A stretch of DNA of 64,000 nt. Source: Amycolatopsis nigrescens CSC17Ta-90. Lineage in GTDB: Bacteria; Actinomycetota; Actinomycetes; Mycobacteriales; Pseudonocardiaceae. How positions within the stretch are numbered: the stretch's first letter is position 1; each line of letters starts with the position of its first letter. Below are positions 1-64,000 of the stretch, one piece after another. The notes beneath the pieces are model-generated. The model was not told the origin of the DNA and made no database searches. It saw nothing but the letters and a program-made list of their open reading frames with translations. Position numbers and translations under genes: made by a program. The DNA is taken from positions 2,365,746 through 2,429,745 of the forward strand of contig NZ_ARVW01000001.1 in NCBI RefSeq assembly GCF_000384315.1, in the 5' to 3' direction.

Positions 1-82
1 CGTCTCCGGCGTCGTCGGCCCGGTAGTGCCGGGACGCCGCGTCGTAACCGCGCCGGACGGTCTCCTTCGGATCCGCTGTCAT
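1..82 (-). CDS. SAM-dependent methyltransferase, N-terminal fragment (runs off left edge)
   Basis: Only the first 27 codons are inside the window, reading leftward from an ATG at 82-80. The peptide begins MTADPKETVRRGYDAASRHY, the helical lead-in often seen before the Rossmann fold of class I methyltransferases (family assignment is from this short stretch, so tentative). A TAGTTT hexamer on the minus strand (95-90) lies 7 bases before the ATG and no Shine-Dalgarno is visible, so the mRNA is probably leaderless. The gene lies upstream of, and in the same direction as, the NmrA-like gene at 117-1043; the sequence gives no functional link. Confidence 0.55.
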   Translation of the reverse strand, partial: MTADPKETVRRGYDAASRHYRADDAGD

Positions 83-116
83 GGCAGCGAAACTAGGAGA
101 CCGGGCGCGGTGGCGG

Positions 117-1043
117 CTACAGCTTTTCGGCCCGCAGGTGCTCCCGCGCCCACGCGTCGAAGCTGGTGAGCGGGATGCCGAGGTCCTTCGCGTACTGCGG
201 GCGGGCCGGCTGGCCCGCCGCGTTCAGCCACTCGTGCGAAGCGCCCATCGCCGGCATTCCGGCGGCGAAAGCCTCCTCCTCGGTCATCTCCGGCGCGGAC
301 AGTTTCGCGCCAACGGCACCGGAAAGGACCTCGGCGATCTCCGTCATCGAGAGATAGTCGCTCGCCAATTCCAGCTCGACCCCGTCGAACCGCTCCGGCG
401 CGGTGATCGCCGCGACGGCCGCCCTGCCGATGTCCGCCACCGCGACCAGTGACAACCGGGTCTGCGGTTTCACCACGCTCACCAGGCCGCCTTCGATACC
501 GCGCGGGAACAGGAAAGCCATGGACGGCAAGAAGTTCTCCATGAAGAAGGCCGGCTTGAGCAGCGTCCAGCGGGGGAAGCCGGCCGCGCGGACCCGGTCC
601 TGGATCGCGCTCTTGGCGCCGAGGGTTGCTTCCATCGAAGCCCAGCGGCCTTCGTCCCAGCCGGGAGTTTCGGTGTGCTGCCCTGCGCCGCTGACGGAGG
701 TGTGCACGAACTGCGGCACTCCGGCAGCCTTCGCGGCCTCGACGAGGTTGACGCCCTGTGCCACCTCCCCTGCGAAATCGGGGCCTTCCGCGGTCATGCC
801 GGGCATCTGCACGGAGAAGACCGCGCGGGCACCCTTGGCGGCCCGGAGCACGGAATCGCGGTCGTGCAGATCGCCGGTGACCAGCTCGGCGCCGAGTGCC
901 TCGACGGCCTTGGCCCGGTCGGTGGCCGGGTCGCGCACCAGCGCGCGGACCGGAACGCCGGCCGCGCGCAGGGCGCGGGCGGTGGCGCCGCCCTGTCTGC
1001 CGGTGGCACCGGTGACCAGGACGGGCGCGGAACCTGTGGACAT
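117..1043 (-). CDS. NmrA-like NAD(P)-binding oxidoreductase / SDR-type
   Basis: 308 residues. The N-terminus carries the dinucleotide-binding glycine motif VTGATGRQGG (about residues 9-18), followed by RALVRDP, typical of atypical short-chain dehydrogenases of the NmrA/HSCARG family. These bind NAD(P)(H) and act as redox sensors or quinone/isoflavone-type reductases; the substrate here is unknown. The start at 1043 is chosen because GAGGAG lies 4-5 bases upstream and the glycine motif then sits at the usual position; the frame is open further upstream but into the operator region. It is divergent from the TetR gene at 1141, with tandem operator palindromes between, so it is probably that regulator's target. 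Confidence 0.85.
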   Translation of the reverse strand: MSTGSAPVLVTGATGRQGGATARALRAAGVPVRALVRDPATDRAKAVEALGAELVTGDLHDRDSVLRAAKGARAVFSVQMPGMTAEGPDFAGEVAQGVNLVEAAKAAGVPQFVHTSVSGAGQHTETPGWDEGRWASMEATLGAKSAIQDRVRAAGFPRWTLLKPAFFMENFLPSMAFLFPRGIEGGLVSVVKPQTRLSLVAVADIGRAAVAAITAPERFDGVELELASDYLSMTEIAEVLSGAVGAKLSAPEMTEEEAFAAGMPAMGASHEWLNAAGQPARPQYAKDLGIPLTSFDAWAREHLRAEKL

Positions 1044-1064
1044 GCTGCTCCTCGGGCATTCATT

Positions 1065-1117
1065 AAACGGCGGGGCCCGCCGTTTCCTTACCGGTACGAT
1101 ACGGCGGGGCCCGCCAC
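1065..1117. promoter_or_regulatory. Tandem palindromic operators between nmrA-like and tetR genes
   Basis: A perfect inverted repeat, AAACGGCGGG-g-CCCGCCGTTT, occupies 1065-1085. A second copy of its core, ACGGCGGGGCCCGCCA, lies at 1101-1116, 34 bases downstream. Both sit in the 97-bp gap between the divergent reductase and TetR starts. The arrangement fits autoregulatory TetR binding that shuts off both directions (inference). Confidence 0.7.
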
Positions 1118-1140
1118 TTAGCAAGCTTCGAGAGGACGCC

Positions 1141-1713
1141 ATGCCCGAAGGTCAGCGCGCCGACGCCCGGCGCAACTACACGCGGATCCTCGCCGTGGCC
1201 GAGGCGGAGGTCGCCGCGCACGGTGCCGGCGCCTCCCTGGAACAGATCGCCCGCACCGCGGAAGTCGGCTCGGCGACCGTGCGCCGGCACTTCCCCACCC
1301 GCCGCGCGTTGCTGGAGGCGGTCTCCGGGAAGCGGATCGAAGCCCTGTGCGTCCGCGCCAACGATCTGACCGGCCGGGGTGACAGCCGGGACGCACTCCT
1401 GGAATGGCTCAGCGAGGTCGTCACCTACTGCGTCTCCGCCAGGGGCCTGGCGGCCGCGCTGGCCTACGACGGTGCAGAAGTCGAATCCGTGCACGAGAAC
1501 AGCTGCTCGTCGGCGCTGGAAGTGGCAGCGGGCCCACTGCTGCTCCGCGCCGCGCGGGATGGCGCGGTGGCGGCGGGCGTCACGGTCGCGGATCTGATCA
1601 CGCTGATCGTCGGCATCGTGCTGGCCACGGAACACCACCCCGACCACGCCGCCAGGGCGGACCGGCTGTTCCGGCTGGCCGTCGCGGGACTGAGCCCGCG
1701 GGACGGGGACTAG
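1141..1713 (+). CDS. TetR/AcrR family transcriptional regulator
   Basis: 190 residues. Residues about 12-60 form the TetR N-terminal helix-turn-helix, with the recognition region EVGSATVRRHFPTRRALLEA; the remainder is an all-helical ligand/dimerisation domain ending in a helix that begins HHPDHAARADRL. The ATG at 1141 has GAGAGG about 7 bases upstream. The gene is divergent from the NmrA-like reductase with two operator copies between, suggesting local repression released by an unknown small molecule. Its last four bases overlap the convergent vapC-like stop (CTAG at 1710-1713). Confidence 0.9.
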   Translation: MPEGQRADARRNYTRILAVAEAEVAAHGAGASLEQIARTAEVGSATVRRHFPTRRALLEAVSGKRIEALCVRANDLTGRGDSRDALLEWLSEVVTYCVSARGLAAALAYDGAEVESVHENSCSSALEVAAGPLLLRAARDGAVAAGVTVADLITLIVGIVLATEHHPDHAARADRLFRLAVAGLSPRDGD

Positions 1714-2144
1714 GGCACCGGCTGGAAGCCTTCGGCCGCCGCAGCATCGCGAAGTCGCTTGTCGAAGGCCGCGAACGAACGGCAGCCGGGTTCGGTGGAG
1801 GCCACCAGCTGCGCGGTGGCGAGCTGCACCGCGTCGTAGGCGCGAAGCCCGTGCACCCCGGTCAGCCTGGCCGCCACCTCAAGCACGAGCGTTGAGACCT
1901 GCACGACGCTGAACCGCGCCGGGCTTTCCGGCGTGCCCCGATAGTCGGCCTCGAACTCGTTCACCAGCAGCCGGACCTGTTCCGCGGTCAACGCGCCGGT
2001 TCGCTGCTTCCCCCACAGCGCGGCGGGCACCTCGACCCGCGAAATCTCCGAGATCATCAATCCCCGCAGCGACCGGACGTATTCGTCACCCGGCTCGTCC
2101 GCATAGATCTTGACCAGTGCCGAAGTATCGGCGAACGTGCTCAC
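1710..2144 (-). CDS. vapC: PIN-domain toxin of a VapBC-type pair
   Basis: 144 residues, a typical PIN-domain length. Acidic catalytic positions of the family are visible: Asp6 in FADTSALVKIY, a conserved Glu in the ISRVEVPAALW segment, and Asp in the C-terminal RAYDAVQLATA motif. PIN toxins are Mg2+-dependent ribonucleases that cleave tRNA or rRNA. It starts with GTG at 2144 inside a GTGA overlap with the antitoxin stop, so the two are translationally coupled with the antitoxin first. The RNA target cannot be told from sequence. Confidence 0.88.
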   Translation of the reverse strand: MSTFADTSALVKIYADEPGDEYVRSLRGLMISEISRVEVPAALWGKQRTGALTAEQVRLLVNEFEADYRGTPESPARFSVVQVSTLVLEVAARLTGVHGLRAYDAVQLATAQLVASTEPGCRSFAAFDKRLRDAAAAEGFQPVP

Positions 2145-2443
2145 CGGTCGCCGCGGTCTTCGATGACGAAGTCGGAAAGCGGTTTGCCCTTACCGGCCGC
2201 CTTGCGGGCCCTGGCGACCGCTTCCGGGTCCGGCCTTGACGCGACCGGGGTCGTCTTGACCAGCAGGCCGACCCGGTCGAGCCGCTCGCGGATCCGTTCC
2301 ATCTCGTCGCCGGCGAGGTCCGGGTTCGTGGCCGCGTCGAGCACCCGGGTCAGGTACTCGTTCATGCTCCGGCCGGACCTCTCGGCGGCGCGACGGACAC
2401 GGTCGACGAGTTCGTCCGAGGCTCGCCAGCTGACTTGGGACAT
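2141..2443 (-). CDS. vapB: Ribbon-helix-helix-type antitoxin of the VapBC pair
   Basis: 100 residues. The first ~45 residues (VSWRASDELVDRVRRAAERS and onward) look like a CopG/Arc-type ribbon-helix-helix DNA-binding arm and helices. The basic, flexible C-terminus (KAAGKGKPLSDFVIEDRGDR) is expected to wrap the PIN toxin. The ATG at 2443 lies within a 43-bp palindrome; a TAGCAT hexamer sits 6 bases before it and no ribosome-binding site is seen, so transcription is probably leaderless and the antitoxin can repress its own promoter by occupying the palindrome (inference). Confidence 0.82.
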   Translation of the reverse strand: MSQVSWRASDELVDRVRRAAERSGRSMNEYLTRVLDAATNPDLAGDEMERIRERLDRVGLLVKTTPVASRPDPEAVARARKAAGKGKPLSDFVIEDRGDR

Positions 2444-2481
2444 GCATGCATGCTAGCAAGTTGCTTGCATGCATGCATGTC
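2439..2481. promoter_or_regulatory. 43-bp palindrome covering the vapB start and -10
   Basis: GACATGCATGCATGC (2439-2453) and GCATGCATGCATGTC (2467-2481) are exact inverted repeats. The intervening 13 bases are themselves palindromic except for one pair, so the whole block is symmetric about base 2460. It contains the vapB start codon (2441-2443) and the putative -10 TAGCAT on the minus strand. It also separates vapBC from the sugC stop at 2491. Confidence 0.8.
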
Positions 2482-2490
2482 CCCGAGCCG

Positions 2491-3675
2491 CTATTCGCCT
2501 GAATAGGTGAGGTTCTTACCCGAAGCCGGGTCGAAGAGCTGCACCTTGTCGGTGTCGTACCAGAGCTCGACGCTCGCACCCTCGCTGGCCGCGGAGGCCG
2601 CGGACAGCCGGGTGACGATCTGCGAACCCCCGCCCGGCACGTCGGAAGACCCGCTGTCGGCGGCCAACTCGGCCAGTTCGGAGGAACTCGCCAGCTCCCC
2701 CTCCACGGTGAAGTGGGCGTACTTCTCCGAGCCCATCGACTCCAGCACGTCCACCTGCGCGGTGAAGGTCGCTCCGCCGCCCTTCTGCGCGTCGTCCAGC
2801 AGCGCCGCGTCCTCGAAGTGCTCGGGACGGATACCGGCGATCACCTCGCGCGGCGCGTCCGCGGCCTCCGCCAGCCGGCGCACCCGGTCGGACAGCGGGT
2901 GGTTGCCGAGCGGGCTCTGCAACTGCCCGTCCGCCAGCGTGGCCGGCACGAAGTTCATCGACGGCGAGCCGATGAACCCGGCCACGAACAGGTTGGCCGG
3001 CTGGTCGTAGAGGAACTGCGGCGAGCCGATCTGCTGCACGTCGCCGGCCCGCAGCACCACCACCCGGTCGCCGAGGGTCATCGCCTCGGTCTGGTCGTGC
3101 GTGACGTAGAGCATCGTGGTGCCGAGCTGCTTCTGCAGCTTCGACACCGAGGTGCGCATCTGGCCGCGCAGCTTGGCGTCCAAATTGGACAGCGGCTCGT
3201 CCATCAGGAACGCCTTGGGGCTGCGCACGATCGCCCGACCCATCGCCACCCGCTGCCGCTGGCCACCGGAGAGGTTGGCCGGCTTGCGGTCCAGGTGCTG
3301 GGTCAGGTCCAGGATCTGCGCGGCCTCGTCGACCTTCCGCTTGACCTCGGCGTCGGCCATCTTGGCCAGCCGCAGCGGGAAGGCCATGTTCTCCCGCACG
3401 CTCATGTGCGGGTACAGCGCGTAGGACTGGAACACCATCGCGATGTCCCGGTCCTTCGGCGCCCTCTCGTTCATCCGCTCGCCGTCGATGCGCAGCTCAC
3501 CGGAGGAGATGTCCTCCAGGCCGGCCACCATGTTCAGCGTGGTGGACTTCCCGCAGCCGGACGGGCCGACCAGGATGATGAACTCACCGTCGGCTATCTC
3601 GATGTTCACTTCGGAGACCGCGAGCGCACCGTCGGGGTACTTCTTGCTCACCTTGTCGAGAACGATCTCAGCCAT
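2491..3675 (-). CDS. sugC: ABC sugar importer ATP-binding protein (SugC-type)
   Basis: 394 residues, the length of MsmK/UgpC/SugC ATPases. Walker A GPSGCGKST (about 37-45), Q-loop MVFQSYALYP, signature LSGGQRQR, Walker B FLMDEPLSNLD and the switch His in YVTHDQTEAM are all intact. The C-terminal ~150 residues are the OB-fold regulatory domain of this subfamily. It powers import through SugA/SugB, encoded just upstream in the same direction. The order lpqY-sugA-sugB-sugC matches the mycobacterial trehalose-recycling importer. The ATG at 3675 follows the sugB stop by two bases. Confidence 0.92.
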   Translation of the reverse strand: MAEIVLDKVSKKYPDGALAVSEVNIEIADGEFIILVGPSGCGKSTTLNMVAGLEDISSGELRIDGERMNERAPKDRDIAMVFQSYALYPHMSVRENMAFPLRLAKMADAEVKRKVDEAAQILDLTQHLDRKPANLSGGQRQRVAMGRAIVRSPKAFLMDEPLSNLDAKLRGQMRTSVSKLQKQLGTTMLYVTHDQTEAMTLGDRVVVLRAGDVQQIGSPQFLYDQPANLFVAGFIGSPSMNFVPATLADGQLQSPLGNHPLSDRVRRLAEAADAPREVIAGIRPEHFEDAALLDDAQKGGGATFTAQVDVLESMGSEKYAHFTVEGELASSSELAELAADSGSSDVPGGGSQIVTRLSAASAASEGASVELWYDTDKVQLFDPASGKNLTYSGE

Positions 3676-3677
3676 GC

Positions 3678-4520
3678 TTACCCCTTCACCGCGCCAGACG
3701 TCAGCCCCGCGACGATGCGGCGCTGGAAGAACAACACGAACAGAATGATCGGAATGGTGATCACCACGGCGGCCGCGGCGATCGTGCCGGTCGGTTCCTC
3801 GAACTGCGAGGCACCGGTGAAGAACGACAACGCCGCCGGCACCGTGCGCGACGCCTCGGTGGACGTCAGCGAGATGGCGAACAGGAAGTCGTTCCAGCAG
3901 AAGATGAACACCAGGATCGCGGTGGTGAACACGCCCGGTGCGGCCAGCGGGGCGATCACCTTCCGGAATGCCTGCGCCGGCGTGGCGCCGTCCATCTTCG
4001 CCGCCTTTTCCAGCTCCCACGGGATTTCCTTGAAGAACGCGGAAAGCGTGTAGATCGCCAGCGGCAGCGCGAACGTGATGTACGGCAGGATCAGGCCCGG
4101 CCAGGTGTCGAACAACCCGAGCTGGCGCTCGATGTTGAACAACGGGCTGACCAGCGACACCTGCGGGAACATCGCGATCAGCAGCGAAACCCCGACCAGC
4201 ACCTGCTTTCCGGGGAAGTCGAGCCTGGCGATCGCGTAGGCCGCCATGGTGCCGAGCACCACCGCGATCACGGTCGCGATCACCGCGATGCCGATCGAGT
4301 TGATCAGCGCGCGGATGAACTCGTTGGTGACGAAGATGTCCTTGTAGTTCTTCAGCGTCCATTCCGTCGGCCAGAACCCGCCGTCGTCGAGCGCCTTTTT
4401 GGACTTGAACGACAGCGAAGCGATCCACAGCACCGGGAACAGTGCGTAGACGACCACCAGGATGTCGATCAGGCCCCATTTGACCTTGCGGCCGGTGGTG
4501 ACCGCGCCTCCCATCACCAT
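3678..4520 (-). CDS. sugB: ABC sugar importer permease (SugB, MalG-type)
   Basis: 280 residues with six hydrophobic spans, the first at about residues 18-38 ([20 protein letters not shown]). The EAA loop that docks to the ATPase is recognisable ([19 protein letters not shown]). The family is the MalG-like binding-protein-dependent permeases. The ATG at 4520 shares its A with the upstream sugA stop (TGATG); a second ATG two codons later is also possible. It pairs with SugA to form the transmembrane channel. Confidence 0.9.
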
Positions 4521-5467
4521 CAGCGCTTCCCCCCTTGGTCGGAACCGGGTGCGGCGGTGCCGAACACCTTGATGAAGATGAACGCGATGATCGCCACGGT
4601 CAGGAAGATCAGCACGGACATGGTGGACCCGATGCCAAGGTTGAGCCCTTTGATCAGGTTGTTGTAGGTCTGCATGGACACCGACGCGGTATCTTGCGCG
4701 CCCTTGGTGAGCACGAAGATGTTGTCGAAGATCCGGAACGCGTCCAGGGTGCGGAACAGCAGCGCCACCAGGATGGCCGGCTTCATCACCGGGATCATCA
4801 CCTTGGTGAACCGCTGCCACGCGTTCGCGCCGTCCATCGACGCCGCCTTGAGCAGGTCGTCCGGCACCAGCGCCAGCCCGGCCATCAGCAGCAGCGCCAT
4901 GAACGGCGTGGTCTTCCACACCTCGGCCAGGATGATGATGGCCATCGACGGCAGCCGCTCGGTGAGCAGCGCCGAGTCCGGCGCGAGCAGGGTGGCCAGG
5001 TAGCCGGTGTCCGGCGTCCAGGCGAAGTACCAGGAATACGCCGCCGCCACCGTCACGATGCCGTACGGGATCAGCGCCACCGTGCGGACAAGGCCGCGGC
5101 CGACCAGCGTGCGGTGCATGATCAGCGCCAGCGCCATGCCGAGCACCAGCTCGATCGCCACCGAGACCACGGTGAGCAGCATCGTGGTGCCGAACGCGGT
5201 CCACCAGTAGGAGTTCGACAGCACCGAGACGTAGTTGTCGAAGCCGATGAACTCCTTCTCCGCCGGGAACCTCAGGTCGTAGCGTTGCAGCGAGAGCAGG
5301 AACGAGTAGATGATCGGCCAGCCGGTGACCGCGATCATGACCAGCGCGGCCGGCGCGCACAGCAGCAGGCCGAGCCGCCGTTCCGCCTTCTTTCCCTCGC
5401 TCAGCGCGGGTTTGGCCTTCTTCGGTTTCTTCGCGCTCGCCGGAGCATCTGCGATGGCATGACTCAC
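4520..5467 (-). CDS. sugA: ABC sugar importer permease (SugA, MalF-type)
   Basis: 315 residues. A lysine-rich cytosolic N-terminus is followed by six membrane spans, the first at about 33-57 ([20 protein letters not shown]). The EAA loop [20 protein letters not shown] is intact. GTG start within a GTGA overlap with the lpqY stop, so it is translationally coupled. Partner permease of SugB in the LpqY-SugABC importer. Confidence 0.9.
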
Positions 5468-6822
5468 GGGATCACCCCCTTGGACTGAAGCGCCTCGTTG
5501 AGCTGGTCGCGCAGCTTGTCGGCGGTGGAGCGCGGATCGATCGCCGACGGCGGGGAAAGCAGCTTCGAGATCACCGTGGACAGCGTCTGGTACGCCGGGG
5601 TCGGTGGCCGCAGCGCGGCGTTCTTCAACGCGGTCAGGATGGTCTCGCGCATCGGGTACTTGGTGTCCATGCTCGGGTTGTCGTCACCGGCGGGCTTGGC
5701 CGGATCGAGCGGCACGGTGTCGGTGTAGATGGACTCCAGGCTCGGCGGCACCCCGTCCTTGAGCGCGGAGAACTTCTGGCTTTCCGCGCTGCGCAAGCAC
5801 AGTGCCGCCTCGAAGGCTTCCGGCTTGTGCTTGGAGTACGGGCTGACCGCGAGGTCGTAGCCGCCGATGGTGGTCTTCGCCGGCTGGCCGGGATTCACCG
5901 AAGGGTAGGTGGTCCACCTGAAGTGCGGCAGGTCCGCCTTCTTGTCCTTGGCGTAGGAGGGGTAGACGAACGGCCAGTTCAGCTCGAACGCGCCGTTGCC
6001 CTTCTGGAAGGCCTGCCGGACCTCGTCCTCCTTCTGGTTGGTCAGCGAAGGATCGGTGATGCCGGTGGAGGTGACCTGCTTGAGGATCTCCAGCGCCTTC
6101 ACCGCGCCTTCGTCCATCACCACGGACTTGCCGTCGTCGGACAGGATGTGCCCGCCGGCGGACTCGACCAGGGTGTTGTAGATGACGACGAGGCCCTCGT
6201 ATTGGGCACCGGTGAACAGCACCTGGTTCGGCTTGCCCTCGGCCTTGAGCCGCTGCGCGTCGGCGATCATCTCGTCCCAGGTCGCCGGCGGCTTCGGGGT
6301 GACCCGGTCGTCGTACCAGAGCAGCTGGACGTTGGTGTTCTTGGTGGCGCCGTAGAGTTTTCCGTCCAGCTTGGCGGTTTCCAGCGGTCCTGGCAGCACC
6401 CCGGCCTCGGCCTTGGCCTTGTTCTCGCCGGTCCACTCCTCCGCCCAGCCGGCCTTGGCGAACTCGGCCACCCAGGTGACGTCGAGGCCGAGGATGTCCA
6501 GCTCCTCGTCGCCGGCGGCCAGCCTGCGCACCATCTGCTCGCGCTGGCCGTCCGCGTCGCGCGGCAGCTTGTTGTAGACGATCTCGTAGCGGTTGCCCGC
6601 CTGCTTGTTGCAGTTGTCGACCACGCTCTGGAACGTGTCTTCGGGCGCGTAGTAGATATTGACCTTCAACCCGGTCGCCGCGCCGCAGCCGGTCAACAGG
6701 CCGGCGGCCAGCACTCCCGCACCGAGCGCGGCGAACGTCCGGCCCGGTGGCCTTCCACGCCTGCGTTTCCTGCCCGGCATGTTCAGGCGCTCCCTCGCGG
6801 GAGGCTCTTGCCGCTTCCCCAT
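5464..6822 (-). CDS. lpqY: Lipoprotein sugar-binding protein of the importer (LpqY-type)
   Basis: 452 residues. An unusually basic leader and a hydrophobic stretch end in the lipobox LLTGC, so Cys46 should be acylated and the protein held on the outer face of the membrane. The rest is a cluster-B extracellular solute-binding fold. Length, gene order and neighbours fit LpqY, which binds trehalose released during mycolate transfer in mycobacteria. Pseudonocardiaceae lack mycolates, so here it may scavenge trehalose or a related glucoside (inference). The ATG at 6822 is supported by AAGGAG 6 bases upstream; an internal ATG (codon 15) with GGGAG upstream is an alternative. Confidence 0.88.
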
Positions 6823-7112
6823 TCGGACTCCTTCTCAGCGCGCACGCCCGGCGCGGGACCGGCCCGAAATGCCGCGCGGCGAGGAGAAGCACCGCACCCG
6901 CACCCCGACGTGCATGACGCTGGGCGGGAAGTTCACGTACCACCCGCCCAACTGGTGCTGAGCAACCTATGCCGGGCGATCACGGCCCGCAAGCAGTATC
7001 CGTAACGATTCAGGAAAATAGCCCCGCGTCCCCTGGACGGGGGAAAACTCGCCAGGGTAACGGGTGAATCGGGGGTCAGCCGGAAGAGCGGTCCAAGACT
7101 GGTCGGAGTGTG
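6823..7112 (-). promoter_or_regulatory. Upstream region of lpqY
   Basis: 290 bases between the stress-protein stop and lpqY. The 3' end (6823-6840) carries the lpqY Shine-Dalgarno. No coding potential, clear terminator or convincing operator was recognised; it presumably holds the operon promoter, which I could not place. Confidence 0.4.
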
Positions 7113-7646
7113 TCAGCTCGTTGAGCCAGAAGGCCGCATGGCCAGCTTCGCGAGCAGATCCCGGCCCTGTTCGGCGTTGCGCGGCTGGCACAGCACGTCG
7201 TAGCGGCCGGCCACCAGCTGGCTGCTCGAGGAGAAGTCCCGGCGGCCGCGGGTGGAGGCGTAACTGATCGCCGCGAAGATCAGCGCGAACAGCACACCGG
7301 TCAGCATGCCGACCAGGATCGGCGCGTAGCTGACCCCCTGCGAGTTGAACATGCTCAGCAGGATGCCGATGAGCAGGCCGAACCAGGCACCGGAGACGGC
7401 AGCGGTGCCCAGCACCTTGCCCCAGGACAACCGGCCGATCACCCGCTCCACCAGCATCAGGTCGACCCCGACGATGGTCACGTCCTGGACGGTGAAGTCA
7501 TTGTCGGCGAGGTGTTCCACCGCGCGCTGCGCTTCGGAGTAGTTGTCGTAGGAACCGATCGGCCATCCGGTGGGTGGCGTTGGCAGGCGTGGCTGCCCGG
7601 CGGCCGGCCGTCCGGCTGACGAAAAAGGACCGCTCACGATCATCAC
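7113..7646 (-). CDS. General-stress-protein (YflT/17M-like) membrane protein
   Basis: 177 residues. A proline-rich N-terminus leads into IGSYDNYSEAQRAVEHLADN (about 31-50), the start of the domain found in Bacillus general stress protein 17M/YflT. Two hydrophobic helices follow (about 82-100 and 107-127), then a tail containing QLVAGRYDVLC. A similar membrane protein gene (Rv1234) precedes lpqY in M. tuberculosis, so the association with the importer is old; its role is unknown. GTG at 7646 followed directly by ATG leaves the exact start uncertain. Confidence 0.8.
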   Translation of the reverse strand: MMIVSGPFSSAGRPAAGQPRLPTPPTGWPIGSYDNYSEAQRAVEHLADNDFTVQDVTIVGVDLMLVERVIGRLSWGKVLGTAAVSGAWFGLLIGILLSMFNSQGVSYAPILVGMLTGVLFALIFAAISYASTRGRRDFSSSSQLVAGRYDVLCQPRNAEQGRDLLAKLAMRPSGSTS

Positions 7647-7731
7647 CTGTGCTGTCGAAGAGGGGTGGGTGCCCCTTCTATCCTGCCAACCAGCCGCTCA
7701 ACACGCGAATGCGCCCTCAGTCAAGCCTCAA

Positions 7732-7786
7732 GTCCGTGAAGGCCACCTTGCCTACCTTGAACGTAGGCAAGGTGGCCTTCACGGAC
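7732..7786. terminator. Long perfect hairpin downstream of the acyl-CoA dehydrogenase gene
   Basis: A 24-bp perfect stem: 7732-7755 begins GTCCGTGAAGGCCACC and pairs exactly with 7763-7786, around a 7-base loop. It lies 20 bases past the stop of the acyl-CoA dehydrogenase gene (minus strand) and upstream of the stress-protein gene, so it should terminate the former. A related shorter hairpin occurs at 51027-51077. Confidence 0.75.
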
Positions 7787-7805
7787 AAGCGGGGGCTGGC
7801 GGGGG

Positions 7806-9002
7806 TCAGGATTTGGACTTGTATTCGCGGAGGAGGCCGCGGCTGATGATGGTCTTCTGGATCTCGCTGGTGCCCTCGCCGATCAGCAGGAACGGCGCCT
7901 CGCGCATCAGCCGCTCGATCTCGTACTCCTTCGAATAGCCGTAGCCGCCGTGGATCCGGAACGCGTCCTGGGTGACCTCGGCGCAGTACTCGCTGGCGAT
8001 CAGCTTGGCCATCCCGGCCTCGACGTCGTTGCGCGCGCCGGTGTCCTTCAGCCGCGCCGCGTTCACCATCATCAGGTGCGCGGCCTCCACCTTGGTGGCC
8101 ATTTCGGCGAGCTTGAACGCGATCGCCTGGTGCTCGGCGATCGCCTTGCCGAAGCTCTTGCGCTGCTGGGCGTACTCCACCGCGAGCTCGAACGCGCGGA
8201 TCGCGATCCCGCAGGCGCGCGCGGCCACGTTCACCCGACCGACCTCGATCCCGTCCATCATGAAGGAGAAGCCCTTGCCGGGCTGTTCGCCGAGCACCCG
8301 GTCGGCACCGATCTCGAACCCGTCGAACACCGCCTCGGTGGTGTCCACGCCCTTGTAGCCCATTTTCTCGATCTTGCCGGGAATGGTCAGCCCCGGCGCC
8401 ACCTCGCCGAACCCCTCCGGCTTTTCCACCAGGAACGTGGTGAGGTTCTGGTGCGCCTTCTCCGCGCCCTCGTCGGTCTTGACCAGCAGCGCGATCAGGT
8501 TCGAGCTGCCACCGTTGGTCAGCCACATCTTCGAGCCGTCGATGCGGTAGGAGTCGCCGTCCTTGCGGGCCCTGGTCTTGATCGCGGCCACGTCCGAACC
8601 GAGGTCCGGCTCCGACATCGAGAACGAGCCGCGCACCTCACCGGTGGCCATCCTGGGCAGGAAGTGCTTCTTCTGCTCCTCGGTGCCGTGCCGGGAGATC
8701 ATGTGCGCCACGATGAAATGGGTGTTGATCACCCCGGACACGCTCATCCAGCCGCGCGCGATCTCCTCCACCACCAGCGCGTAGGTCAGCAGCGACTCGC
8801 CGAGCCCGCCGTACTCCTCGGGAATGGTGATCCCGAACAGGCCCATCTCCTTCATGCCCTCGACGATGTCCGACGGGTAGGTGTCACCGTGCTCGAGCTC
8901 CTGGGCGTGCGGGATGACCTCCTTGTCCACGAACGAACGGACCGTGGACAGGATCTCGGACTGCACATCGGTGAGGCCGGCGGTCTGGGCGAGGCGGGCC
9001 AT
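7806..9002 (-). CDS. Acyl-CoA dehydrogenase
   Basis: 398 residues, full length for the family. The FAD/substrate signatures are intact: FSMSEPDLGSDVAAIKTRA in the middle domain, DAFRIHGGYGYSKEYEIERL in the C-terminal domain, and the catalytic Glu in GEGTSEIQ near the end. It catalyses alpha,beta-dehydrogenation of acyl-CoA, passing electrons to ETF; chain-length or branched-chain preference is not evident. The ATG at 9002 has AAGGGAG 6 bases upstream. Monocistronic, with its own strong hairpin terminator. Confidence 0.92.
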   Translation of the reverse strand: MARLAQTAGLTDVQSEILSTVRSFVDKEVIPHAQELEHGDTYPSDIVEGMKEMGLFGITIPEEYGGLGESLLTYALVVEEIARGWMSVSGVINTHFIVAHMISRHGTEEQKKHFLPRMATGEVRGSFSMSEPDLGSDVAAIKTRARKDGDSYRIDGSKMWLTNGGSSNLIALLVKTDEGAEKAHQNLTTFLVEKPEGFGEVAPGLTIPGKIEKMGYKGVDTTEAVFDGFEIGADRVLGEQPGKGFSFMMDGIEVGRVNVAARACGIAIRAFELAVEYAQQRKSFGKAIAEHQAIAFKLAEMATKVEAAHLMMVNAARLKDTGARNDVEAGMAKLIASEYCAEVTQDAFRIHGGYGYSKEYEIERLMREAPFLLIGEGTSEIQKTIISRGLLREYKSKS

Positions 9003-9136
9003 GCGAGCTCCCTTTCGTGGTGGCGCTGGTTACCGGTGAGTATGACCGCTGGGCGCGACGGCCGCTATGAGATGCTCACCTCTGGGGGAAGCCACCACCG
9101 CTCCTTCCCGCAGGACCGAGCGCAAAGGCAGTATCG

Positions 9137-9442
9137 ATGGCGGACCCCGAACACCCGTACGAGTACTCGACGTCCGCCCCGGTGCCGGCCACGGCGAGTG
9201 GCAAGCGCGATGCCGACCTCGCCGTCGTGGCGCTGATCTGCTCCTGCACGGGGATCCTGTTCTGCGGCCTGTCCACCGTCATCGGCATCGTGCTCGGCCA
9301 TGTCGCCTACCGCCGGGCCGGCCGCGGCGAGGTGGACGGCCGGGGCATGGCACTGGCCGCGATCATCGTCGGCTACACGATCGTCGCACTCTGGTTGTCC
9401 CTGCTGGCCGTGGTCCTGATCCTGCTGTCCGGCCGGAACTAG
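9137..9442 (+). CDS. DUF4190 small membrane protein
   Basis: 101 residues. A polar ~25-residue N-terminus is followed by two hydrophobic segments (about 27-53, CSCTGILFCGLSTVIGIVLG, and 74-98), with an AYRRAGRGEVDGRGMALA motif between them that is typical of DUF4190 proteins. The function of the family is unknown. The stop overlaps the convergent SPFH gene stop by four bases. Confidence 0.8.
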   Translation: MADPEHPYEYSTSAPVPATASGKRDADLAVVALICSCTGILFCGLSTVIGIVLGHVAYRRAGRGEVDGRGMALAAIIVGYTIVALWLSLLAVVLILLSGRN

Positions 9443-10278
9443 CCGTCCTCGGGGGACCTCGGCACCGGCGGCTGGCTGCCGTTGCTCGCCTCCGGCTCCA
9501 CCCGATGGCTCTGCTGCCCGCCGGCGTCCTTGGTGGCGGCGTCGAGGAACCGCAGCAGCTCCACCGGGAACGGCAGCACCAGCGTGGAGTTCTTCTCCGC
9601 GGCCACCTGCACCACGGTCTCCAGCAGCCGCAGCTGCAACGCGGCCGGGGTGTCGGCCATGGCGGCCGCGGCCTGGGACAGCTTGTGGGACGCCTGCAGT
9701 TCACCGTCCGCGGAGATCACCCTGGCGCGACGCTCGCGTTCCGCCTCGGCCTGCCGCGACATGGAGCGCTTCATCGTCTCCGGCAGCGCGACGTCCTTGA
9801 TCTCCACCCGGTCGATCTGGATGCCCCAGTCCAGCGCCGGGCTGTCGATCATCAGCTCCAGGCCCTCGTTCAGCCGCTCCCGGTTGGAGAGCAGGTCGTC
9901 CAGGTCGCTCTTGCCGATGATCGAGCGCAGCGAGGTCTGCGCCACCTGGCCGACCGCGGACCGGTAGTCCTGCACGTTCACCGCGGCCAGCACCGGGTCG
10001 ATCACCTTGAAGTAGACCACCGCGTCCACCCGGACGGTGACGTTGTCCCTGGTGATGCCGTCCTGCGCGGGCACCGGCATGGTGATGATCTGCATGTTCA
10101 CCTTCTGCAGCCGGTCCACACCCGGCACCAGGAAGGCGATGCCCGCCTCGCGGACCTTCGGCCGGACCCGGCCGAAGCGGTACACCAGCCCGCGTTCGTA
10201 CTGTCTGACCACACGGACTCCACTGGCGAGCCCGACGGCTCCGACGGCGACGATCGCGGAGAAGATTTCCACCAGCAT
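9439..10278 (-). CDS. SPFH/band-7 (stomatin-like) membrane protein
   Basis: 279 residues. One N-terminal membrane helix (about 1-22) is followed by the band-7 domain (VVRQYERGLVYRFGRVRP...PGVDRLQKVN), then a charged coiled stretch RQAEAERERRARVISADGE and an alanine-rich oligomerisation region. These proteins form microdomain-scaffolding rings and often partner with NfeD proteases; no NfeD gene is adjacent. The ATG at 10278 is preferred for the GGGAG 6 bases upstream; an in-frame GTG at 10296 would add six residues. Confidence 0.9.
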   Translation of the reverse strand: MLVEIFSAIVAVGAVGLASGVRVVRQYERGLVYRFGRVRPKVREAGIAFLVPGVDRLQKVNMQIITMPVPAQDGITRDNVTVRVDAVVYFKVIDPVLAAVNVQDYRSAVGQVAQTSLRSIIGKSDLDDLLSNRERLNEGLELMIDSPALDWGIQIDRVEIKDVALPETMKRSMSRQAEAERERRARVISADGELQASHKLSQAAAAMADTPAALQLRLLETVVQVAAEKNSTLVLPFPVELLRFLDAATKDAGGQQSHRVEPEASNGSQPPVPRSPEDG

Positions 10279-10366
10279 GGCAGCTCCCGGGTACACGTCC
10301 CCCTACTCGATCGTACTCCGCACCGGCCACCGGAAAACCGTTCGACGGCACTGGGATGCTGGCCGC

Positions 10367-11275
10367 GTGAACGAGCTGAAGATCCCTGCCACCTTCGCCG
10401 AGAAAGCCGTGGAGCTGGGCGACGGCGCGCGTGACTGGCTGGCTTCGCTGCCGGGGCTGGCGTCGCACTACGCCCGCGAGTGGGGGCTGCGGTTCGAAGG
10501 CGAGCCGATGCACGGCTATGCCGGCGTGGTGCAACCCGCCCGCCGCGCGGACGGCACCCAGGTCGCGCTCAAACTGGGCTGGCAGGACGAGGACACCCGC
10601 GACGAACCGATCGCACTGTCCACATGGGCCGGTCGTGGTGCGGTGCTGATGCTGGAGCACGACCCCGCGACCGGCGTGCTGCTGCTGGAGCTGCTGGACG
10701 CGAGCCGGTCGCTGAACGACGAGCCGCTCGGCAAGGCGATCGAGGTGGCCGGGGAACTGGCCCGGCGGCTGGCCGTACCGGCACCCGCGGAGCTGTCCCG
10801 CGAACAGCGCACCGAGGCGAAAGAGCTGGTCGAGGAGCTGCCGCGGTCCTGGCACGACCTCGGTGAGCCTTTCGGACGGCGGCTGGTGGACGCGGCCGTG
10901 GAGGTGTGCCGCGACCTCGGCCCGTCCTCGGGGTCGCTGCTGGTGAACGAGGACCTGCACTTCGAGAACGTGCTCGCCGGTGCGCGCGAGCCGTGGCTGG
11001 TGATCGACCCGAACCCGCTCGCCGGCGATCTGGAGTTCGGCGTGATCCCGTTGCTGTGGAACCGTTCCACGGAGTCCACTCTGGACGAACGGATGGCAGC
11101 CGTGGTTTCCGCGATGGGCCTGGACGCCGACCGCGCCCGCACCTGGACGCTGGTCCGCGCGGTGCAGAACTGGCTGTGGATGGTCGAAGACGAGGAAGAG
11201 ATCGACAACACCGGCGATCCCGCCTACGCCACCGCTCCCGTGATCGCCGAGTGGGCCGCCTCGAGCACGCACTGA
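10367..11275 (+). CDS. APH(6)/hydroxyurea-phosphotransferase-like kinase
   Basis: 302 residues. The catalytic loop LLVNEDLHFENVLAG (Asp and Asn of the kinase fold) and the following WLVIDPNPLAGDLEFGV and PLLWNR segments match the streptomycin 6-phosphotransferase/hydroxyurea phosphotransferase family. Members phosphorylate hydroxyls on aminoglycosides or small molecules. Chromosomal copies of this kind often have no known substrate, so a resistance role should not be assumed. GTG start; GATGCT lies 6 bases upstream and there is no Shine-Dalgarno, suggesting a leaderless message. Confidence 0.85.
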   Translation: MNELKIPATFAEKAVELGDGARDWLASLPGLASHYAREWGLRFEGEPMHGYAGVVQPARRADGTQVALKLGWQDEDTRDEPIALSTWAGRGAVLMLEHDPATGVLLLELLDASRSLNDEPLGKAIEVAGELARRLAVPAPAELSREQRTEAKELVEELPRSWHDLGEPFGRRLVDAAVEVCRDLGPSSGSLLVNEDLHFENVLAGAREPWLVIDPNPLAGDLEFGVIPLLWNRSTESTLDERMAAVVSAMGLDADRARTWTLVRAVQNWLWMVEDEEEIDNTGDPAYATAPVIAEWAASSTH

Positions 11276-11347
11276 CGCGCTGACGCGCTGAACACACCGC
11301 GCCCGCTGAAGCGCGCGAACCGGCCGGGGAGCCGATAGCCTGGCGCC

Positions 11348-12646
11348 ATGGCCGCCGTGAACAGGGTTTTCGCAGCTCAGCTGGCAGGACTGCCGGTGTT
11401 CGGCCCGGATGGCGAGTCGATCGGGAAGGTCCGTGACCTGGTCGCCGGGCTGCGCCTGGACCATCAGCCGCCGCGGGTGCTCGGGCTGGTCGTGGAGCTC
11501 ACCACCCGCCGCCGCGTGTTCGTGCCGATGCTGCGGATCACCTCGATCGAACCGAACGCCGTGACGTTGGCCACCGGCTCGGTCAACATGCGCCATTTTC
11601 ACCAGCGCCCCAACGAAGTGCTCGTGCTCGGCCAGTTGCTCGACGCGCACGCGCGGCTCGGTACCGCGGAGAGCAGGGTCACCGTGGTGGACGCCGCGAT
11701 GGAGCCGACCAGGACCAGGGACTGGGTGATCGCCAAGCTGGCCGTGCGGGAGCGCAGCACCCGGCTCGGCCTCGGCCGTCGCCGTACCGCCCTGCAGGTG
11801 CTGCCGTGGTCGGAGGTGGCCGGGCTCGGCCTGACCGACCTGTCCGGTCAGCCGCAGGGTGCCGGGCAGCTGCTCGTGCTGTTCGACACCATGCGCGCGG
11901 TGGACGTCGCGGTGACCCTGCGCGACCTGCCGGCCAAACGGCGGTACGAGGTGGCCGACGCGATGGACGACGAGCGGCTCGCGGACGTGATCGAAGAGCT
12001 GCCGGAGGACGACCAGAAGGACCTGATCGCGCACCTGCCGGAGGAGCGGGCCGCGGACATCCTCGAGGCGATGAACCCGGACGACGCCGCCGACCTGCTG
12101 GGCGAGCTGGCACCGGCGGAGCAGAGCAGGCTGTTGGAGCTGATGGAGCCGGAGGAGTCCGAACCGGTCCGCCGGCTGCTGGCCTACTCCTCCGATACCG
12201 CGGGCGGGCTGATGACCCCGGAGCCGGTGGTGCTCACCCCGGACGCCACCGTGGCCGAGGCGCTGGCCAGGATCCGCAACGCGGAGCTGCCGGCCGCGCT
12301 GGCCAGCATGGTGTTCGTCTGCCGCCCGCCCACCGAGACCCCGACCGGCCGCTACGTCGGCTGCGTGCACTTCCAGCGGCTGCTGCGCGAGCCGCCCGCC
12401 GAGATGGTCGCGACCACCGTCGACTCGGATCTGCCCGCGCTGCGGCCAGGTGCGCCGCTGTCCGAGGTCACCCGTTATTTCGCCGCGTACAACCTGGCCT
12501 GCGGGCCGGTGGTGGACAGCGAGGACCACCTGCTCGGCGCGGTCACCGTGGACGACGTGCTGGACCACCTGCTGCCGGAGGACTGGCGCGAGACCGGGTT
12601 GCACGACGTGACCGGGGACATCCCCGAGGAGGTGGGCAATGCCTGA
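11348..12646 (+). CDS. Soluble MgtE-N/CBS protein with PRC-barrel head
   Basis: 432 residues. Order: a PRC-barrel-like segment (LPVFGPDGESIGKVRDLVAG, about 15-35), a second barrel-like stretch near 110-175, an MgtE N-terminal superhelix (about 190-290; LPAKRRYEVADAMDDERLAD, MNPDDAADLLGELAP), then two CBS motifs (about 295-420; TVAEALARIRNAELP, DHLLGAVTVDDVLDHLL). The MgtE membrane channel is absent, so this is not itself a transporter. It is coupled by an 8-base overlap to the DUF1003 membrane protein, an arrangement also seen in M. tuberculosis (Rv1232c-Rv1231c). TAGCCT 6 bases before the ATG suggests a leaderless start. Confidence 0.85.
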   Translation: MAAVNRVFAAQLAGLPVFGPDGESIGKVRDLVAGLRLDHQPPRVLGLVVELTTRRRVFVPMLRITSIEPNAVTLATGSVNMRHFHQRPNEVLVLGQLLDAHARLGTAESRVTVVDAAMEPTRTRDWVIAKLAVRERSTRLGLGRRRTALQVLPWSEVAGLGLTDLSGQPQGAGQLLVLFDTMRAVDVAVTLRDLPAKRRYEVADAMDDERLADVIEELPEDDQKDLIAHLPEERAADILEAMNPDDAADLLGELAPAEQSRLLELMEPEESEPVRRLLAYSSDTAGGLMTPEPVVLTPDATVAEALARIRNAELPAALASMVFVCRPPTETPTGRYVGCVHFQRLLREPPAEMVATTVDSDLPALRPGAPLSEVTRYFAAYNLACGPVVDSEDHLLGAVTVDDVLDHLLPEDWRETGLHDVTGDIPEEVGNA

Positions 12647-13160
12647 GCTGCTGTCCAGGCGCCGGCTGGACCAGCCCCGCCGGTCCAGCCGGTTCGCGAT
12701 CAACATCGACCCGGACACCTTCGGCAGGCTCACCGAGCGCATCGCCAGGTTCCTCGGCACCGGCAAATACCTGTTCTGGCAGACGCTGCTGGTGCTGGTC
12801 TGGATCGTGCTGAACCTCACGGCGGTGTCGCTGCGCTGGGACCCGTACCCGTTCATCCTGCTCAACCTGGCCTTTTCCACCCAGGCCGCGTACGCCGCGC
12901 CGCTGATCCTGCTGGCGCAGAACCGGCAGGACGACCGGGACCGCGTCTCACTGGACGAGGACCGCAACCGGGCCGCGCAGACCAAGGCCGACACCGAATA
13001 TCTCGCCCGTGAGCTGGCCGCGCTGCGGCTGGCGGTCGGCGAGGTGGCCACCCGCGACTACCTCCGCGGCGAGCTGGACAAACTGCGTGAGGACCTGAAC
13101 ACCAAGCCCCGCAAGAGCAAGGGCGGCCGCGCGGACGAAGCCCGCGGCGGTCATCCGTAA
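12639..13160 (+). CDS. DUF1003 membrane protein
   Basis: 173 residues. Two membrane helices (about 46-70, TLLVLVWIVLNLTAVSL, and 76-98) are separated by a short RWDPYPF turn and followed by the characteristic LLAQNRQDDRDR motif of DUF1003. A C-terminal coiled, charged tail ends KPRKSKGGRADEA. The start overlaps the preceding CBS protein by eight bases; the two products probably act together at the membrane. Function unknown. Confidence 0.88.
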   Translation: MPELLSRRRLDQPRRSSRFAINIDPDTFGRLTERIARFLGTGKYLFWQTLLVLVWIVLNLTAVSLRWDPYPFILLNLAFSTQAAYAAPLILLAQNRQDDRDRVSLDEDRNRAAQTKADTEYLARELAALRLAVGEVATRDYLRGELDKLREDLNTKPRKSKGGRADEARGGHP

Positions 13161-13209
13161 CATGGGGGGAGCAACATCTAGTCCCCCACCGAAGGCCGGT
13201 GCTCGAGCA

Positions 13210-14355
13210 GTGACCAGCACACAGCAGATTCCCAGTGTCGAAGATGTCCGGAACGCGCTCAAGGACGTCTACGACCCCGAGATCAAAAAGCCGATCACCG
13301 ACCTCGGCATGGTCAAGGACGTGGAGGTCGGCGCGGACGGGCTGGTCACGGTCGGCATCTACCTCACGGTGGCCGGCTGTCCGCTCAAGGCCACCATCAC
13401 CAAGGACACCACCGAGGCGGTCAAGAAGCTCGACGGTGTCAAGGACGTGCGCGTCGAGCTGGACGTGATGAGCGACGAGCAGCGCACCGAGCTGCGCAAG
13501 TCGCTGCGCGGCGACGCCAAGGACCCGGTGATCCCGTTCGCCCAGCCCGGCTCGCTGACCAGGGTGTACTGCGTGGCCTCCGGCAAGGGCGGGGTCGGCA
13601 AGTCCAGCGTCACGGTGAACCTGGCGGTGGCGATGGCCGAGCGCGGCCTGTCCGTCGGTGTGGTGGACGCGGACATCTACGGGCACTCGGTGCCGCGGAT
13701 GCTCGGCGCGGGCGAGAAGCCGACCAAGGTGGACACCATGATCATGCCGCCGCAGGCGCACGGCGTGAAGGTGATCTCGATCGGCATGTTCACCCCGGGC
13801 AACACGCCGGTGATGTGGCGTGGCCCGATGCTGCACCGCGCGCTGCAGCAGTTCCTGGCCGACGTGTTCTGGGGCGATCTGGACATCCTGCTGCTGGACC
13901 TGCCGCCGGGCACCGGCGATGTGGCGATCTCGGTCGCCCAGCTGATCCCGAACGCGGAGATCCTGGTGGTCACCACCCCGCAGCAGGCCGCCGCCGAGGT
14001 GGCCGAGCGCGCCGGCGCGATCGCGATGCAGACCAGGCAGCGGCTGGCCGGCGTGATCGAGAACATGTCCTGGCTGGAGATGCCGGACGGCTCCCGGATG
14101 GAGGTCTTCGGCTCCGGCGGCGGTCAGGCCGTGGCGGACTCGCTGACCAAGTCCACCGGCGCCACCGTGCCGCTGCTCGGCCAGGTGCCACTGGACCCGC
14201 GGCTGCGTGAACAGGGCGATGTCGGCACCCCGATCGTGCTCGCCGAGCCGGACGCCCCGGCCGCACAGGTACTGCGCGAAACCGCGTCGAAGCTGTCCAC
14301 CCGCGCCCGCGGCCTGGCCGGCATGATGCTGAACGTCACCCCCGCCGGCCGCTGA
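13210..14355 (+). CDS. mrp: Mrp/NBP35-type Fe-S cluster carrier ATPase
   Basis: 381 residues from the GTG at 13210. An N-terminal MIP18/DUF59 domain (about 8-90; YDPEIKKPITDLGMVKDVEV, AGCPLKA) precedes a deviant Walker P-loop ATPase (VASGKGGVGKSSVTVNLA). Known members load and deliver iron-sulfur clusters. The usual CxxC near the C-terminus is missing (the segment reads NMSWLEMPDGSRMEVFGSGG), as in many actinobacterial homologues. The GTG start aligns with the expected N-terminus; an ATG at 13162, two bases after the DUF1003 stop, would add 16 residues and cannot be excluded. Confidence 0.88.
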   Translation: MTSTQQIPSVEDVRNALKDVYDPEIKKPITDLGMVKDVEVGADGLVTVGIYLTVAGCPLKATITKDTTEAVKKLDGVKDVRVELDVMSDEQRTELRKSLRGDAKDPVIPFAQPGSLTRVYCVASGKGGVGKSSVTVNLAVAMAERGLSVGVVDADIYGHSVPRMLGAGEKPTKVDTMIMPPQAHGVKVISIGMFTPGNTPVMWRGPMLHRALQQFLADVFWGDLDILLLDLPPGTGDVAISVAQLIPNAEILVVTTPQQAAAEVAERAGAIAMQTRQRLAGVIENMSWLEMPDGSRMEVFGSGGGQAVADSLTKSTGATVPLLGQVPLDPRLREQGDVGTPIVLAEPDAPAAQVLRETASKLSTRARGLAGMMLNVTPAGR

Positions 14356-14464
14356 CCCTCGACACAGCCCGAAAACCCCCGAGCGCAGTCCCCCACCCAA
14401 CCCGGGGGGCCGCCCCGCTCCAGTCTATCCGGCCCCCACGCGGTTTCCGCCGCGCGCGAGCGAG

Positions 14465-14494
14465 TTGTCCACAGGACGGGCCGACTGTGCACAA
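14465..14494. other. Inverted pair of DnaA-box-like sequences between mrp and tatB
   Basis: TTGTCCACA, the high-GC actinobacterial form of the DnaA box, is at 14465-14473. TGTGCACAA (reverse complement TTGTGCACA, one mismatch) is at 14486-14494. They form an imperfect hairpin in the 206-bp convergent gap between mrp and tatB. Downstream, ACAGCGCTG is repeated in tandem at 14511-14528. No strong terminator is visible. DnaA binding is inference. Confidence 0.4.
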
Positions 14495-14561
14495 CCGCGC
14501 GACAGCGGCAACAGCGCTGACAGCGCTGACAAACGCGCGGCCGAACGGCCGAAGCTCAGGC

Positions 14562-14987
14562 TCAGGTGGCGTCCGGGTCGACCGGCGGTTTTTCGCCCGG
14601 CTTGAGGGATTCCGGCTGGCTCGGCGCCGAAGTCGCGCCGGCGCCGGGGTAGCCGTTCGGCTTGCTACCGCCGTTGCCGCCGCCGTTGCCGTTGATGTTG
14701 TTCAGGCCGAGCGGGTCCGGGTCACCGTCGAACAGGTGCTGAGTGACCACTCGCTTCGGGTCGAAGTTCCGCAGCCCGCGCAGATCCTCCAGCGGTTTGC
14801 GCAGCTCGTCGAACTCCGGGCCCATCTCCTCGCGGAGCTGCTGACGGGCCCCGGTGGCGAACTCGCGGACCTTGCGCATGCTCTTGCCGACCCAGGCGGC
14901 CGCCTCCGGCAGCCGCTCCGGGCCGAGGATGAACAGCCCGGCGACGATGAGCACGAGGATCTCGCCCCAGCCAACGCTCTCGAACAC
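14562..14987 (-). CDS. tatB: Sec-independent translocase subunit TatB
   Basis: 141 residues. The protein begins [20 protein letters not shown] after the start residue, a single N-terminal membrane helix, followed by the Gly-Pro hinge [20 protein letters not shown] and an amphipathic helix, then a Gly/Asn-rich tail. With TatA/TatC (not in the window) it receives folded twin-arginine substrates. GTG at 14987 is chosen because GGAGG lies 5-6 bases upstream and the helix then starts at residue 2; earlier in-frame codons lack a site. It follows htrA, as in M. tuberculosis. Confidence 0.9.
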
Positions 14988-15045
14988 GCGAACCTCCGCC
15001 TCAACGGGCTTTTCCACCCAGCCGAACCCAGCGTACCGCCAGAAG

Positions 15046-16596
15046 TCAGTCCGACCCCAGCGTCACGTCCACGGTGAGCGGACGGCCCTGCCGGACCAGC
15101 TGCACCGGTACCCGATCCCCGACGTTGTGCGCACGGACCGCGACGGTCAGTTCCGGCGAGTCGCGCACCACGCGATCGCCGACCTTGGTGATCACGTCGC
15201 CCTCGGCGATCCCGGCCTGCGCGGCGGGCCCGCCACCGACCACGTTCTGCACCTTCGCGCCGGACTCGGTGTCCGCGACCACCGAAGAAGCGTTGATGCC
15301 GATCTCGGCGTGCTGGACCTTGCCGTCCTTGATGAGTTTCTGCGCGATGTTGATCGCGTAGTCGCTGGGGATCGCGAACCCGAGCCCCACACTGCCGCCC
15401 TCGCCGTTGCTGGTGCCGGTCTTGATCGAGGAGTTGATCCCGACCAGCGCGCCGCTGGAGTCCACCAGCGCGCCACCGGAGTTACCGGGGTTGATCGAGG
15501 CGTCGGTCTGGATGGCGTCATAGGTGACCAGCGCCTCGCCGGGGTCGCCGCCCGCGCTGACCGGCCGGTTGAGCGCGCTCACGATGCCCTGGGTCACCGT
15601 GTTCGCCAGGCGCTGCGGCGAACCGATCGCGAGCACGGAGTCGCCGACGGCCAGGTCCGCGGACTTCCCGATCTGCATCACGGTGGGATTGCGCACGCTC
15701 ACCTTGATCACCGCGAGGTCCGTCTTGGGATCGGACGCGACCAGCTTCGCCTCGCCCCGCGAACCGTCCACGAACACCGCGCTGATCTTCATCTTCGGGT
15801 CCTTCGCGGCGGGGTCGATCACGTGTGCGTTGGTCAGCGCGTATCCCTGCGGATCGATCATCACGCCGGAGCCGGTGACCCCCGGCTGGTCCGGCCCGGA
15901 GGTCACGTCGATCTTGATCACCGCCGGGGCGACCCGCTTGGCGATGTCGGACACCGAGCCGGGGGCCCGCTCCTTGCCGCCCTCCGCTTCGGCGATGGTG
16001 GCCTGGCCGGTGAGCGAGTCACCGGTGTCCGCCAGCCACCAGCCGACCAGCCCACCCAGCGCGCCGACCAGCAGCGCGACCACCCCGAGCAGACCCAGCG
16101 CGACCGGCTTCACCCGGCGGCCGAACAGCACCTCGGGCAGGGACAGCAGCGCGCCCTTCGGCCGCTCCTCGTCCTCGTCGTCCGCTGCGTCGGTGCGCAA
16201 CGCCGGGCTGCCGAGCACCGCGCCGGCGCCCGGGTCACGCCACGGATCGGCCGGTGCGGACCACAGCGGAGGTTCCGCGCCGTTCCCGCCGGGACCGGAC
16301 CCGTTGTCGTCACGCGGCCGCTGAAGCCGCACGCCCGGAGTGTCCTGGGGGCGGCTGAATGCCTCGGCGAGCGACTCCGGTGGGGGTGGCGCCAAGGTGA
16401 CGCCCTCGGCTTCCTTGCCGTTGCGCGCATCCGGGGCGTAGAGCCGGTCGAAGGCACCGGTCACCCCGCGCGGCCTGCCGAACGTCGCCGCCTGCGCGGG
16501 GTCCACCGCGGGTTGCGCCACCGGCCGCGGCATGAGCCTCGGCTCACGCTGCGGTGCGCCGGGACGGTCCTGGTGCGAGTTCGGCTGGCTCATCAT
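15046..16596 (-). CDS. htrA: HtrA/DegP-family membrane-anchored serine protease
   Basis: 516 residues. A ~160-residue proline-rich cytosolic region precedes one membrane helix (about 163-187). The trypsin-like domain has its triad at His258 (LTNAHVID), Asp293 (KTDLAVIKV) and Ser373 ([11 protein letters not shown]). A C-terminal PDZ domain (about 420-510; [17 protein letters not shown]) binds unfolded C-termini. It should work outside the membrane in envelope stress control, in line with its place after sigE-rseA. In M. tuberculosis the SigE regulon includes htrA. Start is one of two consecutive ATGs at 16596 and 16593. Confidence 0.93.
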
Positions 16597-16723
16597 TCCC
16601 CGAGCTGGATAGGTGCTTCACACGCCGTTTCGGCGAGCGCGTCTGCCGGCGTGACGATACCTCCGCAGTTTGCCGTCAGACCGGTGAAGTGCGCGTTGCC
16701 TTGTCTGCCAGGGCGAACGCGGC

Positions 16724-17407
16724 TCAGCGCTGCGCGACGAGCGGGGTGGTGCCGGTGGGCAGCGGCGTCGGCAGCGGCGTGCTCAGCGATGTAGTCGGCG
16801 TGCTCAGCGATGTGGTCGGCGGCGGGGCGACCCCGCCGAACTGCGCGCGCAGCACGTTCGGCGGCGTACCGCCGACTGGTTCGGTGTTCACCTCGTTGGT
16901 GCCACCGCCGCCGGAGGTCGCCACCAGGGCCAGCGCGCTCAGCACCAGGCCGGACACCACGACGCCGGCACCCTGTGCGGCACGGCGGCGGGCCGAGCCG
17001 AGCACGTTCGGCGAGTTGCCCAGCGGGGCAGACGAGCCGAGCGGAGCCGGTCCGCCCAGCACGCCGGAGGAACGCAGGCCGGCCACCCGGTCCGGACGCT
17101 GGATCGCGACCAGCTGACCGTCCTCGGTGATGGCCAGGTTGTCCGGGGTGGTGGACACCTCGGTGTGTTCGGGGATGGAGCGGAGGCTGTCCAGGAAACC
17201 GGCCGACATCGAAGGCGACTCGGCGCGTTTCACCGCGGCACGGGCCTGGCGCTGGGCACCGACCTCGGCGGCGCAGCTCGGGCAGCGGGCGACATGCGAC
17301 GCGGCGCGGTCCTGCGCACCGAGGGAAAGCTCACCGTCCACGTAAGCGACTACCGCGTCGGGAAGCAGATGCGACTCGGGAAGGCCCCAACCTCGCAGCT
17401 CGCTCAT
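16724..17407 (-). CDS. rseA: Zinc-finger anti-sigma factor RseA
   Basis: 227 residues. The N-terminal ZAS domain shows HVARCPSC (about 38-45), the HxxxCxxC zinc/redox site used to hold group-IV sigma factors. One membrane helix follows at about 146-165 ([20 protein letters not shown]). The extracytoplasmic tail has a repeated [15 protein letters not shown] stretch. It should sequester SigE until redox or proteolytic release. ATG overlaps the sigE stop (ATGA), giving 1:1 coupled synthesis. Confidence 0.9.
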
Positions 17408-18027
17408 ACCGGAACTACCTCTTCCCGCCGGAGGGCGCGCCTGCGCTCGAGCGAGGCTCGCAGTGCCTGCCGGCCACGGTGGATCCGGCTGCGCACGGTG
17501 CCGAGCTTCACGCCCAGCGTCGCGCCGATCTCTTCGTAGGACAGGCCTTCCACGTCACACAACACGACCGCCGCGCGGAACTCCGGCGGCAGCTCGTCCA
17601 GCGCTTCCTGCAGGTCAGGGTCGAGATGGGTGTCGGAGTACACCTGCTCAGGGCTCGGGTCGTCACCGACGATCCGGTCGGTGTCCTCCGGCAGGCCCTC
17701 CATCCGCACCCGCGAACGGCGGCGGGCCATGTCCAGGAAGAGGTTGGTGGTGATCCGGTGCAGCCAGCCTTCGAAGGTGCCGGGCTTGTACGACGCGAGG
17801 GAGCGGAACACCCGGATGAAGGTCTCCTGGGTCAGGTCCTCGGCGTCGTGCGCGTTACCGGTGAGCCGGTACGCGAGCCGGTAGACGCGGTCCGCGTGTT
17901 CACGCACGACCTCGTCCCACGACGGGGGCGTCCACGCGGTCTCTTCGACCGTCACGGGCTCGACCTCGGTCGCGAGCTGCGCGTCCTTCGTCTCGGTCTT
18001 CTGCATCGGCTGGGAAGGCACCTCCAT
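17404..18027 (-). CDS. sigE: ECF sigma factor SigE
   Basis: 207 residues from the ATG at 18027. Region 2 ([20 protein letters not shown], then [12 protein letters not shown]) and region 4 ([20 protein letters not shown], then [20 protein letters not shown]) closely resemble mycobacterial SigE, which controls surface, heat and phagocytosis stress. GGGAG lies 9 bases before the chosen start; upstream ATG 18066 and GTG 18072 are in frame, and multiple starts are known for mycobacterial sigE. Coupled to rseA. Three 11-bp-spaced direct repeats lie about 100 bases upstream. Confidence 0.93.
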
Positions 18028-18122
18028 CAGGTTCGTCTCCCTACTACTCCACCCAACGCGGCTCATCCGCACGGTGTTCCCGGTATGTCAGACGTAGTTT
18101 CGCCGACTTCCTTATGGTTGTA

Positions 18123-18150
18123 GTGAGACAGCGCTGAGAAGAGCCTGAGA
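18123..18150. promoter_or_regulatory. Three 11-bp-spaced direct repeats upstream of sigE
   Basis: GTGAGA (18123), CTGAGA (18134) and CTGAGA (18145) recur at exactly 11-bp spacing; on the sigE strand they read TCTCAG-n5-TCTCAG-n5-TCTCAC. One helical turn between direct repeats is the hallmark of OmpR-family response-regulator sites. In M. tuberculosis sigE is controlled by MprA through CTCAG-containing direct repeats, so an MprA-like site is a reasonable inference. Confidence 0.55.
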
Positions 18151-18216
18151 GAACAAGGCGCGGACGTGCCAGGCAGCCTGCACGTATTTATCGACAACCC
18201 CCGCTAACCTGCCCCA

Positions 18217-18873
18217 GTGAGCTCCGAGACCCACACCTCCGCCGCGGCGGATCACACCGACTGGGCTGATTACGTCGAGGGCTACCTGCCCGACGACGAG
18301 GTGCTGGTCGCGGCCCGTGGCCGGTCCGCGGACTTCGGCTGCGCACCGCTGAGCCCGGCGGGCGGCTCGGCCCTGCGGTTCCTGGCGGCCACCCTGCAGG
18401 CGCGGGCAGTGGTGGAGATCGGCACCGGCGCCGGGGTCAGCGGGCTGTACCTGCTGCGCGGGATGGCCGAGGACGGCGTGCTCACCACCATCGACATCGA
18501 GCCGGAGTACCACCGCGCCGCGCGCCGGACCTTCTTGGACGCCGGCTTCCCGGCCGGCCGGATGCGGCTGATCATGGGCCGCGCGCTGGACGTGCTACCC
18601 AGGCTGACCAGCGGCGGCTACGACCTGGTGTTCGTCGACGCGGCCAGGGTCGAGTACCCGAGCTACTTCGCGCACGGCGTGCACCTGCTGCGTCCCGGCG
18701 GGGTGATCGCGTTCCACAACGTGCTGGCCGGTGCCCGGCTCGGCGACCACACGCGACGGGACCCCGAGGCGCTCGCCCTGCGCGAGCTGGCCAGGGAGAT
18801 CCGCGAGGACGAGCGGCTGGTGCCCGCGCTGCTCCCGGTCGGCGGCGGCCTGCTCGTCGCCACCGCATGCTGA
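18217..18873 (+). CDS. SAM-dependent O-methyltransferase (Rv1220c-like)
   Basis: 218 residues. Motif I VVEIGTGAGVSGLYLLRG (about 66-83), an acidic ribose-binding site at TTIDIEPEY and the FVDAARVEYPSYF metal/catalytic segment fit the class I O-methyltransferase 3 family (COMT-like, divalent-cation dependent). The substrate is unknown. It is divergent from sigE, as in M. tuberculosis. GTG start; TAACCT lies 6 bases upstream with no Shine-Dalgarno, so probably leaderless. Confidence 0.88.
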   Translation: MSSETHTSAAADHTDWADYVEGYLPDDEVLVAARGRSADFGCAPLSPAGGSALRFLAATLQARAVVEIGTGAGVSGLYLLRGMAEDGVLTTIDIEPEYHRAARRTFLDAGFPAGRMRLIMGRALDVLPRLTSGGYDLVFVDAARVEYPSYFAHGVHLLRPGGVIAFHNVLAGARLGDHTRRDPEALALRELAREIREDERLVPALLPVGGGLLVATAC

Positions 18874-18896
18874 GCGACGTTTCCCCAGGTCAGACG

Positions 18897-18940
18897 TCGT
18901 GAGTGAAAAGTGTTGCCCTGGCAACCGTTTCCACTCACGA
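18897..18940. repeat. Family-A palindrome, degenerate copy (convergent terminator)
   Basis: Outer arms TCGTGAGTG (18897-18905) and CACTCACGA (18932-18940) pair exactly. The inner arm has decayed: GGCAACCGTTTC stands where other copies have GGCAACACTTTT. It sits between the convergent methyltransferase and MFS genes and encodes the last Ser codon and stop (TCG TGA) of the MFS gene. Confidence 0.75.
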
Positions 18941-20107
18941 GCGGCGTAGGGCCAGTACGGCGAGCACGGCCAGGCAGAGCCAGCCGGCGGTGAGGGCGAT
19001 CAGCCAGGTCCAGCCGGCGTGGCCGTACACCGTGCTGCCCGCGGTGCCGCCGACGCTGCTGCCCAGGTAGTAGGCGAGCGTGTACAGGCCGCCGACCTGC
19101 CCGCGCGCCCCTTCCGGCGCCTCCGCCGCGGCCCAGCCGTTGGCCACCGAATGCGCGGCGAAGAAGCCGCCGGTGAGCACCACGAAACCGAGCACCACCA
19201 GCGGCAGCGAGTCGGGAATGGTCAGCGCCGCGCCGGCGATGGTGGTCAGCAGCCCGGCGACCAGCGACCGGGTCCGGCCGAATCGGATGGCCAGCCGTCC
19301 GGCCATGCCGGACGAGACCGCGCCCATCGCGTAGGCGAGGAACACCAGCGACGCGACCGCCGGGGCGAGACCGAGCGGTTCGGCGGTCAGCCGGAAACCA
19401 GCCGCGTTGTACAACGCGACGAACGAGCCCATGGCCAGCAGTGCGACCGAGTACTGGACGAGCAGCACCGGTTTGCGCAAGGCCAGCAGCAGCCCGGCGA
19501 AAACGGACTCGCCGCGCGGGGCAGGGCGGCCTTTCGGCAGGGTGAGCACGGTCAGCACCGAGCAGGCCGCGGCGAGCCCGGCCACCACCGCGAGCGCGCC
19601 GTGCCAGCCGAGCCGGTCCGCGGCGAACCCGCTGGACAGCCGCCCGAGCATGCCGCCGACGGTGTTCCCGGCGATCATCGCACCGACCGCCGCGGCCACC
19701 CCGGTGCGGCCGAGCTGCTCGACCAGATAGGCGGCCGCGACCCCGGGGAAACCGGCGATCGCCACTCCCTGCAGGGCGCGCAGCACGAGCAGCACCGGGT
19801 ACGACGGCGCGAGCGGCAGCAGCAGTCCGAGCAGGACGGACAGCACCACCGAGGCCAGGATGACCGGCCTGCGACCGACCACTTCGGACAGTGCGGCCAG
19901 CGGCAGCACCGCGATCGCCAGCGCCCCGGTAGCCACGCTCACCGCCAGCGAGGCGCCGCCGGGGGCGAGCTGGAACTCGGCCGCGAGCTGCGGCAGCACC
20001 GCCTGCGGCGCGTACAGCAGGGCGAACGACGAGATGCCGGCGGCCGCCACGGAGATGGTGACCCGGCGGGTTTTCGGCGGAGCGGCTAACTGGGTCGACT
20101 GGGTCAC
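18935..20107 (-). CDS. MFS transporter (drug/small-molecule exporter type)
   Basis: 390 residues with about twelve hydrophobic helices. The family motif A region between helices 2 and 3 reads LAALSEVVGRRPVILASVVL, and LPQLAAEFQLAPGGASLAVS precedes helix 2, as in YbjJ/bicyclomycin-type major facilitators. The direction of transport and the cargo are not deducible. GTG at 20107 has TAGTTT 6 bases upstream (leaderless). Divergent LysR gene at 20158 is its likely regulator. Confidence 0.88.
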   Translation of the reverse strand: MTQSTQLAAPPKTRRVTISVAAAGISSFALLYAPQAVLPQLAAEFQLAPGGASLAVSVATGALAIAVLPLAALSEVVGRRPVILASVVLSVLLGLLLPLAPSYPVLLVLRALQGVAIAGFPGVAAAYLVEQLGRTGVAAAVGAMIAGNTVGGMLGRLSSGFAADRLGWHGALAVVAGLAAACSVLTVLTLPKGRPAPRGESVFAGLLLALRKPVLLVQYSVALLAMGSFVALYNAAGFRLTAEPLGLAPAVASLVFLAYAMGAVSSGMAGRLAIRFGRTRSLVAGLLTTIAGAALTIPDSLPLVVLGFVVLTGGFFAAHSVANGWAAAEAPEGARGQVGGLYTLAYYLGSSVGGTAGSTVYGHAGWTWLIALTAGWLCLAVLAVLALRRS

Positions 20108-20157
20108 CGCCTGAAACTAAGCCGACCTAACCAATACGTCCAATACGCCTATCTGCC
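20108..20157. promoter_or_regulatory. MFS/LysR divergent promoter
   Basis: The 50-bp gap carries the MFS -10 (TAGTTT, minus strand, 20119-20114). CCAATACG is present twice, at 20131-20138 and 20140-20147, close to the LysR start. The 9-bp-phased direct repeat is a candidate regulator contact; no canonical long T-n11-A dyad was seen. Confidence 0.45.
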
Positions 20158-21075
20158 ATGATTCATACCGTGCCGCATGAGAACGCCGACCAGCGGCTGG
20201 CCGCCGAGCTGGCGCCAAGCCTGGCCCTGCTCAGCGCGGTACGGGCCACCGGGAACCTGACCAGGGCCGCCGAGCTGCTCGGCCTGCCGCAGCCGACGGT
20301 GAGCAGGCGGCTGACCGCGCTGGGCGGCCTGCTCGGCGCCCCGCTGACCAGCCCGGCCGGCCGCGGCATCCGGCTGACCAGGGCAGGTGAGCTGCTGGCC
20401 GAGGCCGCCGAACGAGCACTGGGCACGATGACCGCCGGCGCGCGCCTGGCGCACGAGGAGATCGAACCGGCCAGCGGCAGGGTGGTGCTCGGCTTCCTGC
20501 ACCTGCTGGGCCGCAGCCTGGTGCCCGAGCTGCTGCGCGGCTTCCGCGTCCGGTACCCGCGGGTCCGGTTCAGCCTGGTGCAGGGTTCCCGCCGGGACGT
20601 GCTGGACCGCCTCGCCACCGGCGAACTCGACCTGGCGCTGGTCGCCCCGGTGCCCACCGATCCCGCGTTCACCGCGATCCCGCTGAACGAGCAGGAGCTG
20701 CTGCTCTCGGTGCCGGCGCAGCACCCGCTGGCCCGGCGGCGGCAGGTCCGGGTGGCCGAGCTCGCGGACGAGGATTTCGTCCAGCTGGAGCACGGCTACG
20801 GGCTGCGTCAGATCACCGACGACGTGTGCGCCGCGGCCGGGTTCCAGCCGCGGATCACCTTCGAGGGTCAGGAGTCCGACACCGTGCGCGGGCTCGTCGC
20901 GGCCGGGTTCGGCGTCGCGCTGCTCCCCCGCTTCGGCCAGGCCGAGCCACCGGGGGTGGTGGAGGTCCCGCTGGTGCCCAAGGTCACCCGGACCATCGGC
21001 CTGGTCTGGCGCGCCGGCGACCGCCCCGCCCCCGCCGTCCGCACCTTCCGCGACCACGTCGCCGCTCGTGAGTGA
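20158..21075 (+). CDS. LysR family transcriptional regulator
   Basis: 305 residues. The winged HTH is at about 17-76 (LALLSAVRATGNLTRAAELL, GLPQPTVSRRLTALGGLLGA). The effector-binding domain follows, with VVLGFLHLLGRSLVPELLRG marking subdomain 1. Divergent from the MFS exporter, which it probably controls in response to the exported or a related compound. The ATG at 20158 is taken; an in-frame GTG at 20170 with CATGAT 7 bases before it is an alternative. The stop codon lies inside a family-A palindrome. Confidence 0.9.
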   Translation: MIHTVPHENADQRLAAELAPSLALLSAVRATGNLTRAAELLGLPQPTVSRRLTALGGLLGAPLTSPAGRGIRLTRAGELLAEAAERALGTMTAGARLAHEEIEPASGRVVLGFLHLLGRSLVPELLRGFRVRYPRVRFSLVQGSRRDVLDRLATGELDLALVAPVPTDPAFTAIPLNEQELLLSVPAQHPLARRRQVRVAELADEDFVQLEHGYGLRQITDDVCAAAGFQPRITFEGQESDTVRGLVAAGFGVALLPRFGQAEPPGVVEVPLVPKVTRTIGLVWRAGDRPAPAVRTFRDHVAARE

Positions 21076-21110
21076 AAAGTGTTGCCGGAGCAACACTTTT
21101 CACTCACGAG
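21065..21110. repeat. Family-A palindrome, perfect 21-bp stem (convergent terminator)
   Basis: The left arm 21065-21085 begins CTCGTGAGTGAAAAGTG and pairs without mismatch with 21090-21110 around a 4-base loop CGGA. It contains both stop codons of the flanking convergent genes: TGA at 21073-21075 (LysR) and TCA at 21104-21106 (aminopeptidase, minus strand). Confidence 0.85.
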
Positions 21111-22582
21111 TAAGACGCGGCGAGTTCGATCAGGGTGCGGGCGGCGAAACCGGTGCCGCCGGGCACCACCTCGGCGTAGTTCTTCTCCGACCTGGCCGGC
21201 CCGGCGATGTCCAGATGCGCCCACGGCAGCCCGGCGGTGAACTCCCGCAGGAACAGCGCGGCGGTCACCCCGCCCGGCCCGGACGGCGCCTGCTTCACGT
21301 CGGCCAGCTCGCCGCGGATGGCGTCCACATGCGCGTCCAGCAACGGCATCCGCCACCAGGCTTCGCCGGTCCGTTCCCCGGCGGCCACCACCCGGTGCGC
21401 CAGCTCGTCGTCGCTGGCGTACAGCCCGCCGGTGCGCAGGCCGAGCGCGACCTTGGTGGCACCGGTCAGCGTGGCCACGTCCACCACCGCGTCCGGGTCG
21501 AACCGCCGGATGCCGTAGGCAAGCGCGTCCGCGAGCACCATCCGGCCCTCGGCGTCGGTGTTGCCGACCTCGGTGGTCTTGCCGCCGTAGTGCCGCACCA
21601 CATCGCCGGGCCGGTACGAGGAGCCGGACACATGGTTCTCCGCGGCGGGCACCAGCGCGGTCACCCGGACGCCGAGCCGCAGCGCCGCGATCGCGCGCAT
21701 GGCGGCGATCACCGCGCCACCGCCGGCCATGTCGGTGCGCATCAGGTGCATGCCGTCGGCCGGTTTGATGGACAGCCCGCCGGTGTCGAAGGTGATGCCC
21801 TTGCCGACCAGCAGCAGGTGTTTCGAAGCCACCCGCGGCCGGTAGCTCAGCTCGATCAGCCGCGGCGGGCTGGCCGATCCGCCGCCGACCGCGATCACCC
21901 CGCCGAAGCCCTGTTCGGTCAGCCACCGCTCGTCCCGGACGGTCACCTTCAGGCCGGAAACGCCGTCGGCGAGCCGTTCCGCGGTATCGGCCAGCCAGGC
22001 CGGGTCCTTGATGTTGGACGGCGCGTTGGCCAGATCCCTGGCCAGTGTGGAAGCCGCGGCCAGTTCGCGGACGCGGGCGACGGCCTGTTCGTAGGCGGGC
22101 ACCGCGCGCTCGAACGGCGTGCACAGCCGGACCGTGCGCACCGCGGGCTTCGCCGCGTCGGCACTGACCCGGTAGCGGTATCCGCCGAGCAGCAGCCCCA
22201 GCGCCAGCTCGGCGACGTCTTCCCCGCGAACCTGTTCGCCGAGTTCGATCTGCACCACTTTGGACGGACGCGCGCCGGCCTCGGCCTCGGCGGCCACGTA
22301 GTCGTTGGCCGCGCGGATCAACGCGGCGCCGGCGCCGCGGTAGTGCTCGGGCGCGCCGGTGCCCACCCCGACCAGCCAGCGGGGGGCGGTGCCGGCGTCC
22401 GGCACGGACCGCACGTCGCCCGCCTTCGCCGGTGGCCGGACACCTTCGACGAGTTCCGGCTCGTCACCGCCCTCTTCCCGAACCGGGACGAGGACCGCGC
22501 GCGGGACACCGCGGCGAGGGACGTCCGCGACCTCCACGTCGAGCAGCGGGCTGGGCACGGCAGGCAGCGGAAAACGCGCCAT
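21104..22582 (-). CDS. pepA: Leucyl aminopeptidase (M17)
   Basis: 492 residues, usual for the family. The C-terminal catalytic domain shows GKGITFDTGGLSIKPADGMH (metal-binding Lys/Asp), MKTDMAGG-like MRTDMAGGGAVIAA and the signature NTDAEGRMVLADAL. It removes N-terminal residues from peptides in the cytosol as a hexameric two-metal enzyme. The ATG at 22582 has GGAGG 6 bases upstream. Its stop is provided by the family-A palindrome. Confidence 0.93.
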   Translation of the reverse strand: MARFPLPAVPSPLLDVEVADVPRRGVPRAVLVPVREEGGDEPELVEGVRPPAKAGDVRSVPDAGTAPRWLVGVGTGAPEHYRGAGAALIRAANDYVAAEAEAGARPSKVVQIELGEQVRGEDVAELALGLLLGGYRYRVSADAAKPAVRTVRLCTPFERAVPAYEQAVARVRELAAASTLARDLANAPSNIKDPAWLADTAERLADGVSGLKVTVRDERWLTEQGFGGVIAVGGGSASPPRLIELSYRPRVASKHLLLVGKGITFDTGGLSIKPADGMHLMRTDMAGGGAVIAAMRAIAALRLGVRVTALVPAAENHVSGSSYRPGDVVRHYGGKTTEVGNTDAEGRMVLADALAYGIRRFDPDAVVDVATLTGATKVALGLRTGGLYASDDELAHRVVAAGERTGEAWWRMPLLDAHVDAIRGELADVKQAPSGPGGVTAALFLREFTAGLPWAHLDIAGPARSEKNYAEVVPGGTGFAARTLIELAASYS

Positions 22583-22702
22583 CGACGACCTCCGTCAGAA
22601 GGCAGGGGACCACGGCAGGCGAAGACCGTGGCCATCGGCAGATGAACCGCCACCCCGGTCTCCGAAGGAAACCGGGGTGCGAAGGGAGAGTAGTGCGCTA
22701 GT

Positions 22703-22870
22703 TCAGCTGGTCGCCTCCTGCAGGGCAACACCTAGGTCCTTGGCCTCATCGGCCGACAGCTCGACGACGAGTCGCCCGCCACCCTCTAGCGGTACGCGCA
22801 TCACGAGGCCCCGCCCCTCCTTAGTCACTTCGAGGGGACCATCTCCGGTCCGGGGCTTCATGGCCGCCAT
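22703..22870 (-). CDS. DUF3117 small conserved protein
   Basis: 55 residues: it starts MAAMKPRTGDGPLEVTKEGR and continues with VMRVPLEGGGRLVVELSADE. This is the actinobacterial DUF3117 family (Rv1211 in M. tuberculosis); its function is unknown. GGAGGGAG lies 6-9 bases before the ATG at 22870. A GC-rich inverted repeat (AGCCCGCC/GGTGGGCT, 22895-22916) sits in the putative 5' leader. As in M. tuberculosis, it lies close to tagA and the DivIVA-like gene. Confidence 0.88.
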   Translation of the reverse strand: MAAMKPRTGDGPLEVTKEGRGLVMRVPLEGGGRLVVELSADEAKDLGVALQEATS

Positions 22871-23090
22871 AGCGTGCTCCCTCCGTCTTGTCTAAGCCCG
22901 CCCTCTCGGGTGGGCTCTACCGCCTAAACACGGCGCGCCCGGGTCGCGCTCGCCTAAGCCAACCGGGTTGTGACCATTCTCCCTCATCAGCACGGCGGCG
23001 CGAACGCGGACCGATCTTTTGGTGTTGCATAGGTGCTGGTATGCGGCTCGCGGCCCGGCGAGCAACCCCATATTGGACAGGAGTAGACCA

Positions 23091-23885
23091 GTGACCTCCG
23101 AGGACGTGCTGCAGGTCGCCGACGCCGACGGCGTCCGCACGCTCACGCTGAACCGGCCGAAGGCGTACAACTCACTGACCGTCGAGCTGAAGGAGCGGCT
23201 GCTCGCCGCCCTGCGCGGCGCCGCGGCGGACGACACCGTGCGTGCCGTCGTGCTCACCGGTTCCGGTAAGGCGTTCTGCGCCGGCCAGGATCTCAAGGAA
23301 CATGTCGGACTCCTCCAGGCCGGTGACTCCGCGCCGCTGCGCACCGTGGCGGAACACTACAACCCCATCGTGCGGGCGATCGTGGACATGCCGAAACCGG
23401 TCATCGCGGCGGTGAACGGAACCGCGGCGGGCGCCGGTGCGGCGTTCGGCTACGCCTGCGATCTCCGGATCGCGGCGAGCTCGGCGAGTTTCCTGATGGC
23501 CTTCGCCGGGGTCGGCCTCGGCCCGGACTCCGGCGCGTCCTGGACCTTGCAGCGGCTGGTCGGCTACGGCAGGGCGGCCGAGCTGATGCTGCTGGCGCGG
23601 CCGGTCGACTCGGCGGAGGCGCTGCGGCTCGGGCTGGTCAGCGAGGTGGTGGCGGACGAGGAACTGGCGGCTCACGTGCAGGAGCTGGCCGCGAAGCTGG
23701 CCGCTGGGCCGACTGCGGCCTACGCGGAGATCAAGGGTGTTCTGACCACCGCCGCGGAGAGCACCCTCGACGAAGCGCTCGCCGCCGAGGACGCCGCGCA
23801 GGGCCGGCTCGGCGCCACCGCCGACCACCGCGAAGCCGTCGAGGCCTTCGTTTCCAAGCGCACCCCCACCTTCACCGGCAAGTAG
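23091..23885 (+). CDS. Enoyl-CoA hydratase/isomerase
   Basis: 264 residues. Crotonase-fold oxyanion-hole motifs AFCAGQDLKEH and AAVNGTAAGAGAAFGYACDL are clear. The acidic residue that follows (GLGPDSGASWTLQRLVG) resembles PaaG-type 2-(1,2-epoxyphenyl)acetyl-CoA isomerases, so the enzyme may be an isomerase rather than a hydratase. GTG at 23091 is chosen for the GGACAGGAG 7 bases upstream; an in-frame upstream ATG at 23019 has no site. Stop immediately precedes a family-B palindrome. Confidence 0.88.
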   Translation: MTSEDVLQVADADGVRTLTLNRPKAYNSLTVELKERLLAALRGAAADDTVRAVVLTGSGKAFCAGQDLKEHVGLLQAGDSAPLRTVAEHYNPIVRAIVDMPKPVIAAVNGTAAGAGAAFGYACDLRIAASSASFLMAFAGVGLGPDSGASWTLQRLVGYGRAAELMLLARPVDSAEALRLGLVSEVVADEELAAHVQELAAKLAAGPTAAYAEIKGVLTTAAESTLDEALAAEDAAQGRLGATADHREAVEAFVSKRTPTFTGK

Positions 23886-23941
23886 GGCAAATAGCCGACT
23901 TTTTGCCCCCGCTGTTCCGGGCAAAAAGTCGGCTATTTGCC
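23886..23941. repeat. Family-B palindrome, perfect 23-bp stem (convergent terminator)
   Basis: The arm at 23886-23908 (GGCAAATAGCCGACTTTTTG and on) pairs exactly with 23919-23941 around a 10-base loop. It starts at the base after the enoyl-CoA hydratase stop and supplies the last codons and stop (GGC AAA TAG) of the convergent tagA gene. Each arm is itself an inverted repeat, GGGCAAA...TTTGCCC. Confidence 0.85.
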
Positions 23942-24511
23942 GTCGGGGGTGGCGCGGAAGCAGCCGCGGACGTGGTCGTCGACCATGCCGGTGGCTTGCA
24001 TGAGGGCGTAGCAGGTGGTGGGGCCGAGGAAGGTGAAGCCGCGCTTCTTCAGGTCCTTGGCCATCGCCTTGGACTCGTCGGTGGTCGCCGGCACGTCGGC
24101 CATGGTGCGCGGCCGTTTGCGGCGGCCGGTCGGCGCGAACGACCAGAGCAGCTCGTCCAGCGGCCGGTCCAGTTCGGCGATCGCCCGCGCGTTGCGGATC
24201 GCGGCGACGATCTTCGCCCGGTTCCGCACGATCGACGCGTCTTCGAGCAGTCGTGCCACGTCCGCGTCGCCGAACTCGGCCACCCGCTCCGGCTTGAAGC
24301 CCTCGAACGCCCGCCGGAAACCTTCGCGTTTGCGCAGGATCACGATCCAGGACAGCCCGGACTGGAAGGACTCCAGGCACACCCGCTCGTACAGTTCGTC
24401 CTGCCCGCGCAGCGGCACGCCCCACTCGGTGTCGTGGTATTCGGCGTAGTCCGGCGCGGTGTTGCCCCAGGAACAGCGCGCGACGCCGTCCGGGCCGATC
24501 AGTTCGCTCAC
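23933..24511 (-). CDS. tagA: DNA-3-methyladenine glycosylase I
   Basis: 192 residues. CSWGNTAPDYAEYHDTEWGV at the N-terminus and KKRGFTFLGPTTCYALMQAT plus GMVDDHVRGCF near the C-terminus are the Tag family signature (zinc ligands Cys/His and the base pocket). It removes 3-methyladenine from alkylated DNA. GTG at 24511 forms a GTGA overlap with the SRPBCC gene stop, the middle of a three-gene coupled set. Confidence 0.92.
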   Translation of the reverse strand: MSELIGPDGVARCSWGNTAPDYAEYHDTEWGVPLRGQDELYERVCLESFQSGLSWIVILRKREGFRRAFEGFKPERVAEFGDADVARLLEDASIVRNRAKIVAAIRNARAIAELDRPLDELLWSFAPTGRRKRPRTMADVPATTDESKAMAKDLKKRGFTFLGPTTCYALMQATGMVDDHVRGCFRATPDGK

Positions 24512-24963
24512 GCCTGACCCACCGAATAGGACTCGGCGTACTTGGCGAACCGGTGCAGTGAATAGCGCAGTCCAAGTACGAAGGCCGGCTTCGCGACCGG
24601 CCAGCCCAGCCTGCCGACCGGGCCGAACGGCAGCTTCAGCTGCTCCGACCAGACGAACACCGAACGCTGCGGCCCCAGGTCGCGGACGTGGAACGAGCCG
24701 ACCCCGCGCACCACTTTCCCCAGGTGGCGCACGGTGCAGCGCAACGGCGGCTCCCAGCCGATGATCTCCATGGTGTCGGTGAACCCGATCCCGGCGATCC
24801 CGGTGAAAGCGGACAGTTTGGAGCCGACGCTGCGGCCGTTGCCCTCGATCACGTGCACCTCGGTGCCCAGCATCCACTCGCCCTGGCGCGCCCAGTCGGT
24901 CAGCGCGAGCCAGGTGGTCCCCGCCGGCGCGGCGACCTGCACCGAGTGCATCAGCTCGGTCAT
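24508..24963 (-). CDS. SRPBCC (START-like) family protein
   Basis: 151 residues. The pattern VQVAAPAGTTWLALTDWARQ at the N-terminus and a long C-terminal helix are typical of polyketide-cyclase/SRPBCC folds, which bind a hydrophobic ligand in a deep cavity. No catalytic function can be assigned. Overlaps both neighbours by four bases, so co-translated between the DivIVA-like protein and TagA. Confidence 0.82.
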   Translation of the reverse strand: MTELMHSVQVAAPAGTTWLALTDWARQGEWMLGTEVHVIEGNGRSVGSKLSAFTGIAGIGFTDTMEIIGWEPPLRCTVRHLGKVVRGVGSFHVRDLGPQRSVFVWSEQLKLPFGPVGRLGWPVAKPAFVLGLRYSLHRFAKYAESYSVGQA

Positions 24964-25262
24964 CTCGCCGCCTCGGATTCGCTCTCCAGCTCGCGCACTC
25001 TCGCCCGCAGGCCGTCGATCTCGGCGCCGAGGCGGCCCATCACCCAGTCCACTTCGGACATCTTGTAGCCGCGGACGACCAGCTGGAAGCGCACGCGCTG
25101 GATGTCTTCGGCGTTGATGTCCTCGGCCGGGAGTCTGGTCGGTGAGCTGCCGGGGGCCAGCGGCGCGAGTTCCTCACCGCGGCCGAACACGACGGCCGCC
25201 ACCAGGAACACCACGGCCGCGACGAGGAGCATCACGACGAGGTAGATCAGCGCGGTGGTCAC
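24960..25262 (-). CDS. DivIVA-domain small membrane protein
   Basis: 100 residues. One N-terminal membrane helix (about 4-26, ALIYLVVMLLVAAVVFLVAA) precedes a DivIVA-like motif INAEDIQRVRFQLVVRGYKM and SEVDWVMGRLG, followed by a short coiled coil. M. tuberculosis Rv1209 has the same layout next to tagA. A role in pole or septum targeting is possible but unproven. GTG start with TACGAT 6 bases upstream indicates a leaderless operon start. Confidence 0.85.
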   Translation of the reverse strand: MTTALIYLVVMLLVAAVVFLVAAVVFGRGEELAPLAPGSSPTRLPAEDINAEDIQRVRFQLVVRGYKMSEVDWVMGRLGAEIDGLRARVRELESESEAAR

Positions 25263-25281
25263 GCGACGATCGTAACCGCCG

Positions 25282-25479
25282 CTACCCCGAGCGGTGGACC
25301 GCGGAGAGGAACGCCCGCCACTGGACAGCAGCGAAGGCCAGCTCGCCGCCTTCGCGGTCCTTCGTGTCGCGGACCCGCACCTCGCCGGAAGTCAGCCCCA
25401 CCTCGACGCAAGCTCCATTGCCTGCGCTGTAGCTACTCTTCTGCCAGACCATCTGCTCCGGCTCATGCGCGGTCATCAT
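25282..25479 (-). CDS. DUF397 small protein
   Basis: 65 residues. EQMVWQKSSYSAGNGACVEV is the diagnostic N-terminal motif of DUF397, followed by VRVRDTKDREGGELAF and a terminal tryptophan helix. DUF397 proteins are nearly always next to XRE/DUF5753 regulators in actinomycetes (WhiJ-like pairs) and may act as their partner. It overlaps the regulator's 3' end by 17 bases. Either of two ATGs (25479, 25476) may be used; GAGAGG lies 3-6 bases upstream. Confidence 0.85.
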   Translation of the reverse strand: MMTAHEPEQMVWQKSSYSAGNGACVEVGLTSGEVRVRDTKDREGGELAFAAVQWRAFLSAVHRSG

Positions 25480-26338
25480 GGTCCTCTCGGTCGCCATACA
25501 ACTCGATTGCCAGACATGCAATCACCTCCTTCGATTGTCCCTCATCGAGCGCCTTGTCCGCCAGGCCAGCGAGCACGCGCCGGTACGAATCAGTTTCTAC
25601 TGGCTCCTCAAGGAACAGTGTGGAGGTCTGGCTTTCCAGGTAAACAACCGGCCGGATCTCATCGAATTCCAGCAAACTGAATGAACCGGCGATCCCAGCG
25701 TGAACTCCAGCCGAGTTCGGCACCACGCGCACGGTGATATAGTTCCGCACCGCCATCTGGAGCAGGTAGTGCAGCTGCTCCGACATGATTTCGGCATCGC
25801 CAACCGGAAACCTCAATACCTGCTCATGGATGAAATAGGTGCAACGCGGCGGTCTCGGCCGCGCGAAGATCGACCGCCGGGCAATCCGGGCTTCCACTCG
25901 ATCTTCAACCTCGCTGGCCGGTGCAGCGCCACAATCGCGAATCAGAGTTCGCGCATAGTTCTCGGTCTGGAGCGCTCCTGGCACGATCGCCAACTGGAAA
26001 TCATGGATGGCTGCCGCTTTGTCTTCGTGATCAATATAGGTCACCAGTTGCACGGGAAGCCGGGAACCATGGCGCTGCCACCAGCCGGGCTGGTTGATCT
26101 CGCGACAGATCTTCAGCAGCCGCTCGCGTACGGCCTTCTTCGCCTTACACACGCCGAGAAAGAGCGATACCTCTGCTTCGCTCCCTCCGCGCTGTCCGTT
26201 CAACAGCCGTGAGACCCGACTCGGCGACCACTCCATCGCGGCGGCGACCTCGCGGCCGCTCATCCCCGACTCCTTCAGCACGCTTCGCAGCCCTTCGCCG
26301 AGTTCTCGGCTGCGTATGGTGGTTATCCGGTCATCCAT
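25463..26338 (-). CDS. XRE-family regulator with DUF5753 domain (WhiJ-like)
   Basis: 291 residues. HTH at about 14-60 (GEGLRSVLKESGMSGREVAA, MEWSPSRVSRLLNG), then the DUF5753 domain from about residue 105 (FQLAIVPGALQTENYARTLI), ending in EFDEIRPVVYLESQ. Paired with the DUF397 gene just downstream. TAGTTT lies 6 bases before the ATG (leaderless), and a 7-bp inverted repeat overlaps this promoter, suggesting autoregulation. The gene is less GC-rich than its neighbours and lies between the DivIVA-like and gpgS genes, adjacent in M. tuberculosis, so it is probably an inserted module. Confidence 0.88.
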   Translation of the reverse strand: MDDRITTIRSRELGEGLRSVLKESGMSGREVAAAMEWSPSRVSRLLNGQRGGSEAEVSLFLGVCKAKKAVRERLLKICREINQPGWWQRHGSRLPVQLVTYIDHEDKAAAIHDFQLAIVPGALQTENYARTLIRDCGAAPASEVEDRVEARIARRSIFARPRPPRCTYFIHEQVLRFPVGDAEIMSEQLHYLLQMAVRNYITVRVVPNSAGVHAGIAGSFSLLEFDEIRPVVYLESQTSTLFLEEPVETDSYRRVLAGLADKALDEGQSKEVIACLAIELYGDREDHDDRA

Positions 26339-26350
26339 GCCCCAAAACTA

Positions 26351-26370
26351 AACCGCTTTCCGCAGCGGTT
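26351..26370. promoter_or_regulatory. Inverted repeat at the XRE promoter
   Basis: AACCGCT (26351-26357) and AGCGGTT (26364-26370) are exact inverted repeats spaced by six bases, directly upstream of the putative -10 (TAGTTT, minus strand, 26350-26345). A second small palindrome, AGGTGCACCT, is at 26387-26396. Both lie between the XRE gene and the divergent small gene and may serve both. Confidence 0.5.
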
Positions 26371-26441
26371 CCTGGCACGACGCAATAGGTGCACCTGAAA
26401 GGCGCATTCGTTGTCCCTTCCGGGACGGCTTGACTGTTTCC

Positions 26442-26750
26442 ATGCGCTCGATCTCACCCACCCACGCCGAAGCATTCCGTCTCCTGCGTACGGAGCTGTA
26501 CGTGCACCTCGATCACGCGGAATTCCTCGCGATGAAGTACGAGCCGTGGGGGAAGGTCGATATCACCGCCGCCCGCAAGCTGATCGCGGACCAGGTGACC
26601 GTGATCCGCTCGGTGCTCGCGTTGCACGAGGAAAGCCGCCGGGGCCGCTGCAAGTTCTGCCGGCGGCCGTATCCGTGCCCGAGCGTGCAGGCGATCCATC
26701 AGGTGATCAAGGATCCGGACCGGGAGTTCGTCAAGCTCGTCGGCGGTTAG
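26442..26750 (+). CDS. Small conserved-looking protein with C-rich motif, divergent from XRE/DUF397
   Basis: 102 residues, function not recognised. A helical N-terminal half (LLRTELYVHLDHAEFLAMKY) is followed by the motif CKFCRRPYPCPS (about 75-86). The CxxC...PC layout could bind zinc. Similar small proteins are often found beside XRE/DUF397 regulators in actinomycetes, so it may be the third member of that module (inference). Its 3' end overlaps the convergent gpgS by 20 bases. ATG at 26442 chosen; a TTG four codons earlier is possible. Confidence 0.6.
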   Translation: MRSISPTHAEAFRLLRTELYVHLDHAEFLAMKYEPWGKVDITAARKLIADQVTVIRSVLALHEESRRGRCKFCRRPYPCPSVQAIHQVIKDPDREFVKLVGG

Positions 26751-27657
26751 CCAGCACCTCGCGCATCGGCGGGCGGTCGGCCACCAGCACCTCGGTCGCG
26801 TCGGGCAGCCACTCCCCCGAGACCTGCACGAACTGGGTCAGGCCGGCAGCCCCGTCCACCGGGACGCCGCAGCGGGCCAGTGCGGTGCCGAGAATCTGCC
26901 TTGCCATCACGCCGAGTTGCAGCAGCGACCGGTTCCGGTGCTTGCGCACACCCAGGTTGACCTGCGCCAACCCGTCCAGTCCATATCTTGCCTCGGCGTC
27001 CAGCAGCAGCCCGATCTCCACCCCGTACCCGGCCGCGAACGGCACCGACTCCAGGAACTCCCTGGTCCCGGCGTACTCACCGCCGAGCGGCTGCACGATC
27101 CCGGCCAGCGCGGGCCGCAGCGCGGACAGCGCCGGCCTGGCCAGCAGCTCGGTGACCCGGCCGCCACCGGTGCCGATCTCCGCGGTCTCCAGCCGCAGCG
27201 GTCGCCGGTAGAACCCCTTCACCAGCTGCACGCCGCTGTCACCGAGCAGCGGGCCGAGCAAGGTGGGCACGAAAGCCGGGTCCGGGTCCACCAGATCCGA
27301 ATCCAGGAACACCACCAGTTCACCACTGGTCACGGCCAGTGAACGCCACAGCACCTCGCCCTTGCCCGGCATCGGCTCCCAGTCGGCGAGCACGTCCTCG
27401 CGGTGCACCACCCGCGCACCGGCCAGCTCGGCAACCTCGGCCGTCGCGTCGGTGGAGCCGGAGTCCAGCACGACCAGCTCGTCCACCAGGGAACCGAGCA
27501 GCGGACGCACCGACGCGATCACGTCGCCGACGGTCTCCTGCTCGTTCAGCGCGGGCAGCACCACCGACACCGTCCGCGCACCCTTCGCGCGGACCAGCTC
27601 GTCGACCGTCCACTGCGGATCCTGCCAGGTCCGCCTGGCGAACCAGTCCTCGTCCAT
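26731..27657 (-). CDS. gpgS: Glucosyl-3-phosphoglycerate synthase (GT81)
   Basis: 308 residues. SVVLPALNEQETVGDVIASV is the GT-A nucleotide-sugar entry, VFLDSDLVDPDP contains the metal-binding DxD (DSD), and KGFYRRPLR and GYGVEIGLLLDAEARYGLDG match the GpgS family. It transfers glucose from UDP-glucose to 3-phosphoglycerate, first step towards glucosylglycerate and methylglucose polysaccharides in mycobacteria. Near the DivIVA-like and tagA genes, as Rv1208 is. Confidence 0.92.
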   Translation of the reverse strand: MDEDWFARRTWQDPQWTVDELVRAKGARTVSVVLPALNEQETVGDVIASVRPLLGSLVDELVVLDSGSTDATAEVAELAGARVVHREDVLADWEPMPGKGEVLWRSLAVTSGELVVFLDSDLVDPDPAFVPTLLGPLLGDSGVQLVKGFYRRPLRLETAEIGTGGGRVTELLARPALSALRPALAGIVQPLGGEYAGTREFLESVPFAAGYGVEIGLLLDAEARYGLDGLAQVNLGVRKHRNRSLLQLGVMARQILGTALARCGVPVDGAAGLTQFVQVSGEWLPDATEVLVADRPPMREVLANRRRA

Positions 27658-27725
27658 CCCCCGATCGTGCCATGTGCCTCAGCGAGCTCATGCCATGCTT
27701 GGAGACGACGAAGCTGGAGGAGCCC

Positions 27726-28400
27726 TTGTTACACCTGATGGTCCGTTATGCGCTCGCCCCGCTGGCGAAGGCGATCTACCGGCCGACCGTGCACGGCGCG
27801 GAGCTGGTCCCGCTGGACGAGCCGATCATCCTGGCCTCGAACCACCGGGCCGCGGTGGACACCGCGCTCACCGCGATCGTCACCCCGCGGCCGGTCAGCT
27901 TCCTCGGCAAGGCCGAGTACTTCACCGGCAAAGGGCTCAAAGGACGGTTCATGGCGAGCCTGCTCTCCGGCCTCGGCTATGTGCCGGTGCAGCGGGGGAA
28001 CGCGGCCGCGGGGCTGGCCGCGCTGGACTCGGCGCGCAAAGTGCTCGAAGCCGGTGGCGCGTTCGGCATCTACCCGGAGGGCACCCGTTCGCTGGACGGC
28101 AGGCTGCACCGCGGGCACACCGGCGTCGGCGCGCTGGCGCTGACCACCAGGTCGCGGGTGGTGCCGGTGGCGATCACCGGCACCGAGCAGGTCCAGCCGG
28201 CTGGCAAACGCTTTCCCCGGCGGGCCAAGGTGACCGTCCGGTTCGGCGAGCCGCTGGACTTCTCGCACTACGACGGGCTGGAGAATTCCTCAATGGCCCG
28301 ACGCGCGGTCACCGACCACGTCATGTACGCGATCCTCGAACTCTCCGAACAGGAATACGTGGACAAGTACCACAAGCGACCGGACGAGAAATCCGCCTGA
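27726..28400 (+). CDS. 1-acyl-sn-glycerol-3-phosphate acyltransferase (PlsC-like)
   Basis: 224 residues. The acyltransferase motifs NHRAAVDTAL (HX4D, catalytic), KAEYFTGKGLKGRF and GIYPEGTRS are intact. It should acylate lysophosphatidate or a similar lipid at the cytosolic membrane face. TTG at 27726 is chosen since GGAGGAG lies 3-5 bases upstream; an ATG at 27738 would shorten it by four residues. The stop lies two bases from the convergent LOG gene stop. Confidence 0.88.
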   Translation: MLHLMVRYALAPLAKAIYRPTVHGAELVPLDEPIILASNHRAAVDTALTAIVTPRPVSFLGKAEYFTGKGLKGRFMASLLSGLGYVPVQRGNAAAGLAALDSARKVLEAGGAFGIYPEGTRSLDGRLHRGHTGVGALALTTRSRVVPVAITGTEQVQPAGKRFPRRAKVTVRFGEPLDFSHYDGLENSSMARRAVTDHVMYAILELSEQEYVDKYHKRPDEKSA

Positions 28401-28402
28401 AG

Positions 28403-28972
28403 TCAGTTGACCCACTTGGCGATGTCGGCGGGCTCGTGGTTGGCGAAGACCTCCAGCAGCGCCACCGGGTCCTTGTGCACGGTGATCACGTCGCGGTGCT
28501 CGGTGCGCAGGAAGCCGGCGTCCACCATGTGGTCCACGAACTCCCGCAGCGGCTGGAAGTAGCCCGCCACGTCGACCAGCCCGATCGGCTTGCTGTGCAG
28601 CCCGAGCTGGGCCCAGGTCCAGACCTCGAACAGCTCCTCCAGCGTGCCGGCGCCGCCGGGCAGTGCCAGGAACCCGTCCGCCAGTTCGGCCATTTTCGCC
28701 TTGCGCTGGTGCATGTCGGCCACCACGTGCAGCTTGGTCAGCCCGGCGTGCGCGATCTCCACCCGGCTCAGGTGCTCGGGGATCACGCCGATCACCTCAC
28801 CGCCGGCGGCCAGCGCGGCGTCCGCGACCGCGCCCATGGTGCCCACGCTCGCGCCGCCGTAGACCAGCCCGATGCCCCGCTCGGCCAGCAGCGTGCCGAG
28901 CGCCCTCGCCTGCTCCGCGTAGACGGGGTCGAACCCCATCGACGACCCGCAGAACACACAGATCCTCTTCAT
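28403..28972 (-). CDS. LOG-family protein (cytokinin riboside phosphoribohydrolase type)
   Basis: 189 residues from the ATG at 28972. The nucleotide-binding motif [20 protein letters not shown] (PGGxGTxxE) and [20 protein letters not shown] are diagnostic. LOG enzymes release free bases from nucleoside 5'-monophosphates; many are annotated as lysine decarboxylase in error. No ribosome-binding site precedes 28972. An in-frame ATG at 29104, sharing a base with the upstream LOG gene stop (TGATG), would add a 44-residue low-complexity extension. Resembles Rv1205 in length and place. Confidence 0.85.
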
Positions 28973-29103
28973 GAGAGGTGTCTTATTCGAATGAGTGTTC
29001 TGCACACCCGTCGGCGCGGCTGCCGTCCGCGCGTCACCTGCATCCACCCGCCGCGAGCCACCCTCCGGGCGGCCCCCGTCGGCTGGATTGTGCATAACAC
29101 TCA

Positions 29104-29895
29104 TCAGTGCGTGTCCTCCCATGCCTGGTACGACTCCTGGACCACCCGCACCGCGTCGTCGATGTCATCGGTGACGTGCAGCAGCGCCAGATCCTGCTCG
29201 CCGACCTTGCCCTCGGCGAGCACGGTGTCGGAGATCCAGTCGTACAGCCCGCCCCAGTAGGACCGTCCGAAGAGGACGACCGGGAACTTGGTCACCTTCT
29301 TCGTCTGCACCAGGGTCAGCGCCTCGAACAACTCGTCCAGGGTGCCGAAACCACCTGGCAGGCAGATGAACGCCTGCGAATACTTGATGAACATCGTCTT
29401 GCGCGCGAAGAAGTAGCGGAAGTTCACGCCGAGATCGACCCACGGGTTCATGCCCTGTTCGAACGGCAGCTCGATGCCGAGGCCGATGGAGAACCCGCCC
29501 GCCTCCGAGGCACCGCGGTTGACCGCCTCCATCGCGCCCGGCCCGCCGCCGGTGATCGCGGCGAACCCGGCCGAGGCCAGCGCGCCACCGATCTTGCGGC
29601 CCAGCTCGTACTCGGGATGGTCGCGCTTGGTCCTGGCCGAGCCGAACACGGTGACCGCGCGCGGCACCTCGGCCAGCGCGCCGAAGCCCTCCACGAACTC
29701 GGCCTGGATGCGCAGCACCCGCCACGGGTCGGTGTGCACCCAGTCGCTCGGCCCGCGCGCGTCGAGCAGCCGCTGGTCGGTGGTGGTCTCCTGGTCCCGC
29801 TGGTCTCGCCGGAACACCACGGGACCGCGGTGCCGCTCCGGCGGGTGCTCCGGGTACTCCTCGCCCGGCACCTCTGCTCCTGCTTGCTCACTCAC
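29104..29895 (-). CDS. LOG-family (TIGR00730) Rossmann-fold protein, longer type
   Basis: 263 residues. A polar N-terminal arm (~70 residues) leads into [40 protein letters not shown] and the LOG motif [20 protein letters not shown]. Paralogous to the next gene downstream but of the larger subgroup. GTG at 29895 with TAGGCT 6 bases upstream (leaderless); the same CCTAGG core gives the -10 of the divergent HTH-TPR gene. Confidence 0.87.
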
Positions 29896-29901
29896 CAGAC
29901 C

Positions 29902-29911
29902 AGCCTAGGGT
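29902..29911. promoter_or_regulatory. Overlapping back-to-back -10 elements (LOG gene / HTH-TPR gene)
   Basis: TAGGGT on the plus strand (29906-29911) lies 7 bases before the ATG at 29919. TAGGCT on the minus strand (29907-29902) lies 6 bases before the GTG at 29895. They share CCTAGG, so two leaderless promoters face outwards from the same bases and can hardly fire together (inference). Confidence 0.55.
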
Positions 29912-29918
29912 CACCCGC

Positions 29919-31250
29919 ATGAGTCATCCCACTCACCCGGCGGGCGATTCCGCCAGGGTGACCGCCGGTGAGCCGTTGGGCACCAGGATCCGGCGGCTGC
30001 GCATGGCGCGCGGCTGGACCCAGCGCGAGCTGGCCGAACCGCGGTACGACCGCGGTTTCCTGGCGAAGGTGGAGTCCGGGCAGCGCTCGCCGTCCGAGGC
30101 CGCACTGGGCTACCTGGCCGAACGGCTCGGGCTGGCCGCGGAGGATCTGCGCTTCGGCCGTCCGCCGGGGCTCGCCAGGCAGTTGTGGGACGAGCTCGAC
30201 GACGCCTACCGGCTGCTCGAACAGGGTGGCCTCGATCAGGCGGAAATACGTTTTTCACGAGCAGAAGTAAGCGCCGCGTATTTTCACCTGCCGGATATCG
30301 AATGTTATGCCCGGTTCTGCCTCGCCGAGACGCGCTGGCAGCGTTTCGACATCGCCGGCGCGACGACCGGTTTCGAGCACGCCGAGCGGATCGCCGCGGA
30401 CGCCCCGCCGTGGCTGCGCGCGATGATCGTGCACCGCTGGTCCGCCTGCCAGTACCTGGCCGGTTCGGTGACCACCGCGGTCGCGCACGTCGAAGCCGCC
30501 CTCGGCGAACTGCGCGCCGGGGACGAAGTGGACCCGGACGCCGAACTCGCGCTGCTCACCGCGTTGATCCATCCGCTGGTCGAGATGGGCGACCTTCGCC
30601 GGGCGCGCCGGGCAACCGAACACGGGCAGCGGGTCGCGGCCTCCGCCACCCGGGTGGACTTCGTCGCCAGGTTCCACCGCCAGGCCACCCAGCTCTGGCA
30701 GGCGATCGGCCGGACCGACCGGGCGGACGCCGAGGTCACCGAGGCGCTCCGGCTGTTCGGCTCGCTCGGCTTCGAGCGCGACGCGGCGCGCTGCCGCTGG
30801 GCGCGGGGGTTCCTGCTGCGCGAGTCGGGCCGGCTGGCCGAGGCCCGCGCGGAACTGGCCGCCGCCAGGGACACCCTCGCCGAGGTTGACTCGCGAGAAG
30901 GGGTCATCGGCAGCACGGTCGAACTGGCCGAGGTGTGCCGCCGGCTCGGCGCGCTGGACGAGGCGGAAGCCCTGGTCAGGGACATCCATCCGCTGCTGCG
31001 CGGCACCGCCGACCTGGAGTCGAGGGTGGAGGCCGACCGGCTGCTCGGGCTGATCGCGCAGGCGCGGGGCGACCTGCCCGGCGCCGAGCGGCTGCTGCGG
31101 CGGGCGGCCGGCGAACAGGAACGCGCGGCACTGCGCGCTGGCCTCGTGACCACCTCGCTGCATCTCGGAAATGTGCTTCGTACGCAGGGAAAAGCGGACG
31201 AGGCGATCGAGGCGTACCTACTTGGGGTGCGGGCCGCAGGGCGGCCCTGA
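29919..31250 (+). CDS. HTH (XRE)-TPR transcriptional regulator, first of two bracketing secreted peptidases
   Basis: 443 residues. XRE HTH at about 21-76 (LGTRIRRLRMARGWTQRELA, VESGQRSPSEAALGYLAERL), then an all-helical region to the C-terminus in which TPR-like pairs recur (LAETRWQRFDIAGATTGFEH; LGNVLRTQGKADEAIEAYLL). The architecture matches regulators that read signal peptides with their TPRs (RRNPP type) and also general actinobacterial XRE-TPR proteins. It precedes the M4 metalloprotease gene by 176 bases on the same strand and is paralogous to the gene at 35392. Base composition dips to A/T-rich at 30240-30310. Confidence 0.86.
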   Translation: MSHPTHPAGDSARVTAGEPLGTRIRRLRMARGWTQRELAEPRYDRGFLAKVESGQRSPSEAALGYLAERLGLAAEDLRFGRPPGLARQLWDELDDAYRLLEQGGLDQAEIRFSRAEVSAAYFHLPDIECYARFCLAETRWQRFDIAGATTGFEHAERIAADAPPWLRAMIVHRWSACQYLAGSVTTAVAHVEAALGELRAGDEVDPDAELALLTALIHPLVEMGDLRRARRATEHGQRVAASATRVDFVARFHRQATQLWQAIGRTDRADAEVTEALRLFGSLGFERDAARCRWARGFLLRESGRLAEARAELAAARDTLAEVDSREGVIGSTVELAEVCRRLGALDEAEALVRDIHPLLRGTADLESRVEADRLLGLIAQARGDLPGAERLLRRAAGEQERAALRAGLVTTSLHLGNVLRTQGKADEAIEAYLLGVRAAGRP

Positions 31251-31426
31251 CTAGGCCGAATGGTCAATTGACGTAGGCCGCTCGCCGTTCTTTACTCAGA
31301 TGCGTCTATTGCAATAACTCCTGTTATCACCTTAGACACATTTTTCCGGTAACCCTCCCTGCGATCGACGTCCCTGCCCTGTCTCCTGCCGCCGGTCGCA
31401 CGGTTCCCCCTGGAAGGAAAACCTTG
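31251..31426 (+). promoter_or_regulatory. Leader/promoter region of the secreted M4 protease gene
   Basis: This 176-bp, relatively A/T-rich gap contains a perfect palindrome GTCAATTGAC (31263-31272), a -35-like TTGACG overlapping it, and an inverted repeat ATAAC-n4-GTTAT (31314-31327). GGAAGGA ends about 11 bases before the protease ATG. A pheromone-type short secreted ORF was looked for on both strands here and not found. The palindrome is a candidate site for a neighbouring HTH-TPR protein. Confidence 0.5.
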
Positions 31427-35379
<3,953 letters not shown>

Positions 35380-35391
35380 CGGAGGCGTCCC

Positions 35392-36672
35392 GTGCGGGAG
35401 CTGAGTTCGAGCCCCGCACGGGAGCCGGTCGGCGCCCGGCTGCGCAGGCTGCGCACCGAGCGCGAGCTGACCCAGCGGGCGCTGGCCGAGCCGCACTACA
35501 CCGCCGCCTATGTGTCCTCTGTGGAGAGTGGCAGGCGGATGCCGTCGGGAGACGCGGTGGCGCATTTCGCCGACCGGCTCGGCCTCGATCCCAACGAGTT
35601 GCGCACGGGTCGTTCACCCCGGCAGGTGGTGTGGCTCGACCTCACGCTGGCCGAAGCCGCCCAGGGCGTGCTGGGCGGCGTCGAAGGCGCTGAGGACCGG
35701 TTGCGCGCGGTGCTCGCGGAGGCCGACCGGCTCGGCCAGGCGCGACAGTCCGGGCTGGCCAGGCTCTGGCTGGCCGGCCTCGCCACCGGCGACGACCGGG
35801 CGCGTTACGTCAAGGAAGCCGAATCCGCGCTGGCCGGGGACACCGCGCTGAACCGCGCGCTGGCCGTGCCGAGCCGGGCCGCGCTGCTGATCGAAGCCGG
35901 TGAGCCGCACTACGCGGTGCATCTGCTCCAAGCCTGTCACGACGAGTTGGTGCGCGACGGCTATCCCGACCCCGGCACGCTGCTCTCGCTGCGGGCGCAC
36001 CTCGCCGACGGCCAGCTCCGGCTCGGCAACCTCGAACGCGCGGGCGAGTACGCGGCACTCGCGCTCGGCGTCGCCAGGCTCGACTCCACCGGTCTCACCG
36101 AACTCACCGGGCACTACCTGAGCCTGTGCCGCACCCAGCTGGCTGCCGGCGCGGTCGGCCAGGCCGCCGTTGCCGCCGCACAGGCCATCGACGCGCTGCA
36201 CGAGCGGGCCCTGCGTCCGGCGCTGGCCCGCTGCCTCGAAGCCCGCGCCAGGGCACGGCGTCGCACCGGCGACCCGCGCGGCGCGCTCACCGACCTGCTC
36301 ACCGCGCGGGACGTCGCCCCGGCGGACCGGGCCGTCACCGTGCAGCTGGCCGAGGTCAACCGCGAACTCGGCGCGCACCACGCGGCCGCGGACCTGCTCG
36401 CCGAAGCGCTGCGCGAGATCCCGGCCGACGACCCGCTGGCCGCCGCCGTCCGCTACGAACTCGGCGCCCTCGCGTCCGCGCGCGGCGAGTTCCCCAAGGC
36501 GGAGAAGCATTTGCGGGCCGCGATCGACCTGGCCGTCCAACTGGACGCCCGCGAAACCCTCGCCAACGCGCTCGAACTGGCCGGCGGACTGCTTCGTACG
36601 CAGGGACGTCTCGACGACGCGGCGGATCTTCTCCGCGACGGCCTCCTCTCCCTCGGCGCAGCTCCCCACTAA
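35392..36672 (+). CDS. HTH (XRE)-TPR transcriptional regulator, second of the pair
   Basis: 426 residues. HTH at about 9-65 (PVGARLRRLRTERELTQRAL, VESGRRMPSGDAVAHFADRL) and TPR-like helices to the end (LGNLERAGEYAALALGVARL; ELAGGLLRTQGRLDDAADLL). GTG at 35392 has GGAGG 6 bases upstream and lies 12 bases after the aminopeptidase stop, so it is co-transcribed with that gene. Paralogous to the regulator at 29919, with the same HTH-TPR plan and a similar C-terminal repeat. A feedback role on the peptidase genes is inferred from position only. Confidence 0.86.
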   Translation: MRELSSSPAREPVGARLRRLRTERELTQRALAEPHYTAAYVSSVESGRRMPSGDAVAHFADRLGLDPNELRTGRSPRQVVWLDLTLAEAAQGVLGGVEGAEDRLRAVLAEADRLGQARQSGLARLWLAGLATGDDRARYVKEAESALAGDTALNRALAVPSRAALLIEAGEPHYAVHLLQACHDELVRDGYPDPGTLLSLRAHLADGQLRLGNLERAGEYAALALGVARLDSTGLTELTGHYLSLCRTQLAAGAVGQAAVAAAQAIDALHERALRPALARCLEARARARRRTGDPRGALTDLLTARDVAPADRAVTVQLAEVNRELGAHHAAADLLAEALREIPADDPLAAAVRYELGALASARGEFPKAEKHLRAAIDLAVQLDARETLANALELAGGLLRTQGRLDDAADLLRDGLLSLGAAPH

Positions 36673-36686
36673 ACCGCCCCCCGACA

Positions 36687-36752
36687 GGCAAATAGCCGAC
36701 TTTTTGCCCCTCTCGCGTCGCCGCCATAAGGGCAAAAAGTCGGCTATTTGCC
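36687..36752. repeat. Family-B palindrome, perfect 23-bp stem with 20-base loop
   Basis: Arms at 36687-36709 and 36730-36752 are identical in sequence to those at 23886-23941; only the loop differs. It lies between the convergent HTH-TPR and dapE genes, downstream of both stops, and should end transcription from either side. Confidence 0.85.
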
Positions 36753-36763
36753 GGGCTAGGGGG

Positions 36764-37840
36764 TTAGGGGAGGAGGAAGGTGGTGAGGATGTTGGTGACG
36801 CGGGTGATGTCGGCGGCGGAGACGTGTTCCTGCTGGGTGTGCGCGAGGGTCGGGTCGCCGGGGCCGAAGTTGACCGCGGGCATGCCGAGTGCGGCGAACC
36901 TGGCCACGTCCGTCCAGCCGAGCTTGGCCGCGGCGGTGCCACCCGCGGCGGTGACGAGTTCGGCGGCGGCGGGTGCGGCGAGGCCGGGCAGGGCACCCGG
37001 CGAAAGGTCCACAACGGACAGTTCGAAGCCGTCGAACACCTCGCGCAGATGGGTTTCCGCCTGCTCCGGAGTGCGGTCGGGGGCGAAGCGGTGGTTCACC
37101 GCGAGCACTGCCTCATCGGGCACCACGTTGCCGGCCACGCCGCCGCCGATGCGCACCGCCTGCAGGCCCTCGCGGTAGGTCAGGCCGTCGATGTCGACCA
37201 CCCGCGCCTGGTACTCCGCGAGCCTCCGCAGCGGTTCACCGAGCGCGTGGATGGCGTTCTCCCCCATCCACCCCCGCGCGGTGTGCGCGCGCTTCCCGTT
37301 CGTGCGCAGCTCCACCCGCATGGTGCCCTGGCAACCCGCTTCGATCACCGCGTTCGACGGCTCACCGACGATCGCCAGGTCACCGGCCAGCCACTCGGGC
37401 AGCTCGCGCTCGATCCGGCCGAGACCGTTGCGCGCTGCCTCGACTTCTTCGTTGTCGTAGAACACGAAAGTCAGGTCGTGCCGCGGCTCCAGCACGGTCG
37501 CGGCGAGGTGCAGGAACACCGCGTCGCCGCCCTTCATGTCCACCGTGCCGAGGCCGTGCAGCACCTCGTCCGGCCCGGCGCCGGTGCGGCGCAGCGGCAG
37601 GTTCGCGTTCACCGGCACGGTGTCCAGGTGCCCGGCGAAGACGACCCTGGTCGGGCGGCCCAGATTGGTCCGCGCCAGCACGGCATCCCCGTTGCGGACG
37701 ATCTCCAGGTGCCCGGCCTGCGCGGTGAGCGCGGCCTGCACGGCGCCCGCGAGCGCGGCCTCCGCGCCGGAAACGCTTTCGATGTCCACCAGCGCGGCGG
37801 TCAGGTCAACGGGGTCCACGTGCAGGTCGAGAGCGAGCAT
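36764..37840 (-). CDS. dapE: Succinyl-diaminopimelate desuccinylase
   Basis: 358 residues. M20 metallopeptidase motifs: [11 protein letters not shown] (zinc His/Asp), [21 protein letters not shown] (catalytic Glu pair), [17 protein letters not shown] and LAHTQQEHV (last His). It releases succinate from N-succinyl-LL-diaminopimelate on the lysine/peptidoglycan route, acting after DapD and DapC, whose genes are also in the window. ATG at 37840 with TACCGT 7 bases upstream (leaderless). Confidence 0.93.
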
Positions 37841-37886
37841 ACGGGCGACGGTACCCGGCCGGAGTTGTCGTGCGTACGGTGAGAAC

Positions 37887-38318
37887 GTGCTTACCCGACG
37901 TGCTCTGACCACAGCGGCTCTGCTCCTTCTCCTCGCCGGCTGCGGCAGCGGGGCGCCGCCGGGGCCGTCCAGCCCGCAGCCCGATCTCGGGCCGCAGGAC
38001 CTGCTGGTCAAACTGAACGCGCAGCGCACGGACACCTGCTTCACCACGCCCTCCGCGGTCGCCCCCAAGGGCTGTGAGAAATACGTCACCCAGCTCGCCG
38101 GCACCAGCCGGCAGGCGCACGGGATGGCCGGCACGAAGCGTCCCGAGATGGCCGGTCACGCCGACCGGCTGGACAAGGCGATCAGCGCCTACCGCGACCA
38201 GAGCTGCAACAACGCCACCGAACCCGGCACCGGGCCCTGCTCGCAGGCGCTGGTCGACATCGCCAGCAGTGTGAGCGGGATCAAGACCGAACTGTCCAAG
38301 CAGGTCGCCGGCGGCTGA
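37887..38318 (+). CDS. Small secreted lipoprotein, unknown function
   Basis: 143 residues. [17 protein letters not shown] is a short signal with lipobox LLAGC, so Cys18 should be lipidated. The mature part is helical with four further Cys (near TCFTTPS, KGCEKY, QSCNNA, GPCSQA) that could form two disulfides. No family recognised. GTG start with TACGGT 6 bases upstream (leaderless). Divergent from dapE and 14 bases before dapD. Confidence 0.75.
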
Positions 38319-38332
38319 GTTAGGTTGTCGCC

Positions 38333-39331
38333 GTGAGCGAGCAGAACCCCAACTCCGAGAGCCCCGCCCCCGAGCAGACCGGCGCGACCGCGGTCGGGCT
38401 GGCCACGATCACGGTCGACGGCACGGTGCTGGACACCTGGTTCCCGCAACCGAAGCTGACCGGGCCTGGCACCGGCGGCACCGAGCGACTCACCGCGGAG
38501 CAGGCCGCCGAAGTGCTCGGCGACTCGGTCACCCCGCTGCTCGGCCAGGACCAGGCACGCGGGGTCGACGTCGTCGCGGTGCGCACCACGATCGGCACGC
38601 TCGCCGACGCGCCCGCCGACGCGCACGACATCTACCTGCGGCTGCACCTGCTTTCGCACCGGCTGATCCAGCCGAACAAGCAGAACCTGGACGGCATGTT
38701 CGGGCTGCTGGCCAACGTGGTCTGGACAAATCACGGGCCTTGCCCGGTGGAGGGTTTCGAGGCGACCCGGCTACGGCTGCGCGCCCGCGGCAACGTGACC
38801 GTCTACGGGGTGGACAAGTTCCCCCGGATGGTGGACTACGTGCTGCCCAGCGGGGTGCGCATCGCCGACGCGGACCGCGCCCGGCTCGGCGCGCACCTGG
38901 CCAGCGGCACCACCGTGATGCACGAGGGCTTCGTGAACTTCAACGCCGGCACGCTCGGCGCGTCCATGGTCGAGGGCCGGATCTCGGCCGGCGTGGTGGT
39001 CGGTGACGGCAGCGACGTCGGCGGCGGCGCGTCCATCATGGGCACCCTCTCCGGCGGCGGCAAGGAGGTCATCTCCATCGGCGAGCGCTGCCTGATCGGC
39101 GCGAACGGCGGCATCGGCATCTCGCTCGGCGACGACTCGGTGGTCGAGGCCGGCCTTTACGTCACCGCCGGCACCAAGGTCGTGCTGGACGGGAAGACGA
39201 TCAAGGCACGGGACGTCTCCGGGATCTCCGGCGCGATGTTCCGGCGCAACTCCACCAGCGGGCAGGTCGAGGTGGTCTCCCGCAGCGGAGCGGGCATCGA
39301 GCTCAACGCCGCACTGCACGCCAACGACTGA
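38333..39331 (+). CDS. dapD: Tetrahydrodipicolinate N-succinyltransferase
   Basis: 332 residues. The C-terminal half is a left-handed beta-helix built from hexapeptide repeats ([60 protein letters not shown]), as in the actinobacterial DapD (Rv1201c). It transfers succinyl from succinyl-CoA to tetrahydrodipicolinate in the meso-DAP/lysine pathway. GTG at 38333 with TAGGTT 6 bases upstream. Confidence 0.92.
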
Positions 39332-39396
39332 ATGCGCGCGGATCGCCATGCGAATGGCTGATCATCGAGGGTCGCGGGTCACCTAGTATCGATTCG

Positions 39397-40368
39397 GTGA
39401 ACACTGGAGCCCCCACCATGAGGACACCAGGTGAACTGGGTCTGTCCGAAGAGCCCGCGTCCGCCAAGCCGAAGGACCCGCCGGTCAGCCACCTGCGGGC
39501 GAAGCTGGACGCGCAGGTGCGTGCGTTGCTGGCGTACGAGCCCGGCACCCGTTCCGGCGCCGACCCCGAGGATCTGCACCAGATGCGGGTCGCGGTGCGG
39601 CGGATGCGCAGCGTGCTCAAACTCTCCGGCGACCTGCTCGGCGGCACCGCCGAGGGAGTGCGCGCGGACCTGAAATGGCTCGGCGCGGCGCTGGGCGAGG
39701 TGCGCGACTACGACGTGCTGATCGGGCACCTGCGCGAGACGGTGGCCACCTTCGAAGCTGTGGACCAGCCGGCCGCGAGCCGGCTGGTCCAGCTGTTCGT
39801 CGCCGAGCGGGCGACCGCGAAACGCCGGCTGAACAGGGTGCTCGGCAGCGCGCGGTACGCGACCCTGCTGCAGTCCGCCGCCCAGCTGGCGCGGACGCCG
39901 GAGCACGAGCCCGCGGTCTCCGACACAGGCGACCCGGCGGCCGCCCCCGCGCCAGCGGGAGCGGGCGATCTGGTGACCGGCCTGCGCAAGCCGTACCGGA
40001 AGCTCCGCAAGGCGGCCGCCGCGCTGCCCGCCAACCCGCCGGACGACGACCTGCACGCACTGCGGATCCATGGCAAACGTTTGCGCTACGCCACCGAACT
40101 GGCCGGCTCTGCCGCGAAGAAGAAGCAGTCTGAGCAGCTCAAAGCGCTGATCAGGGCCACGAAGGAGCTGCAGACCGTGCTCGGCGACCACCAGGACGCG
40201 GTGGTCGCCGCGGACCGGATGCGGGGCCTGCTCGAAGGCCAGGACCCGGCCGTCGCCTTCATCGCCGGCCGGATCGCGGAACGCGAGCTGACCCGCCGCA
40301 CGCACGCCCGCGCCGTCTGGCCGGACACCCTGGACGCCGTGCACTCCGCCGCCGCCCCCTTCCTGTGA
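39397..40368 (+). CDS. CHAD-domain protein
   Basis: 323 residues. The CHAD domain fills most of the protein: an N-terminal DLHQMRVAVRRMRSVLKLSG with conserved His/Arg, then DDDLHALRIHGKRLRYATEL and LGDHQDAVVAADRM. CHAD domains bind polyphosphate through basic helical faces. TAGTAT (39384-39389) lies 7 bases before GTG 39397, favouring a leaderless start there; ATG 39418 with GGAGC upstream is the alternative (316 residues). Confidence 0.85.
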   Translation: MNTGAPTMRTPGELGLSEEPASAKPKDPPVSHLRAKLDAQVRALLAYEPGTRSGADPEDLHQMRVAVRRMRSVLKLSGDLLGGTAEGVRADLKWLGAALGEVRDYDVLIGHLRETVATFEAVDQPAASRLVQLFVAERATAKRRLNRVLGSARYATLLQSAAQLARTPEHEPAVSDTGDPAAAPAPAGAGDLVTGLRKPYRKLRKAAAALPANPPDDDLHALRIHGKRLRYATELAGSAAKKKQSEQLKALIRATKELQTVLGDHQDAVVAADRMRGLLEGQDPAVAFIAGRIAERELTRRTHARAVWPDTLDAVHSAAAPFL

Positions 40369-40417
40369 TCCTTCTCCACAGCCCCAACTCCTGCCCCACC
40401 AGCCCCAAACCGGACAG

Positions 40418-40466
40418 GCCCAACGTGACGTTTGGCCAATAGAACGAGCCAAACGTCACGTTGGGC
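40418..40466. terminator. Perfect 19-bp hairpin between convergent CHAD and monooxygenase genes
   Basis: The arm at 40418-40436 (GCCCAACGTGACGTTTGGC) pairs exactly with 40448-40466 around an 11-base loop. It matches neither the A nor B family but has the same placement, between two convergent genes. Confidence 0.78.
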
Positions 40467-40506
40467 TCGCGCGCTTGGGGGCGGAGCGATTTGGGTGGCG
40501 GCGTGA

Positions 40507-41919
40507 TCAGGAGCGGGAGCCGACGTAGGAGTCGGGGCGGATGTGGAAAACGGCGGAGCCGGTGACGCCGTATGCCTCGAAGGCGTGGCCGTCGACGTCC
40601 AGATAAGCGCCCACAGTGTCCACAGTGGACGAACTACCGGGGCGCAGCACGGTGTGCACGTGCTCCCCGGTCAGCCCGGACCGGCCGCCGAAATCGAGCA
40701 CCGCGCCGTGCGGGCCGCGGAACAGGTCGAACAGGCGGAGGTCGCCGCCGCGAGGGTCCTTGAGCGGCGCGTCCGGGGCGCGATCGCCGGCGGCGAGCAC
40801 AGGTGACGTCTCCCCTTCGGCGCGGTAGCCGACGTCCAGCTGCCGGGTGTTCTCGCCGCGCTCGTGCGCGTCCGGGTCGCCCTCGGTGTACTTGCGCAGC
40901 AGCTCCGAGCTGATCCCGAGCACCCGCTCGGCCACCGCCCGCCGCTCGCGCTGGTAGCTGTCCAGCAGCTCCGGCGAGCCGTCCGCCAGCTTCCAGCCCA
41001 GGTTGTAGGCGTCCTGCACCCCGGTGTTCAGGCCCTGGCCGCCGGTCGGCGGGTGCACATGCGCCGCGTCACCGGCCAGGAACACCCGGCCGTCCCGGAA
41101 CCGCTCGGCCAGCCGGACGTTCGGCCGCCACACGGTCGACCAGGTCAGCTCGGTCAGCGGCACCGCTGCCGGACCGGCCAGCCGGTCGAACAGCTCCTGC
41201 AAGGTGGCCAGCGACGGCTCGCGGTCGGCCGCCAGCGGCGCGCCGAACTGGAAGGACCGGCCACCGGACAGCGGGGTCATCGCGATCCCGGCCATCGGGT
41301 CGTCCGCGGCGGCGAACCAGTGGCCCACCGAGTGGTCGAGCCGGTCCGCCCGCACGTCGCCGAGCAGCATCCGGATCGACTCGTCGGTGCTGCCTTCGAA
41401 GGCGATGCCGAGCGACTTGCGCACGAGGCTGCGACCGCCGTCCGCGCCGACCAGGTACTGGGAGCGCACGGTCTCGGCGCCGTTCAGGGTCGCGGTCACC
41501 CCGTCGGCGTCCTGGTCGAACCCGGTCAGCTCGGTACCCAGCTCGACGGTGACGCCGAAGCAGGCCAGCCGGTCGCGCAGGATCGCCTCGGTCCTGGACT
41601 GGCCGAGCATCCACGGGCTCGGGTACGGCCGCGACGGGGAAGGCTCGGCGACCGGGCTCATCCGCCGCTCGCCGACCACTTCCCCGCCGACGTGAACCCG
41701 CATCGGCACCGGCGCCATCCCGGCCGCCAGCACCTCGTCGACCACGCCGAGATCGTCGAAAACCTCCAGCGTGCGCGGTTGCAGCCCGTCCCCGCGCGAC
41801 CCGGCGAAGTACGTGTCGGCGCGCTCCACGATCCGCACCCCGATTCCCCGCCTGGCCAGGTCGATCGCCAGGGTCAGCCCGGTCGGTCCCGCTCCCGCGA
41901 TCAGCACGTCGATGTCCAT
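40507..41919 (-). CDS. FAD-dependent aromatic monooxygenase (PHBH-type)
   Basis: 470 residues. FAD-binding GAGPTGLTLAIDLARRGIGV at the N-terminus, the DG motif YLVGADGGRSLVRKSLGI, and GDAAHVHPPTGGQGLNTGVQ identify group A flavoprotein hydroxylases, similar to RdmE/PgaE-type polyketide or phenol hydroxylases. A thioredoxin-like C-terminal domain follows (about 375-470). The substrate is unknown. ATG at 41919 with AAGGGGAG 4-5 bases upstream. Divergent from a TetR gene with tandem palindromes between. Confidence 0.9.
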   Translation of the reverse strand: MDIDVLIAGAGPTGLTLAIDLARRGIGVRIVERADTYFAGSRGDGLQPRTLEVFDDLGVVDEVLAAGMAPVPMRVHVGGEVVGERRMSPVAEPSPSRPYPSPWMLGQSRTEAILRDRLACFGVTVELGTELTGFDQDADGVTATLNGAETVRSQYLVGADGGRSLVRKSLGIAFEGSTDESIRMLLGDVRADRLDHSVGHWFAAADDPMAGIAMTPLSGGRSFQFGAPLAADREPSLATLQELFDRLAGPAAVPLTELTWSTVWRPNVRLAERFRDGRVFLAGDAAHVHPPTGGQGLNTGVQDAYNLGWKLADGSPELLDSYQRERRAVAERVLGISSELLRKYTEGDPDAHERGENTRQLDVGYRAEGETSPVLAAGDRAPDAPLKDPRGGDLRLFDLFRGPHGAVLDFGGRSGLTGEHVHTVLRPGSSSTVDTVGAYLDVDGHAFEAYGVTGSAVFHIRPDSYVGSRS

Positions 41920-41933
41920 CGTCTCCCCTTGGG

Positions 41934-41962
41934 TGAATTTTGATTCAGTGAATTTAAGTTCA
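41934..41962. promoter_or_regulatory. Tandem operator palindromes between monooxygenase and TetR genes
   Basis: TGAATTTTGATTCA (41934-41947; TGAAT/ATTCA arms) and TGAATTTAAGTTCA (41949-41962; 12 of 14 positions symmetric) repeat at 15-bp spacing. They lie directly between the divergent starts and stand out as A/T-rich. Probable TetR binding site. Confidence 0.65.
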
Positions 41963-42000
41963 TCATGCGCGCTGCTAGCGTGCCCGTCAAGGAGGCGGGG

Positions 42001-42615
42001 ATGGGGCGCAAGGAACAGGCCGCGGAGACGGAGGTGGCCCTCAAGGAGGCCGCCAAACGGCTGTTCGCCGAGCGGGGCTACCTGAACACCAAGATCACCG
42101 ACATCACCACGTCGGCTGGCCGCGCGGCCGGGTCGTTCTACAACCACTTCGCGGGCAAGGAAGAGCTGCTCGAGGCGCTGCTGGCCGATCTGTCCGCCGC
42201 CGCGGACGAGACGGTCTCCGCCACGGACACCGAGCACAACCCCGACTTCACCGACCCGGCCGCGGTCCGCTGGCACATCCGCGGCTACTGGCTGTTCTAC
42301 CGGGAGAACGCGGCGGTCATGCTCGCGCTGCGGCAGGCCGCGATGGTGAACGAGGAGTTCGGCCGCAAACTGGTCCGCTTCGGCGCCACCGAACAAGCCG
42401 ACGTCGCCGGCCACCTCGACTACATCTCCAGGGCCGGGCTACGCCTGCCCGGCGAGCCGGGCGCGGCGCTCACCATGATGTACGGGGTGGTGGAGCAGTT
42501 CATGCAGCAGCGGATGCTCGGCGGCAACCCGGCCCTGACCGAGCTGTCCGACGAAGCGGCGATCGAAACGCTGACCCGGTTCGTCTACCGCGGGCTGACC
42601 GGCCGGGACTACTGA
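42001..42615 (+). CDS. TetR/AcrR family regulator
   Basis: 204 residues. HTH region LFAERGYLNTKITDITTSAG and SFYNHFAGKEELLEALLADL (about 17-63), then a helical ligand domain. The ATG at 42001 is chosen because AAGGAGG lies 5 bases upstream; an earlier in-frame ATG at 41965 has no site and would start inside the operator region. It probably represses the divergent monooxygenase. Confidence 0.9.
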   Translation: MGRKEQAAETEVALKEAAKRLFAERGYLNTKITDITTSAGRAAGSFYNHFAGKEELLEALLADLSAAADETVSATDTEHNPDFTDPAAVRWHIRGYWLFYRENAAVMLALRQAAMVNEEFGRKLVRFGATEQADVAGHLDYISRAGLRLPGEPGAALTMMYGVVEQFMQQRMLGGNPALTELSDEAAIETLTRFVYRGLTGRDY

Positions 42616-43700
42616 GCCAGCCGGTCGGCCGCCGCCTGCACGCGCTCGTCGGTCGCGGTCAGCGCGATCCGCACGTGCTGTTTGCCCGACGGGCCGTAGA
42701 AGGTGCCCGGCGCGGCCAGGATGCCGAGGCCGGCGAGCCAGTCCACGGTGGCCCAGGCATCTTCGTCGCGGGTGGCCCACAGGTACAGCCCGGCCTCCGA
42801 ATGGTCGATCCGAAAACCGCTGTCCAGCAACGCTTTCCGCAACACCGTCCGGCGCCGCGCGTAACGCTCCCGCTGGGCGGCCAGCGCCTCGTCGTCGGTC
42901 AGCGCGGCGACCATCGCCTCCTGCACCGGGCGCGGCACGATCATGCCGGCGTGCTTGCGCGCCGCGAGCAGGCCGGCCACCAGCTCCGGGTCGCCGGTCA
43001 CGAAACCGGCCCGGTAGCTGGCCAGGTTCGCCGACTTGGACAGCGAGTGCACGGCCAGCAGGTTGTCCAGCCGCCCACCGTGCACCGACGGATGCAGCAG
43101 CGACAGCGGCTCGCCTTCCCAGCCCAGCGCCAGATAGCACTCGTCGGAGGCGACGATCACGTCCCGCTCACGGGCCCACTCGACCACCTTGCGCAGGTGC
43201 TCGACGCCGAGCATCCGGCCGGTCGGGTTGGACGGCGAGTTCAGCCAGATCATCGCCGGGCGCTGCGGGCCAAGCGCGGTCAGCCCGTCCGCGCGCAGCA
43301 CCTGCGCGCCGGCCATCAGCACCCCGACCTCGTAGGTCGGATAGGCCAGTTCGGGAATGACCACGGTGTCGCCGGGGCCGAAGCCGAGCAACCGCGGCAG
43401 CCAGGCGACCAGTTCCTTGGAGCCGATGGTGGGCAGCACCGCCGCCGGGTCGATGCCGTCGATACCGTGCCGTCGGCGCAGCGCGTCGATCGCTGCGCTG
43501 CGCAGCGCCGGGGTGCCGTGCGTGGCCGGGTAGCCGGGAAGGTCGGAGACCGAGGCCAGCGCGTCCCGGATACCGGCAGGCACCGGGTCGACCGGGGTGC
43601 CGATCGACAGGTCGACGATTCCGTCGGGATGCGCTTTGGCCTTGGAGCCGTACTCGGCGAGGGCGTCCCAGGGGAAGTCTGGCAGGCGAACCCGGCTCAT
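42609..43700 (-). CDS. dapC: N-succinyl-diaminopimelate aminotransferase
   Basis: 363 residues. Fold-type I aminotransferase: substrate-side DLSIGTPVDPVP, NSPSNPTGRMLG, DECYLALGWEGE and the PLP lysine in HSLSKSANLASYRAGF. DapC converts N-succinyl-2-amino-6-ketopimelate to N-succinyl-LL-DAP. Overlaps the ferredoxin gene by four bases (ATGA), the same fdxC-dapC order as Rv1177-Rv1178. Confidence 0.92.
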   Translation of the reverse strand: MSRVRLPDFPWDALAEYGSKAKAHPDGIVDLSIGTPVDPVPAGIRDALASVSDLPGYPATHGTPALRSAAIDALRRRHGIDGIDPAAVLPTIGSKELVAWLPRLLGFGPGDTVVIPELAYPTYEVGVLMAGAQVLRADGLTALGPQRPAMIWLNSPSNPTGRMLGVEHLRKVVEWARERDVIVASDECYLALGWEGEPLSLLHPSVHGGRLDNLLAVHSLSKSANLASYRAGFVTGDPELVAGLLAARKHAGMIVPRPVQEAMVAALTDDEALAAQRERYARRRTVLRKALLDSGFRIDHSEAGLYLWATRDEDAWATVDWLAGLGILAAPGTFYGPSGKQHVRIALTATDERVQAAADRLAQ

Positions 43701-44017
43701 TCGCCCTGCGGCGGCAGTTCCTTGATGAACCCCGGGTCGTGGCTGGTCTTGCCCACCTTGGACGCGCCACCCGGCGAGCCGAGCTCATCGAAGAAGTCGA
43801 CGTTGGCCTTGGTGTACTTCGACCACTCGTCGGGCACGTCGTCCTCGTAGTAGATGGCCTCCACCGGGCAGACCGGCTCGCAGGCACCACAGTCGACGCA
43901 CTCGTCGGGGTGGATGTACAGCATCCGGTCGCCCTCGTAGATGCAATCGACGGGGCATTCGTCGATGCACGCCTTGTCGAGCACATCGACGCAGGGCTCG
44001 GCGATCACGTAGGTCAC
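43697..44017 (-). CDS. fdxC: Seven-iron ferredoxin FdxC
   Basis: 106 residues. Cysteines in CVDVLDKACIDECPVDCIY and CVDCGACEPVCP match a 3Fe-4S plus 4Fe-4S ferredoxin of the actinobacterial FdxC/FdxA type, with a C-terminal extension. An electron carrier for cytosolic oxidoreductases; its partner here is unknown. GTG at 44017 with AGGAG 7 bases upstream. Coupled to dapC. Confidence 0.93.
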   Translation of the reverse strand: MTYVIAEPCVDVLDKACIDECPVDCIYEGDRMLYIHPDECVDCGACEPVCPVEAIYYEDDVPDEWSKYTKANVDFFDELGSPGGASKVGKTSHDPGFIKELPPQGE

Positions 44018-44174
44018 TGCGCACTCCTGCTTTTCGTCCGTTGTCCGCGCTTGCGGACATTACGCGGCCTTGGCGGGCAACGAGCGGTTAGGCAACCCTT
44101 AATGTGGGCCGCTAAGCCAGCGCGAAAACCCTCTTCCCCAGTGTTCTAACCGGAGCATACCCCCAGTATGGGAG

Positions 44175-44396
44175 CTACTCGCGGCCCTGATCACTGGGAT
44201 TCTGACGCGGGGTCTCGGGATTTTTGGCCCGCTTCGGGGGCGGCGTGCGCTTGTCACCGGTGACCACGAAGCGTGGCCGCTGGGACTGCGGTTCGCCGTC
44301 CTCGCCCTGTTTGGCGCTGAGCGCGCGGTTGAAGTTGTCCGCGATTTCGCCGACCAGGTCCTCGTTGTGCCGGTCGTCCTTGCGTGCGATGCTCAT
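44175..44396 (-). CDS. Small hydrophilic protein of unknown function
   Basis: 73 residues, no recognised domain. The first half (ARKDDRHNEDLVGEIADNFN, RALSAKQGE) is helical and the second half is basic and proline-rich (KRTPPPKRAKNPETPRQNPS). ATG at 44396 with GGAGGG 5 bases upstream. Divergent from the GNAT-fbiAB set. The reading frame and start site look genuine, but the role is not known. Confidence 0.65.
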   Translation of the reverse strand: MSIARKDDRHNEDLVGEIADNFNRALSAKQGEDGEPQSQRPRFVVTGDKRTPPPKRAKNPETPRQNPSDQGRE

Positions 44397-44435
44397 CGGC
44401 CCTCCGTGTCCGGTCCCTCTGGGCACAATGTAGTC

Positions 44436-45188
44436 GTGCACTCCAGCGAGACGATCGAACGAGCCTGCGCGGACGCCTGGCCGGCACTGGTCGAGGACAA
44501 GATCGGAGACTGGCGGCTGCGCGCCGCGGACGGCTTCACCGGCCGTGCCAACAGTGCGCTGGCCGTCGGCGATCCCGGCGTCGCCGTGCCCGAGGCGCTG
44601 CGCCTGGTTTGTGAATTCGCCCACAGGAACCACATTCCGCCGGTGGTCCAGGTGCTCTCGGGCAGCGGGACCGAACGGGAGATCCAGGCCGCCGGCTGGG
44701 TGCCGAACACCGGGCACGCCGCCGGGCACCTGGTGAGCGTGCTGCTCGGCCGGCCCGGCGAGGCGGACTCACCCGGCGTCACCGTGCTCGACGAACCCAC
44801 TCCCGGCTGGTGGGAGCTGACCGCGGGCACCGCGACGCCCACGGCAGCGGAACGCCACGTGCTCACCACCGGTGAGATCGGCTACGGGGTCGCCGTGGTG
44901 GACGGCGTCACCGCGGGTGTGGTGCGGGCCGCGATAGCCGCCGACCTGCTACACATCAGCAGGCTGGCGGTGCATCCGGACTTCCGGCGCCGTGGCCTGG
45001 CCACGCTGCTGATGAACGCGGCCGGCACCTGGGGCCGGTCACGCGGCGCGACGGCGTGCGTGTTGCAGGTCGCGGTGGACAACGGCTCGGCTTTGGCGCT
45101 GTACGCCGGACTGGGCTTCACCGAACATCACCGGTACCGATACTGGGTGCCCGCACCCACCGACGCGTGCGAGGATCCGACACTGTGA
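44436..45188 (+). CDS. GNAT-family N-acetyltransferase
   Basis: 250 residues. The C-terminal GNAT fold shows motif A ISRLAVHPDFRRRGLATLLM (acetyl-CoA pyrophosphate loop) and motif B NGSALALYAGLGFTEHHRYR. The N-terminal ~110 residues are a less conserved second GNAT-like half. GTG at 44436 with CACAAT 6 bases upstream. Its stop overlaps the fbiA GTG (GTGA), tying it to F420 synthesis by translation, though no acetylation step in that pathway is known. Confidence 0.87.
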   Translation: MHSSETIERACADAWPALVEDKIGDWRLRAADGFTGRANSALAVGDPGVAVPEALRLVCEFAHRNHIPPVVQVLSGSGTEREIQAAGWVPNTGHAAGHLVSVLLGRPGEADSPGVTVLDEPTPGWWELTAGTATPTAAERHVLTTGEIGYGVAVVDGVTAGVVRAAIAADLLHISRLAVHPDFRRRGLATLLMNAAGTWGRSRGATACVLQVAVDNGSALALYAGLGFTEHHRYRYWVPAPTDACEDPTL

Positions 45189-46186
45189 AGGTTGTCGTGA
45201 TAGTCGGCGGAGTGGGCGGCGCCCGGTTCCTGCTCGGCGTGAAGGCCGCGCTCGGCCTGCCCCCGATCGGGGAAGCCGAAGACGGGGCGGAGCATGAAAT
45301 CACCGCTTTGGTGAACACCGGGGACGACGTCTGGCTGCACGGCCTGCGGATCTGCCCCGACCTGGACACCTGCATGTACACCCTGGGCGGCGGCATCGAC
45401 ACCGCCCGCGGCTGGGGACATGCCGGGGAGACCTGGACGGTGAAGGAGGAGCTGGCGGCCTACGACGCCGAGCCGAGCTGGTTCGGCCTCGGCGACAAGG
45501 ACATCGCCACCCACCTGATCCGGTCCAGGATGCTGCGGGCCGGGTATCCGCTCTCCGCGGTCACCGAGGCGCTCTGCGCCAGGTGGCGGCCGGGGGTCCG
45601 GCTGCTGCCGATGTCGGACGACCGGGTGGAGACGCACGTGGTGGTGGACGACCCGGATGAACAGGGGCAGCGCAAGGCGCTGCACTTCCAGGAATGGTGG
45701 GTGCGCTACCGGGCGGAGCTGCCGGCGCACTCGATCGTGCCGGTCGGCGCGGACGAGTCCTCGCCGGGGCCGGGGGTGCTGGACGCGATCGGCGAGGCGG
45801 ACGCGGTGCTGTTCGCGCCGTCCAACCCGGTGGTGTCGGTTGGCACCGTGCTGTCCGTGCCGGGGGTGCGGGACGCCCTGCGCAAGACCGGTGCCGGCGT
45901 GGTCGGCATCTCCCCGATCATCGGCGGCAAACCCTTGCGCGGCATGGCCGACGCCTGCCTGACCGCGATCGGCGTGGAGACCTCCGCGGAGGCGGTCGGG
46001 CGGCACTACGGCTCGCGGCAGACCTCCGACGAGGGCCTGCTGGACGGCTGGCTGGTGTCCTCCGGCGAGTCCGTGGACGTACCGGGGGTCGCCGTGCGGG
46101 CGGTCCCGCTGGTCATGTCCGATGTGGACGCAACGGCGGCGATGGCGCGCGCGGCACTGCACCTTTCCGGAGTGGACCTTGACTGA
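45185..46186 (+). CDS. fbiA: F420 biosynthesis phosphotransferase FbiA
   Basis: 333 residues. [20 protein letters not shown] at the N-terminus and [20 protein letters not shown] are FbiA/CofD signatures. The enzyme joins the phosphoenolpyruvyl (or lactyl) guanylyl donor to the deazaflavin FO, giving (dehydro)F420-0. GTG start overlaps the GNAT stop. FbiB follows, overlapping by eight bases. Confidence 0.94.
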
Positions 46187-47519
46187 TCACGCGGCGAGCC
46201 GGCTGGAGATCCTGCCGGTGGAAGGACTGCCCGAGTTCCGGCCCGGCGACGACCTGACCGGCGCGATCGCGGACGCGGCCCGCTGGCTGCGCTCCGGCGA
46301 CGTGGTGGTGGTGACCAGCAAGGTGGTGTCCAAGATCGAGGGCAGGCTGGTCACCGTGCCCGCCGATCCCGAGGCGAGGGACGCGGCGCGGCGGAAGCTG
46401 ATCGAGGAGGAGTCGGTCCGGGTGATCGCCAGGATCGGCCGTACCGCGATCACCCAGAACCGGCTCGGCATCGTGCAGGCCGCGGCCGGGGTGGACGCCT
46501 CCAACGTGGCCACCAACGAGGTGGCGCTGCTGCCCGCCGACCCGGACGCCAGCGCACTCGCCCTGCGCAACGGCCTGCGCGAGCGGCTCGGGGTGGAGGT
46601 CGCGGTGGTCATCACCGACACAATGGGCCGCGCGTGGCGGGTCGGCCAGACCGACGCCGCGATCGGCGCCAGCGGGGTCGAGGTGCTGCACTCCTACGCC
46701 GGTGAGGTGGACGTACAGGGCAACGAGCTGGCGGTCACCGAGGTGGCGATCGCGGACGAGCTGGCCGCGGCGGCCGACCTGGTCAAGGGCAAACTCGGCG
46801 GCAACCCGGTTGCGATCGTCCGCGGTCTGTCCCTTGTGGACTCGCAGGCCACGGCGAAGGACCTGGTCCGTCCGGTGGACGAGGACCTGTTCCGGCTCGG
46901 CACCACCGAGGCGATCGCGCAGGGCCGCCGGGAGGCGGTGCTCACCCGCCGCTCGGTCCGCCGGTTCAGCGCCGAGCCGGTCGACCCCGAGGTGCTGCGC
47001 CGCGCGATCGGTGCCGCGCTCACCGCGCCCGCGCCGCACCACACCCGGCCGGTGCGGTTCGTCTGGCTGCGCGAGCCGGGCCTGCGGCGCAAGCTGCTGG
47101 AAGCGATGCGCGAGGACTGGCGGGCCGACCTGGCCGGCGACGAGTTCACCGAGGCGCAGATCGCCAAGCGGCTCAGCCGCGGCGACATCCTGTTCGACGC
47201 GCCGGAGGTGGTTATCCCGTTCCTGGTGCCCGAGGGCGCGCACACCTATCCGGACGCGCGGCGCAACGCCTGCGAGCACACCATGTTCACGGTCGCCGCC
47301 GGTGCCGCGGTGCAGGGCCTGCTGGTGGCGCTGGCCGCGGAGGAGATCGGCTCCTGCTGGATCGGCTCCACCATCTTCGCCGCGGACGTGGTGCGCGGGA
47401 CGCTGGGCCTTGACGCGGGCTGGCAGCCGCTGGGCGCGGTGGCCATCGGCCATCCGGTGGACGGCCCGCCGCAGCCGCGACCGCCGCGCGAACTAGGTGA
47501 GGGGTTGCTAGAGCTGTGA
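46179..47519 (+). CDS. fbiB: Bifunctional F420:gamma-glutamyl ligase / FMN reductase FbiB
   Basis: 446 residues (M. tuberculosis FbiB: 448). N-terminal CofE-like ligase (about 1-245; [36 protein letters not shown]) adds the polyglutamate tail. The C-terminal nitroreductase-like domain (from about 255; [28 protein letters not shown]) binds FMN and reduces dehydro-F420-0. TTG at 46179 is chosen because GGAG lies 6 bases upstream and the length then fits the family. Confidence 0.93.
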
Positions 47520-48052
47520 GTTTGCACGAAGAAGCACTGTCCACTCTGGACAAATGGCGGCCGGACACGGCCGCGCAGGAGTCGCTGCGCCAGGCGTTCC
47601 TCGGCTTCCTGTCGGCGCGGGAGGACTCCTGCACGCGCTCCTGCGAAGCGGGGCATCTGACCGCGTCGGCGGTGGTGCTCGACGCCGACGGCGAGCGGGT
47701 GCTGCTCACCCTGCACCCGCGGGTCGGGCGCTGGCTGCAGCTCGGCGGGCACTGCGAGCCGGAGGACGGCACGCTGGCCGAGGCGGCGCTGCGGGAGGCC
47801 GGCGAGGAGTCCGGGCTGAGCGGGCTGACCATCGAGCCGGAGCCGGTCCACCTGGACGTGCACCCGATCACCTGCTCGCTCGGCGTGCCGACCAGGCACT
47901 TCGACGTGCGTTTCGTGGTGCGGGCGCCGCGCGGCGCGGAACCGGTGCGCAGCGACGAGTCCGAGGATCTCCGCTGGTGGCCGCTTGGCGCGCTGCCGGC
48001 CGGCTCGGAGGACCTCAACGAGCTCTTCGCCGCCGCCACCCACCGGCCGTAG
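47516..48052 (+). CDS. NUDIX hydrolase
   Basis: 178 residues. The Nudix box [20 protein letters not shown] then EESGL (about 79-103) is complete for metal-dependent pyrophosphate cleavage. The substrate (nucleotide sugar, ADP-ribose or damaged nucleotide) is not deducible. GTG overlaps the fbiB stop (GTGA), making it the fourth gene of the coupled GNAT-fbiA-fbiB-NUDIX run. Confidence 0.88.
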
Positions 48053-48085
48053 CAGCTCGCGCACGATCGGGATTACCGTGGTCCG

Positions 48086-48442
48086 GTGATCGTCAGCGTG
48101 GACAGCACCTCCCCGGTACCGCCGTACGAACAGGTGCGCGCCGGCCTGGCAGGCCGGATCAACGACGGTTCGCTGCCGGTCGGCGCCAAGCTGCCCACCG
48201 TGCGCAAGCTGGCCGCCGACCTCGGCATCGCGCCGAACACCATCGCCCGCGCCTACCGGGAGCTGGAGGAGGCCGGGCTGATCGAGACGAGGGGCCGGGC
48301 CGGCAGTTTCGTCGGCGCCTCGGGCGACGAGAGCCGCCGTCGTGCCCAGCAGGCCGCCGTCGAGTACGCCGCGATCGCCCGCCGCCTCGGACTATCCACC
48401 GAAGAGGCGCTCACCATCGTCCGCGCTGCCCTGGACCGCTGA
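48086..48442 (+). CDS. GntR-family regulator, short YtrA-type
   Basis: 118 residues: winged HTH (about 10-75; PPYEQVRAGLAGRINDGSLP, GIAPNTIARAYRELEEAGLI) plus only a ~40-residue helical tail for dimerisation, the YtrA subfamily plan. Such regulators usually control adjacent ABC transporters, but none is next to it. GTG start with TACCGT 6 bases upstream. A single-arm family-B element begins right after its stop. Confidence 0.88.
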   Translation: MIVSVDSTSPVPPYEQVRAGLAGRINDGSLPVGAKLPTVRKLAADLGIAPNTIARAYRELEEAGLIETRGRAGSFVGASGDESRRRAQQAAVEYAAIARRLGLSTEEALTIVRAALDR

Positions 48443-48465
48443 GGGCAAAAAGTCGGCTATTTGCC
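48443..48465. repeat. Family-B element, single arm
   Basis: The 23 bases match one arm of the B palindromes at 23919-23941 and 36730-36752. The partner arm is missing, but AGGGCAAA (48442-48449) and TTTGCCCT (48460-48467) still make an 8-bp hairpin. It sits between the convergent GntR and glycosylase stops. Confidence 0.8.
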
Positions 48466-48466
48466 C

Positions 48467-49369
48467 TTACATGGCGCGGTAGTCGCGGACGGCGTAGCGG
48501 GGGCCGAAGCGGGGACGGGAGTAGCCGGCGGCTTCGAGGTAGCGGACCACCCGCTGGCGCTGCGGCGCGTAGGGCGCCAGCACCTCCTGCAGGCCGGCGT
48601 CGTCCAGCGGCTCGCCGACCAGGGCGTGCCCGACGATGGCCGGGATGTGGAAGTCGCCGAAGCTGACCGCGTCCGGGTCGCCCCAGGCGCGCTGCGCCAC
48701 CTCGGCCGCGGTCCACACGCCGATCCCGGGCACCTTCCGCAGCAGCGCACGCCCCTCGGCGCCGCCAAGCTCGACGGCCCGTTCCAGCCGGTGCGCCACC
48801 TGCGCGGCGAAGACCAGCGCCTTCCGGCGGCTGAGATCAACCCCGGCGCGATGCCACTTCCAGTCCACAATGGACATAATGGCGCGCGGGGACGGCGGCA
48901 CCCGCAGCCCGGCCGGCACCGGGCCCGGCGCCGGCTCGCCGTACCACCGGCACAGCTCACGCCAGGACCGCCTGGCCTCGATCCCGGTCACCTTCTGCTC
49001 CAGCACCGCAGGCATCAGCGCGTCCCAGACCCGGCCGCTGGCCCCGATCCGCAGCCCCGGCATGCCCCGCCGGGCGGCCGCGACCGCGTCGTGGTGCGAG
49101 ATGAAGCCGCCGTCGTCGTCCTCAGCGCCGAGCAGTGCGGGCAGCCCGTCCAGCATCCGCTGCGCACCCGGTCCCCACGCCTGCGCCTCGACCTCGGCAA
49201 CGGTACCGCCGACGCCCCGGACGGCGAGCGTGCCAGGCCCGTCCGCGGTGTTGCCGGCCAGCCACGCCACCCCGCGATCGTCCTGCTTCAGGCACGGGTC
49301 GCCCCGGCCGCGCTGGTGCGGCGCCAGCACCGCGGCGAGGTCGAGTGGATACGGCGGGCGCCAGAACAT
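48467..49369 (-). CDS. HhH-GPD DNA glycosylase-like protein (AlkA type)
   Basis: 300 residues. The C-terminal half has the helix-hairpin-helix LLRKVPGIGVWTAAEVAQRA followed by the catalytic-region aspartate in DAVSFGDFHIP. The N-terminal part is divergent from classical AlkA. It may remove alkylated bases. The ATG at 49369 shares one base with the manB stop (TGATG), so translation is coupled. Confidence 0.8.
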   Translation of the reverse strand: MFWRPPYPLDLAAVLAPHQRGRGDPCLKQDDRGVAWLAGNTADGPGTLAVRGVGGTVAEVEAQAWGPGAQRMLDGLPALLGAEDDDGGFISHHDAVAAARRGMPGLRIGASGRVWDALMPAVLEQKVTGIEARRSWRELCRWYGEPAPGPVPAGLRVPPSPRAIMSIVDWKWHRAGVDLSRRKALVFAAQVAHRLERAVELGGAEGRALLRKVPGIGVWTAAEVAQRAWGDPDAVSFGDFHIPAIVGHALVGEPLDDAGLQEVLAPYAPQRQRVVRYLEAAGYSRPRFGPRYAVRDYRAM

Positions 49370-50448
49370 CAAGCGTCGCTGGAGAACCGGATCGAACCGT
49401 CCGGCAGCTCGGCCCCCGGCCAGACCCTGGCCCCGTCGGTCAGTTCGCAGCCCGCGCCGACCTTGGCGCCGTCCCCGAGCACCACCCCGCGCAGCACCGC
49501 GCCCGCGCCTACCTCAGCACCGGCGCCGAGCACCGAGCGCTCGACCACCGCGTCCTCGCCGACGGTGGCGCCGTCGAACAGCACCGAGCCCGCCACCTCG
49601 GCCCGCGGCCCGACCGTGCAGCCCTTACCCAGGGTGGCACCGCCGGTCACCGAAGCCCCGGCGCCGCACAGCGCCCCGCCCAGCACCAGCGAGTCGCCCA
49701 CCTCGCCGGGCAGCGCGGAGGTCGGTGCCAGCCCGCGCACCAGGTCCGCGGACCCGCGCACGAACGCCTCCGGGGTGCCGACGTCCAGCCAGTACGAGTC
49801 GTCCACGAAACCGTGGATGTGCGCCCCGGCGGCCAGCAGCCCGGGGAAGGTCTCCCGCTCCACCGAAACCGGTCGTCCGGCCGGAATGGACTCGATCACC
49901 GAGCGGCGGAACACGTAACAACCGGCGTTGATCTGGTCGGTGGGCGGGTTCGGCGTCTTCTCCAGGAACTCCAGCACCCGCCCGGTTTCGTCGGTGGGCA
50001 CCGAGCCGAACCGGCTGGGATCGGCCACCCGCTGCAGGTGCAGGGTGACGTCCGCCGCCGCGTCCCGATGGGTCTGGACCAGTGCGCCGAGGTCGGCGCC
50101 GGAGAGGATGTCGCCGTTGAAGATCAGCGCGTGTTCCGCGCGCAGCCTGCCCGCCACGTTGCGGATCGCACCCGCGGTGTCCAGCGGGACGTCCTCCACC
50201 ACGTATTCCAGCTCGAGGTCCAGCTTCGAACCGTCGCCGAAGTACTCCTCGAACACCTCGGCCCGGTACGAGGTGCCGAGCACCACGTGCCGGATCCCGG
50301 CGTCGCGGATCCGGGACAGCAGATGACTGAGGAACGGCACGCCGGCAGTCGGCAGCATGGGCTTCGGCGCGGACAGCGTCAGCGGGCGCAGCCGGGTGCC
50401 CTTACCGCCGACGAGTACCACCGCGTCGACGCCGAGATCGGACGCCAT
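49369..50448 (-). CDS. manB: Mannose-1-phosphate guanylyltransferase-type sugar nucleotidyltransferase
   Basis: 359 residues, as in Rv3264c. Nucleotidyl motif VVLVGGKGTRLRPLTLSAPK and PMLPTAG, metal-binding NGDILSG, sugar-binding FLEKTP, then a C-terminal left-handed beta-helix (SLVLGGALCGAGASVTGGAT, VLGAGAEVGAGAVLRGVVLG). It should make GDP-mannose (or a related NDP-sugar) for envelope glycans. ATG at 50448 with AAGGA 8 bases upstream. Confidence 0.88.
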   Translation of the reverse strand: MASDLGVDAVVLVGGKGTRLRPLTLSAPKPMLPTAGVPFLSHLLSRIRDAGIRHVVLGTSYRAEVFEEYFGDGSKLDLELEYVVEDVPLDTAGAIRNVAGRLRAEHALIFNGDILSGADLGALVQTHRDAAADVTLHLQRVADPSRFGSVPTDETGRVLEFLEKTPNPPTDQINAGCYVFRRSVIESIPAGRPVSVERETFPGLLAAGAHIHGFVDDSYWLDVGTPEAFVRGSADLVRGLAPTSALPGEVGDSLVLGGALCGAGASVTGGATLGKGCTVGPRAEVAGSVLFDGATVGEDAVVERSVLGAGAEVGAGAVLRGVVLGDGAKVGAGCELTDGARVWPGAELPDGSIRFSSDA

Positions 50449-50599
50449 GCCAAGATCCTTCCATCCGGCCGGTGAGACCCACCGGTGAGCGACAAACCGT
50501 GTGAAACACTGACGGCAACGGCCCTGAGGGCCTACCCTAGACAGCACAGAGGGTGCCCTCGTCCAAGAGGGCCTCGGGTCGAGTCGGGAGGCCTAGGGG

Positions 50600-51019
50600 A
50601 TGGACCCCCGCGATCGGGCGGACGCTCTGCTTTCTCGGGCACGGGCGCGCGGTGCTTTCGTGGTCACTCCGGATAACGCGACCTCGCCGATGGACGCGTC
50701 CAACACGCAGCAGATCGCCAGAGCCGTGGTCGCCGAGATCGACCGCAGCCAGGACCCGGACACCACCGCGCAGCTGCCGGCCAAGCTGATCGAGGAGAAC
50801 GACGATCACCACCTGGCGTCGTCGCAGCCGACCAACCGGCTCGAGCAGCCCGGCGCCGAATCTTCGGGGAACCCGGTGACCAAGCCGCTGCCGGTGCAGC
50901 CGCCCCGGCCGGTGCCCGCCGCCGAGGTCCGTGAAGAGCGGATCGACGGGCTGATCCCGACCACCAAGCAGACCAGCTCCGGCCGCTCCAACCTTTCCCG
51001 CCGCCTGGACGGCATCTAG
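50600..51019 (+). CDS. Conserved actinobacterial hypothetical, hydrophilic
   Basis: 139 residues, no recognised domain. N-terminal helix MDPRDRADALLSRARARGAF, then a polar disordered region with PLPVQPPRPVPAAEVREERI, ending in a basic KQTSSGRSNLSRRLDGI. No membrane segment. ATG at 50600 with GGGAGG 7 bases upstream. Divergent from manB across a 151-bp gap that presumably holds both promoters. Confidence 0.7.
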   Translation: MDPRDRADALLSRARARGAFVVTPDNATSPMDASNTQQIARAVVAEIDRSQDPDTTAQLPAKLIEENDDHHLASSQPTNRLEQPGAESSGNPVTKPLPVQPPRPVPAAEVREERIDGLIPTTKQTSSGRSNLSRRLDGI

Positions 51020-51026
51020 CCCAAGT

Positions 51027-51077
51027 CCCTTAAGGCCACCATAGGGGCGTCCAACGCCCTCATGGTGGTCTTAAGGG
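51027..51077. terminator. Hairpin between convergent hypothetical and wbbL genes
   Basis: CCCTTAAGGCCACCAT (51027-51042) pairs with ATGGTGGTCTTAAGGG (51062-51077) apart from one G-T pair. The spacer holds a small inner GGCG/CGCC stem. It shares the AAGGCCACC core with the hairpin at 7732-7786. Confidence 0.72.
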
Positions 51078-51081
51078 CGCG

Positions 51082-51948
51082 CTACTTGCGGCGGGTTTCG
51101 AGTTTGAGGCGCAGGGCGAGGCCGAGTTTGACGGCGGCCAGCACCGGCTTCCACAGCGGGCCCTGGTGCCGGTCGGCCAGGTAGCGGTAGGCGCTGGCGT
51201 GGTGCGCGGCGAGCATCTTCGCCGGTGCGCGTGCGGTGGAGTGCCCGCCGATGTGCATCACCGCGGCCGAGGGCGCGTACACGTTCTGCCAGCCGGCGCG
51301 GCCGATCCGGTCGCCGAGGTCCACGTCCTCGAAGTACATGAAGTACCGGGTGTCGAAGCCGTCCACCGAGTCCCACGCCTCGCGGCGCAGCAGCTGGACC
51401 GAGCCGGAGAGCCAGCCGGACACCCGCTCGACCGGGGTGGCCCGCTCCTGCCGGTACTCGCGGGTCCACGGGTTGCCCGGCCAGACCTTGCCGAACGCCG
51501 CGTGCCCGATCCCACGGCCGAGTGACGGCAGCAGCCGGGCGGACGGGTACACCGTGCCGTCGGGCTCCTTGATCAGCGGGCCGAACGCGCCGCCCCGTGG
51601 CCACCGCCCCGCGACCTCGAGCAGGGCGTCCAGCGAGCCGGGCTCCCATTCCAGGTCGGCGTTGGCGATCACGATCCAGCCGTACTCGTCGCCGAGCTCG
51701 GCGACGCCGCGGTTGGCGCCGCCGCCGTAACCCAGGTTCTCGCCGATCGAGAGCAGGTGCACGTTCTCCCGACGCTCAGCGGCCTTCTCCGGGACGCCGT
51801 CGGCGGAGGCGTTGTCCGCGAGCACCACCCGCACCTCGCGCGTGGTCGCCTTCTCGAGCGAGTCGAGAAAACCCTCCAGGGTCTCACCGGGGAAATAGGT
51901 CACGACGACAATGCCGATCTTGTCGCCGTAGTGTGCTGGCTCCGTCAC
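51082..51948 (-). CDS. wbbL: Rhamnosyltransferase WbbL (GT2)
   Basis: 288 residues. GT-A motifs: VVVTYFPGETLEGFLDSLEK, NADLEWEPGSLDALLEVAG and FMYFEDVDLGDRIGRAGW. In mycobacteria WbbL adds rhamnose from dTDP-rhamnose to decaprenyl-P-P-GlcNAc, making the linker that attaches arabinogalactan to peptidoglycan. manB before and rmlDB/LCP after are the usual neighbours. GTG at 51948, leaderless-type upstream sequence (CACAAT). Confidence 0.9.
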   Translation of the reverse strand: MTEPAHYGDKIGIVVVTYFPGETLEGFLDSLEKATTREVRVVLADNASADGVPEKAAERRENVHLLSIGENLGYGGGANRGVAELGDEYGWIVIANADLEWEPGSLDALLEVAGRWPRGGAFGPLIKEPDGTVYPSARLLPSLGRGIGHAAFGKVWPGNPWTREYRQERATPVERVSGWLSGSVQLLRREAWDSVDGFDTRYFMYFEDVDLGDRIGRAGWQNVYAPSAAVMHIGGHSTARAPAKMLAAHHASAYRYLADRHQGPLWKPVLAAVKLGLALRLKLETRRK

Positions 51949-51986
51949 GACAAGACATTGTGCCCTGGCTACCGAGCGCTACTCGC

Positions 51987-53351
51987 TCAGGGCGCGGCCG
52001 GCCCCACGTCCGCCTTGGTCAGCGGCTTCCTGGCGACGGTGCCGCCGAACTCGTCCGCGCCCACGTCGAGCTTGCCCGTCCTGGGGTGCGGGTCGAAGTC
52101 CGCGGTCAGGTACGGGTAGCTGCCGGCCGCCGTGTCGACGGCCGGGCTGCCCGCGGCCAGGCGTGACAGTCCGGCCGAATCCGTCACCAGCTTCGGGTCC
52201 ACCGCCCGGTGCCCGTCGGCTGGCATCCCGGCCTCGGCGCCCCAGGCGATGTTGCCCTCGTACCGCACCGTCGCCCCGCCGACCATGTCCACCAGCTTGC
52301 CGGAGCGGCCGACGAGGATGTTGTTCGCCAGCACGCAGTCCTTTGGCTTGAACTCGCCGCCGTCGCTGTCGATCACCGCGCTGGTGCCGAGCACCGTGTT
52401 GAACGCGACGGTGACCCGGTCCGGCCGGTCGTGCTCCTTGCTGTCCGGGCCGCTGTCCGCCTCGCTGCCGGAACCGAAGACGATCCCCCGGCCCGCGGTC
52501 GCGGCCACGTAGTTGTTGATGATCCGGTGGTCGTTGCCGTGGAAGCGGATCCCGGACGCGCCGTAGAGCAGGTTGCCCTCGACCGTGGTCCGGTTTCCGT
52601 GCCGCAGCACAATGAATCCGCGGCTGTCGCGAATCGTGTTGTACCGCACCACGTTGTCCGAAGCCTTCACCGAAATCGCTTCCGAGTCGCCGTCGGCCTT
52701 CTCGAAGAGATTGTGCTCCACCACCGCCTTCGCCGAATAGGACTGCTTGTGGCTGTAGCCGAGCCGGATCGACTCGCCGCCGTTGGCGCCGCCGAAGGTG
52801 TGGTTGTAGAAGTAGTTGTGGTGGATCCAGGACCGCTTGGCCACGTCCTCGTCCGGCCCGGAGATCTGCAGGAAAACGCCGGCGCTGCCGCGGTTCTGGA
52901 ATGTGTTGTGGTCGATCTGCACGTCATTTCCGTTGACCGTGAGCCAGTTGCCGTCGCCGCTGAGCTGCACGGTGTTCCGGGTGATCTGGAGGTGGTGCGC
53001 GCTGGCCGGCACCGAAAGCGAGCCGCCGTGCCGGAGACCGAACCCGGCGAGCACCACGTCATGCACTCCGCCGGAAAAGGCGAACCCGGTGGAACCGCGG
53101 ATCTCGGCCTTGCCCACGTTCGCCGCGGTCACCGTGATCGGCGCCGAAGTGGTGCCGGACCGGCGGATCGTGATCGCCCCACTCGCCTGGTAGCTGCCGT
53201 CCGCGAGCTCGATCCGGTCACCGGCCTTGGCCGCGTCCAGCGCGGCCTGCAGCTCGGGCAGGCTGTCCACCCTGGTGACGGCCGCCGCGGCCGGTCCGTG
53301 CACCAGCACCCCGCCCAGCACAAGCGAGCAAACCAGCAGGATTCGCCTCAT
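51987..53351 (-). CDS. Secreted PL6-like polysaccharide lyase (chondroitinase B/alginate lyase family)
   Basis: 454 residues. Signal peptide about 1-23 (RRILLVCSLVLGGVLVHGP). A right-handed parallel beta-helix follows, with repeated VxxNxF/xIRxS turns. Family-6 catalytic landmarks are visible: Lys in DSEAISVKASDNVVRYN and Arg in SRGFIVLRHGNRTTVEG. These enzymes cleave acidic polysaccharides by beta-elimination. It sits among glycosyltransferase genes, so it may trim or recycle the glycan they make. ATG at 53351 with GGGGAG 8 bases upstream. Confidence 0.83.
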   Translation of the reverse strand: MRRILLVCSLVLGGVLVHGPAAAAVTRVDSLPELQAALDAAKAGDRIELADGSYQASGAITIRRSGTTSAPITVTAANVGKAEIRGSTGFAFSGGVHDVVLAGFGLRHGGSLSVPASAHHLQITRNTVQLSGDGNWLTVNGNDVQIDHNTFQNRGSAGVFLQISGPDEDVAKRSWIHHNYFYNHTFGGANGGESIRLGYSHKQSYSAKAVVEHNLFEKADGDSEAISVKASDNVVRYNTIRDSRGFIVLRHGNRTTVEGNLLYGASGIRFHGNDHRIINNYVAATAGRGIVFGSGSEADSGPDSKEHDRPDRVTVAFNTVLGTSAVIDSDGGEFKPKDCVLANNILVGRSGKLVDMVGGATVRYEGNIAWGAEAGMPADGHRAVDPKLVTDSAGLSRLAAGSPAVDTAAGSYPYLTADFDPHPRTGKLDVGADEFGGTVARKPLTKADVGPAAP

Positions 53352-53407
53352 CGCCAAACTCCCCACGGGTCGCTGGCGGCGGCACCCCACAACCTACCCG
53401 CTCAAGG

Positions 53408-53451
53408 TCGTGAGTGAAAAGTGTTGTTGGGGCAACACTTTTCACTCACGA
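53408..53451. repeat. Family-A palindrome, 19-bp perfect stem
   Basis: The arm at 53408-53426 (TCGTGAGTGAAAAGTGTTG) pairs exactly with 53433-53451. It supplies the TCG TGA end of the glycosyltransferase gene at 53446 and lies upstream of the lyase gene on the same strand, the one family-A copy not between convergent genes. Confidence 0.83.
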
Positions 53452-54597
53452 GCGGCGGGCGCGGTGCCGGGTGAGGGCGAGGCCGTAGGCGGTGCGGTGC
53501 CGCTCGGCGCTGGTGGACCAGGAGAACTCCTTCGCCCGGCGTTGCGCGGCCGCGGCCAGCGCGGACCGCCGGGCCGGGTCGTCGAGCAGCTCGCCCAGCG
53601 CGGCGGCCACGTCACCGGCGCCCACTCCGCAGTAGGCGACCGCGTCCCCGCCCACCTCGGGCAGCGAGAGCCGCCGGGTGGTCAGCACGCAGGCCCCGGC
53701 CGCCATCGCCTCCAGCACCGGCAGCCCGAACCCCTCGCCGAGGCTCGGGTAGGCGACCAGCTCGGCGCCGCCGAGGAAACCGGCCAGGGTGCCGAACGGC
53801 AGGTAGCCGGCCCTGATCACGCGCAGCCGGTGCGGCACCGCGTCCAGCGCCTTCTCCACCTGCGTGTCCCAGCCCGGCTGGCCGGCTAGCACCAGCGCCG
53901 GCGGGTTCGGCCGGTCGGCCACCGCCCTGGCGAAGCCGCGGATCAGCGCGGGCACGTTCTTGCGCGGCTCCAGCGCGCCGAGAAAAGCCACGTATGGGGT
54001 GCTGCCGAGGCCGACCGCGTCCCGCGCGGCCCGCACCTCCTGCGGGGTCGGCGGGTGGAACCGGTCCACGTCCACCCCGTGCTCGATGATCTCCACCCCG
54101 GCGTTGCGCACCCGGACGACCTTGGCCAGCTCGTTCGCGGTCGCCACGCTGGGCACCACGCACAGCGACGCCCGCCGCAGCGCGGTGACCGTCCAGGCGC
54201 GGAAGAACCGGGCCTTCACCGACGAGTGCAGCACGGCGTCGGTGAAGAAGGTCGCGTCGTGCAGGGTGACCACCGAAGCGGCCGGGCTGGCCAGCGGCAT
54301 CGTGTAGTGCGGCGAGTGCACCACGTCCACCCCGAGCCGTCGCGCCATCATCGGCAGCGTGGTCTGCTCCCAGGTCAGCCTGGCGGTCCTGGTGGCGGTG
54401 GACTGCACGGTCGGCACCACCCGCGAACGCGGCGCGAGCTGGTCGTAGAGCCGGGCGTCCCGTGGCTGGCAGACCACCGCGATCCGCGCGCCGTCCGCGT
54501 CCAGCGCGGCGACCAGCGAGTCCACGTAGCGCCCGACCCCACCACGATCCGCCGGCACGGCGGTCGCGTCGATCAGCACGCTGGGTTCGGATCCCAC
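53446..54597 (-). CDS. GT4 glycosyltransferase (GT-B fold)
   Basis: 383 residues. GVGRYVDSLVAALDADG near the N-terminus, LGALEPRKNVPALIRGFARA in the hinge, and the donor-binding E-x7-E motif SLGEGFGLPVLEAMAAGACV. A retaining transferase using a nucleotide sugar, probably on an envelope polysaccharide. GTG at 54597 with TACGCT 6 bases upstream; the 213-bp gap to the next gene contains no further gene that I can see. Confidence 0.87.
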   Translation of the reverse strand: MGSEPSVLIDATAVPADRGGVGRYVDSLVAALDADGARIAVVCQPRDARLYDQLAPRSRVVPTVQSTATRTARLTWEQTTLPMMARRLGVDVVHSPHYTMPLASPAASVVTLHDATFFTDAVLHSSVKARFFRAWTVTALRRASLCVVPSVATANELAKVVRVRNAGVEIIEHGVDVDRFHPPTPQEVRAARDAVGLGSTPYVAFLGALEPRKNVPALIRGFARAVADRPNPPALVLAGQPGWDTQVEKALDAVPHRLRVIRAGYLPFGTLAGFLGGAELVAYPSLGEGFGLPVLEAMAAGACVLTTRRLSLPEVGGDAVAYCGVGAGDVAAALGELLDDPARRSALAAAAQRRAKEFSWSTSAERHRTAYGLALTRHRARRS

Positions 54598-54810
54598 GCG
54601 AGCAGCGTACGACCGTTCGGAGCAGAGTTGGTCAGGAATCAACAAACTCAGCTCCCTCAGGACGCGCGATCGACGAACGCGTCTACGGGTCGAGACTTTC
54701 CGAGGCAATCCCGGCCCGTGCAGGTCAGCGACCCGCAGCCGCGTTCACGATGCCTTCGGCCGGGCGCGTCGCACAACTTACCCGAGGCGGTATCCAGACT
54801 TCGACAGTTC

Positions 54811-55890
54811 TCAGTCAGATTTCACCTCCGGCTGATGAATGCGCCACACCGCCGCAGCGGACCTTGCCCAAGAGAACTCCGCGGCCCGTGCCAGACCGGC
54901 TTCGACCAGCTCGGCCGAGCGCGCCGGCGAGCCGATGACCTCGGACAACGCCGTGGCCAGCGCCACCGGGTCCCGCCGGGGGACCATGATCCCCGCTCCC
55001 CCGGCGACCTCGGCCAGCGCTGGGGCGTCCGAATGCACCACCGGCACCCCGGCCGCCATCGCCTCCAGCACCGGCAGCCCGAACCCCTCGGCCAGGCTGG
55101 GCGCGGCCAGCACGCTCGCCCCGTGCAGGGTGGCGGCCAGTTCCCCGTCGGTCAGCCGGCCGAGCAAGCGGACGTCGGCACCGTGCGCGCGAGCCAGCGC
55201 GAGCGGGTCCAGACCACCCCAGCCCGGCTGCCCGGCGAGCAGCAGCGGGACACCGTCCAGCCGTCCGACGGCCTCGATCAGCACGTCGATGCCCTTGCGC
55301 GGCTCGATCGTGCCGACCGCCAGTACGTACCTTTCCGGCAGCTCCATCGCCGGTACGGGTGCCGTGAACACCTCCGCGACCCCGTGCCCGGCCACCCGCA
55401 CGGGCGCCGAAGCGCGCACGTACCCGGCTAGCTCGTCGGCGACGGCCCTGGTCGGCACCAGCAACCCGTCCGCGCACCGGGCGGCGCGGGTGATCATCGC
55501 CCGATGCCAGCTGACCCCGCGCGGGGTCAGCGTCTCCGGGTGGGTCCAGGGCACGGTGTCGTGCACGGTCACCGACAGCGTGCGGCCGCGCGGGGCCTTC
55601 GGCGGCGCGAGCGGGGTTGGCGCGTGCACCGCGTCGCCGCCGGGCCACAGCGGCACCCCGGCCTGCCAGGCCAGCGTCAGCGCCCGCCTCGGCAGCGGCA
55701 GCACCCTCGGCCCGGCGACCCCCTCGATCCGGGCCGCGGCCAGGTCACCGTGCCGGGCGACCGCGCTGGTCACGGTCCAGCCGTGCGGGGCGGTGGCGGC
55801 CAGCGCGCGCAGCAGTTCGGCGGTGTAGCGGCCCGTACCACCGGGCACGGGGGCGAGCAGCTGCTCGGCGATGACCACCAGTTCCGGCAC
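54811..55890 (-). CDS. GT4 glycosyltransferase (GT-B fold)
   Basis: 359 residues from GTG 55890. GGTGRYTAELLRALAATAPH, VGTIEPRKGIDVLIEAVGRL and SLAEGFGLPVLEAMAAGVPV mark a retaining family-4 enzyme paralogous to its neighbours at 53446 and 59370. The start is shared with a symmetric promoter; GTG 55896 (two codons earlier) is possible. It faces the plus-strand transferases, leaving 18 bases between the divergent start codons. Confidence 0.86.
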   Translation of the reverse strand: MPELVVIAEQLLAPVPGGTGRYTAELLRALAATAPHGWTVTSAVARHGDLAAARIEGVAGPRVLPLPRRALTLAWQAGVPLWPGGDAVHAPTPLAPPKAPRGRTLSVTVHDTVPWTHPETLTPRGVSWHRAMITRAARCADGLLVPTRAVADELAGYVRASAPVRVAGHGVAEVFTAPVPAMELPERYVLAVGTIEPRKGIDVLIEAVGRLDGVPLLLAGQPGWGGLDPLALARAHGADVRLLGRLTDGELAATLHGASVLAAPSLAEGFGLPVLEAMAAGVPVVHSDAPALAEVAGGAGIMVPRRDPVALATALSEVIGSPARSAELVEAGLARAAEFSWARSAAAVWRIHQPEVKSD

Positions 55891-55896
55891 GGCCAC

Positions 55897-55902
55897 TATT
55901 GT
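55897..55902. promoter_or_regulatory. Shared -10 for divergent leaderless glycosyltransferase genes
   Basis: TATTGT (plus) / ACAATA (minus) lies exactly 6 bases from the ATG at 55909 on one side and 6 bases from the GTG at 55890 on the other. With only 18 bases between the start codons there is no room for leaders, so both mRNAs should be leaderless and use overlapping -10 sequences (inference). Confidence 0.5.
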
Positions 55903-55908
55903 GCCGTC

Positions 55909-56823
55909 ATGGCCGATACCACCGTGGTCGTGGTCACCTGGCGCGGTGCGGAGCACGTGGCAGCGTGCCTGGACGCGCTCGCCGCCCAAGACCGTCCACA
56001 TCGGACATTGGTGATCGACAACGCTTCCGACGACGGTACCGCCGAACTGCTCGCCGCCCATCCCAGCGCGCCACGGGTGCACCGGCTTCCCCGCAACACC
56101 GGCTATGCCGGCGCGCTGCACGCCGCTTTATCCCTTGTGGACACACCGCTGGTCGCCTGGCTGAACGACGACGCCGCACCGGAACCGGACTGGCTCGGCA
56201 CGCTGGAGGACGCGCTGCGCGCCGCCCCGGGCACGGCTGCGGCCGGCTCCCGGCTGGAGTATCCGGACGGCTCCCCGCAGTCGCTCGGGGTCCGGCTGAC
56301 CGCGGACGGCCACGGCGCCGACGTGCGCGTATCAGGAGAGACCTTCGGCTTCTGCGGCGGCGCCGCCCTGCTGCGCACGGACGCGCTGCGCGCCGCGGGC
56401 GGAGTGCCGGCCGAGTTCTTCTGCTACTACGAGGACACCGACACCGCCTGGCGGCTGCGGCTGGCGGGCTGGTCGGTGCGCACCGTGGAACCGGCCAGGG
56501 TCCGGCACCTGCACGGCGCGAGCACTCGGCCGGGCTCGCGTTCGTTCCACCGGTGGAACGAACGCAACCGGCTGCTGATGCTGCTCCGCTGCGCCCCGGC
56601 CACCGTCGCCAGCACCGAACTGGCCAGGTTCGCGGCACTCACCGCGCTGCTGCCGCTGCGGCGCGGCGTGCCCGGCGCGCCGAACTTCCGGTTCACCCTC
56701 CGGCTGCGCGTGCTGGGCGAGGTGATCGTCCGGCTACCAGCCGCACTCCGCGCCCGGCGGGCCGTCGCCCGGCGCTCCACGCAGGGCCGAGGCGAGGTCT
56801 GGCGCGCCTGGGCAGGCCGTTAG
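55909..56823 (+). CDS. GT2 glycosyltransferase (rhamnosyltransferase-like)
   Basis: 304 residues. VVVVTWRGAEHVAACLDALA, LVIDNASDDGTAELLAAHPS, WLNDDAAPEPDWLGTLEDAL (DDD metal site) and FFCYYEDTDTAWRLRLAG are family-2 motifs of the WbbL/rhamnosyl type. The C-terminal basic region (LRARRAVARRSTQGR) may contact membrane. Starts the plus-strand transferase set that continues at 56861. Confidence 0.88.
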   Translation: MADTTVVVVTWRGAEHVAACLDALAAQDRPHRTLVIDNASDDGTAELLAAHPSAPRVHRLPRNTGYAGALHAALSLVDTPLVAWLNDDAAPEPDWLGTLEDALRAAPGTAAAGSRLEYPDGSPQSLGVRLTADGHGADVRVSGETFGFCGGAALLRTDALRAAGGVPAEFFCYYEDTDTAWRLRLAGWSVRTVEPARVRHLHGASTRPGSRSFHRWNERNRLLMLLRCAPATVASTELARFAALTALLPLRRGVPGAPNFRFTLRLRVLGEVIVRLPAALRARRAVARRSTQGRGEVWRAWAGR

Positions 56824-56860
56824 GCTCTGCCCCCAAACGGCGGAACCGGAAGGAGCGCGC

Positions 56861-59377
56861 GTGAGCCAGGGGGAACAGGCGCTGCCACTGGTCTCGGTGA
56901 TCGTGGTCAACTACCGCGGCGCCGAGGACACCATCACCTGCCTGCGCGCGCTGACCTCGGAGCTGGACTACCCGCGGCTCGAAGTGCTCTGCGTGGACAA
57001 CGCTTCCGGCGGGGACGACGTGGCCAGGATCAAAGCCGCCGCCCCCGGGGTGGAGCTCATCGAATCGGCCGCCAACCTGGGCTTCGCCGGTGGTTGCAAC
57101 CTCGGCGCCAAGCAGGCCGGCGGCAGCGTGCTGGCCTTCCTGAACAACGACGCCCGCCCCGACCCCGGCTGGGCCCGCGCGGCCGTCGCGGAGCTGGCCG
57201 CCGACCCGCGGGTGGCCGCGGTGGCCAGCAAGGTGCTGGACTGGGACGGCACCGGCACCGACTTCGTGGACGCCGGGCTGACCTGGTTCGGCATGGGTTA
57301 CAAGCGACACGCCGGGCAGCCGCTGGCCGAGGTGGCGCCAGGTGAGCACGAGGTCGCCAAGGACGTGCTCTTCGGCACCGGCTCGGCGATGTTCGTGCGT
57401 GCCGGGGCGTTCGCCGAGCTCGGCGGGTTCGACGAGCGGTTCTTCATGTTCTACGAGGACGTGGACCTCGGCTGGCGGCTGAACCTGCGCGGCTGGCGGG
57501 TCCGCTACCTGCCGTCGTCGATCGCCTACCACCGGCACCACGCGACGATGTCCGAAGTGGACGCTCCGGAGACCGGCCGCGAGACCTTCCTGCTGGAGCG
57601 CAACGCGCTTGCCGCAATGTACAAGAACCTGTCCGACGAGTCGCTGGCCAAGGCGCTGCCGGCGGCGCTCGCGCTGGCCGTCCGCCGGGCCACCGCGCGC
57701 GGGGAGCTCGACGCCGGGCAGCTCGACCTCGAGCGCGGGGTCGGGCCGGTGGAGACCGAGCCGGTCGAGGTGCCGCGGACCACGCTGGCCGGGATGCTGG
57801 CGATCGACCAGTTCGTCGAGCTGATGCCATCGCTCGCCGAGTCGCGGGCGGTCGAGCAGGCCGCCAGGGTGCGCACCGACGCGGACCTGATCCCGTTGAT
57901 GCGCAAGGCTTTGGAGCCCGCGTACCCGTTGCCGCGGTACCTGGAGGCGCACGACATCCTGGTCGAGGCCTTCGGCATCGACGGGCTGTTCGGGCATCGC
58001 CGCAAGGTGCTGGTGGTAACCGGTGACTCGATCACCGAGCGGATGGCCGGTCCCGCGATCCGGGCCTGGAACATCGCGTCCGTGCTGGCCGGCGAGCACG
58101 AGGTCCGGCTGGTCACGGTGAACCCGATCGCCGACCCGCCGCCGGCGCCGTTCGCGGTGAGCGCGGCCACCCGGCGCACGCTGGGCGAGCCGATCGAGTG
58201 GGCCGACATCGTGATCCTGCAGGGCCACGTGCTGGAGCTGGCGCCCGCGCTGAAGAAGGAGCACGCGCACAAGATCGTGGTCTGCGACCTGTACGACCCG
58301 ATGCACCTGGAAGTGCTCGAACAGAGCAAGGGCAAGCCGGACGACGTGCGGTCCGCCGACCTGATCGGCGTCACCAAGGTGCTGGACGCGCAGCTGGAGC
58401 GCGGGGACTTCTTTCTCTGCGCGTCCGAGCGGCAGCGGCTGTTCTGGCTCGGCCACCTGACCGCGCTCGGCCGCCTTTCGCCCCAGCTCTACGACGCCGA
58501 CCCGACCACCCAGTCGCTGCTCGCGGTCGTCCCCTTCGGCCTTTCCCCGTCCGCGCCGGCGCGCACCGGGCCCGGCCTGCGCGCCACGCTCGGCATCGGT
58601 GAGACCGACCACGTGGTGCTCTGGGCCGGCGGGGTGTACAGCTGGTTCGATCCGCTGACGCTGATCCGCGCGATCGACCGGCTGCGGGCCCGCCACGGTG
58701 ACGTGCGGCTGGTGTTCCTCGGCATGCGGCACCCGAATCCCGAGGTCGCCGAGATGGACATCGGCGCCCGCACCATGCAGTTGTCCGAACGGCTCGGCCT
58801 GACCGGCAAGCACGTCTTCTTCAACGAGCACTGGGTGCCCTACGAGGAGCGGCAGAACTGGCTGCTGGACGCCGACTGCGGGGTGACCACGCATTTCGAG
58901 CACGTGGAGACCACCTTCGCGTTCCGCACCAGGGTGCTCGACTACCTGTGGGCCGGGCTGCCGATCGTGACCACCGACGGGGACGCGTTCGCCGACCTGG
59001 TCCGCGACGAGCGGCTCGGCGTGGTGGTGCCCGCCGAGGACGACCAGGCCCTCGCGGACGCGCTGGAACGCTCGATGTACGACGCCGAGTTCGTCGCGGG
59101 CTGCCGGCAGCGGATGGCCGCGGTGGCCGAGCGGTTCGCCTGGCCGAACGCGCTGGCGCCGCTGGTGGAGTTCTGCCGCGACCCGCGCCCTGCCGCCGAC
59201 CGGCTGCCGGGTTCCGGGCCGCTGACCGTGTCGGATCCGGTGCGGGGCAAGGAAATGATCCGCCGCGACGTGGCGCTGCTGCGCGAGTACCTCGCCGACG
59301 GCGGGCCGAAGGAGCTGGCCCGGCGGGTCGCGGGCCGGGTGGTCAAGGTGGCCAGGCGCGGACGGGCGAATGGCTGA
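56861..59377 (+). CDS. Two-domain glycosyltransferase, GT2 fused to GT4
   Basis: 838 residues. An N-terminal GT2 domain (about 10-280; VSVIVVNYRGAEDTITCLRA, FLNNDARPDPGWARAAVAEL, FMFYEDVDLGWRLNLRGWRV) is followed by a helical link and a C-terminal GT-B domain (about 385-790; VLWAGGVYSWFDPLTLIRAI, TTFAFRTRVLDYLWAGLPIV). It could add two sugars in succession. GTG with GGAAGGAG 6 bases upstream; overlaps the next transferase by eight bases. Confidence 0.88.
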   Translation: MSQGEQALPLVSVIVVNYRGAEDTITCLRALTSELDYPRLEVLCVDNASGGDDVARIKAAAPGVELIESAANLGFAGGCNLGAKQAGGSVLAFLNNDARPDPGWARAAVAELAADPRVAAVASKVLDWDGTGTDFVDAGLTWFGMGYKRHAGQPLAEVAPGEHEVAKDVLFGTGSAMFVRAGAFAELGGFDERFFMFYEDVDLGWRLNLRGWRVRYLPSSIAYHRHHATMSEVDAPETGRETFLLERNALAAMYKNLSDESLAKALPAALALAVRRATARGELDAGQLDLERGVGPVETEPVEVPRTTLAGMLAIDQFVELMPSLAESRAVEQAARVRTDADLIPLMRKALEPAYPLPRYLEAHDILVEAFGIDGLFGHRRKVLVVTGDSITERMAGPAIRAWNIASVLAGEHEVRLVTVNPIADPPPAPFAVSAATRRTLGEPIEWADIVILQGHVLELAPALKKEHAHKIVVCDLYDPMHLEVLEQSKGKPDDVRSADLIGVTKVLDAQLERGDFFLCASERQRLFWLGHLTALGRLSPQLYDADPTTQSLLAVVPFGLSPSAPARTGPGLRATLGIGETDHVVLWAGGVYSWFDPLTLIRAIDRLRARHGDVRLVFLGMRHPNPEVAEMDIGARTMQLSERLGLTGKHVFFNEHWVPYEERQNWLLDADCGVTTHFEHVETTFAFRTRVLDYLWAGLPIVTTDGDAFADLVRDERLGVVVPAEDDQALADALERSMYDAEFVAGCRQRMAAVAERFAWPNALAPLVEFCRDPRPAADRLPGSGPLTVSDPVRGKEMIRRDVALLREYLADGGPKELARRVAGRVVKVARRGRANG

Positions 59378-60452
59378 CCGGCCACTCCGGGTGCTGCTGG
59401 ACGGCACCCCGCTGCTCGGCTCCCGCACCGGTATCGGCCGCTACACCGCCTCGCTCACCGAAGAACTCGCCTCACGGTCCGATGTGGACATGCGCGCGGT
59501 GGCGTTCACCCTGCGGGGCTGGCGAAAGCTCCGGCAGGTGCTGCCGCACCGGGCGCGGGCCAGTGGCGTGCCGGTCCCCGCGCGGCTGCTGCGGGCCTGC
59601 TGGCTGCGCTCGCCCTTCCCGCCGGTCGAGCTGTTCACCGGGCCGACCGACGTGGTGCACGGCACCAACTTCGTGCTGCCCGGGATGGTCCGCGCGGCCG
59701 GCGTGCTGACCATTCACGACCTCGCGTTCCTGGACGCCCCGGACGAGCTGCCGCCGAGCGACCGCGGGCTGCCGGAGCTGGTCCGCCGTGGCGCCGCGCG
59801 CGCGGACGTGATCTGCACCCCGACCGCGGCGGTGGCCGACGCGGTGGCCGAACGGCTCGCCGTGGCGCGCGAGAAGGTGGTGGTCACCCCGCTCGGCGTG
59901 GATCCGAGCTGGTTCACCGGCAGGCCGCCGAACGACGGGCTGCGCGAGCGGCTCGGGCTGCCGAAGGAGTACCTGTTGTTCGTGGGCGCGGCGGGCCCAC
60001 GCAAGGGGCTCGACTGGCTCGGCAAGGCGCACGCCGCGGCGCCGGATCTGCCGCCGCTGTGCTACTCCGGCCCGGGCCCGTTCCCGGAGTCCGACCGCGC
60101 GCGGCACCTCGGCTATCTGTCCGATGTGGACCTCCGGAGCGTGGTCGCCGGTGCGGCCGCGCTGGTGCTGCCGTCGCGGGACGAGGGTTTCGGGCTGCCG
60201 GTGCTGGAGGCGATGGCCTGCGACGTGCCGGTGGTGTGCTCGGACATCCCGGCCCTGCGCGAGGTCTCCGGCGGGCTGGCCGCGCTGGTGCCCTACCTGG
60301 ACGTGGACGCGCTGGTCGAGTCCCTGCGCGAGGCGGTGTCCAGCCCGCACGCGGCTTCCGCGTCCGCGGCAAGGCGCGCGCACGCGGCCGGTTTCACCTG
60401 GCGCCACTGCGCAGACGCCACCATCTCCGCCTACCGAATGGCCCTAGCCTGA
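59370..60452 (+). CDS. GT4 glycosyltransferase (GT-B fold)
   Basis: 360 residues. TGIGRYTASLTEELASRSDV, FVGAAGPRKGLDWLGKAHAA and SRDEGFGLPVLEAMACDVPV mark the family. It is the third GT4 of the cluster and overlaps the fusion gene, so they are translated together. Ends just before a family-A palindrome that separates it from rmlD. Confidence 0.87.
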   Translation: MADRPLRVLLDGTPLLGSRTGIGRYTASLTEELASRSDVDMRAVAFTLRGWRKLRQVLPHRARASGVPVPARLLRACWLRSPFPPVELFTGPTDVVHGTNFVLPGMVRAAGVLTIHDLAFLDAPDELPPSDRGLPELVRRGAARADVICTPTAAVADAVAERLAVAREKVVVTPLGVDPSWFTGRPPNDGLRERLGLPKEYLLFVGAAGPRKGLDWLGKAHAAAPDLPPLCYSGPGPFPESDRARHLGYLSDVDLRSVVAGAAALVLPSRDEGFGLPVLEAMACDVPVVCSDIPALREVSGGLAALVPYLDVDALVESLREAVSSPHAASASAARRAHAAGFTWRHCADATISAYRMALA

Positions 60453-60500
60453 GGTCGTGAGTGAAAAGTGTTGCCCCGGCAACACTTTTCACTCACGACC
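60453..60500. repeat. Family-A palindrome, 23-bp perfect stem
   Basis: Arms 60453-60475 and 60478-60500 pair fully (tightest loop of the four copies). It starts right after the GT4 stop and supplies the final CGG TCG TGA of the convergent rmlD gene. Confidence 0.85.
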
Positions 60501-61401
60501 GTAGCTGGTCGCCGTAGCGCTCGAAGAAGGCGGAAAGCGCGTCGTCCCAAGGCCGCAACGCGGTCAGCCCGGCTTCGGTCCAGGAGTCGTTGGACAGCAC
60601 CGAATACGCCGGCCGTGGCGCCGGGCGCGGGAACTCGTCGGTACCGCAGGGCCGCACCCGCTCCGGGTCCGCGCCGAGCTTTTCGAAGATGGCCCGCGCG
60701 AAGGAGAACCACGTGGTCTCACCGCCGCCGGTGCAGTGCAGGATCCGTCGCTCCGGCCCCCGGCCGTCCGCGATCAGCCCTGCCAGCTCAGCCAGCCCAG
60801 CCGCCAGGTCCGCGGACCAGGTCGGCGAACCCCTCTGATCGTCCACAACGGACACAGTCTCGCGCTCTTTTTCCAGCCGTGCGATGGTCTTCACGAAGTT
60901 GCCGCCGCGTTCGCCGTACACCCAGGCGGTGCGCACCAGCCAGGCCGATGCGCCGGAGCCGAGCACCGCGTCCTCGCCAGCCGCCTTGGTCCGGCCGTAC
61001 GCGCTGCGCGGGCCGAGCTTGTCTTCGGGCTGGTAAGGGCGCGCGGCGTCACCTGGGAAGACGTAGTCGGTGGACACGTGCACCAGCGGCACCCGGCGCG
61101 ACGAGCAGGCCGCGGCCAGCACCCGCGGGCCGTCCACATTGACCGCGAACGCCCGCTCCTCATCGGTTTCCGCCGCGTCCACCGCGGTGTAGGCGGCCGC
61201 GTTCACCACCACCGCCCGTCGCCCGGCCCGCGCCGCGCGCTCCACCAGCGCGGTAACCGCCTCGATCACCGCGCCGGTCTCGGTCAGATCCAGTTCGGCC
61301 CTCGCCGGTGCGACGACTTCCAGTTCCGGCCCGTTCAGCGCGGCCAGATCGGCGCCGAGCTGGCCGCCGCCACCGGATACGAGCAGCGCCAGGCCGGTCA
61401 T
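60493..61401 (-). CDS. rmlD: dTDP-4-dehydrorhamnose reductase
   Basis: 302 residues. LLVSGGGGQLGADLAALNGP (NADPH site), VHVSTDYVFPGDAARPY and YGRTKAAGEDAVLG (Y-x3-K) define RmlD. It makes dTDP-L-rhamnose, the donor for WbbL. ATG at 61401 overlaps the rmlB stop (ATGA); an in-frame upstream start at 61440 would run into rmlB and is rejected. Confidence 0.93.
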   Translation of the reverse strand: MTGLALLVSGGGGQLGADLAALNGPELEVVAPARAELDLTETGAVIEAVTALVERAARAGRRAVVVNAAAYTAVDAAETDEERAFAVNVDGPRVLAAACSSRRVPLVHVSTDYVFPGDAARPYQPEDKLGPRSAYGRTKAAGEDAVLGSGASAWLVRTAWVYGERGGNFVKTIARLEKERETVSVVDDQRGSPTWSADLAAGLAELAGLIADGRGPERRILHCTGGGETTWFSFARAIFEKLGADPERVRPCGTDEFPRPAPRPAYSVLSNDSWTEAGLTALRPWDDALSAFFERYGDQLRS

Positions 61402-62390
61402 CGGGCCGCCAGCGCGGCGCGCTCCCGCAGCGGCTCCCACCAGCCGCGGTTGTCCCGATACCAGCGCACGGTGTCCGCGAGCCCCTGCTCGAACGGCACC
61501 TGCGGCCGGTAGCCCAGCTCGGCCACGAGCTTGTCGATGGACACCGAGTAGCGGCGGTCGTGCCCCTTGCGGTCGGCCACCGGCTCCACCATCTCCCAGC
61601 CGGCGCCGACCGCGGCCAGCAGCCGCTCGGTCAGCTCGCGGTTGGTCAGCTCGGTGCCACCGCCGATGTTGTAGATCTCGCCGGCCCTGCCACCTTCCGC
61701 GACCAGCTGGATGCCCCGGCAGTGATCATCCACGTGCAGCCAGTCACGAACATTCAGGCCGTCGCCATACAACGGCACCTTGCGACCGTCCAGCAAATTG
61801 GTCACGAAGAGTGGGATGACTTTTTCCGGGAACTGATACGGACCGTAATTGTTCGAACACCGGGTAATGCAGACCGGCAACCCATAGGTCCGGAAAAAGG
61901 AACGAGCGACCAGATCGGAGGACGCCTTGGTCGCCGCATAGGGCGAATTCGGCTCCAGCAGGTGACCCTCCGACCAGGAGCCCTGCTCGATCGTGCCGTA
62001 CACCTCGTCCGTCGAGACGTGCACGAACTTGCCGACCTCGTGCTGCAGCGCGGCCTGCAACAGGATCTGGGTGCCGAGTACGTTGGTGAGCACGAAGTCC
62101 GCGGCACCGGTGATCGAACGGTCCACATGGGACTCGGCGGCGAAGTGCACCACCAGGTCCACCCCGGCCATCACCTCGTTCACCTGCGCGGCATCGCAGA
62201 TGTCCCCGCGCACGAATCGGAAACGGGGATCTTCCGCCACCGGAGCCAGGTTCTGCTCGTTGCCCGCGTAGGTGAGTTTGTCCAGCACCACTACTTCGGC
62301 TTCGGCCATTGCCGGATACGCGCCGGACAACATCTGCCGCACATAATGCGACCCGATGAAACCCGCGCCCCCGGTAACCAGCACGCGCAT
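61398..62390 (-). CDS. rmlB: dTDP-glucose 4,6-dehydratase
   Basis: 330 residues. VTGGAGFIGSHYVRQMLSG (NAD site), HVSTDEVYGTIEQGSWSEGH (Thr/Asp/Glu catalytic set) and SPYAATKASSDLVARSF (Y-x3-K). It converts dTDP-glucose to the 4-keto-6-deoxy sugar used by RmlC/RmlD; rmlA and rmlC are not in the window. ATG at 62390 with GAAGGG 9 bases upstream. Confidence 0.94.
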   Translation of the reverse strand: MRVLVTGGAGFIGSHYVRQMLSGAYPAMAEAEVVVLDKLTYAGNEQNLAPVAEDPRFRFVRGDICDAAQVNEVMAGVDLVVHFAAESHVDRSITGAADFVLTNVLGTQILLQAALQHEVGKFVHVSTDEVYGTIEQGSWSEGHLLEPNSPYAATKASSDLVARSFFRTYGLPVCITRCSNNYGPYQFPEKVIPLFVTNLLDGRKVPLYGDGLNVRDWLHVDDHCRGIQLVAEGGRAGEIYNIGGGTELTNRELTERLLAAVGAGWEMVEPVADRKGHDRRYSVSIDKLVAELGYRPQVPFEQGLADTVRWYRDNRGWWEPLRERAALAAR

Positions 62391-62545
62391 GTGATCCGCC
62401 CTTCACCTCGTCCCGACTCGCGCAGTCTGCCAGAAACTACAGGCAACCCTCGGCAGCCTACGTACGTCTTACAGCCGGGCAAGTAATGTGGAGTCGTGCC
62501 ACTGGTGTGCCTGGGGGCAGCTGGCCAAGCTGGGAGGAGCGCCGC

Positions 62546-64000
62546 GTGACCGACTGGTCGCCGATACCGGTCAAGGGACGCCGTGCCCGGCGCCGATCCG
62601 GTATCGCCGTGTTCGCGCTGCGCGGCGGCCAGACCGTTGTCGCACTGGTCTCCGCCGTCATACTGGCGCTGACCTGCTACGGATGGATGTTCCTCAGCGA
62701 CATCAACGAGGGCCTTGCCACCACCGACGTGTTCGGCCAGCAGGTGCAGGCCAAGCCGCTGGACGGCGCGGTGGACATCCTGCTGGTCGGCCAGGACAGC
62801 CGCACCGACAACCAGGGCAACTCGCTGCCCCGCGAGGTGCTGGACATGCTGCACGCCGGCGAAGCAGACGGCGAGCGGCAGACCGACACCATGATCCTGA
62901 TGCACATCCCGCAGGACGGCCGCCGAGCGGTCGCCTTCTCCTTCCCCCGCGACTCCTACGTGGAGATCAACGGCGGGTTCGGCAAGCACAAGCTGAACAG
63001 CGCCTACGTCTACGCCTACAACGACACTTCGAAAACCCTTCAGCAGCAGGGGGAAACAGACCTGAAAGAGGTGGACGAGCAGGCCAAGATCGCGGGCAGG
63101 AAGAACCTGATCGCCACCATCGAGCAGTTCATCGGCAAGCCCGGCATGATCGACCGCTACGCCGAGGTGAACCTGTCCAGCTTCTACGAGGTGACGAAGT
63201 CCATCGGCGGCATCGACGTCTGCCTGAACGCCCCGGCCAAGGAGCGCAAGTCCGGGATCGACCTGCCCGCCGGCAAGCAGACCGTGCAGGGGGTGCAGGC
63301 GCTGGCCTTCGTCCGGCAGCGCTACGACCTGCCGAACGGGGACCTGGACCGGATCGCCAGGCAGCAGGCGTTCCTCTCCGGACTGGCCAACCGGGTGCTC
63401 TCCCCGGACGTCCTGGCCAACCCGATCAAGATCAGTGAGCTGATCGAGGCGGTGAAGAAGTCCGTGGTGCTCTCCGCGGGCTGGGACCTGCTGGAGTTCG
63501 CCCAGCAGATGCGCGGGCTGACCGGCGGCAACGTCGAGTTCCGCACCATCCCGGTGCTGGGGCTGGCGAACATCGGCGGCGCGGACGTGGTGCGGGTCGA
63601 CCCGGCGCAGGTGCAGAGCTTCGTCGCCGGGCTGGTCACCGACGGCGGCCAGCCCCAGAGCACCGGGCAGACCCCGAGCGGACAAGCCTCCGGCTCCGCC
63701 AAGGACGTCACGGTGGAGCTGTTCAACGCCACCGGCGATTCCAGGATCGGCAACAACACGCTGCAACTGCTGCAGGGCAAGGGTTTCAAGGTCGGCGGGC
63801 CGGCACAGCTGGCGACAAGGTCAAGCAGCGTGGTCCGGCACGCTCCCGGCGAAGAAGCCGGCGCCGCGGCCCTCGTGCAGGCGCTCGGCGGCAAGGTGCA
63901 GACCGAGCCGGACGCCGACGTCGCCGCCGGGCATCTGCGGGTGCTGCTCGGCAAGGACTTCCACGGCACGCCGAGCCAGGTGAACCAGCAGGTTCCGCGG
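62546..64000 (+). CDS. LytR-CpsA-Psr (LCP) family glycopolymer ligase, 3' end beyond window
   Basis: 485 codons are open to the right edge with no stop, from GTG at 62546 (GGAGGAG 6 bases upstream). A basic cytosolic start precedes one membrane helix (about 30-50, LVSAVILALTCYGWMFLSDI). The LCP domain follows: VDILLVGQDSRTDNQGN, FSFPRDSYVEINGGFGKHKL and FVRQRYDLPNGDLDRIARQQ, with the Arg/Asp residues that hold the lipid-pyrophosphate donor. A LytR_C domain starts near 385 (VTVELFNATGDSRIGNNTLQ). LCP enzymes attach arabinogalactan or teichoic acids to peptidoglycan. Same place as Rv3267. Confidence 0.92.
   Translation, partial: MTDWSPIPVKGRRARRRSGIAVFALRGGQTVVALVSAVILALTCYGWMFLSDINEGLATTDVFGQQVQAKPLDGAVDILLVGQDSRTDNQGNSLPREVLDMLHAGEADGERQTDTMILMHIPQDGRRAVAFSFPRDSYVEINGGFGKHKLNSAYVYAYNDTSKTLQQQGETDLKEVDEQAKIAGRKNLIATIEQFIGKPGMIDRYAEVNLSSFYEVTKSIGGIDVCLNAPAKERKSGIDLPAGKQTVQGVQALAFVRQRYDLPNGDLDRIARQQAFLSGLANRVLSPDVLANPIKISELIEAVKKSVVLSAGWDLLEFAQQMRGLTGGNVEFRTIPVLGLANIGGADVVRVDPAQVQSFVAGLVTDGGQPQSTGQTPSGQASGSAKDVTVELFNATGDSRIGNNTLQLLQGKGFKVGGPAQLATRSSSVVRHAPGEEAGAAALVQALGGKVQTEPDADVAAGHLRVLLGKDFHGTPSQVNQQVPR

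Follow-up and report, generated by a model that had tools for sequence, protein, structure and literature searches.

The locus and its genes

The stretch of DNA analyzed here (64,000 nucleotides of the Amycolatopsis nigrescens CSC17Ta-90 genome, referred to as the window) carries on the forward strand, in this order, genes for a regulator (R1), an M4 protease, an M28 protein that we predict from its domain to be an aminopeptidase, and a second regulator (R2). They are separated by gaps of 176 bp (31251-31426), 86 bp (33692-33777) and 12 bp (35380-35391), and the genes, order, strand, coordinates and gaps reported in the initial annotation were all reproduced (Table 1). Both regulators are of the XRE type, with an N-terminal domain of the HTH_31/HTH_3 type (HTH_31 at 8.5e-9 and 36 bits in R1, 6.9e-12 and 45.9 bits in R2; cut-off 27), and both contain TPRs (TPR_12 at 1.2e-7 and 2.2e-7, respectively). 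The M4 protein is of the thermolysin type (Peptidase_M4, 1.6e-32, 113.4 bits, cut-off 22.4; Peptidase_M4_C, 8.1e-33, 114.1 bits, cut-off 24.4), with additional FTP and P_proprotein domains and a PepSY match slightly below cut-off; the M28 protein combines Peptidase_M28 (1e-44, 153 bits, cut-off 21.3) with P_proprotein. When the window's own 9.11 Mb genome was searched with R1 (E<=1e-3), the matches were R1 and R2 only, R2 being 32% identical.

The hairpin between the M4 and M28 genes has no U-run and is a possible attenuator or terminator, and the inverted repeat 3' of R2 is a likely terminator between R2 and the convergent dapE gene. Separately, the C-terminal tails of the M4 and M28 proteins (an Ig-like stretch plus P-domain; approximately 33040-33691 and 34730-35379) are 82% identical to each other in the window's genome, more than either is to its counterpart in 11 other loci (maximum 75% and 77%), and in G004 (locus L088), too, the M4 and M28 tails are closer to each other than to their counterparts; such likeness within one genome suggests gene conversion between neighbors.

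Table 1. Features of the locus, in window coordinates
Feature	Coordinates	Strand	Evidence or remark
R1, XRE-type HTH plus nine predicted TPR pairs, 443 aa	29919..31250	+	Pfam; AlphaFold mean pLDDT 94.3; start codon uncertain by up to ~15 codons (alignment of relatives)
-35 box TTGACG of the M4 promoter	31268..31273	+	kept in 47/47 R1-M4 gaps and 17/19 regulator-less M4 loci
-10 box TTTACT, spacer 17 bp	31291..31296	+	conserved in R1-M4 gaps
Left outer dyad arm GTCTA	31304..31308	+	outer arms complementary through changes; fold
Inner dyad ATAAC-TCCT-GTTAT, proposed R1/R2 operator	31314..31327	+	47/47 gaps plus G067; 0/19 regulator-less M4 loci; genome scans
Right outer dyad arm TAGAC	31333..31337	+	complementary to left outer arm
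Secreted M4 (thermolysin-type) protease, propeptide and C-terminal P-domain	31427..33691	+	Pfam
Perfect 15-bp hairpin between M4 and M28	33707..33742 (arms 33707-33721, 33728-33742)	.	inverted repeat
Secreted M28 aminopeptidase, C-terminal P-domain	33778..35379	+	Pfam
R2, XRE-type HTH plus TPR, R1 paralogue, 426 aa	35392..36672	+	Pfam; model mean pLDDT 93.0
Long inverted repeat 3' of R2	36677..36762 (arms 36677-36717, 36722-36762)	.	83% complementary

Conservation of the locus in Amycolatopsis

R1 was found at 60% identity or more in 48 of the 80 genus genomes searched (these genomes share kinship, and counts over them are non-independent). R2 accompanies it at all 48 loci (the window and 47 others, with gene layouts from tblastn), and an M4 gene lies directly 3' of R1 at 47 of them, once (G056) as a remnant, so that the regulators and peptidases form a real unit, as had been proposed; regulators widespread without peptidases, the pattern that would speak against it, did not occur in the genus. 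The closest R1 of a named relative is that of A. anabasis (74%, among the 7995 scored candidates sharing most words). Wherever LOG-family genes were within the stretch, the locus is placed between them and dapE/dapD.

The exact four-gene order recurs, at four of the 48 loci (the window, L088, L089 and L090) and in Rhizocola hellebori (L184), but the set of genes is wider than the initial annotation had it. The layout R1-M4-M28-GH18-R2 occurs at 17 loci and the same layout minus M28 at one; R1-M4a-R2 followed by M4b and M28 at 23 (including four that end at a contig or stretch edge, one of them G056); R1-M4a-R2-M28-GH18 at two; and R1-R2-GH18, with neither M4 nor M28, at one (G067). The GH18 protein is an endo-H-like glycosidase (Pfam, with a weak NCBIfam match). 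The unit can also include a GH18 enzyme, another M4 protease, or a protease of the S53 or alpha-lytic kind. At one locus we also noted an APH-type kinase gene 3' of R2 (L069:11461-12345; Pfam), belonging to a BLAST cluster of eight such frames at L069 and seven similar loci.

Thirty-one of the 32 R1-less genomes (all except G074) were inspected at the dapE site: 15 carry an M4 gene there without regulators, one (G010) has an M4 pseudogene, and the remainder have no M4 at that site. With further regulator-less M4 loci away from dapE (G001, G011, G058 and the second one of G009), the total is 19 loci in 18 genomes. On this distribution the M4 protease can do without the regulators, and the regulators almost never without a protease.

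A promoter-dyad element upstream of the M4 gene

All R1-M4 gaps share one block, consisting of TTGAC, a spacer of 17-18 bp after the hexamer, TTTACT and, 17-20 bp later, the dyad ATAAC-N4-GTTAT, which is present in 47 of 47 gaps (46 distinct elements). Relative to the dyad, the -35 box begins 46-49 bp and the -10 box 23-26 bp upstream. The five inner pairs are invariant in all 46 distinct elements, and the outer arms (of the GTCC/GGAC type elsewhere) mostly remain complementary where their sequence changes, one position including G-U cells. G067, which has no M4, carries the dyad too, in its R1-R2 gap, and in G004 the promoter-dyad unit occurs twice in tandem. Among the 19 regulator-less M4 loci, 17 retain TTGAC-TTTACT and none has the dyad, and in front of M4b, the second protease gene of the large clade, the dyad is degraded (in 22 promoters, commonly to CATACC-N4-GTTAG). 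The initial annotation had proposed a regulator site at 31263-31272, but most of that segment belongs to the -35 box and relatives do not preserve its palindrome; the dyad that is conserved is the one in Table 1.

Several other elements were seen near M4 promoters. In G001 and G011 (L114 and L115), where the M4 gene has no regulators beside it, the TTTACT promoter is replaced by a different upstream palindrome, of the GAAGTTAT-N-ATAACTTC type. Many M4 promoters, with or without regulators, are preceded by a motif resembling CCTACGAAAGT and a block resembling GGYCCRTTCRGC, which may represent a second, shared control of M4 genes. Boxes of the DasR type (at most two mismatches to TGGTCTAGACCA, the site consensus as given in PMC4398421) recur in the M28-GH18, M4-GH18 and R1-M4 gaps of relatives, and at L254; the scan gave 194 matches in 1.49 Mb, 35 of them inside LogB coding DNA, and we treat GlcNAc control of exoenzymes as a possible lead.

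We then evaluated the dyad on a genome-wide basis. Exact ATAACN4GTTAT is a single site, at the locus, in 43 of the 48 R1 genomes and occurs twice in the other five (both copies at the locus in G004, one elsewhere in G000, G015, G050 and G066), and the 32 R1-less genomes hold 17 sites altogether. The composite TTGACN39-46TAACN4GTTA gave 52 matches in 50 of the 80 genomes, 49 of them at the 48 R1 loci (the reversed motif, used as control, gave four). One further match immediately precedes a second M4 gene of G004, on a separate contig with no R1 or R2 nearby, a promoter that is likely to be a target in trans; those in G021 and G028 are not accompanied by this -10 box and are probably chance matches.

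Regulator pairs outside the genus and at other proteases

Relatives of R1 are approximately 40% identical in Micromonosporaceae and 35% in Streptomyces (among the best-sharing 7995 candidates scored). A GTDB genome search with R1 gave 447 confirmed stretches, and among the best 80, which we analyzed, R1-R2 tandems are found in Micromonospora, Dactylosporangium, Hamadaea, Amorphoplanes, a Catenulispora MAG and Kutzneria. Within the same best 80 of 447, secreted proteases stand beside the pair at 10 of the 12 non-Amycolatopsis loci with readable flanks; none was seen near the Catenulispora MAG and Kutzneria pairs. The proteases are of different families (the M4 and alpha-lytic assignments at L175, L176 and L183 rest on tblastn or on part of the set only). 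An alpha-lytic-type protease with CBM5/12 lies directly 3' of R2 in M. qiuiae and divergent from R1 in three Dactylosporangium, and in M. okii, MW-13 and M. rubida an alpha-lytic gene with CBM5/12 lies at least 2 kb downstream of the pair, with an AraC-type gene in between at the one of these three loci inspected. Hamadaea has an M4 protease with CBM5/12 convergent with the pair (and no M28 domain by Pfam), Amorphoplanes has M28, M4 and alpha-lytic proteases beside it, and Rhizocola hellebori has the window's order. In this last locus the M4 and M28 domains share a single 1169-aa frame (L184:1440-4946), an apparent protease-aminopeptidase fusion. Within Amycolatopsis, G046 and G068 have a divergent R2/R1 pair (approximately 39%) with an S53 (pro-kumamolisin) gene directly 3' of R1 (G046 and A. 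saalfeldensis L185 share one contig).

TTGAC promoters and dyads are present before these S53, M4 and alpha-lytic genes. In 11 chosen promoters the best dyad match covers 8-10 of 10 positions, and the TTGAC-to-dyad distance is 43-48 bp in ten and 30 bp in Hamadaea; among 1000 dinucleotide shuffles, 60 and 39 equaled two Micromonospora promoters and at most 10 each of the nine others. In the whole genomes of 12 outside strains the composite gave five matches, one per genome and all at the protease promoter beside R1-R2 (three Dactylosporangium, Amorphoplanes and Rhizocola; reversed control, one). These promoters had already been inspected, and what the scan adds is therefore genome-wide uniqueness. 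The exact composite is absent from the other seven of the 12 genomes, the Micromonospora and S53 sites being imperfect and the Hamadaea spacing 30 bp, and none was found in Kutzneria.

Regulator fold and search for a pheromone gene

R1 and R2 belong to separate old clades, and the AlphaFold-type models of both are helical TPR solenoids, a fold of the TPR sensor type. The initial annotation had likened their plan to that of RRNPP receptors; an XRE-type HTH with a complete TPR solenoid like that of Rap, NprR and AimR is indeed present, but domain III of MalT and eukaryotic TPR proteins fit at least as well, so that the fold does not establish peptide sensing. In the RRNPP description of PMC10075063 the propeptide is exported and then matured into the signal that its receptor reads. 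Set against that description, the lengths of 443 and 426 aa fall within the receptor range of 250-500 aa and TPR_12 is above cut-off in both proteins, but a search of the R1-M4 gaps found no adjacent propeptide gene of 10-100 aa. That no pheromone gene is recognizable in the window's R1-M4 gap had been stated before and holds for all 47 such gaps, in which no secretion-type small ORF recurs. A minus-strand GTG frame through the dyad (31320-31360) is found at the same place in 43 of the 47 gaps, at 15 codons in most of the rows shown; it has no secretion-type start and most likely arises simply because the palindrome is conserved. The further proposal that the peptidases make or destroy the regulators' ligand found no support here.

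Model of regulation and alternative explanations

The sequence itself shows that the genes are paired and linked, that the element is present and accompanies the regulators, and that it is reused at proteases of unrelated kinds; the best reading is that R1 and R2 are local, ligand-sensing and probably repressing regulators of secreted proteases. The two would form a conserved pair of transcription factors for one promoter, that of the adjoining protease (in the window the M4 promoter, with M28 and R2 downstream), and would bind at TAAC-N4-GTTA, which begins approximately 17 bp 3' of the -10 box (roughly +12 to +25, assuming a transcription start some 7 nt after that box). We consider it very likely that R1 and/or R2 act through the dyad. 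Sites just 3' of the -10 box are the classic position for repression; it is this position that suggests repression, which we think fairly likely to be the main mode of action. Since each regulator carries a TPR solenoid, a small ligand would naturally be what releases it: seated in the TPR groove, this ligand, most plausibly an oligopeptide imported as a sign of external protein, would lift repression, and basal levels of protease and aminopeptidase would yield more of it. A peptide ligand is plausible because an endoprotease and an aminopeptidase adjoin the regulators, and we give it somewhat less than an even chance. The succession of M4, hairpin, M28, 12 bp and R2 suggests partial co-transcription, through which R2 may serve as a feedback arm. 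Taken as a whole (control of the neighboring protease promoter by the pair via the dyad, with repression, ligand release and feedback), the explanation is in our estimate probably correct.

The two related regulators, found beside secreted-protease genes in several families of soil bacteria and with a shared switch just 3' of the promoter even of unrelated proteases, look like a dedicated control module for extracellular protein digestion. We extend this only tentatively to a portable actinomycete module, in which an old R1-R2 repressor pair, working through a position-locked TAAC-N4-GTTA operator placed before M4, S53 and alpha-lytic protease genes, would sense the proteases' own peptide products, giving feedback without a dedicated pheromone gene.

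At the same promoter R1 and R2 might instead sense a non-peptide (an amino acid, a sugar such as GlcNAc, a glycan fragment or a protein partner). The CBM5/12 domains on alpha-lytic proteases beside the outside pairs fit such a ligand, but those pairs, in a search covering proteases, accompany proteases of three families, and we judge this rather unlikely. Quorum sensing of the strict RRNPP kind, with a dedicated secreted pheromone that is encoded elsewhere or was overlooked and is imported, and with R1/R2 activating the protease as NprR does, appears improbable: no small secreted-type ORF recurs in the 47 gaps, the MalT fold fits as well as Rap, and the dyad lies 3' of the -10 box, unlike the usual position of an activator site.

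It is also quite unlikely that the dyad acts as an RNA hairpin in the 5' leader, protecting or attenuating the protease mRNA and co-occurring with R1/R2 through shared locus ancestry. The element does fold well in three Amycolatopsis (z-scores of -4.8 in the window, -4.1 and -6.0) and one Dactylosporangium (-3.4), and the outer arms stay paired through their changes, with G-U cells; but the inner arms are invariant rather than covarying, the Rhizocola, S53 and Amorphoplanes elements fold poorly (z only -0.7 to -1.9) even though the spacing of their inner dyad is unchanged, the element also precedes the unlinked M4 gene of G004, and an Rfam search gave no match above the gathering score. What all elements have in common is the inner dyad sequence, which favors a DNA site. 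Finally, hitch-hiking, that is, an ordinary exoenzyme island beside which unrelated regulators persist by chance, could account for the variable locus content (GH18, GH9, DUF3152, second M4) and for M4 genes without regulators, but is very unlikely, since in several genera the pair adjoins proteases of three unrelated families and the geometry of promoter and dyad is the same.

Significance and comparison with known systems

To our knowledge, what leads soil actinomycetes to make costly secreted proteases is poorly understood. For the control of such genes by R1 and R2, the analysis offers a regulator pair, a 14-bp candidate site and essentially one target per genome, together with natural contrasts (M4 promoters that have or lack the dyad, and the same dyad before unrelated proteases), which make external-protein sensing directly testable. 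The promoter-dyad element in every R1-M4 gap and its reuse at unrelated proteases are new here; a literature search by title or abstract start, with most subscription papers outside its scope, returned no paper describing such a system, and in the part of PMC10075063 used here peptide-reading TPR regulators are presented as a matter of Bacillota.

The R1/R2 locus resembles NprR-NprX, an RRNPP system of the Bacillus cereus group, in parts and logic. NprR activates when bound to its peptide and targets at least 41 genes (PMC5641580). Here, in contrast, no adjacent propeptide gene was found in the R1-M4 gaps, there are two paralogous regulators in a different phylum, the proposed site is 3' of the -10 box and there is one main target per genome; because of the missing propeptide gene, as far as those gaps go, we do not file the R1/R2 system as RRNPP. 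MalT is an ATP-dependent LuxR-type activator, and the likeness of its sensor domain (domain III) to R1 is in fold only; R1 carries an XRE-type HTH at its N-terminus.

Single R1-like XRE-TPR proteins of Streptomyces (L199-L252), approximately 35% identical to R1, differ in having no R2 partner, no matched M4 or M28 gene and no [AT]TAACN4GTTA[AT] dyad. At these 54 loci an M64 peptidase gene lies within 700 bp in 19 and within 2.5 kb in five more, an M20 gene lies within 700 bp in eight, and neither peptidase is near in 22; ten sampled neighbors of such or similar loci include MMPL, NPP1, LytR-CpsA-Psr, SARP-type and other proteins. The M64 and M20 neighbors imply that this regulator family may be associated with peptidases more broadly. 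The cluster-situated XRE-DUF397 pairs of Streptomyces (PMC10364602) are likewise paired genes with an XRE protein, but their partner is a small DUF397 protein, whereas the partner here is a full XRE-TPR paralogue.
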